Of a DNA stretch of 64,000 bases, positions 1 to 64,000 are shown piece by piece; the first letter of the stretch is position 1; every line of letters begins with the position of its first letter. The notes below the pieces were generated by a model. That model ran no database searches, was not told where the DNA came from, and saw only the letters and a list, made by a program, of their open reading frames with translations. The position numbers and the translations under genes are program-made. Origin of the DNA: an uncultured Sulfurovum sp. (lineage in GTDB: Bacteria > Campylobacterota > Campylobacteria > Campylobacterales > Sulfurovaceae); contig CAJXJN010000009.1 of NCBI GenBank assembly GCA_913055205.1, forward strand, positions 1-64,000. Reading direction: 5' to 3'.

Positions 1-553
1 TCTGGTAACTCGTATAGCTATGGTACATACTCATCATAGCACTATCGATCCCGAAATGCTTATCTATAATTTGAAATATCGGTACGATCGCATTGGCTGA
101 ACAGCTAGAGTTAGAAATGATAGCCTCATGACTGTATTGTTTATGATTCACCCCATAGATATAGGTTGGCATCTCATCGGATGCCGGAGCAGAGACAATA
201 ACTTTTTTTGCGCCATTTTCAAGTAAAGGAAGATTGGATTCTAACGTTAGAAACATTCCACTGCACTGTAACACCACATCCACATCAAGTGGTTTCAGGT
301 CCATATTTTCAGGATTAGGTTCAGCAAAAAGTTTTATCACATGATTATCGATAATAAGTGTATCTTTTACCAGCTTGATATCATTCTGAAGAGTGGGATA
401 GATAGAATCATATTTTAGGAGATATGCCATCTGTTCATAACTATAGAGGTCATTGATACCTACCAACTCAAAACTGCTATCTTTCAAAATGATACGTGCA
501 GCACTTCTGCCTATACGCCCAAAACCATTGATAAAAATTCGTATCTTTTTCAT
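1..553 (-). CDS. gap: glyceraldehyde-3-phosphate dehydrogenase, 3'-truncated by window edge
   Basis: The NAD(P)-dependent enzyme interconverts glyceraldehyde 3-phosphate and 1,3-bisphosphoglycerate in glycolysis and gluconeogenesis. Reading leftward from an ATG at 553 gives MKKIRIFINGFGRIGRSAAR, the dinucleotide-binding GFGRIGR signature. About 130 residues later comes an SNSSCSAN segment, the family's catalytic-cysteine motif (usually SNASCTTN). The reading frame is open to the window edge, so the C-terminal half is missing here. The variant residues around the catalytic Cys and several substitutions elsewhere suggest a divergent GapA/GapB-type paralogue. Family assignment is firm; the cofactor and direction of use cannot be told from this part. 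Confidence 0.9.
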   Translation of the reverse strand, partial: MKKIRIFINGFGRIGRSAARIILKDSSFELVGINDLYSYEQMAYLLKYDSIYPTLQNDIKLVKDTLIIDNHVIKLFAEPNPENMDLKPLDVDVVLQCSGMFLTLESNLPLLENGAKKVIVSAPASDEMPTYIYGVNHKQYSHEAIISNSSCSANAIVPIFQIIDKHFGIDSAMMSMYHSYTSYQ

Positions 554-786
554 ATTTGTAATCCTGTTTCCATGTCATTACCACACCAAATAATTAGCCA
601 AAAGTTTAAAATAGAACACACAGACCATTAAAAATATAGTATACCTCTTTGTAAAAACTTCTACCCAAATTACTTTTGGGGGGATAATCATAACACTATT
701 TTAATTGACAGCAATTGATTTAAAACAAAGGAACTTAAAGGAACCTGCCTTTTTATTCAATACAAACCTGTTTTTTTCTCTATTGA

Positions 787-2241
787 CTAAAACTTTTTCC
801 AAAAACTTCGGCTAAACAATAGAAAAACTGTATAGAATTCAAGTCTTCCTATGATCATAGCTATCGATAAGATCATTTTATCCATTCCGCTGAAAAATGC
901 ATAATTCTGTGCCGGTCCCGTAAGTGAAAATCCAGGGCCGATATTTCCTACAGTCGCCAAAGCAGTAGAGACAGCAGTCATAGCATCAAAACCTCGTCCA
1001 AAAAGATAAAGCGTTACTAACATATTGGTCACGACAAACAGAAAAATAAATCCTGTAGTAGAACTGATGATATGCGATGAAACTTTCTTACCATCTATAA
1101 AAAGTCCTACTATTGCATTGGGGTGAAGTGTTCTTTTTAGTTGTACTGCAATGTTCTTAAACAATACAATGTAGCGAATAACTTTTACACCACCTGCCGT
1201 AGAACCGGCATTACCCCCGACCAGCATCGCTACAAAGATAATACTGATTGCCATATGCCCCCATTGTGCATAATCAAGTGTTGCAAATCCTGTTGTTGTT
1301 AGAACAGAGGCTATAGTGAAAAATGAATGCGTAAAAGCATGGAAGTAGCTATCATAATCGATAAAAATATCTATACTGCCCAGAATCAATGAAAGTACAA
1401 TAAAAATAGCCAGATACCATAGCACCTCTTCTCTAGTATATCCATCGAATTTACCTGAGGAAAAAAGTTTCAGATGTGCCAGAAAGTTGATCCCGGAGAT
1501 GATCATAAAAAATGTCGTGATCCAAATGATCATATTGGAGTGATAATACCCCAACGAAGCATTCTTGGTTGAGAACCCTCCTGTTGAGATTGTTGAGAAA
1601 GCATGATTCACAGCATCAAACAAACTCATCCCTGCCAATTTCAAAGCTATAGCATCTATGAGAGTGAATAGAATGTATATTCCCCACAGTCTTATGGCAG
1701 TATCTTTTATCTTTGGGGTTATCTTCTCCATTTTTATACCTGTAGATTCTGCCTTAAAAAGCGCCATAGAACCACTTGGGTTAATAAGAGAAAAAAGTCC
1801 CACACCCAATACAATAATACCCATACCTCCAAGCCAATGCATTAAGCTTCTTAAGTAGAGTATGGATTTTGGCAGAGATTCTATATCTGTAAATACCGTA
1901 GCACCTGTGGTAGTAAACCCGCTTACAGACTCAAAAAAAGCATCTGCAGGAGATATGCCTGTATAGAGTATAAAAGGTATAGCCCCTGCAACGCCTAAAA
2001 GCATCCAAGTAAGGTTGACCGAGAGTATGCCTCCTTTAATACTTAGTTTCATCGTATGATTTCTTAGCAGCAAAAAGAGGATTACATTCACTGCAAACAG
2101 AAAAATATCAAAATAGATAAAATCACTCATATTTTCATAATATATCCACCCTACTATAATAGCGGTAAAGAAAAACAGACTAAGTGCTACTCCTATCACA
2201 GAGACGAACTTAAAAATGTTTTTTAAAGCGTATATATCCAC
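787..2241 (-). CDS. trkH: Trk/Ktr-type potassium uptake membrane subunit
   Basis: This is the K+-translocating subunit of a Trk system in the inner membrane, 484 residues with about ten hydrophobic helices. The four P-loop/selectivity-filter repeats of the TrkH/KtrB superfamily are visible: GFTTTGATVF (near residue 110), STISTGGFST (near 215), SVLTTTGFAT (near 312) and TALATVGNIGPG (near 427). It begins inside the last codons of the upstream trkA gene (19-bp overlap), so the two are translationally coupled. TrkA gates TrkH by binding nucleotides. The length and four filters fit TrkH rather than a fragment. Confidence 0.93.
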   Translation of the reverse strand: MDIYALKNIFKFVSVIGVALSLFFFTAIIVGWIYYENMSDFIYFDIFLFAVNVILFLLLRNHTMKLSIKGGILSVNLTWMLLGVAGAIPFILYTGISPADAFFESVSGFTTTGATVFTDIESLPKSILYLRSLMHWLGGMGIIVLGVGLFSLINPSGSMALFKAESTGIKMEKITPKIKDTAIRLWGIYILFTLIDAIALKLAGMSLFDAVNHAFSTISTGGFSTKNASLGYYHSNMIIWITTFFMIISGINFLAHLKLFSSGKFDGYTREEVLWYLAIFIVLSLILGSIDIFIDYDSYFHAFTHSFFTIASVLTTTGFATLDYAQWGHMAISIIFVAMLVGGNAGSTAGGVKVIRYIVLFKNIAVQLKRTLHPNAIVGLFIDGKKVSSHIISSTTGFIFLFVVTNMLVTLYLFGRGFDAMTAVSTALATVGNIGPGFSLTGPAQNYAFFSGMDKMILSIAMIIGRLEFYTVFLLFSRSFWKKF

Positions 2242-3548
2242 TGTTGTATCTCTTCTTTATTTTCAATCTCTCCAAATACGACAAGTATATCACCCTGTTC
2301 AAACTTCTCAATCTGAGACAAACTGTATATTTTATCTGCTCTTAAAAGTAATAGAATTGAACTACCTATATCTACTGCTTTGATCATTTTACCTATAAGT
2401 TCAGAATTGGGATATATCTTTCTCATAAAGAGAACTCCTCTGCCTCCGCAAAAATGTCTCTGTGTTACAATGGAACTTGATGATATCTTCTCTAAAATGG
2501 CATAATGTGCCCCTGCCTTGCTACCTCTTACAACAACCACACCCATCTTATGCATAAGGTTGTAATATGCTTTATCATTATTTACTGCTACAACTTTTTG
2601 TACACCATACTCTTTTGCTTCTATACATTTAACTATATTTTTCTCATCATTATGCCCGGCCGCAATAATCATATCTGCATTCTTAAGCCCTTCCTCCTCA
2701 AACAGACGCTGATCTTCATAGGCTGAATTGATAATGGTTACTTTTCCCTGCAGTACTTCTGAAGCTGTTCTGCAATGATCGATCTCTTTTTCGATCATCT
2801 TGATCTCCAACTTCTTATCCAGCAATGCTTTTGCGATCTTCTGGGCTAAAGTATTGGCACCGAAGATCACGATCTTTCTGATAGAAGACGGCATCTTTTC
2901 ATCTAGTTTGGAGGATATCTCTTCAATGGCTTTAATATTGCCAAAAAGATATACAAGGTCATCTTTATGAATATTTTCATCCATATGTGGGACAAAAAAT
3001 TCTTTTTTTCTCTCTATCCCTACAATAGATACATTTTTATTGATAAATTCTCCCACATTGTAAAGCACATCAGTATCGTATTGTACTCTTATGGAAACAA
3101 GCTTATGTTTTGTCTGGTGAAACATTTTTACATTATTTGCTTTTGGAAAAGTAAAGAGTGCTTTGACTTTATTTGCTGTTGTAATATCCGGGAAAACAGC
3201 ATAATCAATAGAAAGTTTTTGCAACACGTGACTCCTTAAAAAACCATCATTTTTCAGTCTGATGATCTTTCTTTTTACAGCGACTACATCCTCAACAATC
3301 AAAGTAGATAACAAATTCGCCTCATCTGAATCGGTTACAGCAATAAAAAGATCTACACTGTCAAGATTAAGGGATTGATATATTTTTGGATTTTCTATAT
3401 CACCGTACAGTGTCAAGATATCTAACTCTTCATCCAATTTATTGAGTTTGTTGATATCTTTATCTATAACGATCACATTATGCTTATAAGAGAGTGTCTG
3501 TGCGAGACTGTATCCTACTGTTCCGGCACCGGCTATCATAATATCCAT
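2223..3548 (-). CDS. trkA: Trk system potassium uptake regulatory protein
   Basis: A cytoplasmic ring-forming regulator that binds NAD(H)/ATP and gates TrkH. The 441 residues contain two RCK units. The first starts at the N terminus with the Rossmann motif MIAGAGTVGYSLAQTL and an acidic strand end (VIVIDKD). The second starts near residue 227 with IVIFGANTLAQKIAKALL and IKMIEKE. Each is followed by a TrkA_C-like domain; the last one covers roughly residues 365-440. It is the first gene of the trkA-trkH pair. Only about 44 bases separate it from the cytochrome gene downstream of the denitrification block, so read-through from upstream is possible. Confidence 0.93.
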   Translation of the reverse strand: MDIMIAGAGTVGYSLAQTLSYKHNVIVIDKDINKLNKLDEELDILTLYGDIENPKIYQSLNLDSVDLFIAVTDSDEANLLSTLIVEDVVAVKRKIIRLKNDGFLRSHVLQKLSIDYAVFPDITTANKVKALFTFPKANNVKMFHQTKHKLVSIRVQYDTDVLYNVGEFINKNVSIVGIERKKEFFVPHMDENIHKDDLVYLFGNIKAIEEISSKLDEKMPSSIRKIVIFGANTLAQKIAKALLDKKLEIKMIEKEIDHCRTASEVLQGKVTIINSAYEDQRLFEEEGLKNADMIIAAGHNDEKNIVKCIEAKEYGVQKVVAVNNDKAYYNLMHKMGVVVVRGSKAGAHYAILEKISSSSIVTQRHFCGGRGVLFMRKIYPNSELIGKMIKAVDIGSSILLLLRADKIYSLSQIEKFEQGDILVVFGEIENKEEIQQWIYTL

Positions 3549-3592
3549 AGTATCTGATCCTTTGGTATAGCAGATAAAAAAAGCGTACTCTT

Positions 3593-4717
3593 TTATAACT
3601 TTAAAACGACTTTTTTGATCAGGATAGGTTTTGTTAAATTTTCATCTTCCAATTTTATGACTTTGGCACAATCACTTTTGGCCATTTGAACATACAAAGA
3701 GACCGTTACTCTGTCCCCTTTTTCAAAAGAAGGTATTTTATAGATCAACCTTTTTGTCTCTTTTGCATTAAGATTATGTACACTTCCCTCTGTTGCTGTA
3801 GCCGGAATAATAATATCTGTTTTATCCCGTTTGAAACTATAGGCAAAATATCCTTGTTTATCTTCAGCCGGATCTGTTTTATAATTTTGCCAAATCACCT
3901 TGTTTTTTCTATCTACTTCTATTTTTAAAAATTTTGCACGTGCCGGTTGTATAATAAGCGGATGTTCCATCTTATTGGTCAGCACGACTGTAAGTTTCTT
4001 CTTCTCAGCAGAGATATTGATATCTACTCCCGTTTTTCTAAATTCTTTGTCATGAATGCCCAGGAACTTATGACTGGCATGTTGTCCTCTGGCACGTTTA
4101 TCCATCTTCTCTGCACCACCCTCGATCTCCGGCATATGGCACTCGATACATCCTATACTGTCCTGTTTTTTATCCATCGCCCTAAAGATGGTTACATTAT
4201 TATCATTGAGTTTGTGAGAGTGGCATCCCATACAGACTTTTTTAGCATAAACAGGATTGGAAGCAGAAGAGTGTTTGTCACTGTCATCAGGATTATGGAG
4301 TCTGCCGTAAAGCGTAGGTTTATAATTTTCAGCTTGTCTTGCCTTCGTATTGATATTGAATTTATGTGCACTTTTCACATATGCAATGGTATGGCAGAAG
4401 TAGCAGGAGATAGCATCTGTATGGGTTTTATTGTTTTTATCAGGTCTTGCCTCACCGGAAATAAGATCTTTGAGATTATCTGCCATAGGCATATGACAGG
4501 TAGCACATGCATATTTGTTTTTATCAACTGTATCAGCAATTTTACGATGTAATTCATCATTAAAATAACCCTTGGCATGCTGTGAACTTTGAAATTCATC
4601 ATAGATCTTTTCATGACACTCTTTACAAGAATGGTTATCAAGATATTTTGCCTGTGAAAAAGAAAAAAGAGAGAGCAATACAAAGCAGAGTTTAAAAAAA
4701 ACAATTCGTTTCATCAA
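3593..4717 (-). CDS. periplasmic pentahaem c-type cytochrome
   Basis: A secreted multihaem cytochrome of the cytochrome c554/NrfA-like group. An N-terminal signal peptide ends near SFSQA (residue 23). Five CXXCH haem sites follow: CKECH (31), CATCH (71), CYFCH (105), CMGCH (162) and CIECH (190). The last 170 residues lack haem motifs and look like a beta-rich domain. It lies 84 bases downstream of nirS on the same strand, which suggests a role in electron transfer around nitrite/NO reduction or oxidation of a nitrogen or sulfur compound. No catalytic CXXCK haem is present, so it is not a classical NrfA nitrite reductase. Substrate is unknown. Confidence 0.75.
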   Translation of the reverse strand: MMKRIVFFKLCFVLLSLFSFSQAKYLDNHSCKECHEKIYDEFQSSQHAKGYFNDELHRKIADTVDKNKYACATCHMPMADNLKDLISGEARPDKNNKTHTDAISCYFCHTIAYVKSAHKFNINTKARQAENYKPTLYGRLHNPDDSDKHSSASNPVYAKKVCMGCHSHKLNDNNVTIFRAMDKKQDSIGCIECHMPEIEGGAEKMDKRARGQHASHKFLGIHDKEFRKTGVDINISAEKKKLTVVLTNKMEHPLIIQPARAKFLKIEVDRKNKVIWQNYKTDPAEDKQGYFAYSFKRDKTDIIIPATATEGSVHNLNAKETKRLIYKIPSFEKGDRVTVSLYVQMAKSDCAKVIKLEDENLTKPILIKKVVLKL

Positions 4718-4771
4718 ATAAAACCTTGGTAATTTATTGAAATGATCCAGTAATCATCTCAATAAATCACC

Positions 4772-4787
4772 CTCTCCGGAAGGAGAG
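4772..4787 (-). terminator. hairpin after nirS
   Basis: CTCTCC-TTCC-GGAGAG (minus-strand sense) forms a 6-bp stem with a 4-base loop 15 bases past the nirS stop codon. There is no T-run after it, so it may be a weak terminator, an attenuator before the pentahaem cytochrome gene, or an mRNA 3'-end stabiliser. Confidence 0.4.
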
Positions 4788-4801
4788 AGTAAAAGTATCA
4801 A

Positions 4802-6514
4802 TTAAGCACCAGGAATATGTTGTCTGTGCTCAACTGAGTATGTAAATGTTGGTGTTGTCAAGTTTTCAATATACTTGATGAACTCACCTGTTTTGGAGTT
4901 ATAGACACCGATTCTACCGGTAGTCCACTCAGAGATCATTGTCCATTTACCATGGTTCGCAGGCTCTGCATGTAGAAGTCTCGGTTGTACAGGGTCTTTC
5001 ACCGCTGCTCCAAGTTTAGCAGGCATAGGCAGGATCGTCTCTTTTCCAAATGCTTTTTCATTCACAGCCACTTTCTCATGCTGAGTTGCATCCCACTCTT
5101 GGAGTACTTTTTTAGTCTTAGCATCGATCAATTGACCTTTAGTTTTACCAACTTTAATGATTCTGTCAGTCTCTAAAGTATCTTTGTTAATCAAGTGAAC
5201 TTCATTATAGAATTCAGGTTTACCAAGAACACAATCAGACCAAATGTATGGTGTATGATGTGAAGTACCAACAAAGAGTCCACCACCAGCTGTATCTACA
5301 GTTTTAACCACTTTCCAGTTAGAGTCCCAAATAACAACTTTACCAACATTCATACTTTGTGTAGCGTGAAGTTGTTTTTTCTGACCTTTTGAGTACCAGC
5401 TTGATCCTTGACCCGGGTGTGGCTTGGTTTTCTTACCTGTATGTACTTTTGCAGCAAGGTTTTTCTCTTTAAAGTCAACGATACCGACAACATCAGACCC
5501 TTGAGAAGCGATCATAAAGTAACGACCAAAGTCTTCACCCTCATCTTCGTTCAAGAATGCATCGTGAAGAATTTTACCAATGTTCGGGATATCTCCAACG
5601 ATCGGGAAGTTTGGTTTAGAGTAATCAATAATATAAGTATGTCCACCATCTTTAAGTGCCATCGCGAAGTATGGTCCATAAGGTGTATCAGCTAGTGAAG
5701 CAACTCTTGATGGTCCGATTTGCCCGTCAGGATCAATAACACGGCTTGTATCAAATACTTTAAGCGGCTCAAGCGTCATAGCATCACAAAGTACTGCACC
5801 ACCCGGGTTATAGTTACCTGCAATTACATATTTACCATCCGGAGACACTGCAAGACCTCTGGACTCTTGTCCAACTTGCACTGATGCCAATGCCGGTTGT
5901 CCCGGAGCACCGATATCAAACATTGTCAATTTACCTGAACGAGAGATAGAGTAAGCATATCTAGGATTCTTTTTATTCGTTACAGTTACGTGTACCGCAA
6001 ATCCGGCTTTATGTCGTGAAAGTACTTTACCTGTCGTTGAGTCAATAAAGTCAACCAAAGAAGCATCTCTTTCTGTTGCGAATGTAATATCAAGTACAGA
6101 TTTTACCTCGGTTGGTTTTGGATACTTTTTAGCCAATGCTTCTCTGTCTGCAAGTTTTGTCCAAGTTTTTTTCACTTCATCAAGGTCAAGTGTTAATTCA
6201 ACAGTATTTTTCCAGTCCATCAACCAGTCAACCATACCCGTAGCATCATCTTTAGAAAAAGTGGTGTTCCATGCCGGCATTGCCGTATTTTCAACACCAT
6301 TAAGAATTCTTTCTGCTAAAAATTCTCTACTTTTTTTCTTCAGTGCTTTAGGTCTAAGATCCGATCCAACACCACCCTGGTGAATAGGTCCGTGACACCC
6401 TTGACACTCTTTTTCATACTTTTGGGCAAAATCCATATTTGACGTACCAGCCAAAGCCATTGTCGCTACAAAACTGGTAGCTGCTGCTAAACCTAAAAGT
6501 TTGTTCAATTTCAT
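4802..6514 (-). CDS. nirS: cytochrome cd1 nitrite reductase (NO-forming)
   Basis: This periplasmic enzyme reduces nitrite to nitric oxide, the committed step of denitrification. The 570 residues start with a signal peptide (cleavage near MALAG, residue 23), followed by a cytochrome c domain with CQGCH at residues 37-41. The d1-haem beta-propeller follows from about residue 130 to the end. The propeller contains the conserved histidine segments HPGQGSSWY and GTSHHTPYIWSD, which in known NirS hold the two active-site histidines. A strong ribosome site (AAGGAG) precedes the ATG. It is the last gene of the block that begins with norC. The d1-haem biosynthesis genes (nirJ, nirF and others) are not in this window. 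Confidence 0.97.
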   Translation of the reverse strand: MKLNKLLGLAAATSFVATMALAGTSNMDFAQKYEKECQGCHGPIHQGGVGSDLRPKALKKKSREFLAERILNGVENTAMPAWNTTFSKDDATGMVDWLMDWKNTVELTLDLDEVKKTWTKLADREALAKKYPKPTEVKSVLDITFATERDASLVDFIDSTTGKVLSRHKAGFAVHVTVTNKKNPRYAYSISRSGKLTMFDIGAPGQPALASVQVGQESRGLAVSPDGKYVIAGNYNPGGAVLCDAMTLEPLKVFDTSRVIDPDGQIGPSRVASLADTPYGPYFAMALKDGGHTYIIDYSKPNFPIVGDIPNIGKILHDAFLNEDEGEDFGRYFMIASQGSDVVGIVDFKEKNLAAKVHTGKKTKPHPGQGSSWYSKGQKKQLHATQSMNVGKVVIWDSNWKVVKTVDTAGGGLFVGTSHHTPYIWSDCVLGKPEFYNEVHLINKDTLETDRIIKVGKTKGQLIDAKTKKVLQEWDATQHEKVAVNEKAFGKETILPMPAKLGAAVKDPVQPRLLHAEPANHGKWTMISEWTTGRIGVYNSKTGEFIKYIENLTTPTFTYSVEHRQHIPGA

Positions 6515-6545
6515 TTTTTCTCCTTTTTATAATATCGGTCTCCTT

Positions 6546-6568
6546 GAAAAGAGGCAAAGCCCCTTTTC
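6546..6568 (-). promoter_or_regulatory. 10-bp hairpin in the nirS leader
   Basis: In minus-strand sense a 10-bp stem (one G-U pair) closes a UUU triloop with a GGGC-UUU-GCC cap. It ends 31 bases upstream of the nirS start codon, between the upstream small ORF and the ribosome site. It could protect the 5' end of a processed nirS mRNA or act in translational control. The same apical GGGC-UUU-GCY cap appears in the hairpin at 30060-30084. Confidence 0.45.
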
Positions 6569-6745
6569 AATTCCTCTTACTGAAGCTTTTCTTTTGGAAA
6601 GAAAAAATTTTACCTTTCTTCTAAGCTTCATTCGATAAAATCTCGAATCTTTTTAAAAAGACAACTCACACACTTTTTGAGGACTCTACCCAGTCCTCAT
6701 ACCCTCTTCGCCAATTTGTAAAAATTGCGTCCAAGTGTAACATCT

Positions 6746-6761
6746 ATTTACTTAAGTAAAT
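6746..6761. promoter_or_regulatory. 16-bp perfect palindrome between the small ORF and nirS
   Basis: ATTTACTTAAGTAAAT is a perfect 16-bp palindrome about 230 bases upstream of nirS and 35 bases past the stop codon of the 48-codon ORF. It could be an operator for a separate nirS promoter. The cognate regulator is unknown. Confidence 0.35.
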
Positions 6762-6795
6762 TATATAATTATCATCAAATTTCATGATAACAGTT

Positions 6796-6942
6796 TTATT
6801 TATTAAGTTTTGCTTTTTCCTGTTTATATATCCAGAACATAGGTAAGATAATCACCGTATGTAAAAAGATAGTCAGGGTCAACGGTCCTTGATTAAGCAC
6901 TGCAAAAAAACTTGGCACTACGTCAGTTAATGGTTCAATCAT
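6796..6942 (-). CDS. 48-residue single-span membrane protein between norB and nirS
   Basis: A very short gene. It starts at an ATG at 6942 with a strong ribosome site (AAAGGAG, 7 bases before the start) and ends at TAA at 6796. The product begins MIEPLTDVVPSFFAVLNQ, has one hydrophobic helix (LTLTIFLHTVIILPMFWIY) and ends in a lysine-rich tail, so it should sit in the inner membrane with a positive C terminus. It lies 50 bases after norB in the same direction. By position it may be a small accessory subunit of the nitric oxide reductase, as small single-helix subunits occur in haem-copper oxidases. No family was recognised. Confidence 0.7.
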   Translation of the reverse strand: MIEPLTDVVPSFFAVLNQGPLTLTIFLHTVIILPMFWIYKQEKAKLNK

Positions 6943-6992
6943 TTTATATCTCCTTTATCATTTAAAATGGAGAGAAGTATCTCTCCATATTT

Positions 6993-8438
6993 TTATGCTT
7001 CCTGAGCTCTCTTCGCTTGGCTTCCTATAGTAAGAAGATCCCAAACCAAGTAAACAAATCCTATGAATGTAACTACACCCATTACTGCTCTCCAACCCTG
7101 AGCCTGAACATACCAAGGCAACTCTTGTGCTACGAAGAATGCATTCCATCCGGCACCAAGTTCAGCTCTTTCTACAAGTACTTGCTCATATCCTGCAATA
7201 GTAAGTGCAACTGTCATACCCACTACTCCAAAGGTTACAAGGAAGATTCCCATTTTAGATTTAAATGTTGACTTCATCTCTTTAATACCATAAGCACCTT
7301 GAATACCCATATACATCATTCCGATAAGGATCGTTGCATATGCACCGAAGAATGCCAAGTGCCCGTGAGCTGCAGTAAACTGTGAACCGTGCGTATAGAT
7401 ATTAACTTGTGGTAGTGTATGGAAGAATCCCCATATACCTGCCCCCAGGAAGTTACCGAATGCATTTGTTACGATCCATGCCATAGCAGGAGCATTATTC
7501 ATCACCGAACCTGGTCTACCTTCTGCTTTGGCAATACCTTGCTCTTTACCCCAATCGTAGAGGACATGAACGAACATTGCAATAAGCGGCACTGGCTCTA
7601 ATGCTGAGAAAAGCGCACCGATTTCCCACCAGTACTCAGGTGTACCGATCCAGAAGTAGTGGTGACCCAATCCAAGTATACCTGAACCAAAGAGCATAAG
7701 AACTTCGATCCATAACCACATTTCAACGATCTCTCTTTTTGCACCGATAATTTTAATAAGTGCATATGCCGCAAGTGTTCCTACAAATACTTCCCAAGTA
7801 GCTTCAACCCAAAGGTGTATGACCCACCACCACCAGAATTGATCCATAGAGATGTTATCTGTAAAGAACATACCTGTAATATAAAGACCTGCAAGTGCTA
7901 ACAAGTTAGCAACCATAACTGTCATGATCCCTGTTTGTTTACCTTTCATAAAAGAAGCAAACACGTTCCAATAAAAGATAAGTACTACAACAACAATACC
8001 GATATCTGCCCATCTTGGTGCTTCAATATACTCACGACCTTCATGGATAAACCAAATACTGGCTTCTGATCCTGAACCTACCTGAATAAAGATATAAACC
8101 AGAACAACTACGGTTACTGCTGCTGTCAGTACCCAAAAACCTAGTTTACCAAGTCCTATACCTACTGTCTCTACACCTGTTTCGTCAGGCAACATATAGT
8201 AAACAGAACCGATCATTGCATAAAGCATCCAAACTACCAGTGCATTAATATGCACCATTCTGGCTACTGAAAAGTCAAAAAGTTCAAACAAGAACCCCGG
8301 AACCAAAAATTGTGTCGCTGCAATAAGACCCATAAGAAGCTGTGCACCAAAGAGTATAATTGCTACTCTAAAATACATCATTCCTAATTCTTTAGATTTA
8401 CTGCCGGCAAATTCATTTGTTTTAATACTAGTGAGCAT
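6993..8438 (-). CDS. norB: nitric oxide reductase large subunit, first copy
   Basis: The inner-membrane haem b/b3/non-haem-iron subunit that reduces 2 NO to N2O. The 481 residues form about 12 helices. The metal ligands are visible: H63, H208 with E212 ([10 protein letters not shown]), H259/H260 (GHHYFW), E281 (ALEPVP) and H358/H360 (AAHGHLAFFG). A longer reading exists from 8465, but the ATG at 8438 is preceded by AGGAGG at the right distance, so I place the start there. It overlaps norC by 11 bases. It differs clearly from the second NorB at 39550 (longer loops, different C terminus), so the two are not recent duplicates. Confidence 0.95.
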   Translation of the reverse strand: MLTSIKTNEFAGSKSKELGMMYFRVAIILFGAQLLMGLIAATQFLVPGFLFELFDFSVARMVHINALVVWMLYAMIGSVYYMLPDETGVETVGIGLGKLGFWVLTAAVTVVVLVYIFIQVGSGSEASIWFIHEGREYIEAPRWADIGIVVVVLIFYWNVFASFMKGKQTGIMTVMVANLLALAGLYITGMFFTDNISMDQFWWWWVIHLWVEATWEVFVGTLAAYALIKIIGAKREIVEMWLWIEVLMLFGSGILGLGHHYFWIGTPEYWWEIGALFSALEPVPLIAMFVHVLYDWGKEQGIAKAEGRPGSVMNNAPAMAWIVTNAFGNFLGAGIWGFFHTLPQVNIYTHGSQFTAAHGHLAFFGAYATILIGMMYMGIQGAYGIKEMKSTFKSKMGIFLVTFGVVGMTVALTIAGYEQVLVERAELGAGWNAFFVAQELPWYVQAQGWRAVMGVVTFIGFVYLVWDLLTIGSQAKRAQEA

Positions 8439-9099
8439 TGGTGCCTCCTGCTTTGAATTGATCAACTGTTTTTGAGAAGTTTCTAGGGAAACCGTTCGTG
8501 TCGATACTACTCATATGTTTAAGGAAAGCTACCAATCCTTTTGCTTCATCTGCAGTAATCCCAAGATCCGGCATCATACGTGCATGTGTAGGATACTGTG
8601 AAGGATGCTGCAAGAACTCAGCCATTGCTTCTTCAACCGTATTTTTCCCTGTCATACCCTGTAGTGGTCCACCATTTTGCCATGCCGGATCCAACCATGC
8701 TTTTGTAAGATCCGGTGCAAAGTATGCTCCATTCCCTAAAAGTGTGTGACAATTCATACAGTTCTTCGCTTGAGAAGTCAGTTTTCCAAGGTGAAGCAAG
8801 TCTGCTGCCTCTTGTTCACTCCACTCTTTTCCGAAGAATGGTTGTTTTTCCCCAATCACTGGTACCTCGTGCCCTCTTTTTTGACTCATTTTATAATCAA
8901 TATGATAATTGATAACAGTCGGTCCCGGTACCCTTTTGGTTACCCCGTTCTTAAGATCTGCATCAGTACCCATAGTGATCTGTCCAAGCGTATCAAAAGT
9001 AAGCCAGATAAGCAATATTACTGCAAACCCTGTTACCCATGCTGCTGAACGTCGCCAAAATGGTATACTGGTCCAAACCGAAACATTTTCGTTAGCCAT
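8428..9099 (-). CDS. norC: nitric oxide reductase cytochrome c subunit, first copy
   Basis: Membrane-anchored cytochrome c that passes electrons to NorB. 223 residues: an N-terminal helix (about residues 18-36), a long periplasmic linker, and a haem site CMNCH at 114-118, followed by ANGAYFAPDLT-like sequence typical of NorC and an axial-Met region (ARMMPDLG). It is longer than the usual 150-residue NorC because about 70 residues separate helix and haem domain. A strong AGGAGG precedes the ATG. Coupled to norB by overlapping ends. Confidence 0.94.
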   Translation of the reverse strand: MANENVSVWTSIPFWRRSAAWVTGFAVILLIWLTFDTLGQITMGTDADLKNGVTKRVPGPTVINYHIDYKMSQKRGHEVPVIGEKQPFFGKEWSEQEAADLLHLGKLTSQAKNCMNCHTLLGNGAYFAPDLTKAWLDPAWQNGGPLQGMTGKNTVEEAMAEFLQHPSQYPTHARMMPDLGITADEAKGLVAFLKHMSSIDTNGFPRNFSKTVDQFKAGGTNAH

Positions 9100-9164
9100 G
9101 TGTCCTCCTTTTTTATTATAGAACGCTTTTGAGCAAAGCCCGACAAACTACGCTGACACTGGGT

Positions 9165-9197
9165 CAACTTCAGCAGTTGGCTCATGCGACTGGTCGC
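9165..9197 (-). repeat. two-hairpin dispersed repeat, copy 1
   Basis: Read on the minus strand: stem A ATGCGAC-CA-GTCGCAT (occupying 9184-9199), a TGAGCC linker, then stem B CAACT-GCTGA-AGTTG (9165-9179). It lies between the small membrane-protein gene at 9229-9576 and norC. Copies 2 and 3 flank rpmE at about 30 kb. The loops and linker are conserved while the stem bases change in a compensatory way. Confidence 0.7.
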
Positions 9198-9228
9198 ATT
9201 TTGACTTTACACCAAAGTGTTCAATTTA

Positions 9229-9576
9229 TTATTTTTCTTGTATGGTTTCATCTATTTTTTCGTAACGATCATCCGCAGCACTTATCAGATAAAAATAGAG
9301 GTGAGGAATAAAAAGATACGCTATCATCGCAACCATCAGTACTTTCATCGTAAAGTGGTTACTTTGAATAAGAACAGCGAAATCATACAAGAAGTAAGTT
9401 TGCAATGCCCAAAACAGATATCCGACAGGCATCCATTTTTTAGAAAAGTACCCCATTTTAGAGAGGGTAATGATCGCTGCATACCCTACGCCAAAAACGA
9501 GTACAAGTGTTGACTCTATAAAGATAGGTAAGAATTGATCTAACGCAATCTCAGGACGAATTATCAACGGTTCCAT
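9229..9576 (-). CDS. small membrane protein heading the nor-nir operon
   Basis: A 115-residue protein with about three hydrophobic helices (LPIFIESTLVLVFGVGYAAI, MPVGYLFWALQTYFLYDFAVL, VLMVAMIAYLFIPHLYFYLI). The start at 9576 (MEPLIIRPE) is chosen over a longer reading because TAGGAG lies just before it. It is first in the transcription unit leading to norC, norB, the 48-codon ORF and nirS, and has an FNR-type promoter directly upstream. No family was recognised; a role in NO reductase assembly or function is inference from position only. Confidence 0.75.
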   Translation of the reverse strand: MEPLIIRPEIALDQFLPIFIESTLVLVFGVGYAAIITLSKMGYFSKKWMPVGYLFWALQTYFLYDFAVLIQSNHFTMKVLMVAMIAYLFIPHLYFYLISAADDRYEKIDETIQEK

Positions 9577-9966
9577 TATGTCTCCTATTGGATATCTATT
9601 TACTAAAGGGATCAAAACCCTAGAGCATACGAGTATTATGACAGTTTAGAAAAGTAATGGGATTGACATATATCAAGAAAATAGATAAAAATCATAAATT
9701 TTGATAATTTGATTAAGTAAAAATTATAGTGTTATTTTAGAAGAAAAAGTTATACTTTGGAAAAAGTCAAAAGTGCCAAATCTTGACATAGAAAAAATGA
9801 ACTGGCAATAACCATTGTGTTCATGGGCTTCTTGAAAAATCATTGCCGAATCTATAGCTGCGACTCAAATGTATCAAAAACCTCCTAAACACAAGCGTTG
9901 TTACTATTTTAAAATTTTCTATTATCTGGATTTGGAAAGATACCCTGGCTTGACCAGAGGTGTTCT
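9577..9966. other. 390-base intergenic region with regulatory box and a possible tiny ORF
   Basis: The right part holds no gene with clear support. The left part holds the FNR-type promoter (9635-9676). A plus-strand frame open from about 9840 contains an ATG at 9869 and runs to TAA at 10009 (46 codons). It gives an aromatic, basic peptide (MYQKPPKHKRCYYFKIFYY...) with no recognisable ribosome site, overlapping the 3' end of the minus-strand gene at 9967-10332. It could be a decayed remnant of a larger gene or chance. Confidence 0.4.
9635..9676 (-). promoter_or_regulatory. FNR/DNR-type class II promoter of the first nor-nir operon
   Basis: The box at 9663-9676 reads TTGAC-ATAT-ATCAA, one base off the FNR/DNR consensus TTGAT-N4-ATCAA. 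On the minus strand a CATAAT hexamer lies at 9640-9635, separated from the box by 22 bases. This places the box centre at -41.5 relative to a start near 9628, the class II activator position. The operon's first ATG is at 9576. Confidence 0.72.
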
Positions 9967-10332
9967 TTATTTAACAACACATCTTGCAGAAAAGAAAGGT
10001 CTTGAATAATTTGGAGAGACAAAGTTGTCTCCTTCCAATGACCAGTCCTTGGATTTTTGAATAATTACGATCTGTGCTACTTTTCGTTGCATTCTACTCT
10101 CACAAATAATAGGCATGTCTTTTTCAAATGCTTTCTTAACCTCTGTCATTCTACTGACAGTCATACTATAATGTGCACCGATCATAATAGCGATCACCAA
10201 TGATACCCACATTAGCCCTTTTTTTACTGCCCCCTTTGCCATGAACGGTCTGCTGGTAACGAACAGTGTGATCAGTAGTACTATCGCTCCCAGTATAAGA
10301 TATGCACCTTCTAAAAAGAAAAAGTTTTTCAT
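9967..10332 (-). CDS. membrane protein of unknown function, divergent unit (left arm)
   Basis: 121 residues with two N-terminal helices (about residues 6-26 and 39-54). A soluble segment follows, probably periplasmic, with two cysteines (IICES, ARCVVK) and many basic residues. No family recognised. It diverges from the gene at 10458, and a perfect FNR-type box lies between them. A TACTAT hexamer at the class II distance on this strand suggests that the box serves both arms. Its place beside nor/nir hints at an anaerobic or NO-related role, which is inference. Confidence 0.65.
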   Translation of the reverse strand: MKNFFFLEGAYLILGAIVLLITLFVTSRPFMAKGAVKKGLMWVSLVIAIMIGAHYSMTVSRMTEVKKAFEKDMPIICESRMQRKVAQIVIIQKSKDWSLEGDNFVSPNYSRPFFSARCVVK

Positions 10333-10388
10333 TATATATGCCTCGTGTTTTAATAAAGTAATAGTAGCACACTTTAATTATACACAGA

Positions 10389-10402
10389 TTGATATTCATC
10401 AA
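10389..10402. promoter_or_regulatory. perfect FNR-type box in a divergent promoter
   Basis: TTGAT-ATTC-ATCAA matches the FNR consensus at all ten defined bases. Rightward, TATACT at 10425-10430 lies exactly 22 bases after the box (box centre at -41.5 for a start near 10437). Leftward, TACTAT (10366-10361) is at a comparable distance. The two genes it faces both encode small unknown membrane proteins. Confidence 0.8.
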
Positions 10403-10457
10403 GCGATTTTTAGCCAAAAGGCTCTATACTTTCTAAAAATATCAATGAAGGTCCGTT

Positions 10458-10841
10458 ATGAACTCAATGAAAAAATATCTTCCTATTGCACTACTCATAG
10501 GATTTATACTCTTTGGTCTTGATGCATTTTTCCAAAGTAAACCCAGTCCAAAGAATGAACGTATATATAAAACCGTACAACAATACAGTCCTTATTATTT
10601 GGATAAACGTTTCGGGGGACTTCAGATCATGAGTAAAGAAGACCCTGAATTTAAAGAGAAACCTACCAATATGACCCTATTTAAAGAGTTTGAACGGCTG
10701 GAAAAAGTGTGGGGAGAAAAACATCTGAAAATAGAAAACAATACTCTTATTATCTTGGATAATAACGGTTCACAACTTTCAAAACTGCCACTGCATAGCA
10801 AAGAAGAGATGGATTTTATACATCGATACTACGGAATATAA
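10458..10841 (+). CDS. single-span membrane-anchored protein of unknown function
   Basis: 127 residues: one N-terminal helix (YLPIALLIGFILFGLDAFF) acting as a signal anchor, then a charged, probably periplasmic domain with no cysteines (KNERIYKTVQQYSPYYLDKRFGG...). The ribosome site GAAGG lies 6 bases before the ATG. Its promoter carries a perfect FNR-type box with a well-placed -10. The gene at 10845 follows after 3 bases. Function unknown; co-regulation with denitrification genes is inferred from the box. Confidence 0.72.
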   Translation: MNSMKKYLPIALLIGFILFGLDAFFQSKPSPKNERIYKTVQQYSPYYLDKRFGGLQIMSKEDPEFKEKPTNMTLFKEFERLEKVWGEKHLKIENNTLIILDNNGSQLSKLPLHSKEEMDFIHRYYGI

Positions 10842-10844
10842 ATC

Positions 10845-11033
10845 ATGCAGAATATTGTGATTACTCTTGTTTTTTCTATTGTGATGCTGGTTTTTATGGC
10901 TTTTCCTGCTATGAAAATAGTAGAGTGGATAAAACCTAAAATAAACCTTTCTGAAAAATGGTATAACATTCTTCAAATACTACTTACTATACTTCTCTCT
11001 CTTATCATAGGACTCTTCCTTAAATTTGCATAA
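10845..11033 (+). CDS. 62-residue two-helix membrane protein
   Basis: A short gene starting 3 bases after its neighbour, so very probably co-translated. The product has two hydrophobic helices (VITLVFSIVMLVFMAFPAM and ILQILLTILLSLIIGLFL) joined by a short basic loop (EWIKPKINLSEKW). It is the second gene of the FNR-box unit. No family recognised. Confidence 0.65.
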   Translation: MQNIVITLVFSIVMLVFMAFPAMKIVEWIKPKINLSEKWYNILQILLTILLSLIIGLFLKFA

Positions 11034-11110
11034 CCGACTATTAACAACAATTTAGCTAAAATAATTCATTAATTTTGACTGCCTATGGGCATGTCTTGGA
11101 GCGAATAAGA

Positions 11111-12031
11111 ATGAACAAAGCTAAATATATCTGGATGGATGGCGAACTTACACCTTGGGATGATGCAAAAGTGCATGTCCTTACACATACATTACACTAT
11201 GGTAATGGTGCCATAGAAGGGACCAAAGCCTATAAAACTGTAGATGGAAGATGTGCGATTTTCAAGTTAAATGAACACACACAAAGACTTTTAAACTCAT
11301 CTAAAATGACGCTTATGGATGTACCTTTTACACTTGAAGAGCTCAACGCTGCACAAATAAAACTCCTACAGGAGAATGAACTCTTTGACGGTGCCTATAT
11401 CAGACCACTGGTTTATCTCGGGTATGGTGTTATGGGTCTCTATCATAAAGATGCTCCCGTTCAGGTTTCTATCTCTGCATGGGAATGGGGAGCGTATCTT
11501 GGTGAAGAGGGCCTTCGCAAAGGTGTAAGAGTAAAGATCTCATCCATGACAAGAACACCGAACACATCAGGTATGGGAAAAGCCAAAGCCGTAGCAAACT
11601 ACCTGAACTCTCAAATGGCAAAATTTGAAGCAGTTGAAGCAGGATATGATGAAGCCCTTCTAAGAGATGACCAGGGCTACATTGCTGAAGCTTCAGGTGC
11701 ATGCTTCTTCATGGTAAGGGATGGAAAGCTTATCTCTCCTCCAAGTGACAACACACTTGAGTCCATCACACAACAAACGGTGATAGACTTAGCCAATGAT
11801 ATGGGTATCGAAGTAGTAAGAAGACGTATTACCCGTGAAGAGATATACATCGCAGATGAAGCATTCTTTACAGGAACAGCTGCCGAAGTAACCCCTATCC
11901 GTGAAGTAGATGCACGTATCATTGGTGCCGGTTCACGTGGACCTATCACTGAAAAATTACAAACAGCCTATTTTGATGTAGTCGAAGGTAAGAATCCTGA
12001 CTATATCCAACATTTAACCTATATAAACTAA
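11111..12031 (+). CDS. ilvE: branched-chain amino acid aminotransferase
   Basis: A PLP-dependent fold-type IV transaminase for the last step of valine, leucine and isoleucine synthesis. I use the ATG at 11111 (MNKAKYIWMDGEL), which gives 306 residues, the normal IlvE length; an upstream in-frame TTG at 11075 is less likely. Seen motifs: THTLHYGNGAIEGTKAY near the N terminus, the lysine region GMGKAKAVANYLNS, and EASGACFFMV plus FFTGTAAEVTPI in the C-terminal half. The SPFH gene follows after nine bases. Confidence 0.95.
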   Translation: MNKAKYIWMDGELTPWDDAKVHVLTHTLHYGNGAIEGTKAYKTVDGRCAIFKLNEHTQRLLNSSKMTLMDVPFTLEELNAAQIKLLQENELFDGAYIRPLVYLGYGVMGLYHKDAPVQVSISAWEWGAYLGEEGLRKGVRVKISSMTRTPNTSGMGKAKAVANYLNSQMAKFEAVEAGYDEALLRDDQGYIAEASGACFFMVRDGKLISPPSDNTLESITQQTVIDLANDMGIEVVRRRITREEIYIADEAFFTGTAAEVTPIREVDARIIGAGSRGPITEKLQTAYFDVVEGKNPDYIQHLTYIN

Positions 12032-12040
12032 AGGAAAATC

Positions 12041-13132
12041 ATGCCAGCAGACATGAACGATTATTTTAAAAAAAAGAAACCGAGTAGCAACTCAAATAAC
12101 AGTAACGACCGTAGTGGTGGAAACAGTTTCGAAAACCCACTGGGCAACATGGGAAAAGGTGCACCATGGATATTTATCGCCTTGGCGATAGGGTTTGCAC
12201 TCTTTGTACTTAAACCATTTACCATTATCAATTCCGGTGAAGTAGGCATTAAAGTGACCACAGGTAAATTTGAAGAAAAACCTTTGAGCGCGGGATTGCA
12301 CTTTTATATTCCTGTATTACAGAAGATCATTCCGGTCAATACACGTATCAGACTGATCACCTACAGTAACGATATGTCTACCGAACTGGGAGACAGATAT
12401 AAAAGTTTTGAAGGCGGTCTAAGAAGAAACAGGGCCATACCTGTACTGGATAAAAGAGGTTTGACCGTCAACATCGACCTTGCAGTGCAGTATAGCCTCA
12501 AACCGGAATCTGCCCCTGCGACCATAGAAAAATGGGGTGCAAGCTGGGAAGAGAAGATCATCAACTCCAAAGTAAGAGAAGTTGTTAGAGATGTCGTAGG
12601 TCAATACACAGCAGAACAGCTTCCTGAAATGAGAAATGAGATCGCATCGGCTATCCAGACCAAAGTAAGGGAAAAAGTAGATGCTCTTCCTAACCAGCCT
12701 GTGGTACTTTCATCTGTAGAATTGAGAAATATCGTACTGCCTCCAAAGATCAAAGAGAAGATCGAAGAGGTTCAGGCAGCTAAACAGGATGTAACTATTG
12801 CAGAGCAGGAAAAAGAGAAAGCAAAACAGCAAGCACAAAAAGCAGCTGAAGTAGCACGTGGTGTAGCAGAGAAAAACCGTATTGAAGCACAGGGTGAAGC
12901 AGATAAGATCCGTATCGAAGCTGAAGAGCAGGCAAAAGCGAATAGACTCATCTCAGATTCACTTACTCCTGAACTTCTCCAGCTTGAGCAGATAAAAACA
13001 CAGGGTAAGTTCAATGAAGCACTCAAAGTCAACAGAGATGCACAGATATTCCTTACACCTGGCGGTGCAGTACCTAACATCTGGGTAGATGCAAAAGGCA
13101 AAGAGCAGAAAGCCATTTCTGCACAACAATAA
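12041..13132 (+). CDS. SPFH/prohibitin-family membrane protein (HflK/HflC-like)
   Basis: 363 residues: a low-complexity Ser/Asn-rich cytoplasmic head, one helix at about 40-58 (APWIFIALAIGFALFVL), an SPFH domain (NSGEVGIKVTTGKF... to about residue 235), then a long Glu/Ala/Lys-rich coiled coil (about 245-310). Family members form membrane rings or microdomains and often restrain FtsH-type proteases. The order head-TM-SPFH-coil resembles bacterial prohibitins. The specific partner cannot be told here. Confidence 0.88.
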   Translation: MPADMNDYFKKKKPSSNSNNSNDRSGGNSFENPLGNMGKGAPWIFIALAIGFALFVLKPFTIINSGEVGIKVTTGKFEEKPLSAGLHFYIPVLQKIIPVNTRIRLITYSNDMSTELGDRYKSFEGGLRRNRAIPVLDKRGLTVNIDLAVQYSLKPESAPATIEKWGASWEEKIINSKVREVVRDVVGQYTAEQLPEMRNEIASAIQTKVREKVDALPNQPVVLSSVELRNIVLPPKIKEKIEEVQAAKQDVTIAEQEKEKAKQQAQKAAEVARGVAEKNRIEAQGEADKIRIEAEEQAKANRLISDSLTPELLQLEQIKTQGKFNEALKVNRDAQIFLTPGGAVPNIWVDAKGKEQKAISAQQ

Positions 13133-13138
13133 ATTCAG

Positions 13139-13234
13139 TGAAGAGTGAAGAGTGAAGAGTGAAGAGTTGATGTATGCATTTTCTTTGAAAATGCTTTGAT
13201 CTTCTCAACGCTTAACGCTCAACGCTCAACGCTG
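13139..13234. repeat. two heptamer tandem arrays upstream of hisIE
   Basis: Array 1 (13139-13166) is four exact copies of TGAAGAG. Array 2 (13207-13234) is AACGCTT, AACGCTC, AACGCTC, AACGCTG. Both have a strict 7-bp period and lie in the 122-base gap between the SPFH gene and hisIE. Related 7-bp arrays lie at 53121-53155 and 62680-62714. Confidence 0.8.
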
Positions 13235-13254
13235 ATAATTTCGGAGAAATTATC

Positions 13255-13923
13255 ATGATGACCATCGATTGGAACAAAAACCCCCTCATCCCTGCCATTG
13301 CACAGGACAATGAAACAAACCAGGTACTTATGCTTGCCTATATGAATGAAGAAGCCTATAACCTTACTCTTTCAACTGGTTATGCCCATTATTTCAGCAG
13401 AAGTAAACAGCGCATCTGGAAAAAAGGTGAAAGTTCAGGACATACCCAGGAAGTCAAAGATGTATTACTTGACTGTGACGCCGATACCGTTATACTTAAA
13501 ATAAAGCAAAATGGTGTAGCCTGTCATACAGGGCGTAAAAGCTGTTTCTTTACTTCTGTCATACAAGATAAAATCATCTTGGATAAAGAGGTAGATACAG
13601 ATGCTATCTATGGTGTAGTGGACACACTCTACCATACCATTTTAGAGCGTAAAAATGCTCCGGCAGAAGCTAAATCATGGACAAAAAAGTTACTTGATGA
13701 TAAAGAGCTCATGCTGAGCAAGATCCGTGAAGAAGCAGATGAAGTTTGTGTAGCCATTAACGAAGAGAGTGATGAACAGGTCATCTATGAATCTGCTGAT
13801 CTGCTTTATCATACATTGGTGGGACTAGGATATAGAGAGATATCTCCGGACAGAGTCAAGCAAGAACTTGCCAGAAGATTTGGAATGAGCGGGATAGAGG
13901 AAAAAGAGGGACGAAAAAAATAA
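13255..13923 (+). CDS. hisIE: bifunctional phosphoribosyl-AMP cyclohydrolase/phosphoribosyl-ATP pyrophosphatase
   Basis: Catalyses the second and third steps of histidine synthesis in the cytoplasm. The N-terminal HisI domain (1-110) shows SRSKQRIWKKGESSGH, the metal-binding DCDADT motif and CHTGRKSCFF. The C-terminal HisE domain (about 120-210) shows the MazG-like KIREEADEV and ESADLLYHTLV motifs. At 222 residues the length fits the fused form. The ATG pair at 13255/13258 is the start; it follows a TCGGAGAAATT ribosome-site region. Confidence 0.95.
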   Translation: MMTIDWNKNPLIPAIAQDNETNQVLMLAYMNEEAYNLTLSTGYAHYFSRSKQRIWKKGESSGHTQEVKDVLLDCDADTVILKIKQNGVACHTGRKSCFFTSVIQDKIILDKEVDTDAIYGVVDTLYHTILERKNAPAEAKSWTKKLLDDKELMLSKIREEADEVCVAINEESDEQVIYESADLLYHTLVGLGYREISPDRVKQELARRFGMSGIEEKEGRKK

Positions 13924-13971
13924 TTCTCCCGTTATATAATATAAGTTAACCTCACTGAATAACTAATCTAT

Positions 13972-13998
13972 GTCATCCTGAACCAGGTTCAGGATGAC
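13972..13998. repeat. 27-bp perfect palindrome between convergent genes
   Basis: GTCATCCTGAACC, a central A, then the exact reverse complement. It lies between convergent hisIE and purF and could serve as a bidirectional terminator stem, although no T-run follows. The arm is the widespread TCATCCTGAAC...TTCAGGATGA type seen scattered in many bacterial genomes (from memory). Confidence 0.75.
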
Positions 13999-14019
13999 GT
14001 TGTTAATCGGAGATCTCAA

Positions 14020-15387
14020 TTAACAGTCATTACAGCTAGGGCTTTTTGCGTTACCACCTGCAAAATACTTCCCGTCAAAACTTACAAGAGAATAATTTCT
14101 ATCATTGCCAAGTGACTCTTTAAGCCCTTCTATAGAGAGGAAACCAAGTGTTGTAGCCCCTATCATTTCGGCTACCTTCTCTACACTGTTACTTGAAGAG
14201 ATAAGCTCCACTTGTGTAGGAGTATCTATCCCATAGCGACAAGGATACTTTATCTCTGGTGCCGCAATGCGCATATGTACTTCTTTTGCCCCGGCATCAA
14301 GTAACATTCTGACAATTTGTTTAGAGGTAGTACCCCTTACAAGTGAATCATCAATAATGGCTACTCTTTTACCTGCAATAAGATGTTTTACCGGTGAAAG
14401 TTTAAGTTTCACTTTCAGATCACGTATCTCTTGAGTAGGTTCGATAAAAGTACGGCCAACATAATGATTACGTACTATACCCATCTCAAATGGCACACCA
14501 AGCCCCTCTGCATACCCTCTGGCAGCAGCTACACCACTGTCTGGCACAGGAAGTACGATATCCACGTCAGCAGGTGTCTCTTTAGCCAATCTGCGGCCCA
14601 TCTCTAAACGCGTTTGATAAACATTTTTACCATCGATGATAGAATCTGGTCTTGCAAAATAGATATATTCAAAAGCACAAGGATGATAATCCGGTTCAAA
14701 AATCTGCTCAGATTTTGGTTCTTTACCTTCTTCAAAAATAAGCATCTCCCCTGGCTCTACATCACGTACAAACTCTGCTCCAACCAGATCAAATGCACAC
14801 GTTTCACTTGCTACGATCCAGCCACCGTCCTTAAGTTTCCCTAAACTCAATGGTCTAATACCAAAACGATCACGGATTACAAACATTTTAGAACGACTTT
14901 GAATCGCTAGACAATACGCACCCTCTATCTTAGTAAGCATATCTTTGATACGATCAACCAATGCATCTTTTTGGCTTTTGGCGATAAGATGTACGATATT
15001 TTCTGTATCCATACCTGTTTGGAAAATAGCACCTTTATCGATGAGTTCATTACGTACTTCATACTTGTTTACAAGGTTACCATTATGTGCAATGGAGATC
15101 TCTCCAAGTTTATACTTTGCAAATACAGGCTGAGCATCCAAAACAGAGTCAGACCCTGCTGTAGAGTAACGGTTATGGCCAATAGCACAGTTACCGGAAA
15201 GAACCTCAAAGCAAGGCTCATCAAATACATCTGTCACAAGCCCTCTTTTTTTAATGAGATGGATCTTCTCTCCGTCTGCAGCAGAGATCCCTGAAGACTC
15301 TTGTCCGCGATGTTGCATTGAAAAGAGAGAGTAATACGCTATCTTTGAAGCATTTTTTGCACCATATACACCTACAATTGCACACAT
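14020..15387 (-). CDS. purF: amidophosphoribosyltransferase
   Basis: The first committed enzyme of purine synthesis, transferring the glutamine amide onto PRPP. The N-terminal nucleophile cysteine is residue 2 (MCAIVGVYG), starting an Ntn glutaminase domain with QHRGQESSGI and GHNRYSTAG. The PRPP-binding loop of the transferase domain is VAIIDDSLVRGTTSKQIV (near residue 345). 455 residues is normal. The protein ends ...SPSCNDC, which may be relevant to Fe-S binding as in the Bacillus-type enzyme. Last gene of trxA-trxB-dapB-purF, with one base between dapB and purF. Confidence 0.96.
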   Translation of the reverse strand: MCAIVGVYGAKNASKIAYYSLFSMQHRGQESSGISAADGEKIHLIKKRGLVTDVFDEPCFEVLSGNCAIGHNRYSTAGSDSVLDAQPVFAKYKLGEISIAHNGNLVNKYEVRNELIDKGAIFQTGMDTENIVHLIAKSQKDALVDRIKDMLTKIEGAYCLAIQSRSKMFVIRDRFGIRPLSLGKLKDGGWIVASETCAFDLVGAEFVRDVEPGEMLIFEEGKEPKSEQIFEPDYHPCAFEYIYFARPDSIIDGKNVYQTRLEMGRRLAKETPADVDIVLPVPDSGVAAARGYAEGLGVPFEMGIVRNHYVGRTFIEPTQEIRDLKVKLKLSPVKHLIAGKRVAIIDDSLVRGTTSKQIVRMLLDAGAKEVHMRIAAPEIKYPCRYGIDTPTQVELISSSNSVEKVAEMIGATTLGFLSIEGLKESLGNDRNYSLVSFDGKYFAGGNAKSPSCNDC

Positions 15388-15388
15388 A

Positions 15389-16156
15389 TTAAATTCCTAA
15401 ACAGTCGTTGATAGAGTAGAGTCCACTCTCTTGATCTACAAGCCATTTCGCTGCACGAATAGCACCTTTTGAAAATGTCTCTCTACTCGTAGCAGTATGA
15501 TTTAGTTCTAAAAACTCTCCATCATTATAGAAACCAACCGTATGTCTGCCTACTATGTCACCGCCACGCAGTGCCATAACTGCTATTTCATCTTTACTTC
15601 TTGCACCTATCTGGCCATCTCTACCCGATACACGTACAGCATCAAGATCCAATCCTCTACCTTTAGCTGCAAATTCACCCAATGTTAAAGCTGTACCACT
15701 TGGTGCATCTACTTTATATCTATGGTGCTGCTCTACGATCTCAATATCAAAATCTTTGAGTGTTGCAGCTACTTGCTCAACAAGTTGTTTGAGTAGTGCA
15801 ATACCTGCTGACATATTTGATGCATAAAGTACCGGCATCTCTTTGGATGCTTCGGTTAAAAGATTTTGCTGATGTGCAGTAAATCCTGTCGTTGCGATCA
15901 CCAATGGTGTAGGATTTTTTAATGCCTCTTCACAAAGTGTTTGTGTTGCCTGTGGTGCAGAAAAATCTATCACTATATCACAATGCTCCAGTAAAGCACT
16001 CATGCTGTTTGTAATAAAAACATCCGAGGGAACATCTACGGTCAATTCATCATATACATGCAGTGCTGTAAGCTCCAATCCGTCTTCTTCAAGTACATTC
16101 TTAATAAGGTGCTCACCCATTCTGCCTGTACTACCCACTATACCAACTTTTGCCAT
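15389..16156 (-). CDS. dapB: 4-hydroxy-tetrahydrodipicolinate reductase
   Basis: NAD(P)H-dependent reductase of the diaminopimelate/lysine pathway. It has an N-terminal Rossmann motif (VGIVGSTGRMGEHL), a DFSAPQAT segment and the DapB signature EQHHRYKVDAPSGTAL. 255 residues matches the family. It lies one base from trxB upstream and one base from purF downstream, so translation is probably coupled. Confidence 0.96.
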   Translation of the reverse strand: MAKVGIVGSTGRMGEHLIKNVLEEDGLELTALHVYDELTVDVPSDVFITNSMSALLEHCDIVIDFSAPQATQTLCEEALKNPTPLVIATTGFTAHQQNLLTEASKEMPVLYASNMSAGIALLKQLVEQVAATLKDFDIEIVEQHHRYKVDAPSGTALTLGEFAAKGRGLDLDAVRVSGRDGQIGARSKDEIAVMALRGGDIVGRHTVGFYNDGEFLELNHTATSRETFSKGAIRAAKWLVDQESGLYSINDCLGI

Positions 16157-16157
16157 A

Positions 16158-17096
16158 TTACGCTTGCTCCTGAATATATGAAATGACTTGAAGTGCTGCT
16201 ACTGCACCATCACCCGCTGCTGACACCACTTGTTTAGGTGCTTCTATACGCATGTCACCTGCTGCAAAAAGTCCGGGAAGAGATGTTTTCATACTTAGAT
16301 CAACGATCACCTGACCCCAATCATTCATCTTACAGATAAACTCACCCTTTTCATCTTTAAGCACAGCATTATTAACATCATGCCCTACAAATACAAAAAG
16401 ACCCGGATTGTCCAACTGCGTGATCTCCCCTGCTTTATTTTTGATCTTTACTCCTGTTACACCCATTGCATCACCCAGGACTTCTTCAATAATACTGTCA
16501 GTAATAAGATGTATATTCTCTTTTCTTTTTACTCTGTCCACTGTTGAAGGTGCTGCCCTGAAGGTATCTCTTCTGTGTACGATATAAACATCTGAACAGA
16601 TGTTGGAAAGATAATACGCTTCTTCAAGTGCTGTGTCACCGCCGCCAAGTACCGTGACCGGCTTGTCCTTGTAAAAGAAACCGTCACAGGTAGCACAGGT
16701 ACTGACTCCTTTACCAAAAAATTCATCTTCACCTTTAAAGCCCGCTCTTTTGGGTGTACTTCCTGTACAAACAATAGCTGTTTTGGCTTCGACGGTCTCA
16801 CCGCCTTCTAAGGTAATGGTAAAATATTCTCCTGTTTTTTCGACACGTTCCACTTTTTTCATCTCATGTTTGAGTCCAAAGTGGAAGCACTGTTTCTGCC
16901 AGGTATCCATAAAATCCATACCTGTTTTATCGTGCTCAAAAAATCCTGGATAATTTTCTATCTCAGAACTCTGGGTAATCTGTCCACCCGGCATACCCAT
17001 CTCAAACATTGTTACATTTTTGAGTCCACCTCTTGTTGCATAGAGCCCTGCGGTCAAGCCCGCTGGTCCACCACCGATAATCGCACAATCTAACAT
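16158..17096 (-). CDS. trxB: thioredoxin-disulfide reductase
   Basis: FAD/NADPH enzyme that reduces thioredoxin. Motifs: FAD-binding [17 protein letters not shown], redox-active CATC in [11 protein letters not shown] (near residue 135), NADPH-binding [13 protein letters not shown], and the C-terminal GLFAAGDMR. 312 residues is normal. It lies 134 bases downstream of trxA on the same strand, reproducing the trxA-trxB order that I recall from other Campylobacterota. Confidence 0.96.
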
Positions 17097-17230
17097 TCTG
17101 AATCCTTAAAATGATTAAACAAATAATTATTGGAATTATACACTTTAAATACTTGGTTAATAATTTTAAAAAGGGATTTCAATTTGGAAGAAGAAAAGTG
17201 GGGAGAAAATCTCCTCACTCTTTAGACAAC

Positions 17231-17548
17231 TTACAGTTGTGCGTTGATTTTTTCTGCAAATGCATCTTTAGAAGCTGCACCTACCATTTGATCTACCACT
17301 TCACCGTCTTTGAAGAAAAGGATCGCTGGGATTGATCTGATACCGTATTTTACAGCTAAGTCTTGTTGCTCATCTGTGTTTACTTTAGCGATAGTTGCTT
17401 TTCCGTCAAAATCTTCTGCCAATTCTTCTACAACTGGAGCGATCATTCTACAAGGTCCACACCATGGAGCCCAAAAGTCTACCATTGTTACACCCTCTGC
17501 TACTGTTGCATCAAAGTTTTCTGCTGTCAATTCTACATATTTTGCCAT
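17231..17548 (-). CDS. trxA: thioredoxin
   Basis: A 105-residue cytoplasmic dithiol carrier with the active site WCGPC (VDFWAPWCGPCRMI) and the cis-proline region RSIPAILFF. Likely the first gene of the trxA-trxB-dapB-purF unit. The 230 bases upstream (17549-17788) contain only A/T-rich promoter-like sequence and no gene. Confidence 0.97.
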   Translation of the reverse strand: MAKYVELTAENFDATVAEGVTMVDFWAPWCGPCRMIAPVVEELAEDFDGKATIAKVNTDEQQDLAVKYGIRSIPAILFFKDGEVVDQMVGAASKDAFAEKINAQL

Positions 17549-17788
17549 ATTTATTCCTTTAAAATGTTATCTTGAAATTATATACTAATTTCATTAATGA
17601 ACTGTTGTTATAACTTATCTTTGTTATTTTGTCAATAGTTTTTCTAGTTCTGTTAAAAATATACACTTTAGAACCTTATAACCAACCTAAGATACTCATA
17701 ATGAGTTTTACAAATGTAAGTTTTTGCAAGAGGTTTTTAAAACTTAGCCTAGATAAAAGCCAGAGATGTTATGAGCACCTTGGGCCAG

Positions 17789-18595
17789 CTATAGGGTTCT
17801 ACTGTGTAAAAATAGTGGTAGCGGGATTTCAGGATACTCTGCAGAGCGTGTACCCTCTATCACTTTAGTAGATGCACCTTTAACTGTATATACAAATGAG
17901 ATCTTAAGCTTATCTGTTACATTTTTATTTGCCCTATGGAGAAGAAGAGAGTGAAAGATCACCACATCACCTCTTTGGAGTGTGGTAGATACTTTCTTCT
18001 TTATCAGTGGTATATTTTTATCAAACTCTTCCCTAAAATACTCTTTTTCATCAAACTGCTCAGACTTAAACTTTATCAGATGACTTCCCGGTATAAACTC
18101 CAAAACACCATTGTCACTATACTCATCATCCAAAGCTAACCATATACTTACAAGGTTATCATCTGAATAACGCCAATAGCGTCTATCTTGATGCCATCTT
18201 GTTTGTGTACTTTGATGAGGCATTTTGGTCATGATTGAGTTGTGATGTGCTGTAGTGATCACGACTTGATCATCTAAAATTTGCTGTAAAACAGGACGGA
18301 TCTTCACCTCTTCCATCCACTCTTTAAAAAGAATATCCCGACTGTACACTTGTCGTAATCTTCGTACTGCAGCATGGACTTCTTTAGGCATACTTCTGTA
18401 GTCGGCTACCTCTGTACGATACTCTTTAGATTTATCACCATATCCCAACTCAGTCTCTATTGGCTCTATTTTATGTTTTAGGTGGGCTTTTGCTATATCC
18501 AAAATCGCTTCACATTTTTTTTTATCTGCAAAATTTCTTAAGATTAAAAAGCCATCTTGGTGAAATTGTTGAAGCTGTTCATCGGAAAGTATCAT
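17789..18595 (-). CDS. phytanoyl-CoA dioxygenase (PhyH) family protein
   Basis: A putative non-haem Fe(II)/2-oxoglutarate dioxygenase of 268 residues. The metal ligands fit the H-X-D...H pattern: WHQDRRYWRYS supplies HxD (near residue 140) and HSLLLHRANKNVT supplies the distal His and an Arg for 2-oxoglutarate. It begins QLQQFHQDGFLILRNF, typical of the family. Bacterial members hydroxylate diverse small molecules, so the substrate is not predictable. It sits between trxA and yraN, where I recall no such gene in Campylobacter, so it is an insertion into that block. Confidence 0.82.
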   Translation of the reverse strand: MILSDEQLQQFHQDGFLILRNFADKKKCEAILDIAKAHLKHKIEPIETELGYGDKSKEYRTEVADYRSMPKEVHAAVRRLRQVYSRDILFKEWMEEVKIRPVLQQILDDQVVITTAHHNSIMTKMPHQSTQTRWHQDRRYWRYSDDNLVSIWLALDDEYSDNGVLEFIPGSHLIKFKSEQFDEKEYFREEFDKNIPLIKKKVSTTLQRGDVVIFHSLLLHRANKNVTDKLKISFVYTVKGASTKVIEGTRSAEYPEIPLPLFLHSRTL

Positions 18596-18641
18596 AATCC
18601 TGCCTTTAAAGTCTGATTGTAGAGGATTATAGCTAAAAAAT

Positions 18642-18983
18642 TTAAAGTGTTACACTCTCAATAAACTCCACCTCGTCCCCTCGGACGATCAAAGCATCTA
18701 CACTAAATGCCACATCTAACTTTTTGCTTTTCATATAATAGTGTGCAGAGTTTATCACTTTTCGAAGTTTTGCCGGAGTCACGTTATAGACGGGATCGAA
18801 GTCAGCTTTTCCACTTTTAACCTCTATGAAATGAAGTACATCATCCTTTTGGGCAATGATGTCTATCTCCCCCAACTTTCTGGCAAAATAGTTACGTTCC
18901 AAGATTACAAAGCCCTCTTGTTCTAAAAACTGTGTGGCAAGTGTTTCACTTTCGTCTCCGAAAAGTTTGGGAAGTTCACGCAT
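18642..18983 (-). CDS. yraN: YraN/UPF0102 family endonuclease-like protein
   Basis: 113 residues with the Holliday-junction-resolvase-like/restriction-endonuclease fold motif GEIDIIAQKDDVLHFIEVKSG (E-x-D ... E-V-K). Biochemical role in the family is not firmly known. It overlaps the ORF6N gene by 8 bases. In C. jejuni the homologue lies between trxA and hom (memory); here hom is about 6.4 kb further on. Confidence 0.9.
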   Translation of the reverse strand: MRELPKLFGDESETLATQFLEQEGFVILERNYFARKLGEIDIIAQKDDVLHFIEVKSGKADFDPVYNVTPAKLRKVINSAHYYMKSKKLDVAFSVDALIVRGDEVEFIESVTL

Positions 18984-19338
18984 CCTCTCCTCCTCTTAAA
19001 AATCCCATCACTTTTTCATCTGGCTTTTTAGTATCATTACTTTTGAGTACCGCGGAGAGCATATAAACACCGTTTTCGGTAAAGGCATAGGGCAAATATT
19101 TCCTATGTTTTCCTCGTCCTGTTTCTAAGGTCGCAAATTGCGACCTTAAAGAATCATACTCCTCTTGAGATAACCGAAACATAAAGTCATCAGGAAATCT
19201 TTCATAGTTTCTTTTAACCTGTTCATTAAGTCTTTTCAAGTCTACCTGATACAACACCGCCAAATCCTCATCAAGCATGATCTGCTTGCCTCTAAGTGTA
19301 TAGATCTTGTGATGGATGGGTATAGGTAGCTCGTTCAT
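18976..19338 (-). CDS. ORF6N-domain (KilA-N-like) DNA-binding protein
   Basis: 120 residues with a clear ORF6N domain: IYTLRGKQIMLDEDLAVLYQV, LNEQVKRNYERFPDDFMFRLSQEE, and LPYAFTENGVYMLSAVLKS. This domain is known from phage and mobile-element antirepressor-like proteins. The C-terminal part normally found after AVLKS is very short (about 20 residues), and the end of the gene overlaps yraN, so it may be truncated. It marks one edge of a variable segment between yraN and hom. Confidence 0.82.
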   Translation of the reverse strand: MNELPIPIHHKIYTLRGKQIMLDEDLAVLYQVDLKRLNEQVKRNYERFPDDFMFRLSQEEYDSLRSQFATLETGRGKHRKYLPYAFTENGVYMLSAVLKSNDTKKPDEKVMGFLRGGEDA

Positions 19339-19473
19339 ATCTCCTCCTTTAATGTTGCAAATTGCAACTTCAAGTTTTATAAGGATAGTATGACTTAAGA
19401 AAAAGAAGATAAATGAAAATATGTCAGATTGTCATGTTTTTTAGTCAAACCTTTCTTTCTGTTTCAAAACAAT

Positions 19474-19506
19474 AAACCTTATAAAATTATATATTTTATA
19501 AGGTTT
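19474..19506. repeat. 33-bp hairpin, left copy
   Basis: Perfect 14-bp arms AAACCTTATAAAAT / ATTTTATAAGGTTT around TATAT. A second 33-bp copy lies at 22090-22122 with the outer sequence conserved. The two copies bracket the csp-IS30-small-gene segment (2.6 kb). Confidence 0.7.
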
Positions 19507-19655
19507 TTGAACGCTCTTTTTTTTCATCGTATCAGATAGGTTTCTTTGGAGAAACTTTTTTGAGTTATGCTTAAAGTTATTTGAAATATAAAAATGATAC
19601 TTCTTCTCTCCACATACAACCTAACTAAACCAAATACTAGTCTCGGCCATATGGC

Positions 19656-19684
19656 TTGCTATAGTTTACCTATTCTGCTATACT
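19656..19684 (+). promoter_or_regulatory. sigma70-type promoter for the cold-shock gene
   Basis: TTGCTA (19656-19661), a 17-base spacer, then TATACT (19679-19684). It points rightward toward the csp gene, about 145 bases upstream of its first codon. Confidence 0.55.
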
Positions 19685-19834
19685 ACACGCATTGAAAGAT
19701 GATTTAGAGTTTCATCTTTGGCTTGACTTTTATTGCTAACCTTTAGTTTACAGTATCATCCTCCCGAAAGAACACTCCACATTATATTTTGAGCATTTCA
19801 GCAATGAAATGTATAAACAACTAAAGGAATTGCA

Positions 19835-20053
19835 ATAGCAACTCAAGTAAATGGAACAGTAAAATGGTTCAACAGTGAAAAAGGTTTCGGTTTTATCGAA
19901 CAAGAAAATGGTGGTGATGATGTATTTGTACACTATCGTCAAATTAATAGTAATGGTTACGACCGTGTTTCTCTGAATGAGGGTCAAAAAGTTACTTTTG
20001 AGATCGGTAAAAGCGAAAAAGGCTTACAAGCTGAAAACGTTACTGGTCTCTAA
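19835..20053 (+). CDS. cold-shock protein (CspA family) with an ATA at the expected start
   Basis: The frame encodes a complete cold-shock domain: [22 protein letters not shown] (RNP1 KGFGFI), [10 protein letters not shown] (RNP2 VFVHY) and [25 protein letters not shown]. The family normally starts [12 protein letters not shown]; here the sequence is ATA-GCA-ACT-CAA-GTA-AAT, with ATA exactly where the ATG should be. A ribosome site (AAAGGA) lies the right distance upstream, and there is no in-frame ATG, GTG or TTG before the domain. Either AUA is used (inefficient), or this is a recently inactivated copy. The body has no stops or frameshifts. 72 residues. Confidence 0.8.
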
Positions 20054-20145
20054 GACCATCAATGGGCAGAGAAATCTGTCCATATTTTAAACAATTTTAT
20101 AAAGAGACTAATAGGTCTTTTTATGAATTGCTTACAAGGAAACGT

Positions 20146-20367
20146 ATGAAAAGTAGAGAAACTGTTTTAGAAGCGTTAAAAGAAGGTAAAAATCTTATTA
20201 GTAGTATCACAGGGTTGCGATATACTCTGATTAATGGCATATTACATACTCGTCATAGTGAAAAAAATGACTGGAACGAAAGTGATCTTAATTTTTACAA
20301 TCCACCATCTTGGCTCAACCTAAAAATAATAGAACCTGAATTCAACCCACTAGTGCAACACACCTAA
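20146..20367 (+). CDS. small protein of unknown function, C terminus altered by IS30 insertion
   Basis: Start placed at ATG 20146, which has AAGGA five bases upstream; an in-frame ATG at 20062 would give 101 residues but lacks a good site. The product (MKSRETVLEALKEGKN...) is basic and mixed alpha/beta with no recognised family. The IS30 left end begins at 20335, inside the gene, so the last ten residues (PEFNPLVQHT) are encoded by the IS terminus. Joining the flanks across the element, with one copy of the GAA duplication, restores a reading that ends EKPTNL-stop at about 21457. Lies 92 bases after the cold-shock gene and may be co-transcribed. Confidence 0.55.
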   Translation: MKSRETVLEALKEGKNLISSITGLRYTLINGILHTRHSEKNDWNESDLNFYNPPSWLNLKIIEPEFNPLVQHT

Positions 20368-21435
20368 GCCGAACTTTCAAGTTCTAAAATTGTAGCATAA
20401 AAAACTTCTGCAGGTGTTTTATATCCTAGAGCTTTTCTAGGTCTATAATTTAAATTGTTCTGAGCCTCTATGATTTGAGCTTGAGTAATAGCAATAAAAT
20501 CACTACCTTTAGGAAAGAACTGACGTATAAGTCCATTAGTGTTTTCATTCAGTCCTCTCTCCCAAGAAGCATAAGGATGACAGAAGTAGTAATCAATATT
20601 TAGGGATTTAGCTATATTTTCATGTGCTGCAAACTCTTTTCCATTATCGCTTGTGATTGTATGTATCCATTGCTTCAAAGGCAAAAGCATTTCAACAAGT
20701 GCAGTTTCTACTAATGATGCCTGCTTATGAGGTATTTTTTTAATAAGAGCAAACTTAGACTTTCTATCTACAACCGTTAAAAGGGCTTGTTTGTGATGCT
20801 TGCCTATGACCAAATCAATCTCAAAGTCTCCAATACGTTGTTTGTTGTCAACCACACTTGGTCTCTCTTCTATAGAGCATTTATTGGGTATTTGTCCTCG
20901 TCTATCATTGCTTCCGTATCTTTTCTTGTAATGCTTATGTTTGTGACGAAGATGCAGATACAACTTTCCTCCATTATGTTTATCTTGAAGTAGATAGCGA
21001 TAGATAGTCTCATGGCTTACAGTTGCTATGCCATCAATGCTCATTCGACCTGATATTTGCTCTGGTGACCAGTCAAGTTGTATCTTCTCTTTGATGTACT
21101 CTATTTGCAAAGAAGATAAACGCCTATGTTTTCTTTTGGATGCTTCACGTGTAGCAGAAAAAGATTGTGCTTGTTTGGGACGATAGCCTTTTTGTCCAGT
21201 GTTACGTTGTATCTCTCTACTGATAGTAGATCTATGCTTACCAATATTATCTGCAATAGCACTAAGCGTTAATCCTTCTTTGAGTAAAGCATAAATTTGG
21301 TATCTTTCTTGTTGGGTCAAACGATGATATTTCATATGCAACCTTTTAAATGTCAGAAGTTTAAAGGTCGTTTATATCATCTTTGACCTTATCACCTCTA
21401 TTTTTAAAATGTTGCACTAGCTAGTTGAATTCAGG
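20335..21435 (-). mobile_element. IS30-family insertion sequence, intact
   Basis: About 1,101 bp with 26-bp terminal inverted repeats: left 20335-20360, right 21410-21435. Each begins CCTGAATTCAAC and ends AGTGCAACA, with three mismatches between. Both flanks carry GAA (20332-20334 and 21436-21438), a 3-bp target duplication typical of IS30. A single transposase gene fills the element. Intact ends, an intact gene and a target duplication point to a recent insertion. Confidence 0.93.
20364..21341 (-). CDS. IS30-family transposase
   Basis: 325-residue DDE transposase. The N-terminal helix-turn-helix reads RLTQQERYQIYALLKEGLTL and SAIADNIGKHRSTISREI. The catalytic residues are seen as DFEIDLVIG (first D), TITSDNGKEF (second D) and ERGLNENTNGLIRQFFPKG (E). 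Translation could start at either of two close ATGs (21341 or 21335). It lies wholly inside the 26-bp inverted repeats, and its 3' end almost touches the left repeat. Confidence 0.95.
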   Translation of the reverse strand: MHMKYHRLTQQERYQIYALLKEGLTLSAIADNIGKHRSTISREIQRNTGQKGYRPKQAQSFSATREASKRKHRRLSSLQIEYIKEKIQLDWSPEQISGRMSIDGIATVSHETIYRYLLQDKHNGGKLYLHLRHKHKHYKKRYGSNDRRGQIPNKCSIEERPSVVDNKQRIGDFEIDLVIGKHHKQALLTVVDRKSKFALIKKIPHKQASLVETALVEMLLPLKQWIHTITSDNGKEFAAHENIAKSLNIDYYFCHPYASWERGLNENTNGLIRQFFPKGSDFIAITQAQIIEAQNNLNYRPRKALGYKTPAEVFYATILELESSA

Positions 21436-21557
21436 GAAGAAAAACCTACCAATTTATAGAGAAACAGAATCTCATAAACTCTGATGATCTAGATTAAAAA
21501 AACTCCACTCTAACATTAAAAAATACTGTCTTATTGTAAAATATAAAATTTTATGGG

Positions 21558-21722
21558 CTACTCTTTCACTAAAGGATTATCTGCAGATGATGGGGACTCA
21601 ACTTCTGTCTCTTGTTCAGTATCATTTTTCTTGTTTAGCTTTTTCTGACGTTTTTCTTCTTTTTTCTTCTGCTTCTCGAGTTCTCGACCCCGTTTTTCAT
21701 AAGAATAGTTTGTTTTAGCCAT
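21558..21722 (-). CDS. 54-residue lysine/glutamate-rich small protein
   Basis: A short gene from ATG 21722 to TAG 21558: MAKTNYSYEKRGRELEKQKK followed by further KKEEKRQKK repeats and an acidic tail. Small proteins starting MAK.NYSFEKR with a Lys/Glu-rich helix are conserved in several proteobacteria (from memory), often without known role, so I treat it as real. The helix should be a charged single alpha-helix. Function unknown. Confidence 0.65.
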   Translation of the reverse strand: MAKTNYSYEKRGRELEKQKKKEEKRQKKLNKKNDTEQETEVESPSSADNPLVKE

Positions 21723-22089
21723 TAGTCATCACTTTCGCAGTATCTCTGCTATAGTCTATTTTGAAACACGATACACTATGAAGTTGCGTCGTGCACTGCT
21801 TTATTATGATGTAACAACATCCCATATACGGCTTATATTTTTTTAACTCCATACCACGTTGCACATCCATTTATACTCATTCCTATAAGTAGAGTAAATA
21901 TTAAAAATAACAAAGATTTTTTATACTATGATCCTTGTTCTTAATATTATATCAAAAGTTAATAACTATTGAACCCTTTGAACAACCAAAGAAGTTCAAT
22001 CATGTTTCAATATTTTAGTATCTAAAAAATGGAATCTAAGTTTTTAAGTGATTTCCCTCTAAAATATCCTCCATTTTTGAAGATATTGA

Positions 22090-22122
22090 AAACCTTATAA
22101 TCTAACATATTTTATAAGGTTT
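22090..22122. repeat. 33-bp hairpin, right copy
   Basis: Begins AAACCTTATAA and ends ATTTTATAAGGTTT, identical at both ends to the copy at 19474-19506; only the central eight or so bases differ. The arms pair over 11 bp. Confidence 0.65.
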
Positions 22123-22274
22123 GTTGTTGTAGCGACGTTTAAAGACCATTAACATGTATACTCCTATAGAAAATCTTATACAATGTTCTATATAGGAGGT
22201 TTTATAAGGAAAAGCATCATCAATATAAGGGAATTATATGTATTAGTAAAAAAGTAATTCTCTTCCACTTCCAA

Positions 22275-22291
22275 GGTCACAACCTGTGACC
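22275..22291 (-). terminator. hairpin after the formate dehydrogenase gene
   Basis: Seven-bp stem GGTCACA/TGTGACC with a 3-base loop, 12 bases beyond the stop codon on the minus strand. No T-run, so termination is uncertain. Confidence 0.4.
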
Positions 22292-22302
22292 CTATAGATA
22301 AA

Positions 22303-24423
22303 TTAACTACAAGCCACCTCATCCCCAACAGGAATCACCTCAACTTTCACCGACTTGAAACGTGCCGTCATAATCAGCTCATCACATTCATCCCCAAAAA
22401 GAGCATTTATGCGGCTTTTGGCATGATGAAAAGTACAGAAAAGTGTTTTTGATTTTACTTTCTCAGTAAATTTTACTGTCAATGCTTCACTCTCACCATA
22501 CTCACTTTTTAAGATCACTCTGTCTCCGAGTTTCTCTTCATCTCCAAGCGGTGCGAGCAACACATCTTCATCGTATTTTGTATCTAGCTTGGAACTTCTT
22601 TTTGTTTGCGCTGCATTGTTATAATGTGCAAGTGTACGGCCTGTAGTCAGGTAATACCCCTCAAGAGAATCGTTATAGAACTTCTTATCAAGAATCTCCT
22701 GCACCATCCCTCTTGGTTCATACTGCTTATAGACATACTTCCCGAGCCCATCTTCTGTACGGAAATCCAACAGGTGCAGTACAGGTGTATCTTCATGGTA
22801 GATAGGCCACTGCATCCCTCTTTTTCGGTGACGCTCCAGTCTATAGTAGTCTGCCCCGGAAAATCTTCTTGGTGCCACCACCCTCACTTCATTCCAAACA
22901 TCTTCACTGGTTTTAAAGTTAAAGTTCTCACCATCACCAAGTTTATCAGCCATTTGCGTAAGCACTTCCCAGTCATCAGGCAGGTCTGACTTTACAAGGG
23001 GTTGAGAAAGGTGCAGTCTTCTCATTGCATTCACATATACCCCTGTTTTTTCATAGGCGGACCTTACTCCTATGACAATATCTGCTTTTTTTGTCACATC
23101 TGTCATGAACAGTTCCTGTACCATCACAAATTCCAGCATATCCATAGCTTTGTCTATCTTGTTGATATTTGGATGGATATGCGTGATATCTTCTCCCATA
23201 TTTAATAGTGCCTTGATACGCCCGTCCAACATTGCATCCATCAGCTGCGGCGTCATAAGTCCGTCTGCTTTCGGCTTCTGATAGTCCGGTGCAAAATAAG
23301 GCAGACAACCCATATCACAAGCTCCCTGAACATTGTTCTGTCCACGTAAAGGCATGAGTCCTGCACCTGTTTTACCTACATTCCCTGTCATAAGTGCCAA
23401 GTGTGTGATCGCCATTACTGCATATGAACCGTCCAGGTTTTGTGTAATACCGAGTCCCCAGAATATCATTGATTTTTTCACAGCATATTCTCTGGCGATA
23501 TTAGGTATCATTTTTGCCAAATATTCATACCCTTCTATATCTTTAAAAAAGGCAGGATTTGCATAAGGATCATTCAGGATCTTCTCTTTAAATTCAGCAA
23601 AGCCTTTTGTTCTGTTAGCAATGAAACTTTCATCATAAAGTTCTTCATCCATGATAACATATGCCATCATATTGAGTATGAGCAAGTTTGATTCAAAAGG
23701 AATAACACAGTTATGTTTAGCCAATCTGGCCAACTTCGTTTCACGTACATCAATGACAGCCAGATTATTGTGTTTTTTTGCCATATCTACAATACGATTG
23801 GCAATGATAGGATGCGCTTCCATCGTATTGGAACCGATCACGATCATGAATTCTGTCTCATAAATATCATTGTAAGGATTGGTCGCTGCCCCCTCACCCA
23901 TGGTTGCTCTCATTCCTTTTAGACTCGGAGAATGACATACCCTTGCACAGTTATCTACATGAGGAGAGTCCATGGTTTCACGACAGAATTTTTGAAATGC
24001 ATACGCAGACTCACAAGAAGTTCTGGCTCCACCTATGGCACAAAAACTGTCACCGCCATACTGTTTTTTGATCTCATCCAGTTTCATGGCAGCGATGGTC
24101 GTAGCCGTATCAAGGTCACACGTCATATAGTCAGAATCCAACTCTGTCAACTTCTCAGATACAACTTCATTGATATGAGGATTTTTTTCTAAAAAAGATT
24201 TTTTGATACGAGGTTCCCTGATACGATCCTTTGCATCTACAAAGTCATATCCATATTTACCCTTTATACAAAGCTTCCCTTCAGAAACCACTCCATCTTT
24301 TTGGGCAAATATTTTTATGATCTTATTGTTTTCTACCACACCTGTAATATCACATCCCACACCACAGTAGGTACATACACTTTCTATCTCTTTACGCTCT
24401 TGTGAATCAATTTTTTTTGTCAT
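22303..24423 (-). CDS. molybdopterin formate dehydrogenase alpha subunit (FdhF type, cysteine form)
   Basis: 706-residue Mo/W-bis-MGD oxidoreductase. The N-terminal [4Fe-4S] site is CTYCGVGC...GKLCIKGKYG. The metal ligand is cysteine in CARVCHSPSLKG, where E. coli FdhF has selenocysteine; the adjacent His that is typical of formate dehydrogenases is present. Later motifs (GLGITQNLDGSYAVMAI, GLMPLRGQNNVQGACDMG) fit FdhF/FdhA. It lacks extra N-terminal ferredoxin domains, and no beta, gamma or diaphorase subunit lies beside it, so its electron partner is unknown. A 13-bp palindrome (GATAAA-A-TTTATC, 24459-24471) lies 36 bases upstream. Confidence 0.85.
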   Translation of the reverse strand: MTKKIDSQERKEIESVCTYCGVGCDITGVVENNKIIKIFAQKDGVVSEGKLCIKGKYGYDFVDAKDRIREPRIKKSFLEKNPHINEVVSEKLTELDSDYMTCDLDTATTIAAMKLDEIKKQYGGDSFCAIGGARTSCESAYAFQKFCRETMDSPHVDNCARVCHSPSLKGMRATMGEGAATNPYNDIYETEFMIVIGSNTMEAHPIIANRIVDMAKKHNNLAVIDVRETKLARLAKHNCVIPFESNLLILNMMAYVIMDEELYDESFIANRTKGFAEFKEKILNDPYANPAFFKDIEGYEYLAKMIPNIAREYAVKKSMIFWGLGITQNLDGSYAVMAITHLALMTGNVGKTGAGLMPLRGQNNVQGACDMGCLPYFAPDYQKPKADGLMTPQLMDAMLDGRIKALLNMGEDITHIHPNINKIDKAMDMLEFVMVQELFMTDVTKKADIVIGVRSAYEKTGVYVNAMRRLHLSQPLVKSDLPDDWEVLTQMADKLGDGENFNFKTSEDVWNEVRVVAPRRFSGADYYRLERHRKRGMQWPIYHEDTPVLHLLDFRTEDGLGKYVYKQYEPRGMVQEILDKKFYNDSLEGYYLTTGRTLAHYNNAAQTKRSSKLDTKYDEDVLLAPLGDEEKLGDRVILKSEYGESEALTVKFTEKVKSKTLFCTFHHAKSRINALFGDECDELIMTARFKSVKVEVIPVGDEVACS

Positions 24424-24458
24424 TTTGTGCCCTTGAATGATGATTTATTACTAAATAA

Positions 24459-24471
24459 GATAAAATTTATC
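24459..24471. promoter_or_regulatory. 13-bp palindrome upstream of the formate dehydrogenase gene
   Basis: GATAAAATTTATC is a perfect palindrome about a central A, 36-48 bases upstream of the start codon at 24423. A related AAGATAAA occurs again at about 24485. Possible operator; the regulator is unknown. Confidence 0.3.
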
Positions 24472-24547
24472 CTAATTAGCCTTAAGATAAAGATTTATTT
24501 AAGTAATACTAGCTAATATCTGTCAAATTATATCAAAAGGATTAACA

Positions 24548-24793
24548 ATGTTTACAATTAATATAGATAAAGAGTGTGGATGTTTCAAAAAGAGTATCTA
24601 CGAGAACAATAAAGTATTTACTTCAAAAGATGAAGCACTTATCCAGGCGCAACTTATGGTTAACCATATGAATACAAAATTTTGTCAGAAACATGAGTTC
24701 AGACTGAGTGAAGATGGTGAAAATTTTAAAATTGCTGTTGATGCAAAACAGGCAGAACACTCGGGCTGTTGTGGCGGAGGACATTGCTCCTGA
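24548..24793 (+). CDS. small cysteine-rich protein with a CCGGGHC tail
   Basis: 81 residues with an AAGGA ribosome site. Cysteines lie at the start (KECGCFKKS), in the middle (FCQKHEF) and in the C-terminal GCCGGGHCS, suggesting metal binding. The body looks like a small alpha/beta fold. It diverges from the formate dehydrogenase gene, so it may share its control region. No function recognised. Confidence 0.7.
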   Translation: MFTINIDKECGCFKKSIYENNKVFTSKDEALIQAQLMVNHMNTKFCQKHEFRLSEDGENFKIAVDAKQAEHSGCCGGGHCS

Positions 24794-24804
24794 TCGCACC
24801 CACC

Positions 24805-24872
24805 GTAGGGGTAACCCTTGTGGTCACCCTTTGGATTCTTGCTATAGGGCAACCATAAGGGATTGCCCCTAC
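24805..24872. repeat. 68-bp imperfect palindromic element between convergent genes
   Basis: Arms starting GTAGGGG and ending CCCCTAC pair over about 26 positions with a few mismatches around an AT-rich loop. It lies between the Cys-rich gene and yajQ, facing 3' ends, and could terminate both. The GTAGGGGCAA...TTGCCCCTAC type resembles small palindromic repeats scattered in many bacterial genomes. Confidence 0.65.
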
Positions 24873-24877
24873 ACAAA

Positions 24878-25375
24878 TTATTTAAAATTCCCAAACACAA
24901 GCGGTGCTTTTAGATCTAAAGTCTTCACTTCAGCCATTACTGCTTGCAGATCATCTATCTTTTTACCGGATACACGTACTTCATCCCCTTGTATAGAAGG
25001 AGTGACTTTGATCTTCATCGCCTTGATCGCTTTAACGATCTGTTTCGCTTCATCTTTGTCAATGGTATCTACGATACGATAGATCACTTTTGTGTTACCA
25101 CCGGAGATCCCTTCAGTCTTTACCTCTTCGAGAGACTTTCCGGCAATACCTCTTTTAATGAGTTTAGAGATAAGTATATCTTTCAGTGCATCTATCTTTT
25201 GATCACTTGATGAACTGAGCGAAAGTGTTTTTGCCTGTTCATTCAGATCGATCTCTGCTTTTACACCCTTAAAATCAAAACGCGTAGCAACTTCTTTTTG
25301 TGCCATCACGATCGCATTTTTAAGCTCCATCATATCCAGCTTTGCCGTAATATCAAAATAGTGGTCTTTTGCCAT
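24878..25375 (-). CDS. yajQ: YajQ family nucleotide-binding protein
   Basis: 165 residues, starting MAKDHYFDITAKLDMMELKNA at 25375. An upstream in-frame ATG at 25414 is less likely because GGAG precedes the inner ATG. Conserved YajQ features: FDFKG, the DISGGNTK-like GISGGNTKVIYRI and the C-terminal IQGDEVRVSGKKIDDLQAVM. Family members bind nucleotides (c-di-GMP in some). It is separated from hom by about 50 bases. Confidence 0.93.
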   Translation of the reverse strand: MAKDHYFDITAKLDMMELKNAIVMAQKEVATRFDFKGVKAEIDLNEQAKTLSLSSSSDQKIDALKDILISKLIKRGIAGKSLEEVKTEGISGGNTKVIYRIVDTIDKDEAKQIVKAIKAMKIKVTPSIQGDEVRVSGKKIDDLQAVMAEVKTLDLKAPLVFGNFK

Positions 25376-25426
25376 CTTAACTCCTTTTTGAACCTTCTGA
25401 ATAACCCCATGCATTCATAGTGGGTT

Positions 25427-26689
25427 CTATTTCTCAATCCTCATCATAGCGATCTCACCATGAACCACATCAAGTTTACTTAATGCAGCCATAGCATCCT
25501 GCATCTTACTCTCTTTACAAGAATGTGTTGTAAAGAGAAGTTTGGCAATATCTTCATTTTTGGTCGGTTTTTGCAGCATAGACTCGATGGAGATACCAAA
25601 CTCACCTAAAGTAGAAGTAATAGCAGCCAAAACACCGCTTTGATCATCTACTTCCAATCTAAGATAGTATTGTGTCACAATCTCATCTTTACTAAGCAGT
25701 TTAAGACCACTTTCCAAGCCTTTTTTGTACCCAAGCATAGGTCCCTGGTTCCCACGGACAATGTCTACAATATCTGCGATCACAGCAGAAGCTGTCGCAT
25801 CTCCACCGGCTCCGGGACCGTAATACATCGTCTCACCTACACGGTCACCTACGACAGTCACAGCATTCATCACCCCATCTACTTTGGCGATCATAGACTC
25901 TTGAGGTATCATGGTTGCATGTACTCTTAGCTCAACACCTTCACCTACTTTTTTGGCAATACCAAGCAGTTTTATCTCATACCCAAACTCTTTGGCAAAA
26001 GCCACATCTGTTTGTGTAATGTTCTGAATACCTTCAATGAGAATATCTTCAGGCTTTGCATCTATACCATATGCAATACTTGCCAAGATGAGTAACTTAT
26101 GTGAAGCATCAAAACCACCCACATCAAAAGTAGGATCTGCTTCAGCATAACCTAACTCTTGAGCCTCTTTTAAGATAGCATCATATTGTGCACCCTCTTT
26201 TATCATCTTGGTAAGCATATAGTTACACGTACCGTTCATAATACCCTTAATGGACTCTATATGGTTTGCAGAAAGTCCTGTACGTAATGCACCGATGATA
26301 GGAATACCACCCGCTGTACTCGCTTCATACATGAAAGGTATATCACCTGCAAGAGCTTGCAGTTCATAACGGTGGTAGGCAAGAAGTGCTTTGTTCGCTG
26401 TAACAACCGCTTTACCATTTTTCAATGCTTTTTTTACCAGTGCATACGGCTCTTCAACCCCACCCATAAGCTCTACAACGATGTCTATTTCAGGATCATC
26501 TATCACATCAAGAGGATTGTCACTTAGTGAGATAGAAACCCCTCTCTCTTTAGAGAGATTTTTTACCACACCTGACTTGACAACAATCTTTTTACCCGCT
26601 CTTGCTTCGATAATATCACCATTCTCTTCAAGAATTTTGGCAACACTCGCTCCAACTGTACCTACACCTAAAATACCTATTTTTACCAT
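25427..26689 (-). CDS. hom: homoserine dehydrogenase
   Basis: Reduces aspartate semialdehyde to homoserine (threonine/methionine pathway). Start at 26689 (MVKIGILGVGTVGASVA); the longer reading to 26800 runs into the upstream gene and has no support. 420 residues: Rossmann domain, catalytic domain with NGTCNYMLTKM and GYAEADPTFDVGGFDA, and a C-terminal ACT domain (YYLRLEVDDQSGVLAAITSTLGEFGISI). One base separates it from the aminotransferase stop. Confidence 0.97.
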   Translation of the reverse strand: MVKIGILGVGTVGASVAKILEENGDIIEARAGKKIVVKSGVVKNLSKERGVSISLSDNPLDVIDDPEIDIVVELMGGVEEPYALVKKALKNGKAVVTANKALLAYHRYELQALAGDIPFMYEASTAGGIPIIGALRTGLSANHIESIKGIMNGTCNYMLTKMIKEGAQYDAILKEAQELGYAEADPTFDVGGFDASHKLLILASIAYGIDAKPEDILIEGIQNITQTDVAFAKEFGYEIKLLGIAKKVGEGVELRVHATMIPQESMIAKVDGVMNAVTVVGDRVGETMYYGPGAGGDATASAVIADIVDIVRGNQGPMLGYKKGLESGLKLLSKDEIVTQYYLRLEVDDQSGVLAAITSTLGEFGISIESMLQKPTKNEDIAKLLFTTHSCKESKMQDAMAALSKLDVVHGEIAMMRIEK

Positions 26690-26690
26690 A

Positions 26691-27917
26691 CTATTTCTTC
26701 TCCGCTTCCAGCTCTTTAAGAAACTTTTTAATGTTTTTTGCCGCCTGACGGATACGTTTTTCGTTTTCAATAAGGGCAATACGTACATACTCATCACCAT
26801 ATTTTCCGAATCCTATACCCGGGCTTACAGCAACACCTGCATGAATGAGAAGCTGTTTTGAGAACTCTAAAGAGCCCATCTCTCTAGCCACTTCAGGAAT
26901 TTTCCCCCAAATAAACATAGAGGCATTCGGTTTTGCCAAATGCCAACCTGCTTTACCGAATGCTTCTATCATTACATCACGTCTTTTTTCGTAACGCGGA
27001 ATGATCTCTTTATCCGGGACATACCCATGCTCATCAAGTGCCACTGTTGCAGCGACCTGAATAGGTGTGAACATACCATAGTCAAGCCATGACTTAATAC
27101 TCTGCAGCGCTCCTATGAGTTTTTTATTTCCGACAATAAATCCTACTCTCCAACCTGCCATATTGTAGGACTTGGAAAGAGTATAAGACTCAACTGCCAC
27201 ATCTTTTGCACCTTCTACTTCCATAATGGAAGGTGTTTTGTATCCATCAAACGTAATATCTGCATAGGCAATATCTGAAATAATATAAAAACGTTTCTTT
27301 TTTGCCAAAGCCACCAGTCTTTCATAAAACTGAGGGGTTACCGTTGCTGTAGTCGGATTGTGCGGGAAATTCACTACTAAAAATTTTGCCTGGGGTACAG
27401 AGTTGTCAAGTGCTTCTTCTATATCCGCCAGGAACCTGTCTTCATCCACTTCAAAAGTCTCTTCATCGAAAACAAGCTTCATCTTCTCAACATTTGCACC
27501 TGCCAGGATAAATGCCTGCGAGTGGATAGGATACGTTGGATCCGGAACGATAGCTACATCACCTGGATTCGTAATCGCTTGTATAAGGTGGACATATCCT
27601 TCTTTACTTCCCATCGTAGCAACGATCTCGGTATCCGGATCCAGGTCAACATTATATTTACGTTTATACCACTTGCTCATTGCCAAACGTAATTTATAGA
27701 TCCCTTTACTTGCACTGTAGCCATGTGTTTTTGGTCTCTGTACTGTTTCACATAACTTGTCTATGATCGGTTGCGGAGTGGATGCATCCGGATTTCCCAT
27801 AGAGAAATCAATGATATCCTCTCCTCTTCTTCTTGCAGACATCTTAAGCTCATTGATCTCCGCAAAAAGATACTTTGGTAATCGGTTTATCTTTTCAAAT
27901 TGTATTTCATCAAACAT
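26691..27917 (-). CDS. class I/II PLP aminotransferase (AlaC/LL-DAP aminotransferase-like)
   Basis: 408 residues, fold type I. Motifs: FSMGNPDASTPQ, HGYSASKGIYKLR, VPDPTYPIHSQA, NFPHNPTT, YADITFDG, and the PLP lysine in SYTLSKSYNMAGWRVGF. Closest family resemblance is to alanine-glutamate (AlaC/YfdZ) and LL-diaminopimelate aminotransferases, so exact substrate is open. It lies between a RodZ-like gene (TAATG overlap) and hom. Confidence 0.88.
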   Translation of the reverse strand: MFDEIQFEKINRLPKYLFAEINELKMSARRRGEDIIDFSMGNPDASTPQPIIDKLCETVQRPKTHGYSASKGIYKLRLAMSKWYKRKYNVDLDPDTEIVATMGSKEGYVHLIQAITNPGDVAIVPDPTYPIHSQAFILAGANVEKMKLVFDEETFEVDEDRFLADIEEALDNSVPQAKFLVVNFPHNPTTATVTPQFYERLVALAKKKRFYIISDIAYADITFDGYKTPSIMEVEGAKDVAVESYTLSKSYNMAGWRVGFIVGNKKLIGALQSIKSWLDYGMFTPIQVAATVALDEHGYVPDKEIIPRYEKRRDVMIEAFGKAGWHLAKPNASMFIWGKIPEVAREMGSLEFSKQLLIHAGVAVSPGIGFGKYGDEYVRIALIENEKRIRQAAKNIKKFLKELEAEKK

Positions 27918-28444
27918 TATATTCTCTCTTTTAAACTTTCTTCAGTATTCGTTCCGGTTTTTGTGATATTTGTATCTGTATGTGCTGGTGCTATGACACT
28001 TTCAATACTCAATTCTGTACTGTCATTGACTTCTTTAGGCATAAGAACCTGACTGATCTTTTCTTCACTGAACGGCAATAGTTCATTTAACTGTTTTTTG
28101 TCAAACTGTGTAAAAAAATACCAGGAAGCATATCCTAAAAGCATCAGAACAAACAGTAAGAACAGTTTGGATTTGCCTTTTTTCTCTTCCATGATGGGAA
28201 GCCCGAGTGTAACACTTTCCTCCTCATCACTGTTTTCTATATAGTGGGAAAGCGCCTGCTCTTTCAAGGTACTCAGGTCTGCTTTATATTCACGTTCTAT
28301 GATAGAGATAAACCCTAGTGTTTTCACTTTTTTCAACGCATCAAAATCACCGGCTAAAAGTGCTTCAAGATTTTCTTCTGAAATATTGGTTCTCTTGCTG
28401 ATCGCTTTTACACTGTTCTCTTCAAATATCTCATTTAACTGCAT
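27917..28444 (-). CDS. RodZ-like membrane protein
   Basis: 175 residues: an N-terminal helix-rich region resembling a degenerate helix-turn-helix (AISKRTNISEENLEALLAGDFDAL), one transmembrane helix near 98-116 (LFLLFVLMLLGYASWYF), then a Glu/Thr-rich periplasmic tail. The layout matches short RodZ-type shape proteins, and I recall a similar gene at this place in C. jejuni. The match is by architecture, not sequence signature. Overlaps trmH-family gene by 14 bases. Confidence 0.55.
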   Translation of the reverse strand: MQLNEIFEENSVKAISKRTNISEENLEALLAGDFDALKKVKTLGFISIIEREYKADLSTLKEQALSHYIENSDEEESVTLGLPIMEEKKGKSKLFLLFVLMLLGYASWYFFTQFDKKQLNELLPFSEEKISQVLMPKEVNDSTELSIESVIAPAHTDTNITKTGTNTEESLKERI

Positions 28445-29117
28445 AACCCATCCTGTGTATTAAAATCGCTGCTGCCGCACTGACATTCAGAGAGTCAAAT
28501 GCATGCTTCATCTCTATGGAGATCATATGATCGAGCTTTGATCTTGCTTTCTTGGAGAGTCCTTTCCCTTCGCTTCCCAGAACAAGCACTCGTTTAGGTT
28601 CAAATACCGTATCCTGTACTGCTTTGCCCTCCATGGCCGCACCATAGAAAGAAAAACCTACCTGTTGCAATTCATTGAAAACATCTAAAATATTATGTGT
28701 GACCATAAAAGGCATATCCAACAGTGCACCTGAACTCGTACGCGCAATGGCGGCAAAGTTCAATTGCTTCACTCCTGTGGCAATGATGGCATCTGCTCCA
28801 AGTGCATAGGCACTTCTTACGATCGCTCCGATATTCCCTACATCTGTCAGTCCGTCAAGCACCACAATAAAATCATTTTTCTTTATTGAGGAAAGGCTGC
28901 TTTGTTCAAAGTCGGAAACTTCAAGCAAAATACCCTGATGGTTCCCGCCCTTACTCATAGACTGAGCCCACTTCTCTTCCAGGAACTTGATCTTATCGTG
29001 GTGTTCATGAAATAGCTTTTGGGGAAGTATTCCTTTTTTAGCTACATAGACAGTAGTGATCGTATCCGGGTGTTGCTCTAAGGCATAAAGGCAAACCTGT
29101 TTTCCATAAATTATCAT
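28431..29117 (-). CDS. SpoU/TrmH-family RNA 2'-O-methyltransferase (RlmB-like)
   Basis: 228 residues with the SPOUT knot motifs: VVLDGLTDVGNIGAIVRSAYALGAD, VLVLGSEGKGLS and ISIEMKHAFDSLNVSAAAAILIHRM. The N-terminal region is the substrate-binding extension typical of RlmB-type 23S rRNA G2251 methylases. It is followed directly by the RodZ-like gene and preceded by rsmI. Confidence 0.9.
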   Translation of the reverse strand: MIIYGKQVCLYALEQHPDTITTVYVAKKGILPQKLFHEHHDKIKFLEEKWAQSMSKGGNHQGILLEVSDFEQSSLSSIKKNDFIVVLDGLTDVGNIGAIVRSAYALGADAIIATGVKQLNFAAIARTSSGALLDMPFMVTHNILDVFNELQQVGFSFYGAAMEGKAVQDTVFEPKRVLVLGSEGKGLSKKARSKLDHMISIEMKHAFDSLNVSAAAAILIHRMGYAVK

Positions 29118-29168
29118 AGGTAAGATTTTACCTTTTTTTTGCTTTTACTGCGTTGTAACGGGAAAGGA

Positions 29169-29978
29169 CTAATTTATGAGTTCGTTATACCACTCTTTTA
29201 CACTCTTATCGCTCAGTTTTGCAAGAAGTTTTGCTTTGGCCTTTGGAGGCAGGTCCAACTGTAGGACCTCATTGAAATGAAGACTCTTTTCTGTAGCTTT
29301 TTTTGCACGTATGATCACAACCCACTCTCCGCGTATCGTGATCTCACGGAACTTTTCATCAAGCTCTTTGGCTGTGCCTTTAAAATAGGTTTGAAACTTT
29401 TTACTTATCTCTTTGGCTAAAAAAAGTTCTCTGTCTCCATCCATGGCAGCTACCTCTTTCAGAAATTTTTCCAAACGGTGGGGAGACTCGTAGAGTACTG
29501 TATTGTAACCATTGTTCATTGCTTCGTTCAACGCAGCACTTCTATCTGATCCTTTATGCGGCAAAAAACCGAAAAAAAGAAATTTTCCCTCTTCAAAACC
29601 GCTGGCCGCATATGCTGTGGTCACGGCACTTGCTCCGGGAAGCACATCATAAATGATATTGTTTTTTTGGCAATAAGCTACCAGTATCTGCCCGGGATCA
29701 GAGATCACAGGCATCCCCGCATCACTGACATAGACCACTTCTTTTGAACCCAGAACAGTACCAAATTGTTCTAAACGTTCTTTTCCGTTATGTTCATTAA
29801 AAGAGTAGAACTCTGCATCAGGATACGTCATATCAAACCGCTCTTCCAAAAGTCGTAAAAGCCGTTTGGTCTGACGTGTATCTTCACATAAAAACAGTTC
29901 AGCTTTTTCAAAAAGCTTCATAGCTCTGATAGTAATATCTTGGGGATTTCCAATAGGAGTGGGGATAAAGGTTAACAT
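29169..29978 (-). CDS. rsmI: 16S rRNA (cytidine-1402 2'-O) methyltransferase
   Basis: 269 residues of the tetrapyrrole-methylase-like family: FIPTPIGNPQDITIRA, LCEDTRQTKRLL, YVSDAGMPVISDPG and VLYESPHRLEKFL are RsmI signatures. It modifies the decoding site of 30S subunits together with RsmH. Located between rpmE and the TrmH-family gene. Confidence 0.94.
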   Translation of the reverse strand: MLTFIPTPIGNPQDITIRAMKLFEKAELFLCEDTRQTKRLLRLLEERFDMTYPDAEFYSFNEHNGKERLEQFGTVLGSKEVVYVSDAGMPVISDPGQILVAYCQKNNIIYDVLPGASAVTTAYAASGFEEGKFLFFGFLPHKGSDRSAALNEAMNNGYNTVLYESPHRLEKFLKEVAAMDGDRELFLAKEISKKFQTYFKGTAKELDEKFREITIRGEWVVIIRAKKATEKSLHFNEVLQLDLPPKAKAKLLAKLSDKSVKEWYNELIN

Positions 29979-30007
29979 AATTAGGTACTTTGTCAGGTGA
30001 AGAGAAT

Positions 30008-30041
30008 AAGTGACTAGTTGCTTGAGCCTGCTGCTGAAGCA
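30008..30041 (+). repeat. two-hairpin dispersed repeat, copy 3
   Basis: Stem A AAGTGAC-TA-GTTGCTT (30008-30023, two G-U pairs), TGAGCC linker, stem B TGCT-GCTGA-AGCA (30029-30041). It lies between rpmE and rsmI, antisense to them. Same loop and linker as copies 1 and 2, with different paired bases. Confidence 0.65.
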
Positions 30042-30059
30042 AACTTAGCGTTAGCGTAA

Positions 30060-30084
30060 GCATAGAGGGCTTTGCTCTCTATGC
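30060..30084 (-). terminator. 11-bp hairpin after rpmE
   Basis: An 11-bp stem with one G-U pair closes a triloop (GCATAGAGGGC-TTT-GCTCTCTATGC on the plus strand), 17 bases past the rpmE stop. The cap matches that of the nirS leader hairpin (6546-6568). No long T-run is visible. Confidence 0.45.
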
Positions 30085-30101
30085 GGTCAAACTTGATGTG
30101 A

Positions 30102-30302
30102 TTAAGATAGTTTGTATTTATTTTTAAACTTCTCAACTCTACCTGCAGCATCAAGAATTTTCTCAGAACCTGTAAAGAATGGGTGACACTCATTACAAAT
30201 ATCGATACTCATTTCTGATTTATTTGTTCTAATTTCAAACTTGTTTCCACAAGCACATGTAACTTTACATTCCATATATTCCGGGTGAATATCTTTTCTC
30301 AT
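30102..30302 (-). CDS. rpmE: 50S ribosomal protein L31, zinc form
   Basis: 66 residues, [20 protein letters not shown], starting at 30302 rather than the longer in-frame ATG. Cysteines at CACGNKF and [12 protein letters not shown] form the zinc-binding set of the C+ type L31. It lies between rsmE and rsmI as in C. jejuni (memory). Confidence 0.96.
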
Positions 30303-30330
30303 TTTGAGACCTTTTAGTTTATTTTTAAAA

Positions 30331-30363
30331 CGCAACCAGTTGCGTGAGCCGACTGTTGAAGTC
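30331..30363 (+). repeat. two-hairpin dispersed repeat, copy 2
   Basis: Stem A CGCAAC-CA-GTTGCG (30331-30344), TGAGCC linker (30345-30350), stem B GACT-GTTGA-AGTC (30351-30363). It lies just upstream of rpmE, antisense to it, in the 204-base gap to rsmE. Confidence 0.7.
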
Positions 30364-30506
30364 TGCTTTTAATGACAGGCAACTAACCTGTTCCAGTCAA
30401 TGACTCTTCCATATTTGCAAGCAAACAGGGTCGTTGCAACGCTCTGGGCGAGACAACTTTAGGGCGAAATTATAGCAAAAAATGTTTAAAATATTATAAA
30501 AGAAAT

Positions 30507-31175
30507 TCACAGAAGCAGTTTAGAAGCCACCGCACAGACAGCACTTTCACTTTTAAGCACCAAAGGTGTATCAAACCCTATAATATTTTCAGCAGGGAAA
30601 AGGGCTGCTTCATCTTCATGAAAACCGCCTTCACACCCTATGACTATGGTATCTATATCACTATTTGAAATAAAGTTGTTTTCAGAAAAATTCAACATTT
30701 TACTTTCTGGATTTTCTTTCAAAAAACTTTCCATATCTTCAGCCGTTTCCAGTTTCATCATCTCGGATCTACCTGATTGTTGTGAAGAGTTAAGCAAAAT
30801 CTTCTCAAAACGTTTGAAATCCAATTTAAAACTTTTTTGTGAACGTTTGCAGTAGATAAATGTGATCTTATCTACACCCATTTCATTGAGTGACGGCAGT
30901 ACTTTTTCAATATTTTTGGGGTCTATCACACACCAGCCTATATGCAGTGATCTGGGAGCTTTTACTTCAAGTACCTGGCTCTCTTGCAGTTCCAGCATGA
31001 CAGAACGCTTGTCTATGAAGGTAACTTCATAGCGATGCAACAGTCCATCTTCCAAATTACGCAAATAAAGGATGTCATCTAGCTTGTGCCTGCGTACCTT
31101 GAAGATGTAACGATGCTCATCACCGGTGAGGGTAAGTTGAGGCTTTCCTGCCTCTTTATGATAGAGATATAACAT
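30507..31175 (-). CDS. rsmE: 16S rRNA (uracil-1498 N3) methyltransferase
   Basis: 222 residues, SPOUT family. Seen: HRYIFKVRRHKLDDILYL in the PUA-like N domain, CKRSQKSFKLDFKRFEKILLNSSQQSGRSEM, and the knot motifs IVIGCEGGFHEDEAAL and LVLKSESAVCAVASKLL. It begins 8 bases after the stop of the membrane-protein gene. Confidence 0.93.
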   Translation of the reverse strand: MLYLYHKEAGKPQLTLTGDEHRYIFKVRRHKLDDILYLRNLEDGLLHRYEVTFIDKRSVMLELQESQVLEVKAPRSLHIGWCVIDPKNIEKVLPSLNEMGVDKITFIYCKRSQKSFKLDFKRFEKILLNSSQQSGRSEMMKLETAEDMESFLKENPESKMLNFSENNFISNSDIDTIVIGCEGGFHEDEAALFPAENIIGFDTPLVLKSESAVCAVASKLLL

Positions 31176-31183
31176 ATTCCAAC

Positions 31184-31609
31184 CTATAGTGCCATAACAC
31201 CTTTGGCTTTAAGTACCATAAGTACAACCATGACAGCCACAAGCAGGATTTGTACCGCTGAGATCTTGAGAAAAGCCCCTTTAAGCAGTTTATGGGTATC
31301 TGCGTTTTGGAGATTGGCTATTTTAATAAGTTTGTATTTGCGTATCTCTATATACATCAATACCGCCCAGATCACGATCATTATGATCGTACTCAATGTC
31401 AATCCAAGCTCACCCGTTACCATCGCGATAAGTCCTGTAAAGGCTATCATCGTAGCGATCGCCTGGAAGATCATCGTGTAAATAAAACTTGCCTTTCTAA
31501 AACCCAATGGATTTTTTGCCGTCATCGCAGGGATGAGCAACCCCCCTGCTAAAAAACCTAAAAAAGCTTTGACCAATATACTATGCGATACTATCATCTC
31601 TTCTAACAT
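31184..31609 (-). CDS. four-helix integral membrane protein
   Basis: 141 residues with four hydrophobic helices (about residues 8-28, 42-66, 70-88, 113-135), joined by short loops with basic residues. No catalytic motif. The shape resembles small CopD/DUF-type membrane proteins common in Campylobacterota, but I cannot name a family. It is the first gene of a unit with rsmE. Confidence 0.7.
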   Translation of the reverse strand: MLEEMIVSHSILVKAFLGFLAGGLLIPAMTAKNPLGFRKASFIYTMIFQAIATMIAFTGLIAMVTGELGLTLSTIIMIVIWAVLMYIEIRKYKLIKIANLQNADTHKLLKGAFLKISAVQILLVAVMVVLMVLKAKGVMAL

Positions 31610-31698
31610 TATTTATTCCTTATTAATTATATCTGTTTAAAAGCGGATTATACTCTATGTTTGTTATAATCCTTATAATTCAATTATAAAGGCTTACA

Positions 31699-32916
31699 AT
31701 GGCTGTTTCTATAACCGAAGCATTAGATATTATCTACACTAACTGTACTCCTGTCTCTACTGAAATCATTCCTATTGAAATGACTTTAGGACGTATCATG
31801 GCTAAAGACTCTATTGCTACTTTTGACTTACCCCGTTTTGACAACTCTGCCATGGATGGATATGCTGTCAAATGTATTGATGCAGATACGACAGTCACCA
31901 GCAATGAAGTCATTTATGCAGGCGATAACCCGGAAATGACACTGCAACCCAAAACAGCGATAAAGATCATGACCGGTGCACCTATCCCAGACGGATGTGA
32001 AGCGATCATCCCTATAGAGAATGTCACTGTAGAAGGAGATCAGGTCACCCTGCCCGCCACTATAGATAAAGATGCGCATATCAGAAGAGCCGGAGAAGAT
32101 GTCAAAAGCGGGACTGTTTATCTTCACAAAGGAGAAAAAGTAACAGCCTACAGCATTGCTCTGCTGGCCAGTCAAGGGATAACGCATCTCACTGTATATC
32201 GCAAGATAAAAGTAGCCGTTTTTGGTACAGGGGATGAACTGCGTCCTCATTTTGAAAAAATAGAGCCTCACCAACTCTACAACTCAAATACACCCATGTT
32301 CCTTGCCCGTGCAAAAGAACTGGGATGTGATGTGCGCTATATTCCAAGCAGTGGTGATACGATAGAGTCTTTGGAAAGTTCTATCACATCAGCACTGGAT
32401 GCAGACATTATTATCACCTCTGGCGGTGTAAGTATGGGAGATAGGGATTTTACTAAAGAAGCATTTGGAAACTTAGGAATGAAACTCTATTTTGATAAAG
32501 TTGACATTAAACCGGGGAAGCCCACTGCTTTTGGAAAAATAGGTAGTACCGCTATTATCAACCTGCCGGGGAACCCTTTGGCATCCATGGTCAATTATGA
32601 GATTTTTATCCGTGCAGTGATACATAAAATGTCTGGAATAAATGCTTTCTATCATAGTACAATGGTAACAACCATGAGAGAGGACTCCAGACTAAGAAAA
32701 GGAAAATACAGTGTACGTCTGGGAAGCTTTGACGGCAAAACATTCATGCCGCTAAAACAACAGTTGCCGGGCATGGTTTCACCTATGCAAAAAGCGGATG
32801 CTATGATCATCACTACACCCGATGTAGATTTCCTTCCTAAAGGAATGAAGGTTAAAATGATTCCAATTTGTTGGGAATTAACCAATTGTGAAAAAGAGGA
32901 TCTATTTACAACTTAA
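31699..32916 (+). CDS. moeA: molybdopterin molybdotransferase
   Basis: Inserts molybdate into adenylated molybdopterin. 405 residues: FDNSAMDGYAVK at the N terminus, IMTGAPIPDG, the catalytic GDEL/TSGGVSMGDRDF motif of the MogA-like domain, and LPGNPLASMVNYEIF. The C-terminal domain IV follows. It stands alone with its own A/T-rich promoter region and faces queD convergently. It serves the formate dehydrogenase and other Mo enzymes of the cell. Confidence 0.96.
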   Translation: MAVSITEALDIIYTNCTPVSTEIIPIEMTLGRIMAKDSIATFDLPRFDNSAMDGYAVKCIDADTTVTSNEVIYAGDNPEMTLQPKTAIKIMTGAPIPDGCEAIIPIENVTVEGDQVTLPATIDKDAHIRRAGEDVKSGTVYLHKGEKVTAYSIALLASQGITHLTVYRKIKVAVFGTGDELRPHFEKIEPHQLYNSNTPMFLARAKELGCDVRYIPSSGDTIESLESSITSALDADIIITSGGVSMGDRDFTKEAFGNLGMKLYFDKVDIKPGKPTAFGKIGSTAIINLPGNPLASMVNYEIFIRAVIHKMSGINAFYHSTMVTTMREDSRLRKGKYSVRLGSFDGKTFMPLKQQLPGMVSPMQKADAMIITTPDVDFLPKGMKVKMIPICWELTNCEKEDLFTT

Positions 32917-33004
32917 ACGAACAAGTACCTCTAATTCCATTAAGTTAAGAAATTTTTTACTACTCTGTCATTCCACTTAACTTCATAGCCATAAAGGGGG
33001 CCCT

Positions 33005-33586
33005 CTAAACTTTTTTAGGATTTGTCAGTAATGTATGCTTGATAAGTTTATCCCAAAGTTCAGTATCGCTCCATTCACGTTTCACTTGTTCGGAAAAAAT
33101 AATATCTTCCAACTTTATTGTTCCCATCAGTTCACTGTGGGCATCTTCTTTAAAACCTTGCGCATATCCTGTCTCCGTCTCATGTACGATGATACTGTGA
33201 AGCTTTACTTCCCTTTCCCCATTTTGCATATTTGTACAAGCCAGAACACGTTCTACCATAAGGTAAATGACACGCGAAAACTGTTCGGCAGAAGGAGACA
33301 CAGGAAGTTCTACCCATCTATGACTGTATTTTTTCATCGCTTCTATATAATGAGCATCATCTTTTGACCAAAGTGTGATCGCATGGTCGAAAGAGTCTAT
33401 CAGCTCTTTAATGTAGAGTTTCGTCAAACCAAAATCATATACCATCTGTCCATTATCCAGGTAATTAGATTCAAGCAACACTTCAACTTTATAAGAATGA
33501 CCGTGTATATTTTCACTACAGCGTTGTGTAGAACAGCCTCGAACAATATGGGCATTTTCAAATTTAAAAAGTTTTCGTATTAACAT
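33005..33586 (-). CDS. queD: 6-carboxytetrahydropterin synthase (QueD)
   Basis: 193 residues of the PTPS family, for queuosine (7-deazaguanine) synthesis. Zinc-binding histidines: FENAHIVRGC and ENIHGHSYKVEV. The catalytic cysteine lies in CSTQRCSENIHGH, and the C-terminal HETETGYAQG holds the family's glutamate. queE lies 19 kb away at 52346. An AAGTTAAG/CTTAACTT inverted repeat at 32942-32983 lies between it and convergent moeA. Confidence 0.9.
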   Translation of the reverse strand: MLIRKLFKFENAHIVRGCSTQRCSENIHGHSYKVEVLLESNYLDNGQMVYDFGLTKLYIKELIDSFDHAITLWSKDDAHYIEAMKKYSHRWVELPVSPSAEQFSRVIYLMVERVLACTNMQNGEREVKLHSIIVHETETGYAQGFKEDAHSELMGTIKLEDIIFSEQVKREWSDTELWDKLIKHTLLTNPKKV

Positions 33587-33658
33587 CTGTGTCCTTAATA
33601 GGAGTATATCGATCTGATTCTAACCAATATAACTTAAGGAGAGCTATAACTTATACTT

Positions 33659-34891
33659 TTACCCGGGTAATCCGTCAGCACGAGGACTCAATAACCATTT
33701 AAAATAAATAGCAATATAGATAACAAAAGGTACACTCCAGACCAAAGCTGAACTCATATACAATGTGCTTGCAGCTTCAGGGTAGAATGCCACGGATGTT
33801 CTAAGTGCTGTTGCTACCAAGATAAGAAAAATACTTAAACAGATCCAGTTATTTCTCTCTTTGGCGATATCTCTTCCTGTATGGACAATGGTGACTACAA
33901 TCATAACAAGATAAAAAGAGAGTGTCCATGCTCCACTGGTGAGTACATGTAGGAAATCTCCATTATTGTAGTGCATACCGGTGAGATAATTGTATCCTAT
34001 CAGTCCATAGCCTATGGCAATAAGTACGGGTACAGTTATTAACGCACGAATAAGTCTTTTGCCCAAAATATTCTCTTCATCATAGGCGATAAAGTCATTG
34101 AATATCGCCAGACTTGCACTTGCCGTACCCAAAGCGATCCACCCCAACACCCTGTTGCCGGGGTAGAAGAATTCTACGGTGGCAAAAAGTGCGATCATGA
34201 ACATGGTTAGATTATACGCAGGTGGCCTGGCAAAGAAGATCTCTTCATTTTTTTCTTCCAGTTCTATGATTTCATTGACCGCTTCAATATTCACACGACG
34301 GATAGCCAACAAGATAAGCACCAAAAAAACCGCCAGGGAAATTTTGAGTATCTCCAAAGCAGGCGTCTGTACAAATCCAAGTACAGAAAGGTAGAACCAT
34401 ATCTGTGCCACTTGAACCGCTACAAAACCATACGCTACGCTCACATGCCTTTTGGCAGGGTCTTTGAAGATAGGCTTGGCTACCAGCGCAGTCAGCCATG
34501 CAAAAAGGAATATATTGATAACAGTAGAGGGGTAAGGCGTAATAATATCCATGAGCCAAAAGCTTACTCTGCCTGCTATCCACAATCCAAAGAGATTGCG
34601 TAACGTTTTACCCACTACCGGGATGGTTCCCGGATAAAGTTCCGGAGCCCCGGTAAAGATAAATGCCGCCATACCCAAAAAGCCTACACCAAACAGCATT
34701 TCATAAATATGCCAACTGAGTGTATCACCAATAAACGGCAAAGTAATGTAACCACTGTAGTAGAGTCCCCACAATACAATAGAGAGTATCATATAGGGAG
34801 CCATCAGTAAAAAAGCCGGACGAAAGCCATAAGCCAGATAAATTGGAACATCACCCTCAGGGTAGGATTCGTAGTGTTTTGTCGCTGCCAT
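33659..34891 (-). CDS. nnrS: NnrS family haem/copper-type membrane protein
   Basis: 410 residues, about 12 helices, beginning with a short cytoplasmic stretch and AYGFRPAFLLM, which is the NnrS opening motif, followed by SWHIYEMLFGVGFLGMAAFIFTGAPEL. NnrS proteins bind haem in the membrane and relieve nitric-oxide stress by an unclear mechanism; they are common beside nir/nor genes. It starts by a TAATG overlap after the ABC ATPase gene, so it belongs to the transporter operon. Confidence 0.93.
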   Translation of the reverse strand: MAATKHYESYPEGDVPIYLAYGFRPAFLLMAPYMILSIVLWGLYYSGYITLPFIGDTLSWHIYEMLFGVGFLGMAAFIFTGAPELYPGTIPVVGKTLRNLFGLWIAGRVSFWLMDIITPYPSTVINIFLFAWLTALVAKPIFKDPAKRHVSVAYGFVAVQVAQIWFYLSVLGFVQTPALEILKISLAVFLVLILLAIRRVNIEAVNEIIELEEKNEEIFFARPPAYNLTMFMIALFATVEFFYPGNRVLGWIALGTASASLAIFNDFIAYDEENILGKRLIRALITVPVLIAIGYGLIGYNYLTGMHYNNGDFLHVLTSGAWTLSFYLVMIVVTIVHTGRDIAKERNNWICLSIFLILVATALRTSVAFYPEAASTLYMSSALVWSVPFVIYIAIYFKWLLSPRADGLPG

Positions 34892-35628
34892 TATTTAAAC
34901 TCCAGTTCAAATGTCTCTATGATCTCTCTGTCACTGAGAAGTTTTGCTGTTTGAGTATAAACATACTCATCATCTCTTTGGGATTGAGGTACATCAAATT
35001 CAAATATCTTTACTATTCTTCCCGGATCAGGAGCAAGCAGCAGTATCTTGTCACTGAGCCTGATCGCCTCCATAATATCATGGGTAATGAAAAAGATAGT
35101 AATCTCTTTATCTGCTATGAGCTCCATCACATGGTCTTGCAGTTCTCTTTTAAGACCAATATCAAGCGCTGAGAAAGGTTCATCCAGAAACAGCAGTTTG
35201 GGTTTGGTCACCAGTGCTCTGGCAAAGGAAACCCGTTGGCTCATACCACCACTGAGTTCTTTGGGGAACTTCTCGAAGTCACTCTCTTCAAGATCGAATT
35301 TCAAAGCGATCTCTTTTGCTCTTGCTTCTCTCTCCTGAGAAGATACACCCATAGCTTTGAGTCCAAAGGCGATATTGTCTATCACATTTTTCCATGGAAG
35401 GAGTCTAGGGTCTTGAAAGGCAATGGCTTGTGTCTCAAAACTATTTTCTATCTTTCCATCCTGCCTGTCAAGCAGTCCGGAACAGAGACGGAGCAGTGTT
35501 GTCTTTCCTCCACCGCTGGGTCCGACAATGGAGACGACTTCCCCTTCCTTGATCTCAAAGTTGATATTATCCAAAATGGTATCATATCCGAAAGAGAAGC
35601 TCAGGTTCTCTACTTTTAATCTCGCCAT
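34891..35628 (-). CDS. NitT/TauT-type ABC transporter ATP-binding protein
   Basis: 245 residues. Walker A GPSGGGKTTLLRL, Q-loop AFQDPRLLPW, signature LSGGMSQRVSFARAL and Walker B LLFLDEPFSALD are all intact. The sequence type is the SsuB/TauB/NrtD group. It overlaps the permease gene by 13 bases and nnrS by one base. Substrate is not predictable from sequence. Confidence 0.93.
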   Translation of the reverse strand: MARLKVENLSFSFGYDTILDNINFEIKEGEVVSIVGPSGGGKTTLLRLCSGLLDRQDGKIENSFETQAIAFQDPRLLPWKNVIDNIAFGLKAMGVSSQEREARAKEIALKFDLEESDFEKFPKELSGGMSQRVSFARALVTKPKLLFLDEPFSALDIGLKRELQDHVMELIADKEITIFFITHDIMEAIRLSDKILLLAPDPGRIVKIFEFDVPQSQRDDEYVYTQTAKLLSDREIIETFELEFK

Positions 35629-36398
35629 TTTTCCACCTCTCTTTTGATAGGTTCGAGAAAGATATATTCTGCAACCATTAGTAAGCCGACCATTGCAACA
35701 ACAATAGCAAGAGCCGAAGCCGTATCAAGCTGACTTCTAGCCATTGCCAAGTCTGCACCCAAACCATCACTTGTGGCTAAAAGTTCTGCCATCACAACGA
35801 TCTTCCATGCCATACCAAGCGCAGCCACCCATGCAGGAAAAACATAAGAGAAGATATGAGGTAGATAAATGTCGAAAAACTTCATCATAAGCGGTACTTT
35901 AAATATGTCTGCCATCTCTTCAAACTTGTCTTCAAGTGTTCTTGTACCCTGTAAGGCACCTACAAAAACAATAGGCAAAGAGGCAACAATTACTGTAAAC
36001 TCAACCGTTGCATCTCCCATACCAAACCAGATCATAGCAAGAACGATCCATGCAATAGGAGGCATTCCCATCAAAATGGTCACGATAGGACGACTGACAA
36101 TAGAAGCAGTAACAAAAAATCCGGCAAGCAGTCCCAAAGCAGTCCCAACCACCAAGGAGATTCCAAACCCGACCATCGCACGGCGAAGCGTGATCATCAG
36201 GCCTTGTGTAAAATCGGGGTCTTTAAAAAGTGTCGCGAGCGTATGGAATGTCTCAAGCGGGGAAGGAAGAATCATATCCCCATAGACTTGATTACCTATA
36301 TCCCAAGCTGCAATAAAAAGGAATATCGAAGCAATCGCTCCCCAACCACTCCAAAGATAGGCAGGGAAATCTCTTAGAATTTTTAAAAGTGATTTCAC
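35616..36398 (-). CDS. NitT/TauT-type ABC transporter permease
   Basis: 260 residues with about six helices and the EAA-like segment EEMADIFKVPLMMKFFDIYLPHIFSYVFPA, plus ALGMAWKIVVMAELLATSDGLG, typical of SsuC/TauC/NrtB permeases. It lies five bases after the binding-protein gene and overlaps the ATPase. Confidence 0.93.
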   Translation of the reverse strand: MKSLLKILRDFPAYLWSGWGAIASIFLFIAAWDIGNQVYGDMILPSPLETFHTLATLFKDPDFTQGLMITLRRAMVGFGISLVVGTALGLLAGFFVTASIVSRPIVTILMGMPPIAWIVLAMIWFGMGDATVEFTVIVASLPIVFVGALQGTRTLEDKFEEMADIFKVPLMMKFFDIYLPHIFSYVFPAWVAALGMAWKIVVMAELLATSDGLGADLAMARSQLDTASALAIVVAMVGLLMVAEYIFLEPIKREVEKWRD

Positions 36399-36403
36399 TT
36401 TAG

Positions 36404-37378
36404 TTAGTCCTTTATATAAAATGCTTCATCGGGTACTGATCCTCCGATGATCTTTGGGTTGTCTTCTTTAAGCACATTAAAGAAGAAATTGAGTTCTTCT
36501 TGAGAGTCTATGGCTCTTTTTACATCAAGTTGCACATGGTCTATGGAGTCGGTAATAGCATCCGCATTGAACATTTCAACATATTTTACTATCAATTCAC
36601 CAGACTCTTTTTTATGTGTTTTATACCACTGCATCGCTTTGGTATATGCTTCTTCAAAGGCTTTAACAATCTCTTTTTTCTCTATCATGTCACCAACCAC
36701 TGCCATACCTGCCTGTGGTATTTTTGCTTCTCTGTTATAGATATCTCCCCACTCATCTTGCAAATCTATCCCTCTAAAAACAGTCGGTGCAATGATGCTT
36801 ACAGGAAACGATTTGGTTTTTCTAAGTACCATGGAAGTTGCAGGTTCAGGCAGTAAAATATTGTCCGCTCTTCTCATAATGAGCTGTTGTGCCGCATCCA
36901 TAGGGTTGGAGACATAGATAAGCTTGATATCCTCTTTTCCCAATCCTTTTTTCTTCATCACGGCTCTAAGCACGATATCAGGCATATCACCACGCCAAGG
37001 CACAACAAGCTCTTGCCCTTTAAGATCTTCAATATGCTTGACTTTCTTATCTCTGACAAGTATTTTTAAAATACCCCACACAGAGACATTGAGCATTTTG
37101 ATCAGCTGTTTTTTGTTGTAGAGAATAGAAGCGACATTGGTAGGTACGGCTACGAAGTCCACCTCTTTGTTGATGATCATCGCCCGAAGCTGATCGGGAT
37201 TTTTCCACATTTTGAACTCAACCTTATCGGCATACTCTTTAAGTACACCATCCTCTATCATCTTAAAGACGGGGTGCGAAACATTGGCAGCAGGTCCTGC
37301 AATAATGATCTTTTCCAGCTTCTGTGATGCTATTGAGAGTGTCAAAAGCACAGAGAGTATGAGTAATATTTTTTTCAT
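36404..37378 (-). CDS. ABC transporter periplasmic binding protein (SsuA/THI5-like)
   Basis: 324 residues with a signal peptide (MKKILLILSVLLTLSIASQ). The mature part is a two-lobed type II binding fold of the NMT1/SsuA kind: IIIAGPAANVSHPVFKMI, VDFVAVPTNVASILYNKK, DLKGQELVVPWRGDMPD, LLPEPATSMVLRK. First gene of the four-gene operon ending in nnrS. The ligand could be an anion, organosulfur compound or cofactor precursor; only position links it to NO metabolism. Confidence 0.88.
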   Translation of the reverse strand: MKKILLILSVLLTLSIASQKLEKIIIAGPAANVSHPVFKMIEDGVLKEYADKVEFKMWKNPDQLRAMIINKEVDFVAVPTNVASILYNKKQLIKMLNVSVWGILKILVRDKKVKHIEDLKGQELVVPWRGDMPDIVLRAVMKKKGLGKEDIKLIYVSNPMDAAQQLIMRRADNILLPEPATSMVLRKTKSFPVSIIAPTVFRGIDLQDEWGDIYNREAKIPQAGMAVVGDMIEKKEIVKAFEEAYTKAMQWYKTHKKESGELIVKYVEMFNADAITDSIDHVQLDVKRAIDSQEELNFFFNVLKEDNPKIIGGSVPDEAFYIKD

Positions 37379-37400
37379 AGTAAATCCTTTTATTTTACGT

Positions 37401-37441
37401 ATTATACGATTTTGATATTAATTATCATTGATTTATATCAA
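37401..37441 (-). promoter_or_regulatory. FNR-type promoter of the ABC-nnrS operon
   Basis: Box TTGAT-TTAT-ATCAA at 37428-37441 matches FNR at all ten bases. On the minus strand a perfect TATAAT lies at 37406-37401, 21 bases from the box, giving a near class II arrangement before the gene starting at 37378. The divergent outer-membrane gene at 37551 may also use this box, since the DNA on that side is A/T-rich. Confidence 0.75.
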
Positions 37442-37550
37442 GATTTTATTATTTTGATAATTATTATTAATATATAAGAGTATTTATTATATAGTTCTGA
37501 ATATCGTTATCATTAAGGTAAATAAGATATTAATTTTTAGAGGAATAATT

Positions 37551-38507
37551 ATGAAAAAAATAACAACGATACTCTCTCTGGGAGTCATACTGGGAATAAC
37601 ACAACTTAGTGCAGATGTAATGCCGGGGATTAACTCAAAAGGTGGAGGGATGCTGCTTCCGGAGGGCAAGATGAAGATAGTCTACAAATATATCAATTTT
37701 GACCGAAACAGTATGTTTGACGGTTCAAATGAAGTGCCAAACAAGGAGCAGTTGGATGCTACGGCAAATATAAATTTACTTGTATTGAATTATGGGGTAA
37801 CGAATGATTTCAATATTGCACTGGCAGTGCCGCATAAAAGTATTGAAGCCACAGCAAAACTTGGGGAAAACAATGTGGCTATTGAGAACAGCGGAATAGG
37901 TGATATTCTCTTAATGGGAAGATATAAACTCACTGATCTTAAACAGGATGGTTATCAGACTGCGTTAAAGATTGGGGTAAAACTGCCTACCGGTTCAACA
38001 GATGAGGGGTTTAAAAAAGCACCGCCATTTGCTCTTAATGTCAATACACCCCTGCCAACGCAGATGGGAACAGGTGCAGCAGAATACAAACTGGGGATCG
38101 GGATTTCAAAACTCTTCGGGAATGCCAGACTGGATGCGAATGCTATGTTTACCTACAGACCGGAAGCAGAACATGATTATGACTTTGGAAATGAGTTTTC
38201 CTATAATATAGGCTATATCCATGCCCTAAGCAAAAAGTTTAATATCGGACTTGAATATAACGGTAAGTACAATTCCAAAACAGATATGGGAGATGATACC
38301 AACCCGATGTTGCGTCAAATGCTACCATTCAAAGCATTCAGCGGTACGGTCGGCTACCTAACTCCACAGGTTCAATTCTTGCCGTTTGGAAAACCTAAAA
38401 TACATTTGGATCTCGGTGTTTCTCTCTTGCTTCATGAGAATGTAAAAGAGTATCAGCCATTGGAAAAGAAACGGTTTATTGTTCGGTTTGGGTATTTGTT
38501 TAAATGA
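37551..38507 (+). CDS. outer-membrane beta-barrel protein (phenol-degradation MetA-like family)
   Basis: 318 residues with a signal peptide ending near LSA. Alternating hydrophobic strands and a C-terminal phenylalanine region (RFIVRFGYLFK) are typical of a barrel. Segments such as LLPEGKMKIVYKYINFDR and GVKLPTGSTDEGF resemble the Phenol_MetA_deg family. It diverges from the ABC-nnrS operon across the FNR-type box and may be the outer-membrane route for the same substrate; that is inference. Confidence 0.7.
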   Translation: MKKITTILSLGVILGITQLSADVMPGINSKGGGMLLPEGKMKIVYKYINFDRNSMFDGSNEVPNKEQLDATANINLLVLNYGVTNDFNIALAVPHKSIEATAKLGENNVAIENSGIGDILLMGRYKLTDLKQDGYQTALKIGVKLPTGSTDEGFKKAPPFALNVNTPLPTQMGTGAAEYKLGIGISKLFGNARLDANAMFTYRPEAEHDYDFGNEFSYNIGYIHALSKKFNIGLEYNGKYNSKTDMGDDTNPMLRQMLPFKAFSGTVGYLTPQVQFLPFGKPKIHLDLGVSLLLHENVKEYQPLEKKRFIVRFGYLFK

Positions 38508-38543
38508 CTGCTTACTGCAGGGTAACAACTCTGCAGTTTAAGA

Positions 38544-38957
38544 CTATATTTTACACCCTCTTCCGGCAATATCCTCCAAACTTGATTCCCGAAACATTTT
38601 TTGCAGTAAAAGTTTTGGTTCCATCCATTGATCATGCAAGGCACATTTACACAGGCCATTGCAAAATCCTATACCCAAAACACACTGCTCGTCTTTAATA
38701 GAATCGTTAAAGATATCCAAAATATCACTCACCATGATTTCAGAGGTTTTCTTTTCAAATTTATATCCACCTTCTCTTCCCCGTATGGATACTACTAAAC
38801 CAACTTTCACAAGTTCCGTCATGATTTTAGTCAAAAATTTATAGGGTATATATAATGCTTCAGCCAGTTCTGTAGCATTCATGAGTTTAGAATCTTTTTG
38901 ATCTGCCATATAAGCTAAGATTCTTATAGCATATTTGGAACTGTTACTCAATTGCAT
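38544..38957 (-). CDS. Rrf2-family transcriptional regulator
   Basis: 137 residues. The winged helix opens MQLSNSSKYAIRILAYMA and continues LAEALYIPYKFLTKIMTELVKVGLV, the Rrf2 recognition region. The C-terminal part holds the cluster-binding cysteines: CVLGIGFCNGLCKCALHDQW (four Cys), fitting an NsrR/IscR-type Fe-S sensor. It diverges from the second nor operon, whose promoter has two matching palindromes. NO-sensing is therefore the most likely role, although this is inferred from context. Confidence 0.88.
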   Translation of the reverse strand: MQLSNSSKYAIRILAYMADQKDSKLMNATELAEALYIPYKFLTKIMTELVKVGLVVSIRGREGGYKFEKKTSEIMVSDILDIFNDSIKDEQCVLGIGFCNGLCKCALHDQWMEPKLLLQKMFRESSLEDIAGRGCKI

Positions 38958-39013
38958 ATGACTCCTTTAAATTATCATTTATACATCATATTATACAAAA
39001 AAAAATATAATTA

Positions 39014-39072
39014 CTACTTAAAGGTAGAATTAATCTTATCTTGCTAATATTCCAATTACTACTCAATGGTAG
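39014..39072. promoter_or_regulatory. pair of CTAC-N6-GTAG palindromes (likely Rrf2 operators)
   Basis: CTACTTAAAGGTAG (39014-39027) and CTACTCAATGGTAG (39059-39072) lie 45 bp apart. Both are embedded in ATTACTACT-NAA-NGGTAGAATT. The second lies 21 bases before the norC start codon, where a bound repressor would block transcription. The adjacent regulator gene is Rrf2 family. Confidence 0.75.
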
Positions 39073-39093
39073 AATTTTAAAAGAGGATAATCC

Positions 39094-39540
39094 ATGACTG
39101 AACGTATAACGAAAAGTATGGCAAAAAACATCTATTATGGTGGCGGTACATTCGCACTTATGATATTTATTGCCCTTACTTTTGATACTGTACATCAAAT
39201 TCCAAAACGATCAAATCAGCAGAATATGACAGAGAGTGTTGTAGCTGGGAAAAAACTTTGGGAGAAAAACGACTGTGTCGGTTGTCATACTATTGTGGGA
39301 GAAGGCGCATATTATGCACCGGAACTCATGAATGTATTTCAAAGAAGAGGAGCTTCAGATGAAGCAACATTTAAAGCTTATATGCAAGGGTGGATGGCTG
39401 CACAACCGCTTAGTGCACCAAATAGAAGAAAGATGCCACAGTTTCATTTAACTCCGGCAGAAGTCGATCATTTATCAGACTTTTTAATTTGGACATCAAA
39501 AGTAAATGCCAATGACTGGCCACCAACAATTGAAGGGTAG
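39094..39540 (+). CDS. norC: nitric oxide reductase cytochrome c subunit, second copy
   Basis: 148 residues, the usual NorC size: N-terminal helix (about 14-32), haem site CVGCH near residue 62, GEGAYYAPELMNVF and KMPQFHLTPAEVDHLSDFL with the axial methionine. First gene of norC-norB-norD-norQ-norE-norF-like. Shorter and distinct from the copy at 8428. Confidence 0.96.
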   Translation: MTERITKSMAKNIYYGGGTFALMIFIALTFDTVHQIPKRSNQQNMTESVVAGKKLWEKNDCVGCHTIVGEGAYYAPELMNVFQRRGASDEATFKAYMQGWMAAQPLSAPNRRKMPQFHLTPAEVDHLSDFLIWTSKVNANDWPPTIEG

Positions 39541-40926
<1,386 letters not shown>

Positions 40927-40942
40927 TTGGGGATAAAGAAAA

Positions 40943-42745
40943 ATGCTTCACTATTGGCTTGAGTTTGAAGAAAGTATCGGTAAGGTTTGGGACAACTACC
41001 TGAACAGGAAAGTACATAAATTTCATGAAGAGCAAAAAGTCTATTTTGAAGATATCAGTAAGTCATTAAATATTTTTCATCGCCTTATGGGTGGTGAAAA
41101 AGCAAAAGAGCTACAAATTACAGACAAAAGATATGTCGAGACTTCCAGAACTCTCCTGCAAAAAATATCATTTTTGGGAAAAGAGTTTTTTTTAACATGG
41201 CAAGATGAAGAGTCTGTTTATCTGCCTGCATCTTTTGCCTATTTTTCTACAAAAGAAGAGAATGAGATGCTCTACTACTGGCTTGTGGCTATGGCAACAC
41301 AAGTAGAGAATGTTACGAACCATAATCTCATAGAACAAAATCTAAAGGCTATGCACTACCTCACAAAACGCTACAGTGGATTCGATATTTTTTACAAGCA
41401 ATCGAGCCAGTATCTTATGGATAAATATGAGCAATTGTCATTTCTTAAATCTTTAGATGAGCAATCAAATCAAGATTTAACAAATGATTATCCCAATCCC
41501 CTCTGGATATATCCGCCAGCCATTACGCTAAATTATGCAAATAATATTGAAGATGAAGAACAGGAAGAGCCAATAAGAGAAGAGGGTAAAGACAAATCTG
41601 AAGAGCTGCATATGAAAAAGCAGACGAATCAGATAGATGACAAGCATGAAACAGACGGTTTTTTGGCTTTTTTACCGGAATCTTTGATGAGTATTTTTGA
41701 ACAGGTCAATGTGGACAGATGCGAAGATGACAGTTTTGATGAAGACGCACTCTATCATGCTGAAGATCTAGATGAGATAACCATAGGACAAAAGCAGGCA
41801 AATTTATCGGCACGAATTAAAATGGATTTGGAGTTATTACCCGATACAACCGTTCTATATCCTCTAGGCAAAGGGCATTTCATAGATGAATGGGATTATT
41901 TAAAATCTGAATACTTGGTAAAATATGTACGTATTTTACCTCAGGTAACTACAAATGTAATACCTACAGAACTGCCCGTAAGACTGAAAAAAACGGTACG
42001 GAAAATTCAAGGAGAATTAGATCTTTTGCAGCTCGATCGCATAAAAAATGACAATCTCCCTTATGGTGATGAGATCAATATTGACAGTTGGATAGAATAT
42101 TTCGGGCATCAAAACAAATCGATGCATCATCAAAAATTTTATACAACTTTTGAAAAAAAGACACGAGACATGTCCACATTGATTTTGGCAGATATTTCTC
42201 TCTCTACGGAGGGTGGTATCACACAGGAAGTACGGATCATTGATGTTATCAAAGATTCTTTGATGGTTTTTAGTGAAGCTCTTGAAAAACTCCAGGATAA
42301 ATTTGCCATTTATACTTTCTCGTCACTGCAAAACAAAAAGGTTTATTTTAATATCATCAAAAATTTCAAAGATAAATATGATGCGTTGATTCGCGGAAGA
42401 ATAGACACCATTAAACCGCAATACTATACACGAATGGGTGCAGCCATAAGAGAATCTGCCAAAATCTTAGACAAACAACAAAGTGCCAATAAATTGCTTT
42501 TAATCATAAGTGACGGTAAGCCAAATGATGAAGATAGGTATGATGGGAGATACGGCATAGAAGATACAAAAAAAGCGCTTGAAGAAGTGAAACAAAAAGG
42601 CATCACTCCTTTTTGTATTACCGTTGATCTGGACGCAAAAGAGTATTTGGGATACTTATTTGGAAGAAACGGCTATGCCGTTGTACGGGATGGTCAGAAG
42701 TTACCAAAAGTACTTACCGAAGTCTATATAAACTTAACAAAATAA
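40943..42745 (+). CDS. norD: NorD-like von Willebrand A domain protein
   Basis: 600 residues. The C-terminal third is a VWA domain with the MIDAS motif DISLST (near residue 415) and LLIISDGKPNDEDRYDG. The long N-terminal region is helical, with an acidic middle (DEEQEEPIREEGKDKSEEL). With the AAA+ protein NorQ it forms a VWA-MoxR pair needed to mature NorCB. Directly follows norB. Confidence 0.92.
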   Translation: MLHYWLEFEESIGKVWDNYLNRKVHKFHEEQKVYFEDISKSLNIFHRLMGGEKAKELQITDKRYVETSRTLLQKISFLGKEFFLTWQDEESVYLPASFAYFSTKEENEMLYYWLVAMATQVENVTNHNLIEQNLKAMHYLTKRYSGFDIFYKQSSQYLMDKYEQLSFLKSLDEQSNQDLTNDYPNPLWIYPPAITLNYANNIEDEEQEEPIREEGKDKSEELHMKKQTNQIDDKHETDGFLAFLPESLMSIFEQVNVDRCEDDSFDEDALYHAEDLDEITIGQKQANLSARIKMDLELLPDTTVLYPLGKGHFIDEWDYLKSEYLVKYVRILPQVTTNVIPTELPVRLKKTVRKIQGELDLLQLDRIKNDNLPYGDEINIDSWIEYFGHQNKSMHHQKFYTTFEKKTRDMSTLILADISLSTEGGITQEVRIIDVIKDSLMVFSEALEKLQDKFAIYTFSSLQNKKVYFNIIKNFKDKYDALIRGRIDTIKPQYYTRMGAAIRESAKILDKQQSANKLLLIISDGKPNDEDRYDGRYGIEDTKKALEEVKQKGITPFCITVDLDAKEYLGYLFGRNGYAVVRDGQKLPKVLTEVYINLTK

Positions 42746-42756
42746 AAAGGAAAAAA

Positions 42757-43548
42757 ATGTCAAAAACATATTATCTGCCTCAATCCAATGAAGTGGAACT
42801 TTTTAAAGCCGCAGCACAGATGAACCTGCCTGTTTTAATCAAGGGTCCAACTGGATGCGGTAAAACCAGATTTATTGAATCTATGGGTGAAGAACTTGGA
42901 CGTGATGTGTATACAGTTGTTTGTCATGATGATCTAAGTGCAGCCGATCTGGTTGGCCGCCATCTTATAGATGAAAATGGTACCTATTGGCAGGATGGTC
43001 CTTTAACCAAAGCTGTAAGAAATGGCGGTATATGTTACATCGATGAAATCATTGAAGCCAGAAAAGATACGACTGTTGTGCTTCACTCTCTAGCAGATTA
43101 CCGTAGAGTGCTGCCGATAGACAGAACAGGTGAAACGATAGAAGCGCATCCTGACTTTATGCTTGTGGTTTCTTACAATCCCGGGTATCAAAATGTACTC
43201 AAAGGGATGAAGCCGAGTACCAAACAGCGTTTTATTTCACTCAGTTTTAATTATCCCAAAGCAGAGATAGAAAAAGAAGTGCTTATGAAAGAGAGTGGTA
43301 TTGATGAAGCAACAGCGCAAAAACTTGTAGATATAGCCGGAGAGATCAGACAATTGAGTGATACCGACATTCAGGAAGCTGTCTCTACAAGACTTCTTAT
43401 TTATGCGGGAAAATTAATGACAAAAGGTTTTGATCCATATCAAGCCTGTATGCACTCTATAGTAGAATCACTCAGTGATGAAGAAGATGTCCTCGAAGTG
43501 CTTGAAAAACTGATAGCTTTACATTTTGTAAAGAGTTCCCATGTCTAA
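42757..43548 (+). CDS. norQ: NorQ-like MoxR AAA+ ATPase
   Basis: 263 residues. Walker A GPTGCGKTRF (near residue 30), Walker B GICYIDEI (the MoxR form), sensor 1 SYNPGYQNV and arginine region STKQRFISLSF. Thought to insert the non-haem iron into NorB with NorD. Start has AAAGGA upstream. Overlaps norE by 8 bases. Confidence 0.94.
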   Translation: MSKTYYLPQSNEVELFKAAAQMNLPVLIKGPTGCGKTRFIESMGEELGRDVYTVVCHDDLSAADLVGRHLIDENGTYWQDGPLTKAVRNGGICYIDEIIEARKDTTVVLHSLADYRRVLPIDRTGETIEAHPDFMLVVSYNPGYQNVLKGMKPSTKQRFISLSFNYPKAEIEKEVLMKESGIDEATAQKLVDIAGEIRQLSDTDIQEAVSTRLLIYAGKLMTKGFDPYQACMHSIVESLSDEEDVLEVLEKLIALHFVKSSHV

Positions 43549-44140
43549 AAGTATCACTGTAAAAGAGAAATACCCTCCTGGAGATTTTGCAATTTGGATT
43601 ATTATTTATGTTGAGTTAGTAACATTTGCACTACTTTTTTTAGGTTATGCGTTTTCAAGAAGGTCACATATTGAGATGTTCAATGACTCACAACTTCTGT
43701 TAAACCAGACATCAGGTTTCATAAATACACTTATTTTAATCACAAGTAGTTATTTTGTCGTAAAAGCCGTTAAAAGTGTTACAAGTATGACGAAGGAAAG
43801 CATAAAAGAGTCTAACCTTAGGGCATCAAAATGGCTTTTATATGCCATCATGTGCGGCATTGCTTTTTTAGTGATTAAACTGTCAGAATTTATTCATATA
43901 TTTGGACAAGGCATTACACTTAGTACGAACAAATTCTTTATGTTCTATCTGCTTTTGACGGTATTTCACTTTATGCATGTGCTTTTAGGTTCAATTATTT
44001 TATTTAATATCTATAAAAAGACAAAAATTCATGGGTATATGCCGGATGATTATAAAGGTTTTGAAACGGGTGCATCCTATTGGCATATGGTAGATCTGTT
44101 GTGGATTGTTCTTTTCCCACTCGTTTACATCATAAGATAG
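43541..44140 (+). CDS. norE: NorE-like cytochrome c oxidase subunit III family protein
   Basis: 199 residues with five helices. The pattern GDFAIWIIIYVELVTFALLF, FLVIKLSEF, FHFMHVLLGSIILF and YWHMVDLLWIVLFPLVYI is the COX3/NorE type. Known to support full NO reductase activity in denitrifiers. Starts 8 bases before norQ ends. Confidence 0.92.
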   Translation: MSKSITVKEKYPPGDFAIWIIIYVELVTFALLFLGYAFSRRSHIEMFNDSQLLLNQTSGFINTLILITSSYFVVKAVKSVTSMTKESIKESNLRASKWLLYAIMCGIAFLVIKLSEFIHIFGQGITLSTNKFFMFYLLLTVFHFMHVLLGSIILFNIYKKTKIHGYMPDDYKGFETGASYWHMVDLLWIVLFPLVYIIR

Positions 44141-44152
44141 GAGGTGAAAAAT

Positions 44153-44419
44153 ATGAAAAGAACGCTTGAATATGTATGGATAATTTTAGTCATACTCACA
44201 ATTTTTGCTTATTTACTGGGGTATTTAAAGTTGATAAGTACTTCTCTTGTTGGTATCTTACTCATAAGTACATTTATAAAAGGGCAGCTGGTGATTGACT
44301 ATTTTATGGGTTTGAAAACAGTTCAACTGAAATACAGACTGATACCGACTATCTGGCTGGGTATTGTTATATCACTCATTGCAGTAGCATATTATCTACC
44401 GGTTGCAGCTACACACTAA
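44153..44419 (+). CDS. norF: NorF-like small membrane protein (prokaryotic COX4 type)
   Basis: 88 residues with three helices (VWIILVILTIFAYLLGYL, TSLVGILLISTFIKGQLVIDYFMGL, LIPTIWLGIVISLIAVAYYL). The STFIKGQLVIDYFMGL stretch matches cytochrome-oxidase subunit IV-like NorF proteins. ATG 44153 follows AGGAGG at eight bases; a GTG at 44144 overlaps that site and is unlikely. Last gene of the operon. Confidence 0.85.
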   Translation: MKRTLEYVWIILVILTIFAYLLGYLKLISTSLVGILLISTFIKGQLVIDYFMGLKTVQLKYRLIPTIWLGIVISLIAVAYYLPVAATH

Positions 44420-44433
44420 GTATAAAATTAACC

Positions 44434-44454
44434 ATAGAGCCGCTTGAGCTCTAT
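44434..44454. terminator. bidirectional hairpin between norF and flavin reductase gene
   Basis: ATAGAGC-CGCTTGA-GCTCTAT, a 7-bp stem in the 48-base gap between two convergent genes. Confidence 0.6.
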
Positions 44455-44467
44455 AGTATCATTGATT

Positions 44468-45064
44468 TTAAGGTATTTTTGGAGCTTCTATTTCTTCACC
44501 TAAAAAAGCATAACTTTTACCTATACGGGCTACAGGATTAAAAGAGATCGTTAATCTCTCTTTATCGGTAATGACCTCATCATCAACAAAAAGCTGTTTT
44601 ACATTTAAAACAAGAGGGATGGTTGAACCTCCACCGAGATCTATCTCCTGATTGAGTTCACAGAAGTAAGCAGAAGGAACACCTTTGATCATAGGAGGAT
44701 ACTCCTCAACCAATGTTTCAGTTTCTATGTCAAATATTGCCGCTTCACTCACCTCTTTGTCCACACCTTTTGAGCTGAAATGCATCTTTTCAAGGTCTTT
44801 CTCTTCTACCATGCAGATGGTGCATTTCTGGGTTTTTCTAAGGTTGGCAAGGGTATCTTTGGGTGTACCGTCAGGCTTGTGCCCTACTGAGATGAGTACA
44901 GATGCCGGATCGGAAGAGAGCCCGATGAAGTAACTGAACGGTGCGACATTGACTACACCCTTATCTTCCGTCACTACCCAGGCAATGGGTCTTGGGATAA
45001 TGGTCTGTGCCATCAGTTTATAGGTTTCATTCACTTTTTTGTCTTTATTCAGATCAAATATCAT
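44468..45064 (-). CDS. flavin reductase-like FMN-binding protein
   Basis: 198 residues of the flavin reductase domain family: PRPIAWVVTEDKGVVNVAPFSYF, DPASVLISVGHKPDGTPKDTLANLRKT and the FNPVARIGKSYAFLG end. Start at 45064 (ATGA overlap with the upstream cytochrome stop; GAAGG site) is preferred to the longer reading at 45079. Members reduce FMN or act as NO/oxygen-linked flavoproteins; substrate unknown. Confidence 0.85.
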   Translation of the reverse strand: MIFDLNKDKKVNETYKLMAQTIIPRPIAWVVTEDKGVVNVAPFSYFIGLSSDPASVLISVGHKPDGTPKDTLANLRKTQKCTICMVEEKDLEKMHFSSKGVDKEVSEAAIFDIETETLVEEYPPMIKGVPSAYFCELNQEIDLGGGSTIPLVLNVKQLFVDDEVITDKERLTISFNPVARIGKSYAFLGEEIEAPKIP

Positions 45065-45789
45065 TTTTTTACCTTCCATGGTTTTGGTACTTCTATTTTA
45101 CCTAAAGAGTCTATCCACTCTTTTAAAATGATCAACTCTTCTTTTGAAAACTTGTCTTTGAATGCAGGCATCATCATATTGTTAAATTTTTTCCATTTTC
45201 CCTGACTTCCGTTTTGGATCACATCAATCATCTTTTCCGTGCCATTTTTTGCTATGTTCTTGAAAGACGGACCTACCTTATCTTTTTCTATAGCATGACA
45301 ATTGAGACAACCACTCCTACGTACCAACTGTTCTCCTTTCGGTAAGGCATCAAAAGCAGCTTTTGCCTGCATCTCTTTAAGGTACACCTGCTGATCATAA
45401 AAAGTATACATATACTCTGCAATAGCCTTAAGTTCATCTTGACTGACATTTCCTTTTTGGGAAGGCATCACACCATAGGATTTAAGACTCTCTTCATCAC
45501 AGTAAGATTTCTCTTTACTGGGTTCAAGTACATAATCTTGAATAAAAGGGATGAACTTAGTCACTTTGTCTTGGTCATTATTGATTTTCATAAAATCTTT
45601 CAAATGAAATACCACTGCCATCATAGGTGGAGCCTTTTCATCTTCATATGTGCTTGGAGGCATTTTCAGATTGTGGCACATCGCACACTTCTCCTCTAAA
45701 AGCATCCCACCATTATAATGAACCTTTTTTGTATTGTCTCCACATCCTATAAGCATCCATGCTGCCAATATGCCCCATATATAACGCAT
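45061..45789 (-). CDS. dihaem cytochrome c lipoprotein
   Basis: 242 residues with a lipobox at the N terminus (AAWMLIGCGDN, lipid Cys near residue 17). Two haem motifs follow: CAMCH (near 35) and CLNCH (near 164) with a KVGPSFKNIA segment typical of class I cytochrome c. The two halves look like separate domains, with the second complete and the first more divergent. Probably faces the periplasm as an electron carrier. Overlaps the flavin reductase gene. Confidence 0.88.
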   Translation of the reverse strand: MRYIWGILAAWMLIGCGDNTKKVHYNGGMLLEEKCAMCHNLKMPPSTYEDEKAPPMMAVVFHLKDFMKINNDQDKVTKFIPFIQDYVLEPSKEKSYCDEESLKSYGVMPSQKGNVSQDELKAIAEYMYTFYDQQVYLKEMQAKAAFDALPKGEQLVRRSGCLNCHAIEKDKVGPSFKNIAKNGTEKMIDVIQNGSQGKWKKFNNMMMPAFKDKFSKEELIILKEWIDSLGKIEVPKPWKVKK

Positions 45790-45839
45790 TCTTTTTCCTT
45801 TTCTATTCTTACATTACGGTCTAAATAAAAACTTTACCT

Positions 45840-46190
45840 TTAAAAAAGCTTTTTCACTTTATCCATCAATCCCTCTTTCTTATTATCTAGAGTTTCTTTT
45901 GGATCTTCTTGCGTGTAGTACTCCTGGGGTAATACATTTTGGGCTGTACCATCTACATTCACTACTGTAAGTTCAGGATGGATCAATTCTCTAAGTTTTC
46001 TTTGCACAACCATCTTTGTTGTCATCAAACTCATTGAACATCCATGACATGTTCCCGTTAGCTCTATATAGATTATACCCTCTTTTGTGCCCAAAAGTTT
46101 AATATCACCACCATGGGAATTGACATACTCATTCACCGTAGGAAGATGGTGTTTTGCTGCCTCATAAATATCTTCATCTGAAAAATTCAT
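45840..46190 (-). CDS. NifU C-terminal-domain (Nfu-like) protein
   Basis: 116 residues. VNEYVNSHGGDIKLLGTKEGIIYIELTGTCHGCSMSLMTTKMVV contains the CXXC (CHGC) of the NifU/Nfu iron-sulfur scaffold. The C-terminal 30 residues are Lys/Glu-rich. Likely delivers Fe-S clusters. Stands alone with its own promoter region. Confidence 0.88.
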   Translation of the reverse strand: MNFSDEDIYEAAKHHLPTVNEYVNSHGGDIKLLGTKEGIIYIELTGTCHGCSMSLMTTKMVVQRKLRELIHPELTVVNVDGTAQNVLPQEYYTQEDPKETLDNKKEGLMDKVKKLF

Positions 46191-46266
46191 ACTATAATCC
46201 TTTATTATTTATATTATAAGTGTTATGAATATATAACTCTTTTGCTTAAATAAGACTAAATATCTC

Positions 46267-47484
46267 TTATTTTATCTCTTTTAACTGCCTGCTTATATAA
46301 AAACCCAGTGCCAACAACACTATACTCAAAAAATATATGACTGTATAACTACCTACGAACTTCAAAATGATGCCTCCCAATACAGGAAAGAAAAGTCCTA
46401 AAGAGCTAATATTGGTCTGTAGGGCTGTATAGACAGGTCGTTTATCTTCAGGTGCTATCTCTATGACCAGATTCATCCCCGAAATATTAAATCCATCCAG
46501 TGCCACACCAAAAAGTAAAAAGATCATAGCATATGCATATACATTATTGGCAAAGAGTGCAATCATAAAGGCGGATATCATCAAGAGGAAACTAAGTGAA
46601 AGCATTTTCTCATAGCTCTCGATCTTTCTCCACAAAAAAGTACTTCCTATGATACTTCCCAACATCTGTACAGTGATAAATCCACCCAACATCCACCCGG
46701 TTAAGGTAAAAGCACTATGGGCATTCAAAATGACAAAAGGCATAGACAAAAAGTAGCTAAAACTGAGAAATATAGCGATGATCTGTTGTTGCAATCTTTT
46801 ATCTTCTTTTAAAAGCATCATTGCATTTTTAATAAATATTTTAAAGTGCTTCTCTTTCGTGGAGATATTCTCTTTTTCAGGCTCTTCAATCGTTACAAAA
46901 GTAGCAAACCCTATCACCATAAAAGCACTGCTCACCATAAAAAGATAGGCATAATTGAGAGGTGCCTCATAGTGGTTTAACACATACCCGGCTACTCCCC
47001 CGCTGATAATAGAGGCAATAGAACCTGCCACTTGTCTGTTTGCCATGGTTTTACCACGATACTTTTTAGAAAAAAGCTTGGCTTGAAGCTCTTTAAAATA
47101 GATCGCACCAAACCCTGCAGTAAAAGAGAAGAAAAAGAGTCCCAAACCTATAAAAAAGAGGGTCAATGATTTGTTACTGTCACCAATAAAGTAGATACTT
47201 ACACCTATGGATAACCAACTAATAAATCTAAAAAAGAAAACTTTTCCCAAATAAGGTAAGACCCTTTTATAGGCTTGGGCATGAAATGCAGCGTAGAGTT
47301 GTATCATAATTGCCCCTCCACGAAGCAAAGAAGCAAAAATACCTACAATAATCATACTGTCACTAAAGTGGTGTACCATTAAAGGTAAAATAGTAGAAGG
47401 CTCAGCTATGGTAATAGCCAGAGCCAAAAAGAAAGCGTGTACTACATTTTTATAGTTGTTTTTAGGGTCATCTACTCTAAACAT
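46267..47484 (-). CDS. major facilitator superfamily transporter
   Basis: 405 residues with about 12 hydrophobic helices and the loop motif KYRGKTMANRQVAGSIASII. No substrate signature. It is the last gene of a unit with trmO-, nifX-type and DUF134 genes upstream, ending just 3 bases after trmO. Confidence 0.85.
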   Translation of the reverse strand: MFRVDDPKNNYKNVVHAFFLALAITIAEPSTILPLMVHHFSDSMIIVGIFASLLRGGAIMIQLYAAFHAQAYKRVLPYLGKVFFFRFISWLSIGVSIYFIGDSNKSLTLFFIGLGLFFFSFTAGFGAIYFKELQAKLFSKKYRGKTMANRQVAGSIASIISGGVAGYVLNHYEAPLNYAYLFMVSSAFMVIGFATFVTIEEPEKENISTKEKHFKIFIKNAMMLLKEDKRLQQQIIAIFLSFSYFLSMPFVILNAHSAFTLTGWMLGGFITVQMLGSIIGSTFLWRKIESYEKMLSLSFLLMISAFMIALFANNVYAYAMIFLLFGVALDGFNISGMNLVIEIAPEDKRPVYTALQTNISSLGLFFPVLGGIILKFVGSYTVIYFLSIVLLALGFYISRQLKEIK

Positions 47485-47487
47485 ACA

Positions 47488-47982
47488 CTATCTCTGGACA
47501 AATCTGTCATCAGATTTTTTCTTACTTACCTCTTCCGTACTGGCTTTCATCCAACCTGATCTTACCACTCCTTCTACTTTGTCAAAATTTTCTATATAGG
47601 GTTTAATATCCAGCAATGGTGTACCATCCAATATATCTACCCCCTTTATAGTGACAATATTCTCTTCTACCTTAACCAACTCGACTACTGAAAGCCCCAT
47701 ACTGTTAGGGTGCATAGGTGTTCGAGTAGAGAATACACCTCTTGGAGTATTGGTTTTATCATTAAAGGGAACCACACTCAGTTTTGGCTCTTTCACTTCA
47801 TGAAAATAATAGATAAGATAAACATGGCTAAAACCATCCAGATCTTTGAGCCCCTCTTGATACTCTTTTTCAAACTCTATGGTCGCATAAACTTCTTTTG
47901 CCCCCTTGGGTTGGACAGGCATATTGACCAGGTCACAAAAAGGGGAGCGAATGGTGGCGATTTGTTTTAAGGTAAAAGTCAT
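47488..47982 (-). CDS. trmO: TrmO-family (YaeB/TsaA) tRNA m6t6A37 methyltransferase
   Basis: 164 residues with the YaeB fold motifs: IATIRSPFCDLVNMPVQP, DGFSHVYLIYYFHE, TPRGVFSTRTPMHPNSMGLSVVEL and GTPLLDIKPYI. The enzyme methylates N6-threonylcarbamoyladenosine in some tRNAs. Some homologues have unknown roles, so I call it TrmO-like. Starts one base before the NifX-type gene ends. Confidence 0.85.
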   Translation of the reverse strand: MTFTLKQIATIRSPFCDLVNMPVQPKGAKEVYATIEFEKEYQEGLKDLDGFSHVYLIYYFHEVKEPKLSVVPFNDKTNTPRGVFSTRTPMHPNSMGLSVVELVKVEENIVTIKGVDILDGTPLLDIKPYIENFDKVEGVVRSGWMKASTEEVSKKKSDDRFVQR

Positions 47983-48366
47983 TTAATGCTTCTCTCCATG
48001 TGTGTGTTTACCTTCATGATGTTCTATGATCATATCTATATTGGTATCATCTATTTCCAGCAATTCACCAGTATTAAACTTTTCCAAAACATCATTTAAG
48101 AGTATCCTTTCATCTCCTGCATGAAACAGATCCATAGTACCTACTTCCTTGATCATCTCATATGGTGTTACTCCCATTTTCTGAAAGATAATAGTATTAA
48201 CCCCCAATGAAACAAACCACTCAATAACAGATTTACCGCCATGAACCGGATTTTTTTCGATAGTTACTTTACCCTCTTCTACAATTGCAAACCATTTGGC
48301 TTTACCAAAGAGTGGTGCCAACGGCGGATTTTCTCTATTTAATTTTACGGGTATTGCTATTTTCAT
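47983..48366 (-). CDS. NifX/NifB-type dinitrogenase iron-molybdenum cofactor family protein, His-rich tail
   Basis: 127 residues starting MKIAIPVKLN at 48366 (site AAGGA). The fold is the NifX/NifB C-terminal/NafY type (AIPVK...PLFGKAKWFAIVEEGKV). The last residues (HHEGKHTHGEKH) form a metal-binding tail. Such proteins carry metal clusters outside nitrogenase too, often beside DUF134, as here. The DUF134 gene overlaps it by 32 bases. Confidence 0.82.
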   Translation of the reverse strand: MKIAIPVKLNRENPPLAPLFGKAKWFAIVEEGKVTIEKNPVHGGKSVIEWFVSLGVNTIIFQKMGVTPYEMIKEVGTMDLFHAGDERILLNDVLEKFNTGELLEIDDTNIDMIIEHHEGKHTHGEKH

Positions 48367-48670
48367 TTTTTTCCTTTCTATTTTCAATATTCATTACGAT
48401 GGCTTTGCTATGAAGCAAGGCATCAGAGATCTTTTTATGGGCATTTTCAATTATTCTTGAAAAAGTTGTTCTTGATATTCCCATTTTATCTGCACACTCT
48501 TGTTGATAATATCCTTCAAAGTCACTCAAACGAATTGCTTCCATTTCATCTTCATTCAAGCTAATTTTCTCAAGATTCCTACCTCGAATCCCACAAGGTT
48601 TAAAGCAGACTTCACTATGATCTTTTTCTATAGTTCTCTCAATTTTTCTACGTCCTAGTTGTTGCATCAT
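48335..48670 (-). CDS. DUF134 family putative DNA-binding protein
   Basis: 111 residues. The core KISLNEDEMEAIRLSDFEGYYQQECADKMGISRTTFSRIIENAHKKISDALL is a sigma-factor region 4-like helix-turn-helix, the mark of DUF134. Cysteines in VCFKPCGIRG may bind metal. Probably regulates its own cluster with the NifX-type gene. No experimental role known to me. Confidence 0.85.
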   Translation of the reverse strand: MMQQLGRRKIERTIEKDHSEVCFKPCGIRGRNLEKISLNEDEMEAIRLSDFEGYYQQECADKMGISRTTFSRIIENAHKKISDALLHSKAIVMNIENRKEKNENSNTRKIK

Positions 48671-48713
48671 AATCCTTGCATATAAAATTAAGTTTTGATA
48701 ACTTGGTTAAGTC

Positions 48714-48938
48714 CTATCTTTTTTCAAAGCCTCTATTGTGAGCTTCCCTTCTACCTAAACCTTTACCAAAACCTTGACCATTGCCTTGACACAATTGATT
48801 ATTTCTATTTACACCACCACGGCCTTCTCCTTTCTCTTGTCCATTTCTAAGACCTTGTCCCCGACCGGCACCTTGACCATTTCCATGACCATCACATAAT
48901 CCCTGTCCTAAGCCTTGTCTATCTTCTTTATTTTTCAT
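48714..48938 (-). CDS. small Gly/Gln/Arg-rich protein
   Basis: 74 residues, MKNKEDRQGLGQGLCDGHGN and on through GQG, GRG and GNG repeats, ending GRREAHNRGFEKR. Three short cysteine/histidine points (LCDGHG, LCQGNG) could bind metal. Start at 48938 is supported by AAAGGAG; a longer reading to 48974 has no site. Low-complexity Gly-rich peptides of this type sit beside DUF134/NifX-type genes in several bacteria (memory). Confidence 0.7.
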   Translation of the reverse strand: MKNKEDRQGLGQGLCDGHGNGQGAGRGQGLRNGQEKGEGRGGVNRNNQLCQGNGQGFGKGLGRREAHNRGFEKR

Positions 48939-48990
48939 AGTATCTCCTTTGAAATAAATTCCATCTATGCACATATGACCAAAATTATAC

Positions 48991-49004
48991 TGAACATATG
49001 TTCA
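48991..49004. promoter_or_regulatory. 14-bp perfect palindrome upstream of the Gly/Gln-rich gene
   Basis: TGAACATATGTTCA is a perfect dyad 53-66 bases upstream of the small Gly-rich gene and over the stop codon of the methyltransferase gene. A related CACATATG occurs 20 bases nearer. Resembles ArsR/SmtB-type operators; regulator unknown (DUF134 is a candidate). Confidence 0.45.
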
Positions 49005-49544
49005 AAAGTCAATCCTTTTTGAATATTTATTTAGAAAAAGTAATTTTAGACATTTCCAACGAAAAGAGACCATAGGTACTTTTTGACGATAGCCCTCATA
49101 TGCTTCACCAAACTTCCTACTCACTTCCATCTCTTCAAAGATAATAACCATTACAACAATAAAAAGCATCTCCAAAGGGGCAATACTCTTTATAAATGTA
49201 GGTGAGCCAAGAAGTAGAGCCCAACCTAAAGGCAAAAGCGTCAATCCAAAGAGCATAGGGTGACGCATACAACTGTAAAGCCCTGTAGTTACAAGTTGGT
49301 TGGTTTCCAAACGAGGAATGTTCCCCACCCTGCCTTTAGCCAGTTCTCTCCCTCCATTTGCAGCTGCACGAAATGCTAAAACAAGTAAAACCATACCTGA
49401 AACAGCTGTTATAAAATGAAACTGAAGACTACTGAAGAGTGGTGTATTCCAATCTTTTATTATAGAATAGATTGCACCACCCATCATCATTACAAGCCAT
49501 AAAAGCATACGAATAACCACTGATGCGGAAGTGTTTATCTTCAT
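49002..49544 (-). CDS. isoprenylcysteine/phospholipid methyltransferase-like membrane protein
   Basis: 180 residues, with about five helices and the SAM-binding-type C-terminal motif LVTTGLYSCMRHPMLFGL and FGEAYEGYRQKVP found in ICMT/PEMT-type membrane methyltransferases (also NnrU-like). Start chosen at ATG 49544 just after the preceding gene; an earlier ATG at 49583 would overlap it. Substrate unknown. Confidence 0.75.
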   Translation of the reverse strand: MKINTSASVVIRMLLWLVMMMGGAIYSIIKDWNTPLFSSLQFHFITAVSGMVLLVLAFRAAANGGRELAKGRVGNIPRLETNQLVTTGLYSCMRHPMLFGLTLLPLGWALLLGSPTFIKSIAPLEMLFIVVMVIIFEEMEVSRKFGEAYEGYRQKVPMVSFRWKCLKLLFLNKYSKRIDF

Positions 49545-49548
49545 CGAA

Positions 49549-50061
49549 CTACTTTTTAATATAGGTAACAAACTCATCCTCATCTACTTTTTGCAGATAA
49601 ACCTCATATCCTAATTTGATAAACTCATCAATCAATGGCTCTGGCTGAAAATCAGAAACAACAGTTACGACCTCACCCTTTTCAAGATTTCGCAGTGCCT
49701 TATGCACTTCTGCAAGAGGATTAAGCTCTTTATCCAGCAATTCTTTAACATCCAATATAGAGGCCGGTTTGTTTAATATCCACTTTGGTACTTCAGATGC
49801 TACAGTTTTAGTTTCATCATCTACTGCACCTTCCAGTACTTCTTGCCCAACAGCTTTTCGTAATTTATTGAGTAAATCCATAGGATCCATACCCCCAACA
49901 ATAGCTGCTTGCTTTACCCCTGCTATTTTAGCAAGCGTTCGTCTTAAAACAGGATTATTAAGCTTTTTAAATTTAGGGTTGATATCTATTAAAATATCTT
50001 TCATCCCCTCATAATCATTTAACAAATCAGATATTTTGGTCTCCAGTGTTATCTCTTTCAT
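49549..50061 (-). CDS. DUF1858-DUF2249 two-domain protein
   Basis: 170 residues. N-terminal part (ITLETKISDLLNDYEGMKDILIDINPKFKKLNNPVLRRTLAKIAGVKQAA) is DUF1858-like; C-terminal part (ASILDVKELLDKELNPLAEVHKALRNLEKGEVVTVVSDFQPEPLIDEFIKLGYEVY) is DUF2249, a TusA-like fold lacking the sulfur-accepting Cys. Such pairs occur with hemerythrin-like and NO-related proteins. Overlaps the MFS gene by 4 bases. Confidence 0.8.
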   Translation of the reverse strand: MKEITLETKISDLLNDYEGMKDILIDINPKFKKLNNPVLRRTLAKIAGVKQAAIVGGMDPMDLLNKLRKAVGQEVLEGAVDDETKTVASEVPKWILNKPASILDVKELLDKELNPLAEVHKALRNLEKGEVVTVVSDFQPEPLIDEFIKLGYEVYLQKVDEDEFVTYIKK

Positions 50062-51401
50062 CTTTTTGCTCCTATTTTATGTAAAAAGTTTGTAATATTC
50101 TCTTCATCTATCTCATCTTCATCATACTTAATGATGATAAGTTCCTCAGTCTCATTAATATAAAAATCTGTAATGCCCTCTAATATTTTTAATCCTTCAA
50201 GCTTCTCTTTATTATGTGTATCAAAGTCTAAAAAGAGATTTGCTCTAAGCCCTGGATTCCTCATGCTTGCAATCCAATATATCCATACCACTGAAATAAT
50301 CGAAACAAAAACAGCTACACCTGTTTCATGATAATGTTGATAGAGATACCCACCTATAGCGCCTCCAAGGAAGATACCAATATAAGAGAAGGTATTGGCA
50401 ACACCAAGAGCAGCCCCTTTTTGATGTACTTTAGCAAATTTACTCACAAAGCTTTGTAAAAGTGGTTCAAACATATTAAACCCTATAAAGAAAAAGACTG
50501 CGCCTATCGCGAATCCTATAAAACTACCAGAGAAACCCATAAGTAAAAATGAAGCAACAATAAATCCTATTGAGGCAATAAATACCTCTTTTCCTTTGCT
50601 GTATTTTTCACCTAAGATAGCTGCAGGTGCCATTGCTATAATTCCAAATATTACAGCAGGAAGATAAACTTTCCAATAATCCATAGTACCCATTCCAAAC
50701 TTCTCCTTCATTAAAATAGGAATAATAAAAAAAGCAATTGCCATCGTAGAGCTATGAAAGAGAAAGGTAATATACATTCTGACTAAATCTTTATCTTTAA
50801 AAACATGTTTAATTTTTGCTTCCTCTTCACTGTAATGATGAACAATTTTTGGAGCCTCAGGTACGGCAGTAAACAGGATTACCAAGGCACTAATAGACAA
50901 AATAGCTGTCAGCCAAAAAAGTGATGAAACACTAAATACTCCTGCCATAACAGGACCGATAATCATCGCTGCTGCAAAACTCATGGCAATAGTCATACCC
51001 ATAACAGCCATCGCATGTGCTCTTTGATCTTCACGCACATGGTCGGCGATCATTGCCGTTACCACTGAACCGATCGCTCCAGCCCCTTGCAAAAAACGGC
51101 CAAGTAGAAGTATATAGATATTGTCAGCCAATGCAGCCACTATCGAGCCTGCTGCAAAAAGAAGTAATCCAAACAAAATAGTCTTTTTGCGACCAATCTT
51201 ATCACTCATCACTCCAAATGGTACTTGCAACACAGCCTGTGTTAAGGCATATCCACCCAATGCTATACCCGCAAAAAAGGCATTACCTCCAGGTAGATCT
51301 TTTGCGTATTGTGAAAGCACCGACAAGACAATAAACAGCCCAAAAAATCTAAGGGCAACAATAAGACTTAATGGTAGTACCTTTCTTACAATTTCTTTCA
51401 T
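50058..51401 (-). CDS. MFS transporter with C-terminal cytosolic domain
   Basis: 447 residues. The first 385 are a 12-helix major facilitator with SDKIGRKKTILFGLLL and GRFLQGAGAIGSVVTAMIADHV (drug/H+ antiporter or nitrate/nitrite-like type). The last about 60 residues (KEKLEGLKILEGITDFYINETEELIIIKYDEDEIDEENI) are soluble with a beta-alpha-beta pattern like a heavy-metal-associated domain but without CXXC. Substrate unknown. First gene of its unit, followed by the DUF1858 protein. Confidence 0.85.
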   Translation of the reverse strand: MKEIVRKVLPLSLIVALRFFGLFIVLSVLSQYAKDLPGGNAFFAGIALGGYALTQAVLQVPFGVMSDKIGRKKTILFGLLLFAAGSIVAALADNIYILLLGRFLQGAGAIGSVVTAMIADHVREDQRAHAMAVMGMTIAMSFAAAMIIGPVMAGVFSVSSLFWLTAILSISALVILFTAVPEAPKIVHHYSEEEAKIKHVFKDKDLVRMYITFLFHSSTMAIAFFIIPILMKEKFGMGTMDYWKVYLPAVIFGIIAMAPAAILGEKYSKGKEVFIASIGFIVASFLLMGFSGSFIGFAIGAVFFFIGFNMFEPLLQSFVSKFAKVHQKGAALGVANTFSYIGIFLGGAIGGYLYQHYHETGVAVFVSIISVVWIYWIASMRNPGLRANLFLDFDTHNKEKLEGLKILEGITDFYINETEELIIIKYDEDEIDEENITNFLHKIGAKR

Positions 51402-51537
51402 TTTGACTCCTATAGATGTTTGTTACTCTACCAAGTAAACAATAAGGATGATATTACTCCGATTTAAATATAATTTCCCTTATAAATATCTTTAAGTTAT
51501 ATTTTTCATTATTTATACTTATTCTATTGGAGCATAT

Positions 51538-52275
51538 ATGAACAATTATTTTCTCTATAGCAGCCTTGCTTTTATACTCTCTATCCTTTTTTCAATGGGT
51601 GGTGCAGGTGCAGGTGTAGCTTTAATTCCTATTCTGAATTTTTTAGGTTTGGACTTTACTGTTGCTAAAGCTGTAGGACTCTTCGCAGGAGCATCAACGA
51701 CCATTACTTCAAGTGTGATGAATCTAAAACGCAAAGTACTCGACTTTGCATTTGTCTGGCCTATCGCAGTGATGATGTTGATCTTCGCCCCGCTTGGTGC
51801 CTATAGTAGCAAATTTTTAGATGAGGAGATAGTCAAATTTCTTTTTATGCTTTTACTCTTCTACAGTGCATCCATGATGATGTTCGGAAAGAAAAAGCCT
51901 CTCGTACATGCAAAAGGAAGAACCATACTCTTTCTCATAGGCGCTATTGTAGGATTTATAGCAGGGCTTTTGGGGGTTGGAGGCGGGAATATACTCATTC
52001 CATTACTTGTACTGTTAGGCTTTGAGCCTAAAAAAGTAGCCATTACCGTAAGTTTTGTAGTACCTTTTTCCGCACTTGGATCCTTCTTTACCTATACGAG
52101 CTATGTACCACTTGATTGGTATCTTTTAGCTTGTATCTCTTTGGCTGCCATTTTAGGCGGATTTATTGGTAATTATTTTATGCATTACAAGCTTGATCAA
52201 CAACAAATTAAAAAATTGATGGCAGTAATACTTTATCTTTTAGCCTGTAAACTACTCTATCATTTTTTAAACTAG
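51538..52275 (+). CDS. TauE/SafE-family sulfite/anion exporter-like protein
   Basis: 245 residues, eight helices, with the two family repeats starting MGGAGAGVALIPILNFLG and LLGVGGGNILIPLLVLLG. Members export sulfite, sulfoacetate or other organic anions. It diverges from the MFS gene at 51401 across a 136-base region. Confidence 0.9.
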   Translation: MNNYFLYSSLAFILSILFSMGGAGAGVALIPILNFLGLDFTVAKAVGLFAGASTTITSSVMNLKRKVLDFAFVWPIAVMMLIFAPLGAYSSKFLDEEIVKFLFMLLLFYSASMMMFGKKKPLVHAKGRTILFLIGAIVGFIAGLLGVGGGNILIPLLVLLGFEPKKVAITVSFVVPFSALGSFFTYTSYVPLDWYLLACISLAAILGGFIGNYFMHYKLDQQQIKKLMAVILYLLACKLLYHFLN

Positions 52276-52345
52276 ACTTCTTGCATAACAGCTAATGTAC
52301 TCTAAGCTATTTACCTTTTTGTTCAGTTTTGCAAAAAGTCTACTA

Positions 52346-53104
52346 CTAAACCCCTTGCGTTGTATCAAAAACTCTGATATGCAATCTGTCGCTGTATCTA
52401 AAGTTATGCTGCATACAGAACTCAAATACAGCTCTGTCATTTTTCCAAATGGTATCTCTGCTTTCACCTACAGGCATACAGAAAACTTCGGGTTTTGGTA
52501 AGATATCTCTTATCTGGTTTATCTCATCTATGGCTGTTGTTTCTACAAGCTTTTCGTCTATGGTAAATTTTAAAAATGACTCTTTCGCATAAGTTTGTAT
52601 GTTTTTTAATGCCTGGGGGATAATACGTTTTTGTGAAGGTTCTCCACTGTTGGATAACTTTAAAGAGAGTGCAAAAATGCAGGACTTATATACTGGGTGT
52701 GTTTCAAAGTCTATCTCAACAGTACCATTGGTCTCAAAGGTGATTTGCACACCCTCTTCCACTAACCATGTGATTACTGCATAAAATACTTTATCATTAT
52801 GATACATCAAAGGTTCACCACCTGTGATGACCATATGAGGTTTATAGCCTATTTTCTCAAATTCATCTTTAAGTTCTTGTATGAGCGTTGCACTATCCTC
52901 TATTTTTATCCATGATCTAGCATAAGCACTGTCAACAGCGAAATAGGTATCACATCCATAACGCACTTCTCCATCCACTTCATAGGTTGCCCCAAAACCG
53001 GGACAGGAGAGGTTACATCCTCCTGTTCTTAAAAAGTAAGAAGGTACACCTGCATACTTCCCCTCCCCCTGAATGGAAAAAAATTGCTCTGTTAAATAAA
53101 ACAT
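52346..53104 (-). CDS. queE: 7-carboxy-7-deazaguanine synthase (QueE), radical SAM
   Basis: 252 residues (start MFYLTEQFFSIQGEGKYAG; an ATG two codons earlier also possible). The cluster cysteines are C-X3-C (GGCNLSC) and then a third in RYGCDTYF after 16 residues, instead of the usual CX3CX2C; the same insert occurs in Campylobacter QueE as I recall. ITGGEPLMYH is the SAM-binding GGE motif. Works with queD (33005). Confidence 0.9.
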   Translation of the reverse strand: MFYLTEQFFSIQGEGKYAGVPSYFLRTGGCNLSCPGFGATYEVDGEVRYGCDTYFAVDSAYARSWIKIEDSATLIQELKDEFEKIGYKPHMVITGGEPLMYHNDKVFYAVITWLVEEGVQITFETNGTVEIDFETHPVYKSCIFALSLKLSNSGEPSQKRIIPQALKNIQTYAKESFLKFTIDEKLVETTAIDEINQIRDILPKPEVFCMPVGESRDTIWKNDRAVFEFCMQHNFRYSDRLHIRVFDTTQGV

Positions 53105-53120
53105 AAACAACTTCTCTCTT

Positions 53121-53155
53121 CACTGCTACCTGCTACCTGTTCACTGCTCACTGCT
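53121..53155. repeat. heptamer tandem array between moaA and queE
   Basis: Five 7-bp units: CACTGCT, ACCTGCT, ACCTGTT, CACTGCT, CACTGCT. It fills the gap of about 50 bases from the moaA stop to the queE start. Confidence 0.75.
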
Positions 53156-54129
53156 TAGCCACCTGTCTCATAAAAAGCTCTGGCAGAAATATCTTCTTCA
53201 TTAGGATTATCTTCACTCCAACGGTTCTCTTTTGGTTTGTCTTTGAGTACCTGAGCCAAGACATCAGCGGCACCTTGGATGTCACCTTTTTTTACAGACT
53301 CTGCGATGCTCATCGCTTCATCAAAATAAAGACAAGGGATAAGATTTCCTTCTGCAGTCAACCTGATACGGTTACAGTTCTCACAAAAATCATGTTTATG
53401 CGGATCTATCAAACCAAATTCATAGCCATCATCCAAAATATAGTTAAAAGAGGGACTTGCACCCTCTCTGCCCAGTGCTTTAATTGTATGCCGCTCTTTC
53501 ACTTTTTCCAATATTTCTCTACCATGCATACCTTCGATCGCTTTACTTGCATGTGCATTTTCCATATATTCTATAAACCGTACTTTAATATTCCGCTCTT
53601 TACAATAGTCTATGATATCCAGGATCTCGTCATCATTGATGCCCTTAAGGGGTACCATGTTTATCTTGACACCCAAACCTACCTCAAGTGCCTTATCAAT
53701 ACCTTTTAGTACCTGATTCAACACATCTTTCTGTGCTATCTTCGCCGCGATTTCAGGCTTGAGTGAATCCAAAGAGATATTCAGTCTTTTGAGTCCCGCA
53801 TCTTTAAGCCTTTGTGCTGTCTGAGGCAACAAATAAGCATTGGTAGTAAGTGCCAGATCGATATCCGGTTTATAATCATGGATCATTTTGATAAATGAAT
53901 CCAGATCTTCCCTAAGCAGTGGTTCACCACCCGTGATACGAATCTTGTTCACACCTTCGTCTATAGCGACTTTCATAAACAAAAAGAGCTCTTCAAAAGA
54001 GAGTAAATTCTCTTTTGGTACCCATGAGAAGGGTTTTTCAGGCATGCAGTACTGGCATCTGAAGTTACAACGTTCTGTAACAGAAACCCTTAAGTAATTA
54101 ACCGTTCGACCATGTCCATCTATAAGCAT
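53155..54129 (-). CDS. moaA: GTP 3',8-cyclase
   Basis: First step of molybdenum-cofactor synthesis. 324 residues: radical-SAM cysteines CNFRCQYC near residue 21, GGEPLLR, the C-terminal second [4Fe-4S] site [19 protein letters not shown], and the invariant C-terminal Gly-Gly. A possible FNR-type box lies at 54184-54197. Confidence 0.97.
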
Positions 54130-54183
54130 AATAATCCATATAATAAATTTTTATAAGAGTATCAAAATGTAGATAAAAGGGGG

Positions 54184-54197
54184 ATGATATAGATCAA
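54184..54197 (-). promoter_or_regulatory. near-consensus FNR-type box upstream of moaA
   Basis: ATGAT-ATAG-ATCAA (plus strand), nine of ten FNR positions, 55-68 bases before the moaA ATG. The -10 at the class II distance (TACTCT) is weak, so this box is less certain than the others. Confidence 0.45.
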
Positions 54198-54261
54198 GAA
54201 TATGCAGGACAAGGAAGTTCCTTGTCCTAAGTAGAATAGAGCCAGGCTCCATCAGGTCTTA

Positions 54262-55221
54262 TTAGTGGTGACCTTTCCACATAGATTTTTTCCATAGGAA
54301 TGCCAGGAATGTAAAGATAAGGAAGAAAAGTAAAACTTTTGGTCCAAGCTCTTCTCTAGCTGGTTTACTAGGATCACCAACCTCTTCAAGATATGTTTTT
54401 ACTTTTTCATACCCTTCATGTGTTAAACCGACTCTAGGCATAGAAGTACCAGGAAGCTGTGTTTGTGGATTTTCCACAAATGTTTCCATAAAGTGTGCTG
54501 ATCTTGCTCTGATGATCATAGAAAGATCCGGCGGTAATTTACCCATGTATGCTTTGACTGCATCTTGCTCTTCGATCACTTTGATCTTATATGCAAGTGC
54601 ATCTTTTTCATACTTGAACTTTGGTGTATCACCTAATTGTGTTGTTTTAGCATAACGCATCGCATGACATCTACCACATGCTTCAGCAAATGCTTCTTTT
54701 GTTGTTACTTCACCTGCTTTTTTAGCCATGATATAAGCAACTACATCTGCGATCTGCTGATCGTCAGCCATCATCGCTTTGATCGAACCCATCGGATGTG
54801 TCATTGTATCTTTATACTTATGATCTACATTTGATGCCATTGCAGGATCTTTAATAAGAGCGATAAGATAGTTTTTATCATATAGTGCCCCTGCATGGTC
54901 AAGTGCCGGTGGGATTACACCACCCATATTGATAGGTGCGCCAGTGTGACACCCCAGACATGTAGCAAATGCTGCTTCACCAGCTGCTACATCACCTTTC
55001 ATTTTAGCTACTTTAGCTACATCTGCCCAGAATGCTTTTTTAGCCTCAGCCTTATCTTTATGACCTGCTTCTATTGCTTCTTCTACATCATCTGCACCAT
55101 TATAAACAAATCCGTGCCCCTCTACATGTTTATGCATTTGAGAGTGTGCGAACGGCTCAACTCCCCAATACAATACTAGAGTAAAGATTGCTACGATTCC
55201 AAATATTTTAAGTTCTTTCAT
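54262..55221 (-). CDS. petC: ubiquinol/menaquinol-cytochrome c reductase dihaem cytochrome c subunit
   Basis: The c1-position subunit of the bc1 complex. 319 residues: N-terminal helix (FGIVAIFTLVLYWGVEPF), two haem motifs CLGCH (near 93) and CGRCH (near 187), and a C-terminal helix (VLLFFLIFTFLAFLW). Two haems instead of one is the Campylobacterota form. Third gene of petA-petB-petC. Confidence 0.93.
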   Translation of the reverse strand: MKELKIFGIVAIFTLVLYWGVEPFAHSQMHKHVEGHGFVYNGADDVEEAIEAGHKDKAEAKKAFWADVAKVAKMKGDVAAGEAAFATCLGCHTGAPINMGGVIPPALDHAGALYDKNYLIALIKDPAMASNVDHKYKDTMTHPMGSIKAMMADDQQIADVVAYIMAKKAGEVTTKEAFAEACGRCHAMRYAKTTQLGDTPKFKYEKDALAYKIKVIEEQDAVKAYMGKLPPDLSMIIRARSAHFMETFVENPQTQLPGTSMPRVGLTHEGYEKVKTYLEEVGDPSKPAREELGPKVLLFFLIFTFLAFLWKKSMWKGHH

Positions 55222-55231
55222 TCTCTACTCC

Positions 55232-56449
55232 TTATAGTTTTTTTTCTGATTTAGTGATAAACGGTAATGCTATCCATAATGCAAAGAATAGGAGAGCTGA
55301 AATCAATCCGATATTAGCAAAAAGCGCATCTGTTGGTGGTAATTTACCCATGAATGTCAACATGATCATATCAACCAACATCAACCAGAACCAATATTTA
55401 AACAATCCTCTTCTGCTTGCCGGCGCAACGTTCGGACTTCTATCCAGGAATGGAAGCATAAAGAAGATCACCTGTGCAATAGCAAATGCGATCAAACCAA
55501 GGTCTTTACTAAATGGTCTTAAAATCTCATAACTCCACAAGAAATACCACTCAGGGTAGATGTGTGCCGGTGTTTTAAGCCCATCTGCCGGGTCAAAGTT
55601 CACTGGATCCATTGCAAAATCAAAGTGATAGAATACCAAGTAGAAGAATAGAATGAAATACACACCCATTACAAATACATCTTTACTCAAGAACACCGGA
55701 CTGAACGGAATCACTTTAGACTCTTTTACTTTTCCTGCTTTGTAAAGCTCTGCAGCTTCATCAAAGTCAAACTCTTCACCGTCTTGATTGTTCACGTGTG
55801 GAATACGAAGTGTACCAAAGTGAAGTACGATTAGACCGATGATCGCCAATGGGATCAACAATACGTGTAACATAAAGAATCTTGTCAAGAACGCATCTCC
55901 AGGAACATAATCCCCTCTGATCCACTCAACTAAACCATATGCTTCAAGTGAACCACCGGAGAAGAGGTTGGTAATAACCATACCGGCCCAGTAACTCATC
56001 TGTCCCCAAGGCAGCATATATCCGGAGAAAGCCTCTGCTGAGAATGCAACAAAAAGAAGCATACCGGAGATCCAGATAAGCTCTCGGCCTTTTTTATATG
56101 AACCATAGTAAATACCTGTGAACATATGGATATAGATAATAAGGAATACTACCGATGCACCTACACCGTGAATATGTCTCCATAACCAACCGTAACCTAC
56201 TTCACTCATGATCGTATAGTTTACAGAGTCGAATGCCAGATTTGTATCCGGTTTATAATACATAAGCAAGAAGATACCACTTACAAGAAGGATACCGAAT
56301 GTTGCTGCAAGTACCATACCCATAGCCCATAAAAAGTTAATATTTTTCGGGATCCAATACTCAGTTTGAAGTACTCTTTTGAGTGTATTTACTGCAAGTC
56401 TCTGATCGAGCCATTCACCAATACTGTTTGCTTTTTCAAAATGTGCCAT
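55232..56449 (-). CDS. petB: cytochrome b of the bc1 complex
   Basis: 405 residues, single-chain cytochrome b. Haem-ligand histidines lie in GWLWRHIHGVGASVVFLIIYIHMF and in LTRFFMLHVLLIPLAIIGLIVLHF; the Qo-site PEWYF motif is YPEWYFLWSYEILR. Ten bases from petA upstream and 10 to petC downstream. Confidence 0.96.
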   Translation of the reverse strand: MAHFEKANSIGEWLDQRLAVNTLKRVLQTEYWIPKNINFLWAMGMVLAATFGILLVSGIFLLMYYKPDTNLAFDSVNYTIMSEVGYGWLWRHIHGVGASVVFLIIYIHMFTGIYYGSYKKGRELIWISGMLLFVAFSAEAFSGYMLPWGQMSYWAGMVITNLFSGGSLEAYGLVEWIRGDYVPGDAFLTRFFMLHVLLIPLAIIGLIVLHFGTLRIPHVNNQDGEEFDFDEAAELYKAGKVKESKVIPFSPVFLSKDVFVMGVYFILFFYLVFYHFDFAMDPVNFDPADGLKTPAHIYPEWYFLWSYEILRPFSKDLGLIAFAIAQVIFFMLPFLDRSPNVAPASRRGLFKYWFWLMLVDMIMLTFMGKLPPTDALFANIGLISALLFFALWIALPFITKSEKKL

Positions 56450-56459
56450 ACTCTCCCCC

Positions 56460-56972
56460 TTATGCCGTTAGACCAGCGTCTAGCATTTTTTTATACTCAG
56501 GACCTTCTTCACCCAGTACAAGCTTCGTTCCATCTATTTTAAATGGCGGAATTTCCAGTGGACTTGGCGGAGGACCGAAAATTTGGTGTCCACTTGCATC
56601 AAACTCACCACCGTGACAGGCACATTTGAACTTATGTTCCTCTGCTTCATATGCAGGGATACATCCAAGGTGTGTACATAGACCGATAGAAACATGGAAT
56701 CTATCAGAACCTACAACAACATCTCTATCATCAGGTTTCATATCTTTTGATTTTTTCAAAATAAAGATAGGTTTCCCTCTCCATTTCTCCACATTCAACA
56801 CATTCTCCTGCGCTGCACTTAGATCAACTGTTGTAAAACCCGCTGCTTTTACACTTGGCAACGGATCCCAGGTTCGTTTCATTGCATATAGCGCACCAAT
56901 ACCACCCAATGCAGTAAAACCACCGAGAGCCATACCCATAAAGTCTCTACGACCTTTTACGTCTTTTCCCAT
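56460..56972 (-). CDS. petA: Rieske iron-sulfur subunit of the bc1 complex
   Basis: 170 residues: twin-Arg-like head (KGRRDFMGMALGGFTALGGIGALYA) followed by the cluster motifs CTHLGC and CACHGGEFD with GPPPSPLEIPPF. First gene of the petABC operon and directly downstream of the best-placed FNR-type promoter in the window. Confidence 0.96.
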   Translation of the reverse strand: MGKDVKGRRDFMGMALGGFTALGGIGALYAMKRTWDPLPSVKAAGFTTVDLSAAQENVLNVEKWRGKPIFILKKSKDMKPDDRDVVVGSDRFHVSIGLCTHLGCIPAYEAEEHKFKCACHGGEFDASGHQIFGPPPSPLEIPPFKIDGTKLVLGEEGPEYKKMLDAGLTA

Positions 56973-57008
56973 ACCTATTTCCTTTCTTAATAATAGTTTT
57001 AACCAGAT

Positions 57009-57050
57009 ATTATAGAGTATTTGTATTTAAAAAAAATTGAGCTAAATCAA
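57009..57050 (-). promoter_or_regulatory. FNR-type class II promoter of petABC
   Basis: Box TTGAG-CTAA-ATCAA (57037-57050), nine of ten positions. A perfect TATAAT on the minus strand at 57014-57009 lies 22 bases from it, giving a centre at -41.5 for a start near 57002 and 30 bases of leader before petA. Confidence 0.7.
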
Positions 57051-57120
57051 AAATAAGTATCTATTGCTTTGATTGTTACTATATGTAAATTAAGACAAAA
57101 ACAGTCTTAATTTATATTCT

Positions 57121-57981
57121 CTATAGCAATTTCAACACTGATTTGATTTTATGCACATCAAAACACTCTATTTTCTTTTGGGAAGCTTGCTCTTCTTCCA
57201 AATATTTTGCTACCTCTTCAACATCAAAATCATCCACTACATTTATTCCATATGTTTTTAAAAATTCAAGAGGATATAGATCATTTTTTGAGATATTAAG
57301 ATAAACCACTTTTGCACCACTTGCTTTAGCCTCCAAAGCGGTCTGTGCAGATGCGGTAACGATATGGCTGCTGCTTTTGATCAGATCCATATATTCTTCA
57401 GGCTCATACAGTGTAGAAAAAAGTTCTGCTAAGTCATCTTCATATTTTACAAAGAAATAATGTCCAAGAAGCAGTTCCATATCAAACGCTTTAAAAAATC
57501 TTTCATTGTTTAAAATGGTTTTATCATGATCTGTGTCACCTAAAAAGAAAAGTATACGTTCTTCTTTGGGTGTCTCTTCAAAATATGCATCATCTATGAT
57601 CAGAGCATCAATACAACTGTCATCTTCACAAGGTGTTTTTATCATGATCTCATCAAAACGGACAACATCTTGCTCATCTTGTGCAAAACGAAAGACAGCT
57701 TTATATTCAGAACAATACTTCTGTAGCCGTCCTCTATCATCTTCATGTGAGTCAATGATCACAACATCACCTATCTGTGCTATAGCATCAATATCTTGTA
57801 CAGTTTCTATGGTCACTGAATCCAAAATACCAAATTCTCTTGCCGCAAGGCCTGCACGAAAATCATTGACCAAAAGTCTTGTTTCCATGCCTTCATTCTG
57901 AAATTTTTTCAGTAAAGCTGCAGCACGTCTGACTCTGTCAAGTCCTACCTTATGTCCGGAATAGGCATAATAATACAACAT
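57121..57981 (-). CDS. conserved protein, PseG/glycosyltransferase-like fold
   Basis: 286 residues with Rossmann-like alternation. The start YYYAYSGHKVGLDRVRRAAALLKKF and SSSHIVTASAQTALEAKASGAKVVYLNISKND resemble the two lobes of GT-B hydrolases such as PseG (UDP-sugar hydrolase), which also carry a GxG/H at the N terminus and a conserved SxxTxxEA-type segment. Seems conserved in Campylobacterota. Function not assigned; the fold call is tentative. One base overlap with mnmG. Confidence 0.55.
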   Translation of the reverse strand: MLYYYAYSGHKVGLDRVRRAAALLKKFQNEGMETRLLVNDFRAGLAAREFGILDSVTIETVQDIDAIAQIGDVVIIDSHEDDRGRLQKYCSEYKAVFRFAQDEQDVVRFDEIMIKTPCEDDSCIDALIIDDAYFEETPKEERILFFLGDTDHDKTILNNERFFKAFDMELLLGHYFFVKYEDDLAELFSTLYEPEEYMDLIKSSSHIVTASAQTALEAKASGAKVVYLNISKNDLYPLEFLKTYGINVVDDFDVEEVAKYLEEEQASQKKIECFDVHKIKSVLKLL

Positions 57982-59867
57982 TAACGCTCTCCTTTCGGAA
58001 GTTTTCCTCTTTGTGCCATCTTGATATGTACATGAATAATTTCCAATGCTGCAGGTGTCACACCGGATATCTGTGATGCAGCAAACAGCGTAGGAGGGGT
58101 AGCCGTTTCAAGCTTTTCTACAATTTCATTGCTCAGTCCTGATATATTACTATAAACAAATCCTTGAGGTATTTTTATTTTAAGCATATCATCCATTTTA
58201 AGTATCTGCTCTTGCTGCTTTTCTATATAGCGGCTATACTTGGCTCCTATAAGTATCTGCTCCATCACTTCATCATCATATTTCTCAAAATCCGGCAAGA
58301 GAGTAACCAATTTTTCCCTGTTAAAATCTCCGCGTCCGATAACATCCATCCAGCAAGTTCTGTCATTGATCTTTACTGCACCTATAGATTCTAATTTTGC
58401 TAAAAACTCTTTAGTTGGTGTCACATAATTCTCTTTTAAAAAAGTCAATGCTTCATCTATATCCTGTTTTTTGCTTTCCACTTTTTGCATATAGGCATCA
58501 TCTAACAAACCTAATGTTTTAGCATAATGAGAAAGTCTCATATCCGCATTGTCTTCACGAAGCAATAGTCTATATTCTGCACGACTTGTAAACATACGAT
58601 AAGGCTCTTTGGTTCCTTTGGTTACCAAGTCATCTATGAGTACCCCTATGTATGCTTCATCACGTCTGAGTATAAACGGTTCTTTACCTTGTACACTCAG
58701 TGCAGCATTTATCCCTGCCATCAGCCCTTGAGCTGCTGCTTCTTCATAGCCTGTCGTACCATTGATCTGCCCTGCAGTGTACAGACCCTTTATTTTTTTC
58801 GTCTCAAGCGTATGTTTTAAGTCTGTTGGCTGGATATAGTCATACTCTATGGCATACCCATAACGAACTATCTTTGCATTTTCCATTCCGGCAACGGAAC
58901 GTATCATCTCAAGCTGTACATCTATGGGCAATGAAGTACTCATACCGTTAATATAATACTCTGTCTCATCAATCGTCTGAGGTTCTACAAAGATCTGATG
59001 TCTGGGCCTGTCCCTAAAACGGTTGATCTTATCTTCAATACTCGGACAATAACGAGGTCCTACACCATCAATTTGCCCAGAGAAAAGAGGTGCACGGTAA
59101 AAGTTACTCTCTATGATCTCATGTGTATTTTCATTCGTGTAAGTCACATAACATGGGAGTTGTTTGGGATTAAAGGTTGCTCTATCGGTACGAAATGAAA
59201 ATGGCGGTGGCGGGGTATCACCCGGTTGTACTTCCATTACAGAAATATCCACAGATTTTGCATCTATTCTTGCACATGTTCCTGTTTTAAGACGACCGAT
59301 ATTCAGTCCCAGACTTTTAAGATATTCAGCCAACTCTATAGATGCAAACTCCCCTTGTCTTCCGGCAGTTTGTTGTTTGTCACCGATATGGATAAGTCCA
59401 TTGAGGAATGTTCCTGCAGTAATGATCACTTTAGAAGCCATATACCTGTTCCCAAGTTGTGTTGTTACCCCTTTAACTTCACCCTCTTCGACAATCAGTC
59501 CATCTGCGATCTCTTGTTTTACATCCAAATTCTCAGTATTAAGTACTACATTACGCATATAGATGCGGTAGGCATCCATATCTATCTGTGCCCGTGAGCC
59601 TCTTACTGCCGGACCTTTGGAGGCATTGAGTGTACGAAACTGTATCCCTGTTGCATCAGTACAAAGTCCCATCTCACCACCCAGTGCATCCACTTCTCTT
59701 ACCAGGTGACCTTTGGCAAGTCCACCTATGGCAGGATTGCAGGAAGAAGCACCTATCTGTTCTACAAGTATAGTGATCATCAATGTTTTTACACCCATTC
59801 TTGCACTGGCAAGTGAAGCTTCTATCCCTGCATGTCCACCGCCGATTACTATCACATCATAATTCAT
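57981..59867 (-). CDS. mnmG: tRNA uridine-34 carboxymethylaminomethyl modification enzyme, FAD subunit
   Basis: 628 residues. FAD-binding [57 protein letters not shown], and C-terminal helices. Acts with MnmE (MnmG/GidA). MnmD lies at 60946 and may modify the same wobble uridine later in the pathway. Confidence 0.97.
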
Positions 59868-59883
59868 TTTTTACCTCAAGACT

Positions 59884-59989
59884 CTCGTTCCCAAGCTCCA
59901 GCTTGGGAATGCATATCTCATTTTAAGAAACCATACCCACTTATTCATAATTGTGCATATGCATTCCCAACGAGGACATTGGGAACGAG
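59884..59989. repeat. nested palindromic element upstream of mnmG/ribE
   Basis: An outer repeat (CTCGTTCCCA/TGGGAACGAG) encloses a GGGAATGCATAT/ATATGCATTCCC pair, and one inner TCCCAAGCT-CC-AGCTTGGGA hairpin. It fills the space between two divergent genes. CTCGTTCCCA...TGGGAATGCA elements are scattered in many bacterial genomes (memory). Confidence 0.7.
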
Positions 59990-60041
59990 TTTTAAATTTT
60001 TGCTATAATTATCGAATTATATCCAAATAAATTGAGGTACT

Positions 60042-60659
60042 ATGTTCACAGGTCTTATACGCGAAATTGCAACTGTTAAAAGCTACAAAAACAACATTCT
60101 AACCATCCAGTCAAAACATAAAGCAAAACTGGGAGACTCCATTGCTATCAACGGCGTGTGTCTTACCGTGATCAATGTACATAGTGACGGTTTTGACCTT
60201 GAACTTGCAGACGAAACCCGTTCTATCATTGATGAAAGTAAATTAAGTGGTCAAGTTCATATGGAACCTGCCATGATGATGAGTGATCGTTTTGAAGGAC
60301 ATATCGTACAAGGTCATGTAGATTGTGTTGGTACCGTCGCACAAATCACTCCAAGAGAGAATGCTACTGATTTCATTATCAAAGTAGACAAAAAGTATAT
60401 TGCACATATCATCCCTAAGGGCTCCATCACCATAGATGGTATCTCTTTAACTGTCAATGATGTAGGAGATGACAACTTCAGGCTGACCATCATCCCCCAT
60501 ACACTCAAAGAGACCTTGATGAAAAACTATAAGATAGGAACGAAACTGAACATCGAAACTGATGTGTTTGCCAGATATATAGACCACATACTGGCACATA
60601 GAAGTTCTAACAAATCTATGAGTTGGGATGATGTTGACAAGATTCAGATGAGTTACTAA
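60042..60659 (+). CDS. ribE: riboflavin synthase alpha chain
   Basis: 205 residues. Starts MFTGLIREIATVKSY, the riboflavin synthase N-terminal signature, with GDSIAINGVCLTV and its second-half counterpart GSITIDGISLTVND marking the two lumazine-binding repeats. GHIVQGHVD is present. The stop overlaps the cupin start (TAATG). Confidence 0.96.
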   Translation: MFTGLIREIATVKSYKNNILTIQSKHKAKLGDSIAINGVCLTVINVHSDGFDLELADETRSIIDESKLSGQVHMEPAMMMSDRFEGHIVQGHVDCVGTVAQITPRENATDFIIKVDKKYIAHIIPKGSITIDGISLTVNDVGDDNFRLTIIPHTLKETLMKNYKIGTKLNIETDVFARYIDHILAHRSSNKSMSWDDVDKIQMSY

Positions 60660-60952
60660 TGAACCTTTTTGACTATAACATCCCACAAGCAGGTGAAACT
60701 TTCAGTATCCTACTGGAACACAAAAATATCAAAATCAATCGTATCGTAAGTTCTGACAATATTGAACCCATCGAATATATCCAAGAAGAAGATGAATGGG
60801 TTGTAGTCTTAGAGGGTGAAGCTCATTTACTTTTAGATAATGAAGAGAAAGTACTTCATAAAGGTGATACACTTTTTATACCTGCTAAAACTTCACATAC
60901 AATTTTGAAAACAAAATCTGGAACGCTTTGGTTGGCGATACATATCTATTGA
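60659..60952 (+). CDS. small cupin-domain protein
   Basis: 97 residues, one jelly-roll cupin: EDEWVVVLEGEAHLLLDNEEKVLHKGDTLFIPAKTSHTI (motifs 1 and 2). Cluster co-translated with ribE. Possibly metal-binding; function unknown. Its 3' end overlaps convergent mnmD by 7 bases. Confidence 0.8.
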   Translation: MNLFDYNIPQAGETFSILLEHKNIKINRIVSSDNIEPIEYIQEEDEWVVVLEGEAHLLLDNEEKVLHKGDTLFIPAKTSHTILKTKSGTLWLAIHIY

Positions 60953-61713
60953 AAATCAATATCTTTAAATGATTTAGCCTCAGGATTACGCACTTTCTTT
61001 AACTCCATATCGACATATTTAAGTCCTTCAAGCATTTTCAAACTTGCAATGGTCGAATAGCGTGTCATCTCTCCATAATAGATAAAAATAAAAAAACCAT
61101 TTTCATAGAGTCCTAAACGTATAGCTGCAGCAGTTGAGTAGGTTGTGAGTATAGCATCTTCACTACAAACAGTTCTTATTTGTGAGAAATACTCTTTGGT
61201 CCAGAGTAATGGATTGTGTGCCGGACTGAAGGCATCTTGGTAGATGATGTCTATTTTTTCTTCTATTTTAGGGATGCTTTCTCTAGCATCTCCTAAAAGT
61301 ACTTCTATTTTAAATTGTTCATCTTCATAATATAGATTTTGACTTATAGCTCTAATGATCTGCTTAATGCTATCAAACTCTGAAGGATACTCAAAACTAT
61401 CTAGTGAACGAACAAGTTCTTCATCAAACTCTGGGGAGAGTATATGTACCTTAGTAGAAAGTTTGTGTTTTTTGATGTAGTAGAGTGTAGCAAATGTATT
61501 ATAACCTAGACCAAAACAGATATCTAAAATTGTTAATTTATCTTTGTTTGTTTTAAGTGCCAAAGAGGGCTTTACATGTTTTTCCAAACTCTCATGCAGT
61601 GCACCATCTTTAGTGGAGTGGTAAGGCTCGTCAAACTCTTTTGAATAGAGTGTATTTGTACCATCTTCACAGAGAATGATCTCTTTTTGTGGTCTTAGGT
61701 TTTTGTTATACAT
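60946..61713 (-). CDS. mnmD: MnmC/MnmD-like tRNA 5-methylaminomethyl-2-thiouridine methyltransferase
   Basis: 255 residues. SAM-binding CFGLGYNTFATLYYIKK and VLLGDARESI; catalytic region QDAFSPAHNPLLWTKEYFSQI, typical of the MnmC(m) domain (DUF752). The fused FAD oxidase domain of E. coli MnmC is absent, so this is the single-domain MnmD form. Confidence 0.85.
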   Translation of the reverse strand: MYNKNLRPQKEIILCEDGTNTLYSKEFDEPYHSTKDGALHESLEKHVKPSLALKTNKDKLTILDICFGLGYNTFATLYYIKKHKLSTKVHILSPEFDEELVRSLDSFEYPSEFDSIKQIIRAISQNLYYEDEQFKIEVLLGDARESIPKIEEKIDIIYQDAFSPAHNPLLWTKEYFSQIRTVCSEDAILTTYSTAAAIRLGLYENGFFIFIYYGEMTRYSTIASLKMLEGLKYVDMELKKVRNPEAKSFKDIDFQ

Positions 61714-61725
61714 TTATAAAATTCC

Positions 61726-61824
61726 GTAGGTCTGGGTGTTCCCTCCCCGACAATATAAATTTAATTTAATTATCAATCTCTTTCCCATATATATTAAGGT
61801 CGGGGAGGGAACACCCAGACCTAC
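61726..61824. repeat. 99-bp element with 26-bp perfect inverted repeats
   Basis: Arms 61726-61751 and 61799-61824 are exact reverse complements (GTAGGTCTGGG...GAC), around a 47-base A/T-rich centre. It lies between mnmD and the NifX-like gene. No gene inside. Looks like a MITE or long hairpin. Confidence 0.85.
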
Positions 61825-61828
61825 AAAA

Positions 61829-62134
61829 TCACAATCCAATTTCATCCAACTCTTTAAATTTAAAGGCTTCCATAATATCTTCAATAGTCTCCTCTTCACG
61901 CACACAAAGTACCATCATACCCTCATTCATAAAATCTATATAGTTTTCAAATTTATTGGCTAAAATAACAAAATCAACCCACTCCCCACCTAAGTCATCA
62001 CGACTCTCATAGAATTTAACAGATTGCGTTTCACCTGCATCAAAATCTACCAAAGCCCACTGCTTTGCTTCAAATTGTGGTACAACTTTAGCTGTTTTTT
62101 CATCGCTGCTATCTACAGGAATCCAGATCAACAT
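61829..62134 (-). CDS. NifX-like small protein
   Basis: 101 residues, MLIWIPVDSSDEKTAKVVPQ and later ALVDFDAGETQSVKF, WVDFVILANKFE. The strand pattern resembles NifX/dinitrogenase-cofactor proteins, but no cysteine or histidine metal motif except one Cys. One base from luxS, so co-transcribed. Family assignment is tentative. Confidence 0.55.
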   Translation of the reverse strand: MLIWIPVDSSDEKTAKVVPQFEAKQWALVDFDAGETQSVKFYESRDDLGGEWVDFVILANKFENYIDFMNEGMMVLCVREEETIEDIMEAFKFKELDEIGL

Positions 62135-62135
62135 A

Positions 62136-62645
62136 TTAAAGTCCCTTCAGTATTTTTTTACTGAGCTTCAAATCTTCATTATTCATAATGCCGATACCTC
62201 TATTCAATACATTTCTGGCAATCTCTTTCGCCTCATCCAAAGAGTGCATCTTATAGGTTCCACATTGATAAATATTGAGTTCTGGAATATCTTTTTGTGA
62301 TTTCACTGCTAGGACATCTTTCATAGACTTCTTCCATGCTTTGGCAACCTTCTTAGCTTTTGGAGTACCAAGTAGTGACATATAGAACCCTGTTCTACAT
62401 CCCATAGGAGAGATATCAATTATCTCTACTTTTTTAGAATTGAGGTGATCTCTCATAAATCCCGCAAAAAGATGCTCAAGTGTATGGATCCCTTTTTCTG
62501 ATAAGATCTCTTTATTTGGTATACAAAAACGTAGATCAAATACGGTAATATCATCTCCGCAAGGACTACTCATAGTTTTGGCAACTCTTACTGCAGGAGC
62601 TATCATCTTCGTATGATCAACGGTAAAACTGTCTAATAATGGCAT
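62136..62645 (-). CDS. luxS: S-ribosylhomocysteine lyase
   Basis: 169 residues. Metal-binding [15 protein letters not shown] (HXXEH), FDLRFCIPN with the catalytic Cys segment, and [13 protein letters not shown]. Converts S-ribosylhomocysteine to homocysteine plus the AI-2 precursor. No second copy is seen. Confidence 0.96.
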
Positions 62646-63051
62646 AATTGTTTCCTTATAGTTTTTTCTGATTATAGCATGAAGAGTTAAGTGCTAAGCG
62701 TTAAGTATTAAGAAATTTAAAAAAGTTTAGAATTTGTGTAAAAAAAATTATATAGAATTTAAAGATTTCTTTTGAGTTTGTATTGAATTTGTTCAAAAAG
62801 GCGGTGTAAAGTCAGAAGAAAGATGAGATTCTTAATCTCGTATGTAATATTTCGTGTTAATTTGCTATAGATTTGGTCTAATGGTGTGAGTGGAGAGAGG
62901 GAGCATACTAAAAGTATGTGACCATGAGAAGCGTTAAGAAAACAACAACTGCTTGTCGTTTTTAGCTTCGGAACCGAAGTGGTCGGAACGGAGTGTAGCC
63001 ACGGAGGCTAACTTCCATTCGGTCAAAGATATAGTGAAGTAACTCGAAAGA
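62646..63051. other. 406-base intergenic region with repeats and hairpins
   Basis: No gene recognised. Contains a 7-bp array (62680-62714: TGAAGAG, TTAAGTG, CTAAGCG, TTAAGTA, TTAAGAA) and hairpins CATACT-AAA-AGTATG (near 62908), CTTCGG-AA-CCGAAG (62966-62979) and TAGCC-ACGGA-GGCTA (62996-63010). The last two are on the 3' side of porB and might end its transcript. Confidence 0.5.
62680..62714. repeat. heptamer tandem array upstream of luxS
   Basis: Five 7-bp units with imperfect match (TGAAGAG, TTAAGTG, CTAAGCG, TTAAGTA, TTAAGAA). The first unit is identical to the unit at 13139-13166. Confidence 0.65.
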
Positions 63052-64000
63052 TTATATACGAACTTCTTCGCGGCGCTGTAACAGCTCCCAATTCTTATCA
63101 ATATCTTTTTGAATTTGCTCTATTACATGTTTATTCTCTGGTTTGAAGAGATGTCTATAACGTCCTTGAGCACCAAGATAATCTTCTACTTTAAGAACAT
63201 TTTTAGGTCTGTAAAGAATGTTAAGCTCATGTCCGTCAATAATTTCATATATTGGGAACATTAATGAATCTGTTGCAAGATCAGTGATATGGATCGTATC
63301 TTTTGGATCAAATTTCCACTCTGTTGTACATGCTGAAACCGTGTTAATGAAACAAGGACCTTCAGTCTCAAGAGCTTTTTGGAAACCTTTAGCCATAATC
63401 TTCCATTTGTTTGGAGCCAATTGAGCTACATATGGAGAACCATGTGCCGCCATAATAGAGACGATGTCTTTTTTCTTCTCTTTTTTACCATAAGAGTGCG
63501 TACCGGCTTGTGCTGTTGAAGTTGTTGCCCCAACTGGTGTTGCTGAAGATCTCTGACCCCCTGTGTTTGCATAGTTCTCGTTGTCTAGACAAATATAGGT
63601 AAAGTCATGACCTCTTTCCATCGCACCGGAAAGCCACTGGAATCCGATATCATACGTGGAACCGTCACCACCAAAAGCAACAAATTTTACAGGAGCATCA
63701 GGATCTTTAAGTGTCCCTTTTCTCTTTCTTGCCTTATACATTGCTTCCGCACCTGTAACAGCTGTTGCAGCATTTTCAAAACCGATATGGATCCAAGATG
63801 TATCCCATGAAGTATATGGATAAACTGCTGTCGATACTTCAAGACAACCCGTATTTGAAGAGATAACCAAGTTATCATCTGTACAGTTCATAAGCTCTCT
63901 AACGATCATCGAGTGAGCACAACCCGGACAGAGAAGGTGTGCACCTTCAAATCTATCATTATTTGTTGAAAACTCTTTTAAGTTTTTGATTGATGTAATT
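63052..64000 (-). CDS. porB: 2-oxoacid:ferredoxin oxidoreductase beta subunit, 5'-truncated by window edge
   Basis: The frame is open to the window end; the internal ATG at 63909 is not the start. Upstream residues GAHLLCPGCAHSM carry the [4Fe-4S] CPGCAH motif of pyruvate/2-oxoacid:ferredoxin oxidoreductase beta subunits. TPP-binding FGGDGSTYDIGFQWLSGAMERG and NENYANTGGQRSSATP follow. Probably the pyruvate or oxoglutarate enzyme of the reductive TCA cycle; the substrate cannot be fixed. Confidence 0.93.
   Translation of the reverse strand, partial: ITSIKNLKEFSTNNDRFEGAHLLCPGCAHSMIVRELMNCTDDNLVISSNTGCLEVSTAVYPYTSWDTSWIHIGFENAATAVTGAEAMYKARKRKGTLKDPDAPVKFVAFGGDGSTYDIGFQWLSGAMERGHDFTYICLDNENYANTGGQRSSATPVGATTSTAQAGTHSYGKKEKKKDIVSIMAAHGSPYVAQLAPNKWKIMAKGFQKALETEGPCFINTVSACTTEWKFDPKDTIHITDLATDSLMFPIYEIIDGHELNILYRPKNVLKVEDYLGAQGRYRHLFKPENKHVIEQIQKDIDKNWELLQRREEVRI

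Follow-up and report, generated by a model that had tools for sequence, protein, structure and literature searches.

Twin CTAC-N6-GTAG repeats beside an rrf2-family gene as candidate operators of nitric oxide reductase genes in Campylobacterota

IscR, one of the Rrf2-family regulators, binds its Fe-S cluster through three cysteines and one histidine. For NsrR of Streptomyces coelicolor, Asp8 has been described as a ligand of the cluster and the DNA site as extending over 23 bp (PMC9338935, in part). A comparison of nitrogen-oxide regulons places NsrR in several groups, among them the bacilli and the beta- and gamma-proteobacteria, and NssR in Campylobacter (PMC1274295, in part), and a review from 2019 on the control of respiration in Campylobacterota names the Nss regulators and, in the part of its text that was available, makes no mention of Rrf2 or NsrR (PMC6682613); the NO regulators already known in the phylum are Crp-Fnr (Nss) proteins. 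A gNOR type of NO reductase (NOR) has also been named (PMC8906906, in part). No paper on the control of NOR by an Rrf2 protein in Campylobacterota was found in the literature searched, whose coverage stops short of subscription journals, and the control of NOR in the free-living members of the phylum, which are key denitrifiers of vents and redoxclines, is apparently undescribed there.

The locus considered here lies in a stretch of 64,000 nucleotides (the window) from an uncultured Sulfurovum sp., in which an rrf2-family regulator gene of 137 aa (38544..38957, minus strand) and a norC-like cytochrome c gene (39094..39540, plus strand; PF00034) diverge from a 136-bp intergene containing two 23-bp direct repeats. 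CTAC-N6-GTAG palindromes are present at 39014-39027 and 39059-39072, with the Rrf2 gene on one side and the norC-like gene on the other, as the original prediction had described, and its claim that the two are nearly identical in their extended context holds as well, since 21 of the 23 bases agree between AATTACTACTTAAAGGTAGAATT (candidate operator 1, 39009..39031, plus strand; matrix score 36.3) and AATTACTACTCAATGGTAGAATT (candidate operator 2, 39054..39076, plus strand; matrix score 33.2), which are separated by a 45-bp step and are both conserved before norC in relatives. The norC-like gene is the first of an operon that continues on the plus strand with a norB-like heme-copper oxidoreductase subunit (39550..40926; PF00115), a VWA protein (40943..42745; PF00092) whose norD-like role is assigned from gene order, a norQ/cbbQ-type AAA ATPase (42757..43548; PF07728, PF08406), and cox3-like (norE) and cox4-like small membrane proteins (43541..44419; PF00510, PF03626), at which it probably ends. 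The reading that we favor, and consider probable, is that the twin sites are the operators of the divergently encoded Fe-S Rrf2 repressor, which would be distinct from NsrR and released by NO.

Within the 136-bp intergene, an equally good 23-mer repeat was obtained in 0 of 1000 dinucleotide shuffles, and at least one CTAC-N6-GTAG core in 0 of 5000. In the whole window, the bare core is weakly above chance, with two occurrences against a shuffle mean of 0.49 and two or more in 11 of 100 shuffles, and across the 1.66-Mb draft genome it is not enriched, being found at 20 places as compared to 30 for the reversed control; the bare core was rejected as the defining motif for this reason. With up to three mismatches allowed, the extended pattern retrieves from the whole genome the twin sites and one further match, which is located inside an ORF. 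It is the extended twin, not the bare core, that is the special feature of the source genome (86% complete), where none of the other NO genes carries a site by the same pattern.

The comparison with relatives started from 19 Rrf2 loci of the genome collection, in assemblies named Sulfurovum, Sulfurimonas or only by higher Campylobacterota ranks. The set of norC upstream regions (n = 32) was drawn from the window, from 13 further genomes and from 18 of the Rrf2 loci, the nineteenth, L010, ending before norC; G388 and G365 are omitted as copies of L015 and L016. With a site called at up to three mismatches to 15 fixed bases, all 32 regions contain at least one site and 28 at least two, the site-to-site spacing (n = 30) being 45 bp in 23 cases, 46 bp in four, 44 bp in two and 47 bp in one. 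Of the four single-site promoters, L011 and G252 retain the downstream site, and G285 and G316 retain the upstream one, with a degenerate remnant at the place of the downstream site. In the intergene of L016 and L017, a third operator copy is found one 45-bp step further upstream, making three tandem sites.

Between the two sites, and 2-5 nt before the downstream one, the -10-like sequence GNTANNAT is present in 31 of the 32 norC promoters, as compared to 218 of 6400 shuffled segments, and TANNAT occupies the same inter-site position in all 32. This conserved element, GCTAATAT in the window (39043..39050, plus strand), is predicted to be the extended -10 of norC, with transcription starting at approximately 39057; the call is based on conservation across relatives, and a consensus scan of the norC side gave no sigma-70 promoter with a -35. 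With the -10 positioned between the sites, operator 1 would coincide with the -35 region and operator 2 with the transcription start, and this layout makes it more likely that the 45-bp step, which corresponds to 4.3 helical turns, is set by the promoter rather than by dimers bound on one face of the helix. On the minus strand, a TATAAT at 38990..38995 is the predicted -10 of rrf2, the -35 region of which would fall in operator 1.

The Rrf2 protein belongs to the family by its scores (TIGR00738, 111 bits against a cutoff of 73.3; PF02082, 92.2 against 30) and falls below the cutoffs of the equivalog models for NsrR (NF008240, 51.5 against 182 bits), IscR (TIGR02010, 68.4 against 207.55 bits) and, likewise, RirA. 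It had been credited with four cysteines; four do lie in one loop, but the total is five (C92, C99, C103, C105 and C135), and among 17 diverse relatives only C92, C99 and C105 are invariant, together with H108 and W111, with C103 and C135 varying. The spacing C-X6-C-X5-C-X2-H formed by C92, C99, C105 and H108 recurs in 41 of the 43 matches in the phylum, with C-X7-C in the other two, and the three cysteines, probably along with H108, may serve as the ligands of a putative Fe-S cluster. Position 8 is a lysine (K8) in the window protein and K, Q or E in all 17 relatives, none of which has Asp8. The AlphaFold2 model (mean pLDDT 75.3), in which the cluster loop is unmodelled (residues 95-112, pLDDT below 50), matches the structures of CymR, RsrR, IscR and NsrR, the best Foldseek hits being 2y75 and 6y45.

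Eight weaker paralogues, which score below 110 bits, have the same cysteine loop and a recognition helix of the LPFHFMAKSLQKL rather than the IPYKFLTKIMTELVK type, and a site is found in none of them (0 of 8). Since these proteins share the loop and yet have another helix and no site, it is the recognition helix, and not the loop, that goes with the site. The loop of these paralogues (L136-L141, L146 and L147) keeps the C-X6-C-X5-C-X2-H spacing, and several of them are encoded beside ABC transporter genes.

In a phylum sample of 397 Campylobacterota genomes, the Rrf2 protein, counted as present at a match with E up to 1e-25, is found in 38 genomes and norC of the window type in 16, all of which are among the 38 (hypergeometric P 1.7e-18, uncorrected for kinship); twin matches of the one-mismatch pattern occur in nine genomes, and all nine have Rrf2. 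The quinol NO reductase (qNOR) was chosen to separate the effect of the regulator from that of the target, with a matrix built from the norC sites alone and a score of at least 10 within 350 bp upstream counted as a site. Matches to qNOR are present in 44 of the 397 genomes, 11 of the near and 33 of the distant type, and a site precedes qNOR in all nine of the genomes that have Rrf2 and in none of the 35 that lack it; 2 of 880 shuffles reach the score. The 35 include two near-type qNORs, in G065 and G067, and near-identical qNOR genes with and without the regulator and the site make a clean natural contrast. The Fisher value of the qNOR test (1.4e-9) takes no account of kinship, and all but one of the 33 distant qNORs come from a single genus; as the rows are related by descent, the P values overstate. 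What the genomes show directly is the sites, how they are conserved and spaced, and that they depend on the presence of Rrf2; they track the Rrf2 gene across the phylum and not any one NOR gene. The suggestion that the palindromes form an Rrf2 operator, perhaps an NO operator of Campylobacterota, gains comparative support from this contrast, and binding of the twin sites by the Rrf2 protein is strongly inferred.

The 35 Rrf2 matches of at least 120 bits include 27 with a site within 1.5 kb and four further genomes (G307, G308, G281 and G124) in which a site is found at a NOR promoter elsewhere; in G266, G010, G218 and G016 no site was found near the gene. Two of the scores are weak and close to the shuffled maximum of 12.1, namely that of G124 at qNOR (11.5) and that of G338 beside rrf2 (10.0). 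On a tree of 43 Rrf2 rows, the deep forks of which are weakly supported, the site label requires 5 changes, as compared to a mean of 10.7 for shuffled labels.

The size of the regulon was estimated with the strict pattern WTACTAC-N6-GTAGWAWT, searched without mismatch in the 38 whole Rrf2-bearing genomes, which gave 40 rows in 21 genomes, equal to 32 places, and two rows for the reversed control. All but one of the 32 places are no more than 6 kb from the Rrf2 gene (31 of 32), the exception, G195:C21, being inside an ORF. The genes beside the sites in relatives are norCBDQ, qNOR (744 aa; PF22085 and PF00115), a gNOR-like oxidoreductase and hemerythrin, together with globin at a weaker site, so that the expectation of a motif near NO-linked genes is borne out in relatives, but in the source genome it extends to the rrf2-norC intergene only. 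The gNOR-like type, carried by G272, G146 and G229 (L068, L069 and L085), has a 551-aa heme-copper oxidoreductase and a 195-aa cupredoxin-like partner beside Rrf2, with one site. The 551-aa enzyme is probably a gNOR-type NO reductase, an assignment based on the CuA copper ligands that its cupredoxin-like partner seems to lack.

Hemerythrin and cupin genes are found in L064 (G326, 3884-5048) between two separate twin-site promoters, one of which faces norC and the other of which is shared with rrf2. In L143 (G176, 9267-9754), a globin gene and one for an HPP membrane protein are divergent from Rrf2, with the weaker site (score 17.7) just upstream; HPP genes adjoin weak sites also in L144 and L127. 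NnrS is divergent from norC in G176, and in L062 the two genes point away from each other on either side of the twin sites; the NnrS gene of the window (33659-34891), 4 kb from Rrf2, is without a site. In G330 (L055) and G304 (L124), twin sites precede rrf2 and, approximately 0.8 kb further on, a gene for a protein of 106-112 aa, which belongs to no Pfam family and is secreted-looking in L055; both genomes have Rrf2 and the sites, yet neither has a norC or qNOR match.

It has to be noted that the one-mismatch pattern TTACTACTNNNNNGTAGNATT, which has matches in 83 of the 397 genomes, was rejected as a sufficient marker on account of MarR-type and intragenic matches. Among 40 regions picked by eye from 38 of those 83 genomes, 17 have Rrf2 with sites, four have norC with sites and no adjacent Rrf2, nine belong to a MarR-type palindrome class (with the Pfam check made on one), and ten are inside genes or near no related gene; the match in L077, one of these ten, is intergenic. 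The look-alike of the MarR-type class is a perfect palindrome, ACTACTAATTAGTAGT, situated just upstream of genes of 146-155 aa with no Rrf2 nearby (L057-L060, L079, L080, L088, L091 and L092; in L059 also before the next gene), and the gene behind it in L057, the locus run through Pfam, belongs to the MarR family. The occurrence of so similar a palindrome before MarR genes means that the one-mismatch pattern is not specific.

In the mechanism that we propose, an Rrf2 dimer with an Fe-S cluster held by C92, C99, C105 and probably H108 would occupy both 23-bp sites; on operator 1 it would cover the -35 regions of both norC and its own gene, and on operator 2 the norC transcription start. With the norC -10 flanked by both operators, RNA polymerase would be excluded from norCBDQ, and rrf2 would be kept low. 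NO would then attack the cluster, causing Rrf2 to leave the DNA and allowing the NO reductase to be made, and in relatives the same type of regulator would control whichever NOR exists (norCB, qNOR or gNOR-like), sometimes together with globin or hemerythrin. We infer in this the position of the promoter, the repression, the Fe-S cluster and NO as the signal.

The repeats could also be Rrf2 operators that answer to a different signal, such as Fe-S status, oxygen or redox in the manner of IscR or RsrR, with the NOR operon as one output. The C-X6-C-X5-C-X2-H loop comes close to the ligand spacing of IscR, and of the two equivalog models, for both of which the protein is under cutoff, the one for IscR gives the higher score (68.4 bits, with 51.5 for NsrR). 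The NsrR ligand Asp8 (PMC9338935, in part), moreover, is replaced by K, Q or E in every one of the 17 relatives. This explanation is nevertheless unlikely, given that the targets comprise NO-consuming enzymes of several unrelated kinds along with globin and hemerythrin, and that no Fe-S assembly gene was found among the neighbours run through Pfam or NCBIfam. A change in the sign of control is less probable again: because no -35 was found near the predicted norC -10, Rrf2 might act as an activator through operator 1, upstream of a promoter lacking a -35, for which the consensus scan of norC speaks, but operator 2 would then sit on the predicted transcription start, and the promoters of L011 and G252 retain the downstream site only, those of G285 and G316 retaining the upstream site and the degenerate downstream remnant.

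That a different regulator, of the Crp/Fnr/Nss or MarR type, binds the repeats and Rrf2 is a mere neighbour is very improbable; the very similar perfect palindrome before MarR-type genes elsewhere in the phylum is consistent with it, whereas the sites track Rrf2 across genomes and NOR types, G330 and G304 have them before rrf2 itself without norC or qNOR, and an exact NssR or FNR box is absent from the rrf2-norC intergene. Hardly credible, finally, is the notion that no protein recognizes the repeats and that they act as RNA elements or are simply repeats of the promoter, for although CTAC/GTAG pairing could give the norC leader a short stem, folding of the leader is no better than that of shuffles (z 0.59), operator 1 lies upstream of the predicted transcription start, and the absence of Rrf2 is accompanied by the absence of the site in the qNOR test. 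An RNA element in the norC leader is unsupported by the same z of 0.59.

In its widest form, for and against which we see about equal reason, this proposal would amount to an NO switch that extends across Campylobacterota and evolved independently of NsrR. An Rrf2 lineage with an IscR-like ligand set and a CTAC-N6-GTAG operator of its own would accompany, almost obligately, whichever NOR is present (cNOR, qNOR or gNOR-like), with the promoter enclosed by a pair of operators and almost no targets in the rest of the genome. Since the operator is defined and the regulon very small, NO responses could be predicted directly from genome sequences. Such a second lineage of Rrf2 proteins would also offer a way to ask how a cluster loop without the Asp8 of NsrR could sense NO.

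From NssR and the other Nss regulators of Campylobacter and Wolinella, which respond to NO in the same phylum (PMC6682613 and PMC1274295, both in part), the system described here differs in protein family and in motif, these being Crp-Fnr proteins with, in the case of NssR, TTAAC-N4-GTTAA sites. At the norC promoter, the only match to that motif has two mismatches (39077-39090) and lies over the ribosome binding site, and two-mismatch matches in the window number 44, as compared to 55 expected. An exact FNR-type box, TTGATTTATATCAA, is present at 37428-37441, between a divergent ABC substrate-binding gene (36404-37378) and an outer-membrane-type gene (37551-38507).

With RsrR and CymR, the structures of the best Foldseek hits (6y45 and 2y75), the window protein shares the Rrf2 fold, but these regulators have other signals and operators and approximately 20% identity to it. 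Its likeness to IscR lies in the three cysteines and one histidine at nearly the same spacing and in close fold matches (4chu and 4hf1); it differs from IscR in scoring below the IscR cutoff, in having T43 in place of E43 (from an alignment judged by eye), and in being associated with NOR genes and not with Fe-S assembly.

The likeness to NsrR consists in the Rrf2 winged helix, in a small NO-detoxification regulon and in the length of the site, which is 23 bp in S. coelicolor as well (PMC9338935, in part). The window protein departs from NsrR in falling under the equivalog cutoff and in lacking Asp8, and its candidate operator departs from the usual NsrR site, as had been foreseen, with CTAC-N6-GTAG twins placed around a -10 and no match to AAGATGYATTT, at up to one mismatch, in 38544-39093. 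In the whole window, AAGATGYATTT at up to one mismatch is found 16 times against 6.6 expected, a number reached in 0 of 100 shuffles, with none of the matches at the rrf2-norC intergene. An Rrf2 lineage with an operator associated with NOR genes would in sum be a variant on the Fe-S repressors of the Rrf2 family that are known to control NO detoxification, and would have a putative role in the sensing of NO.

Follow-up and report, generated by a model that had tools for sequence, protein, structure and literature searches.

The window, meaning the whole stretch of 64,000 nucleotides analysed, contains eight neighbouring genes for transporters, tRNA and membrane methyltransferases, a putative regulator and proteins of unclear joint role. 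A reading of the sequence alone had proposed them as one candidate system with a metal-handling unit and a conspicuous palindrome inside it. Two questions are raised by this locus: whether the eight genes belong together, and which protein reads the palindrome.

Gene content and division into two units

All eight open reading frames lie on the minus strand at the proposed positions (Table 1), in a Campylobacterota draft assembly of 1.66 Mb and 86% completeness. The families named from the sequence hold up as well: MFS_1 is found twice, and TrmO, PF02579, DUF134, PEMT, DUF1858 and DUF2249 match their profiles or exceed the cut-offs. DUF134 scores 74.1 bits (cut-off 27) over residues 2-94, and PF02579 scores 29.0 bits (cut-off 26.3). 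Two starts were refined: the NifX-type gene most likely begins with the ATG at 48366, and the Gly-rich gene at 48938, with the ribosome site AAAGGAG. MFS2 combines an MFS core with a C-terminal extension similar to 3wdo, as in YajR-type transporters; this extension is also weakly similar to a heavy-metal-associated domain. A search for structured RNA at the locus gave no Rfam match.

Table 1. Features of the locus, with coordinates in the window unless a related locus is named
Feature	Coordinates	Strand	Basis
MFS transporter 1 (MFS1)	46267..47484	-	MFS_1 match
TrmO-type tRNA methyltransferase	47488..47982	-	TIGR00104, 129.9 bits, cut-off 93.25
NifX-type protein (PF02579), no cysteine, His-rich tail HHEGKHTHGEKH	47983..48366	-	Profile match and predicted fold
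DUF134 (PF02001) regulator, sigma-region-4-like helix-turn-helix	48335..48670	-	Profile match, model
Gly/Gln/Asn-rich cationic peptide, 74 aa, pI 10.5, motif NRNxQxCQGNGxGxGxGxGRxxxHNRxF	48714..48938	-	20 family members share the C-terminal motif
Operator copy 2, TGGTCATATGTGCA, weaker, directly after the -10 box	48968..48981	.	CATATG core 23 bp from copy 1 core
Core promoter TTGACT-17-TATAAT of the DUF134 module	48984..49012	-	Best promoter-like site of the 5.5-kb region, 11/12
Operator copy 1, TGAACATATGTTCA, fills the -35/-10 spacer (17 bp)	48991..49004	.	Conserved upstream of DUF134 in relatives
PEMT/ICMT-like membrane methyltransferase, unit A	49002..49583	-	PEMT match
DUF1858-DUF2249 protein, unit A	49549..50061	-	DUF1858 and DUF2249 matches
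MFS transporter 2 (MFS2), YajR family, C-terminal extension, unit A	50058..51401	-	PDB 3wdo, E 3.6e-72, residues 11-428
48-aa cysteine-rich peptide, examples in related loci	L128 1016-1162; L159 1026-1175; L160 1852-1998		

The proposal that these genes form one system fared less well. The eight genes are real but constitute two units, split at the operator, of which unit A (MFS2, the DUF1858-DUF2249 protein and the PEMT-like methyltransferase) is a separate operon that is joined directly to TrmO in genomes lacking DUF134. In such relatives (L176, L183, L180), the order is MFS2, DUF1858-DUF2249, PEMT and TrmO, followed in some by a NifU-like gene or MFS1, and only a few bases separate PEMT from TrmO. 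The window has a block of ~1.0 kb between PEMT and TrmO-MFS1, consisting of the operator, the Gly-rich gene, DUF134 and the NifX-type gene; a DUF134-NifX-TrmO-MFS1 unit is also found in other relatives, for example L071. This block may represent an insertion in the window or a loss in the relatives.

It is rather unlikely that all eight genes serve a single NO/nitrite or sulfur function with the DUF134 module as local control. Such a unit would accord with the ties of DUF1858-DUF2249 proteins to nitrate respiration (DrpB, PMC6282519) and denitrification (PMC11218638, PMC6710368), with a nor-nnrS cluster at 33-44 kb of the window, with a DUF1858-DUF2249 homologue near DUF134 in L036, and with a Klebsiella plasmid stretch where DUF134-NifX is accompanied by a PEMT/ICMT gene. 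However, unit A is situated upstream of the operator, and three genomes (G020, G015, G025) have it in complete form without DUF134, and MFS2 and PEMT occur in only 3 and 2 of 81 DUF134 operons, respectively. The nor-nnrS cluster itself (33659-43548) comprises norC, norB, norD/norQ-like genes, NnrS and an Rrf2-type regulator, and is located at lower coordinates than the DUF134 module, several kb away. The possible NO or nitrite link of the DUF1858-DUF2249 and transporter pair, raised in the sequence-only reading, draws on the denitrifier literature and on this cluster.

A tandem operator within the module promoter

The palindrome noted in the sequence-only reading is exact, and nowhere else in the 1.66-Mb genome is there a site that matches it with one mismatch or fewer. 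An independent promoter scan ranked TTGACT-17-TATAAT as the best of the region, with the palindrome occupying its spacer and overlapping the stop codon of PEMT. Operator copy 2 recurs, as TGGTCATATGT, in the promoters of other Gly-rich genes (L121, L125, L126). When a larger regulon was sought in the window's genome, the remaining TGNNCATATGTNC sites were all intragenic, and the promoter of the DUF134 module appears to be the only operator target there.

This geometry bears on the direction of control. It is improbable that DUF134 activates the module promoter instead of repressing it: the fold resembles sigma region 4 and regulators that act through the spacer exist, but 11 of the 12 positions in the -35 and -10 boxes fit the consensus, and one operator copy occupies the spacer and the other the stretch following the -10 box, where steric repression usually acts. 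Repression by DUF134 is hence the reading carried forward below.

Conservation of the operator across relatives and phyla

In a de novo hexamer test, CATATG occurred in 55 of 80 upstream regions of Campylobacterota DUF134 genes versus 67 of 752 control upstreams (P 1.6e-32), and in an unbiased count no hexamers were more enriched than GAACAT, CATATG and words overlapping them; in these motif counts, related genomes were treated as separate after a simple redundancy filter. The pattern upstream of DUF134 is the same in this phylum whatever gene stands further upstream. CATATG lies within the spacer of 39/56 strong promoters versus 11/77 controls. In L037, the core has changed to CATAAG, identically in both copies. 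Of 37 non-redundant pairs, 29 have a spacing of 22-23 or 33-34 bp, and these distances prevail in Campylobacterota; the two classes differ by one helical turn, which suggests that two dimers would be bound on one face of the DNA.

The same core is present beyond this phylum. Among gammaproteobacteria, CATATG precedes DUF134 in seven of eight cases (5/83 in controls), with two copies in all seven; their plasmids carry tandem GCATATGC-type pairs, and tandem TGACATATGTCA is found before DUF134 in Selenomonas. The CATATG core is all that the gammaproteobacterial sites have in common with those of Campylobacterota. The motif upstream of DUF134 is degenerate at best or absent in Salinivibrio, Acetoanaerobium and Parabacteroides. 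A strong copy immediately upstream of DUF134 is also absent in 24 of 74 loci; in many of these, albeit not all, DUF134 is inside an operon and the operator precedes the first gene.

The reverse search ties the operator to DUF134 from the other side. The exact pattern TTGACNNNTGNACATATGTNC has ten sites in the 397 genomes sampled of the phylum (zero for the reversed control). DUF134 is present in all ten genomes concerned, against a base rate of 74/397 (P 3e-8), and eight of the ten sites adjoin it. The two others belong to genomes with DUF134 elsewhere: one precedes cydA of cydAB (G296), and one lies between a 77%-identical MFS1 homologue from another genus and a metallo-hydrolase (MBL) gene (G369), in the promoter region of the homologue. 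G034 and G035 have a second such site, ahead of a NifX/Gly-rich/Mrp cluster. Since sites also precede cydA, the MFS1 homologue and these clusters, the operator marks a predicted regulon, of which MFS1-type and cydAB genes are members in some species.

It is thus very probable that the adjacent DUF134 regulator binds the palindrome. That it belongs to another regulator, with DUF134 adjacent by accident, is highly improbable. The form TGAA-N6-TTCA is similar to ArsR/SmtB sites, and CGAACATATGTTCG to Gram-positive LexA boxes; in addition, TGAACAnnTGTTCA repeats precede a 217-aa TetR gene in nine related genomes. Yet these nine genomes lack DUF134, in contrast to the ten exact-operator genomes, all of which have it. 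None of the three families is a convincing owner in the window's genome, where PF01726 (LexA) has no match, the promoters of the two ArsR genes are without the motif, and no TetR orthologue was found (34% identity over 64 residues only). Furthermore, the TetR sites vary in their centre, whereas DUF134 sites keep CATATG. The nine DUF134-less relatives (L130, L131, L139, L140, L144, L145) have up to four TGAACAnnTGTTCA palindromes ~42 bp apart before the autoregulated-looking TetR gene, followed by a SAM-methyltransferase-like gene.

The DUF134 regulator and its neighbourhoods

DUF134 is carried by 74 of the 397 sampled Campylobacterota genomes. Plasmid records with DUF134 number at least 185 and are for the most part enterobacterial (mainly Klebsiella and Citrobacter); two scans of viral contigs gave no relative. 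Among 5.39 million open papers, 22 were found to mention DUF134, and in none of these does the title or abstract set out what it does as a regulator. The model of the window protein is reliable in the helix-turn-helix only (mean pLDDT 74.5), and the termini are not interpreted. This element resembles sigma region 4 and the DNA-binding domain of Bacillus subtilis DeoR.

One refuting outcome named in the sequence-only reading was a neighbourhood conserved no further than DUF134-NifX. The linkage goes beyond this pair: DUF134, NifX-type and Gly-rich genes recur together across Campylobacterota, while DUF134-NifX is found on gammaproteobacterial plasmids and in Bacillota. DUF134 is therefore seen in several bacterial phyla beside putative metal- or iron-sulfur-binding (NifX-type) proteins, and it is fused to a PF02579 domain in several genomes. 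DUF134 operons further include cydAB, NifU-like, TrmO, MFS1, a SLAC1 channel with DUF302, an ArsP-like permease and Mrp. Neighbours on enterobacterial and Aeromonas-type plasmids include SLAC1, a PaaI thioesterase, TauE, TrmO and a PEMT-type methyltransferase, and a Klebsiella plasmid adds a disulfide oxidoreductase with a rhodanese domain. On the plasmids inspected (L150-L154, L166, L167), DUF134 is paired with NifX, and SLAC1, PaaI, Dps, ArsR or the rhodanese-bearing oxidoreductase is nearby in some.

The NifX-type protein and the Gly-rich peptide

The predicted fold of the NifX-type protein matches TM1290, TM1816, PH0822 and apo-ORP, with a TM-score of ~0.7 to 1rdu, 1t3v, 2yx6 and 2wfb. Its group is cysteine-poor, with most members cysteine-free, and has a conserved HHExxHxH end and tails whose last 25 residues contain as many as 16 histidines; the NifX-type protein next to DUF134 in Sulfurimonas has its histidines in an internal loop instead. 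The protein is not NifX proper, the nitrogenase cofactor carrier, as nif context is missing. A single PF02579 domain was found in the 86%-complete genome, so NifB, NafY and a second NifX are lacking, in agreement with the earlier remark that no nitrogenase is present.

The Gly/Gln-rich peptide is more than a spurious frame. It has neither an NCBIfam match nor a meaningful Pfam match, but it represents a new conserved family: 20 members share the C-terminal motif, and the cysteine of their CQGNG-like motifs is invariant. The family is present in 13 of the 81 DUF134 operons, in many cases ahead of Mrp ATPases, and a Gly-rich tail is fused to NifX in L039, L120 and L148. The L148 fusion (676-1284, from G035) is intact under the operator; its G034 counterpart (L147, 1541-1936) looks truncated in the NifX half. 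Another small peptide, of 48 aa and rich in cysteine (CNNxxCxxxxxCxRY...GCKxF), occurs in several families, where its gene separates DUF134 from the Gly-rich or Mrp gene; it has no Pfam match.

A probable self-regulated module and its possible signal

The proposed metal-handling unit stands in its composition, as DUF134, the NifX-type protein, the Gly-rich peptide and the palindrome do belong together; as to its role, metal handling would suit both the His-rich tails and the fusion of NifX to a Gly-rich tail. Sequence comparison established the operator and its geometry, the link between operator and DUF134, the fusions, and the neighbourhoods. From them we infer actual binding, repression rather than activation, a sensor role for NifX and the nature of the signal. 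On this basis, 47983-49012 is probably a self-regulated module in which DUF134 represses its own promoter and the NifX-type protein senses a metal or an iron-sulfur/sulfide species. DUF134 would bind the CATATG palindromes, whose tandem copies overlap both the -35/-10 spacer and the transcript start. In this way it would repress the promoter that serves the Gly-rich peptide, DUF134, NifX, TrmO and MFS1. Its sensor partner may be the NifX-type protein with the His-rich tail, which other species have fused to DUF134; repression would be relieved once this protein binds the metal or iron-sulfur/sulfide species. The NifX-type protein and the Gly-rich peptide could then bind or buffer that species, with TrmO and MFS1 co-induced.

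Because the genes linked to DUF134 differ from case to case (cydAB, Mrp ATPases, SLAC1 channel, ArsP-like permease, TauE), no single pathway reveals the signal. Cytochrome bd tolerates sulfide and NO, and several DUF134 neighbours may reflect sulfide or polysulfide stress. IssA, the thioferrate storage protein of Pyrococcus furiosus, unites PF02579 and Gly-rich parts in a single chain (PMC5524996); in MrpORP, an Fe-S cluster is bound by the PF02579 domain (PMC6345978). The two-part likeness to IssA and this Fe-S binding are the grounds for proposing an iron-sulfur or sulfide signal; the signal may instead be another metal, such as Cu, Ni or Zn, bound through the histidines.

Both DUF134 and the NifX-type protein paired with it occur widely and are uncharacterised. 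The DUF134 family hereby gains a predicted DNA target, an outline of a regulon and a partner suggested by fusions, all of which are directly testable. If the signal is an iron-sulfur/sulfide species, one regulator would connect sulfide stress with respiration (cydAB) and with Fe-S carriers (Mrp, NifU-like) in sulfur-oxidising vent and sediment bacteria.

Comparison with known systems

The DUF1858-DUF2249 protein of unit A shares its domain order with DrpB of Thermus thermophilus, in which two DUF2249 domains follow DUF1858 (PMC6282519). The window protein has only one and is not a DrpB; among the genes next to its own, neither DrpA nor a nar operon partner was found. The helix-turn-helix of DUF134 is 39% identical over 41 residues to the DeoR-operator structure of B. 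subtilis (7bhy), but DUF134 lacks the sugar-binding effector domain and has a NifX-type partner.

ORP/MrpORP of Desulfovibrio is likewise a PF02579 protein, relatives of the window cluster include Mrp/NBP35 ATPases, and the predicted fold matches apo-ORP (2wfb). ORP operons are controlled by sigma54 (PMC6345978), unlike the window, whose promoter is of sigma70 type with CATATG operators and whose cluster is without Mrp; the locus is thus not assigned to this system.

A further parallel is with IssA. There, the Gly-rich part is in the same chain, whereas in the window it is a separate gene without aromatic residues, and the NifX part is His-tailed and tied to a DUF134 regulator, with storage putative; the window protein is not classed as an IssA on this account, even though the tail is fused in the three relatives named above. 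As in IssA (PMC5524996), a PF02579/IPR003731 domain with few or no cysteines would work with a cationic, disordered, Gly-rich segment that carries cysteine. Tentatively, and with more doubt than the module itself, DUF134 in at least three phyla might represent a class of repressor not described before, which would act at tandem CATATG palindromes and sense iron-sulfur/sulfide by means of a His-/Gly-rich NifX-type partner or fused domain, the Gly-rich peptide then being the detached half of an IssA-like iron-sulfide store.
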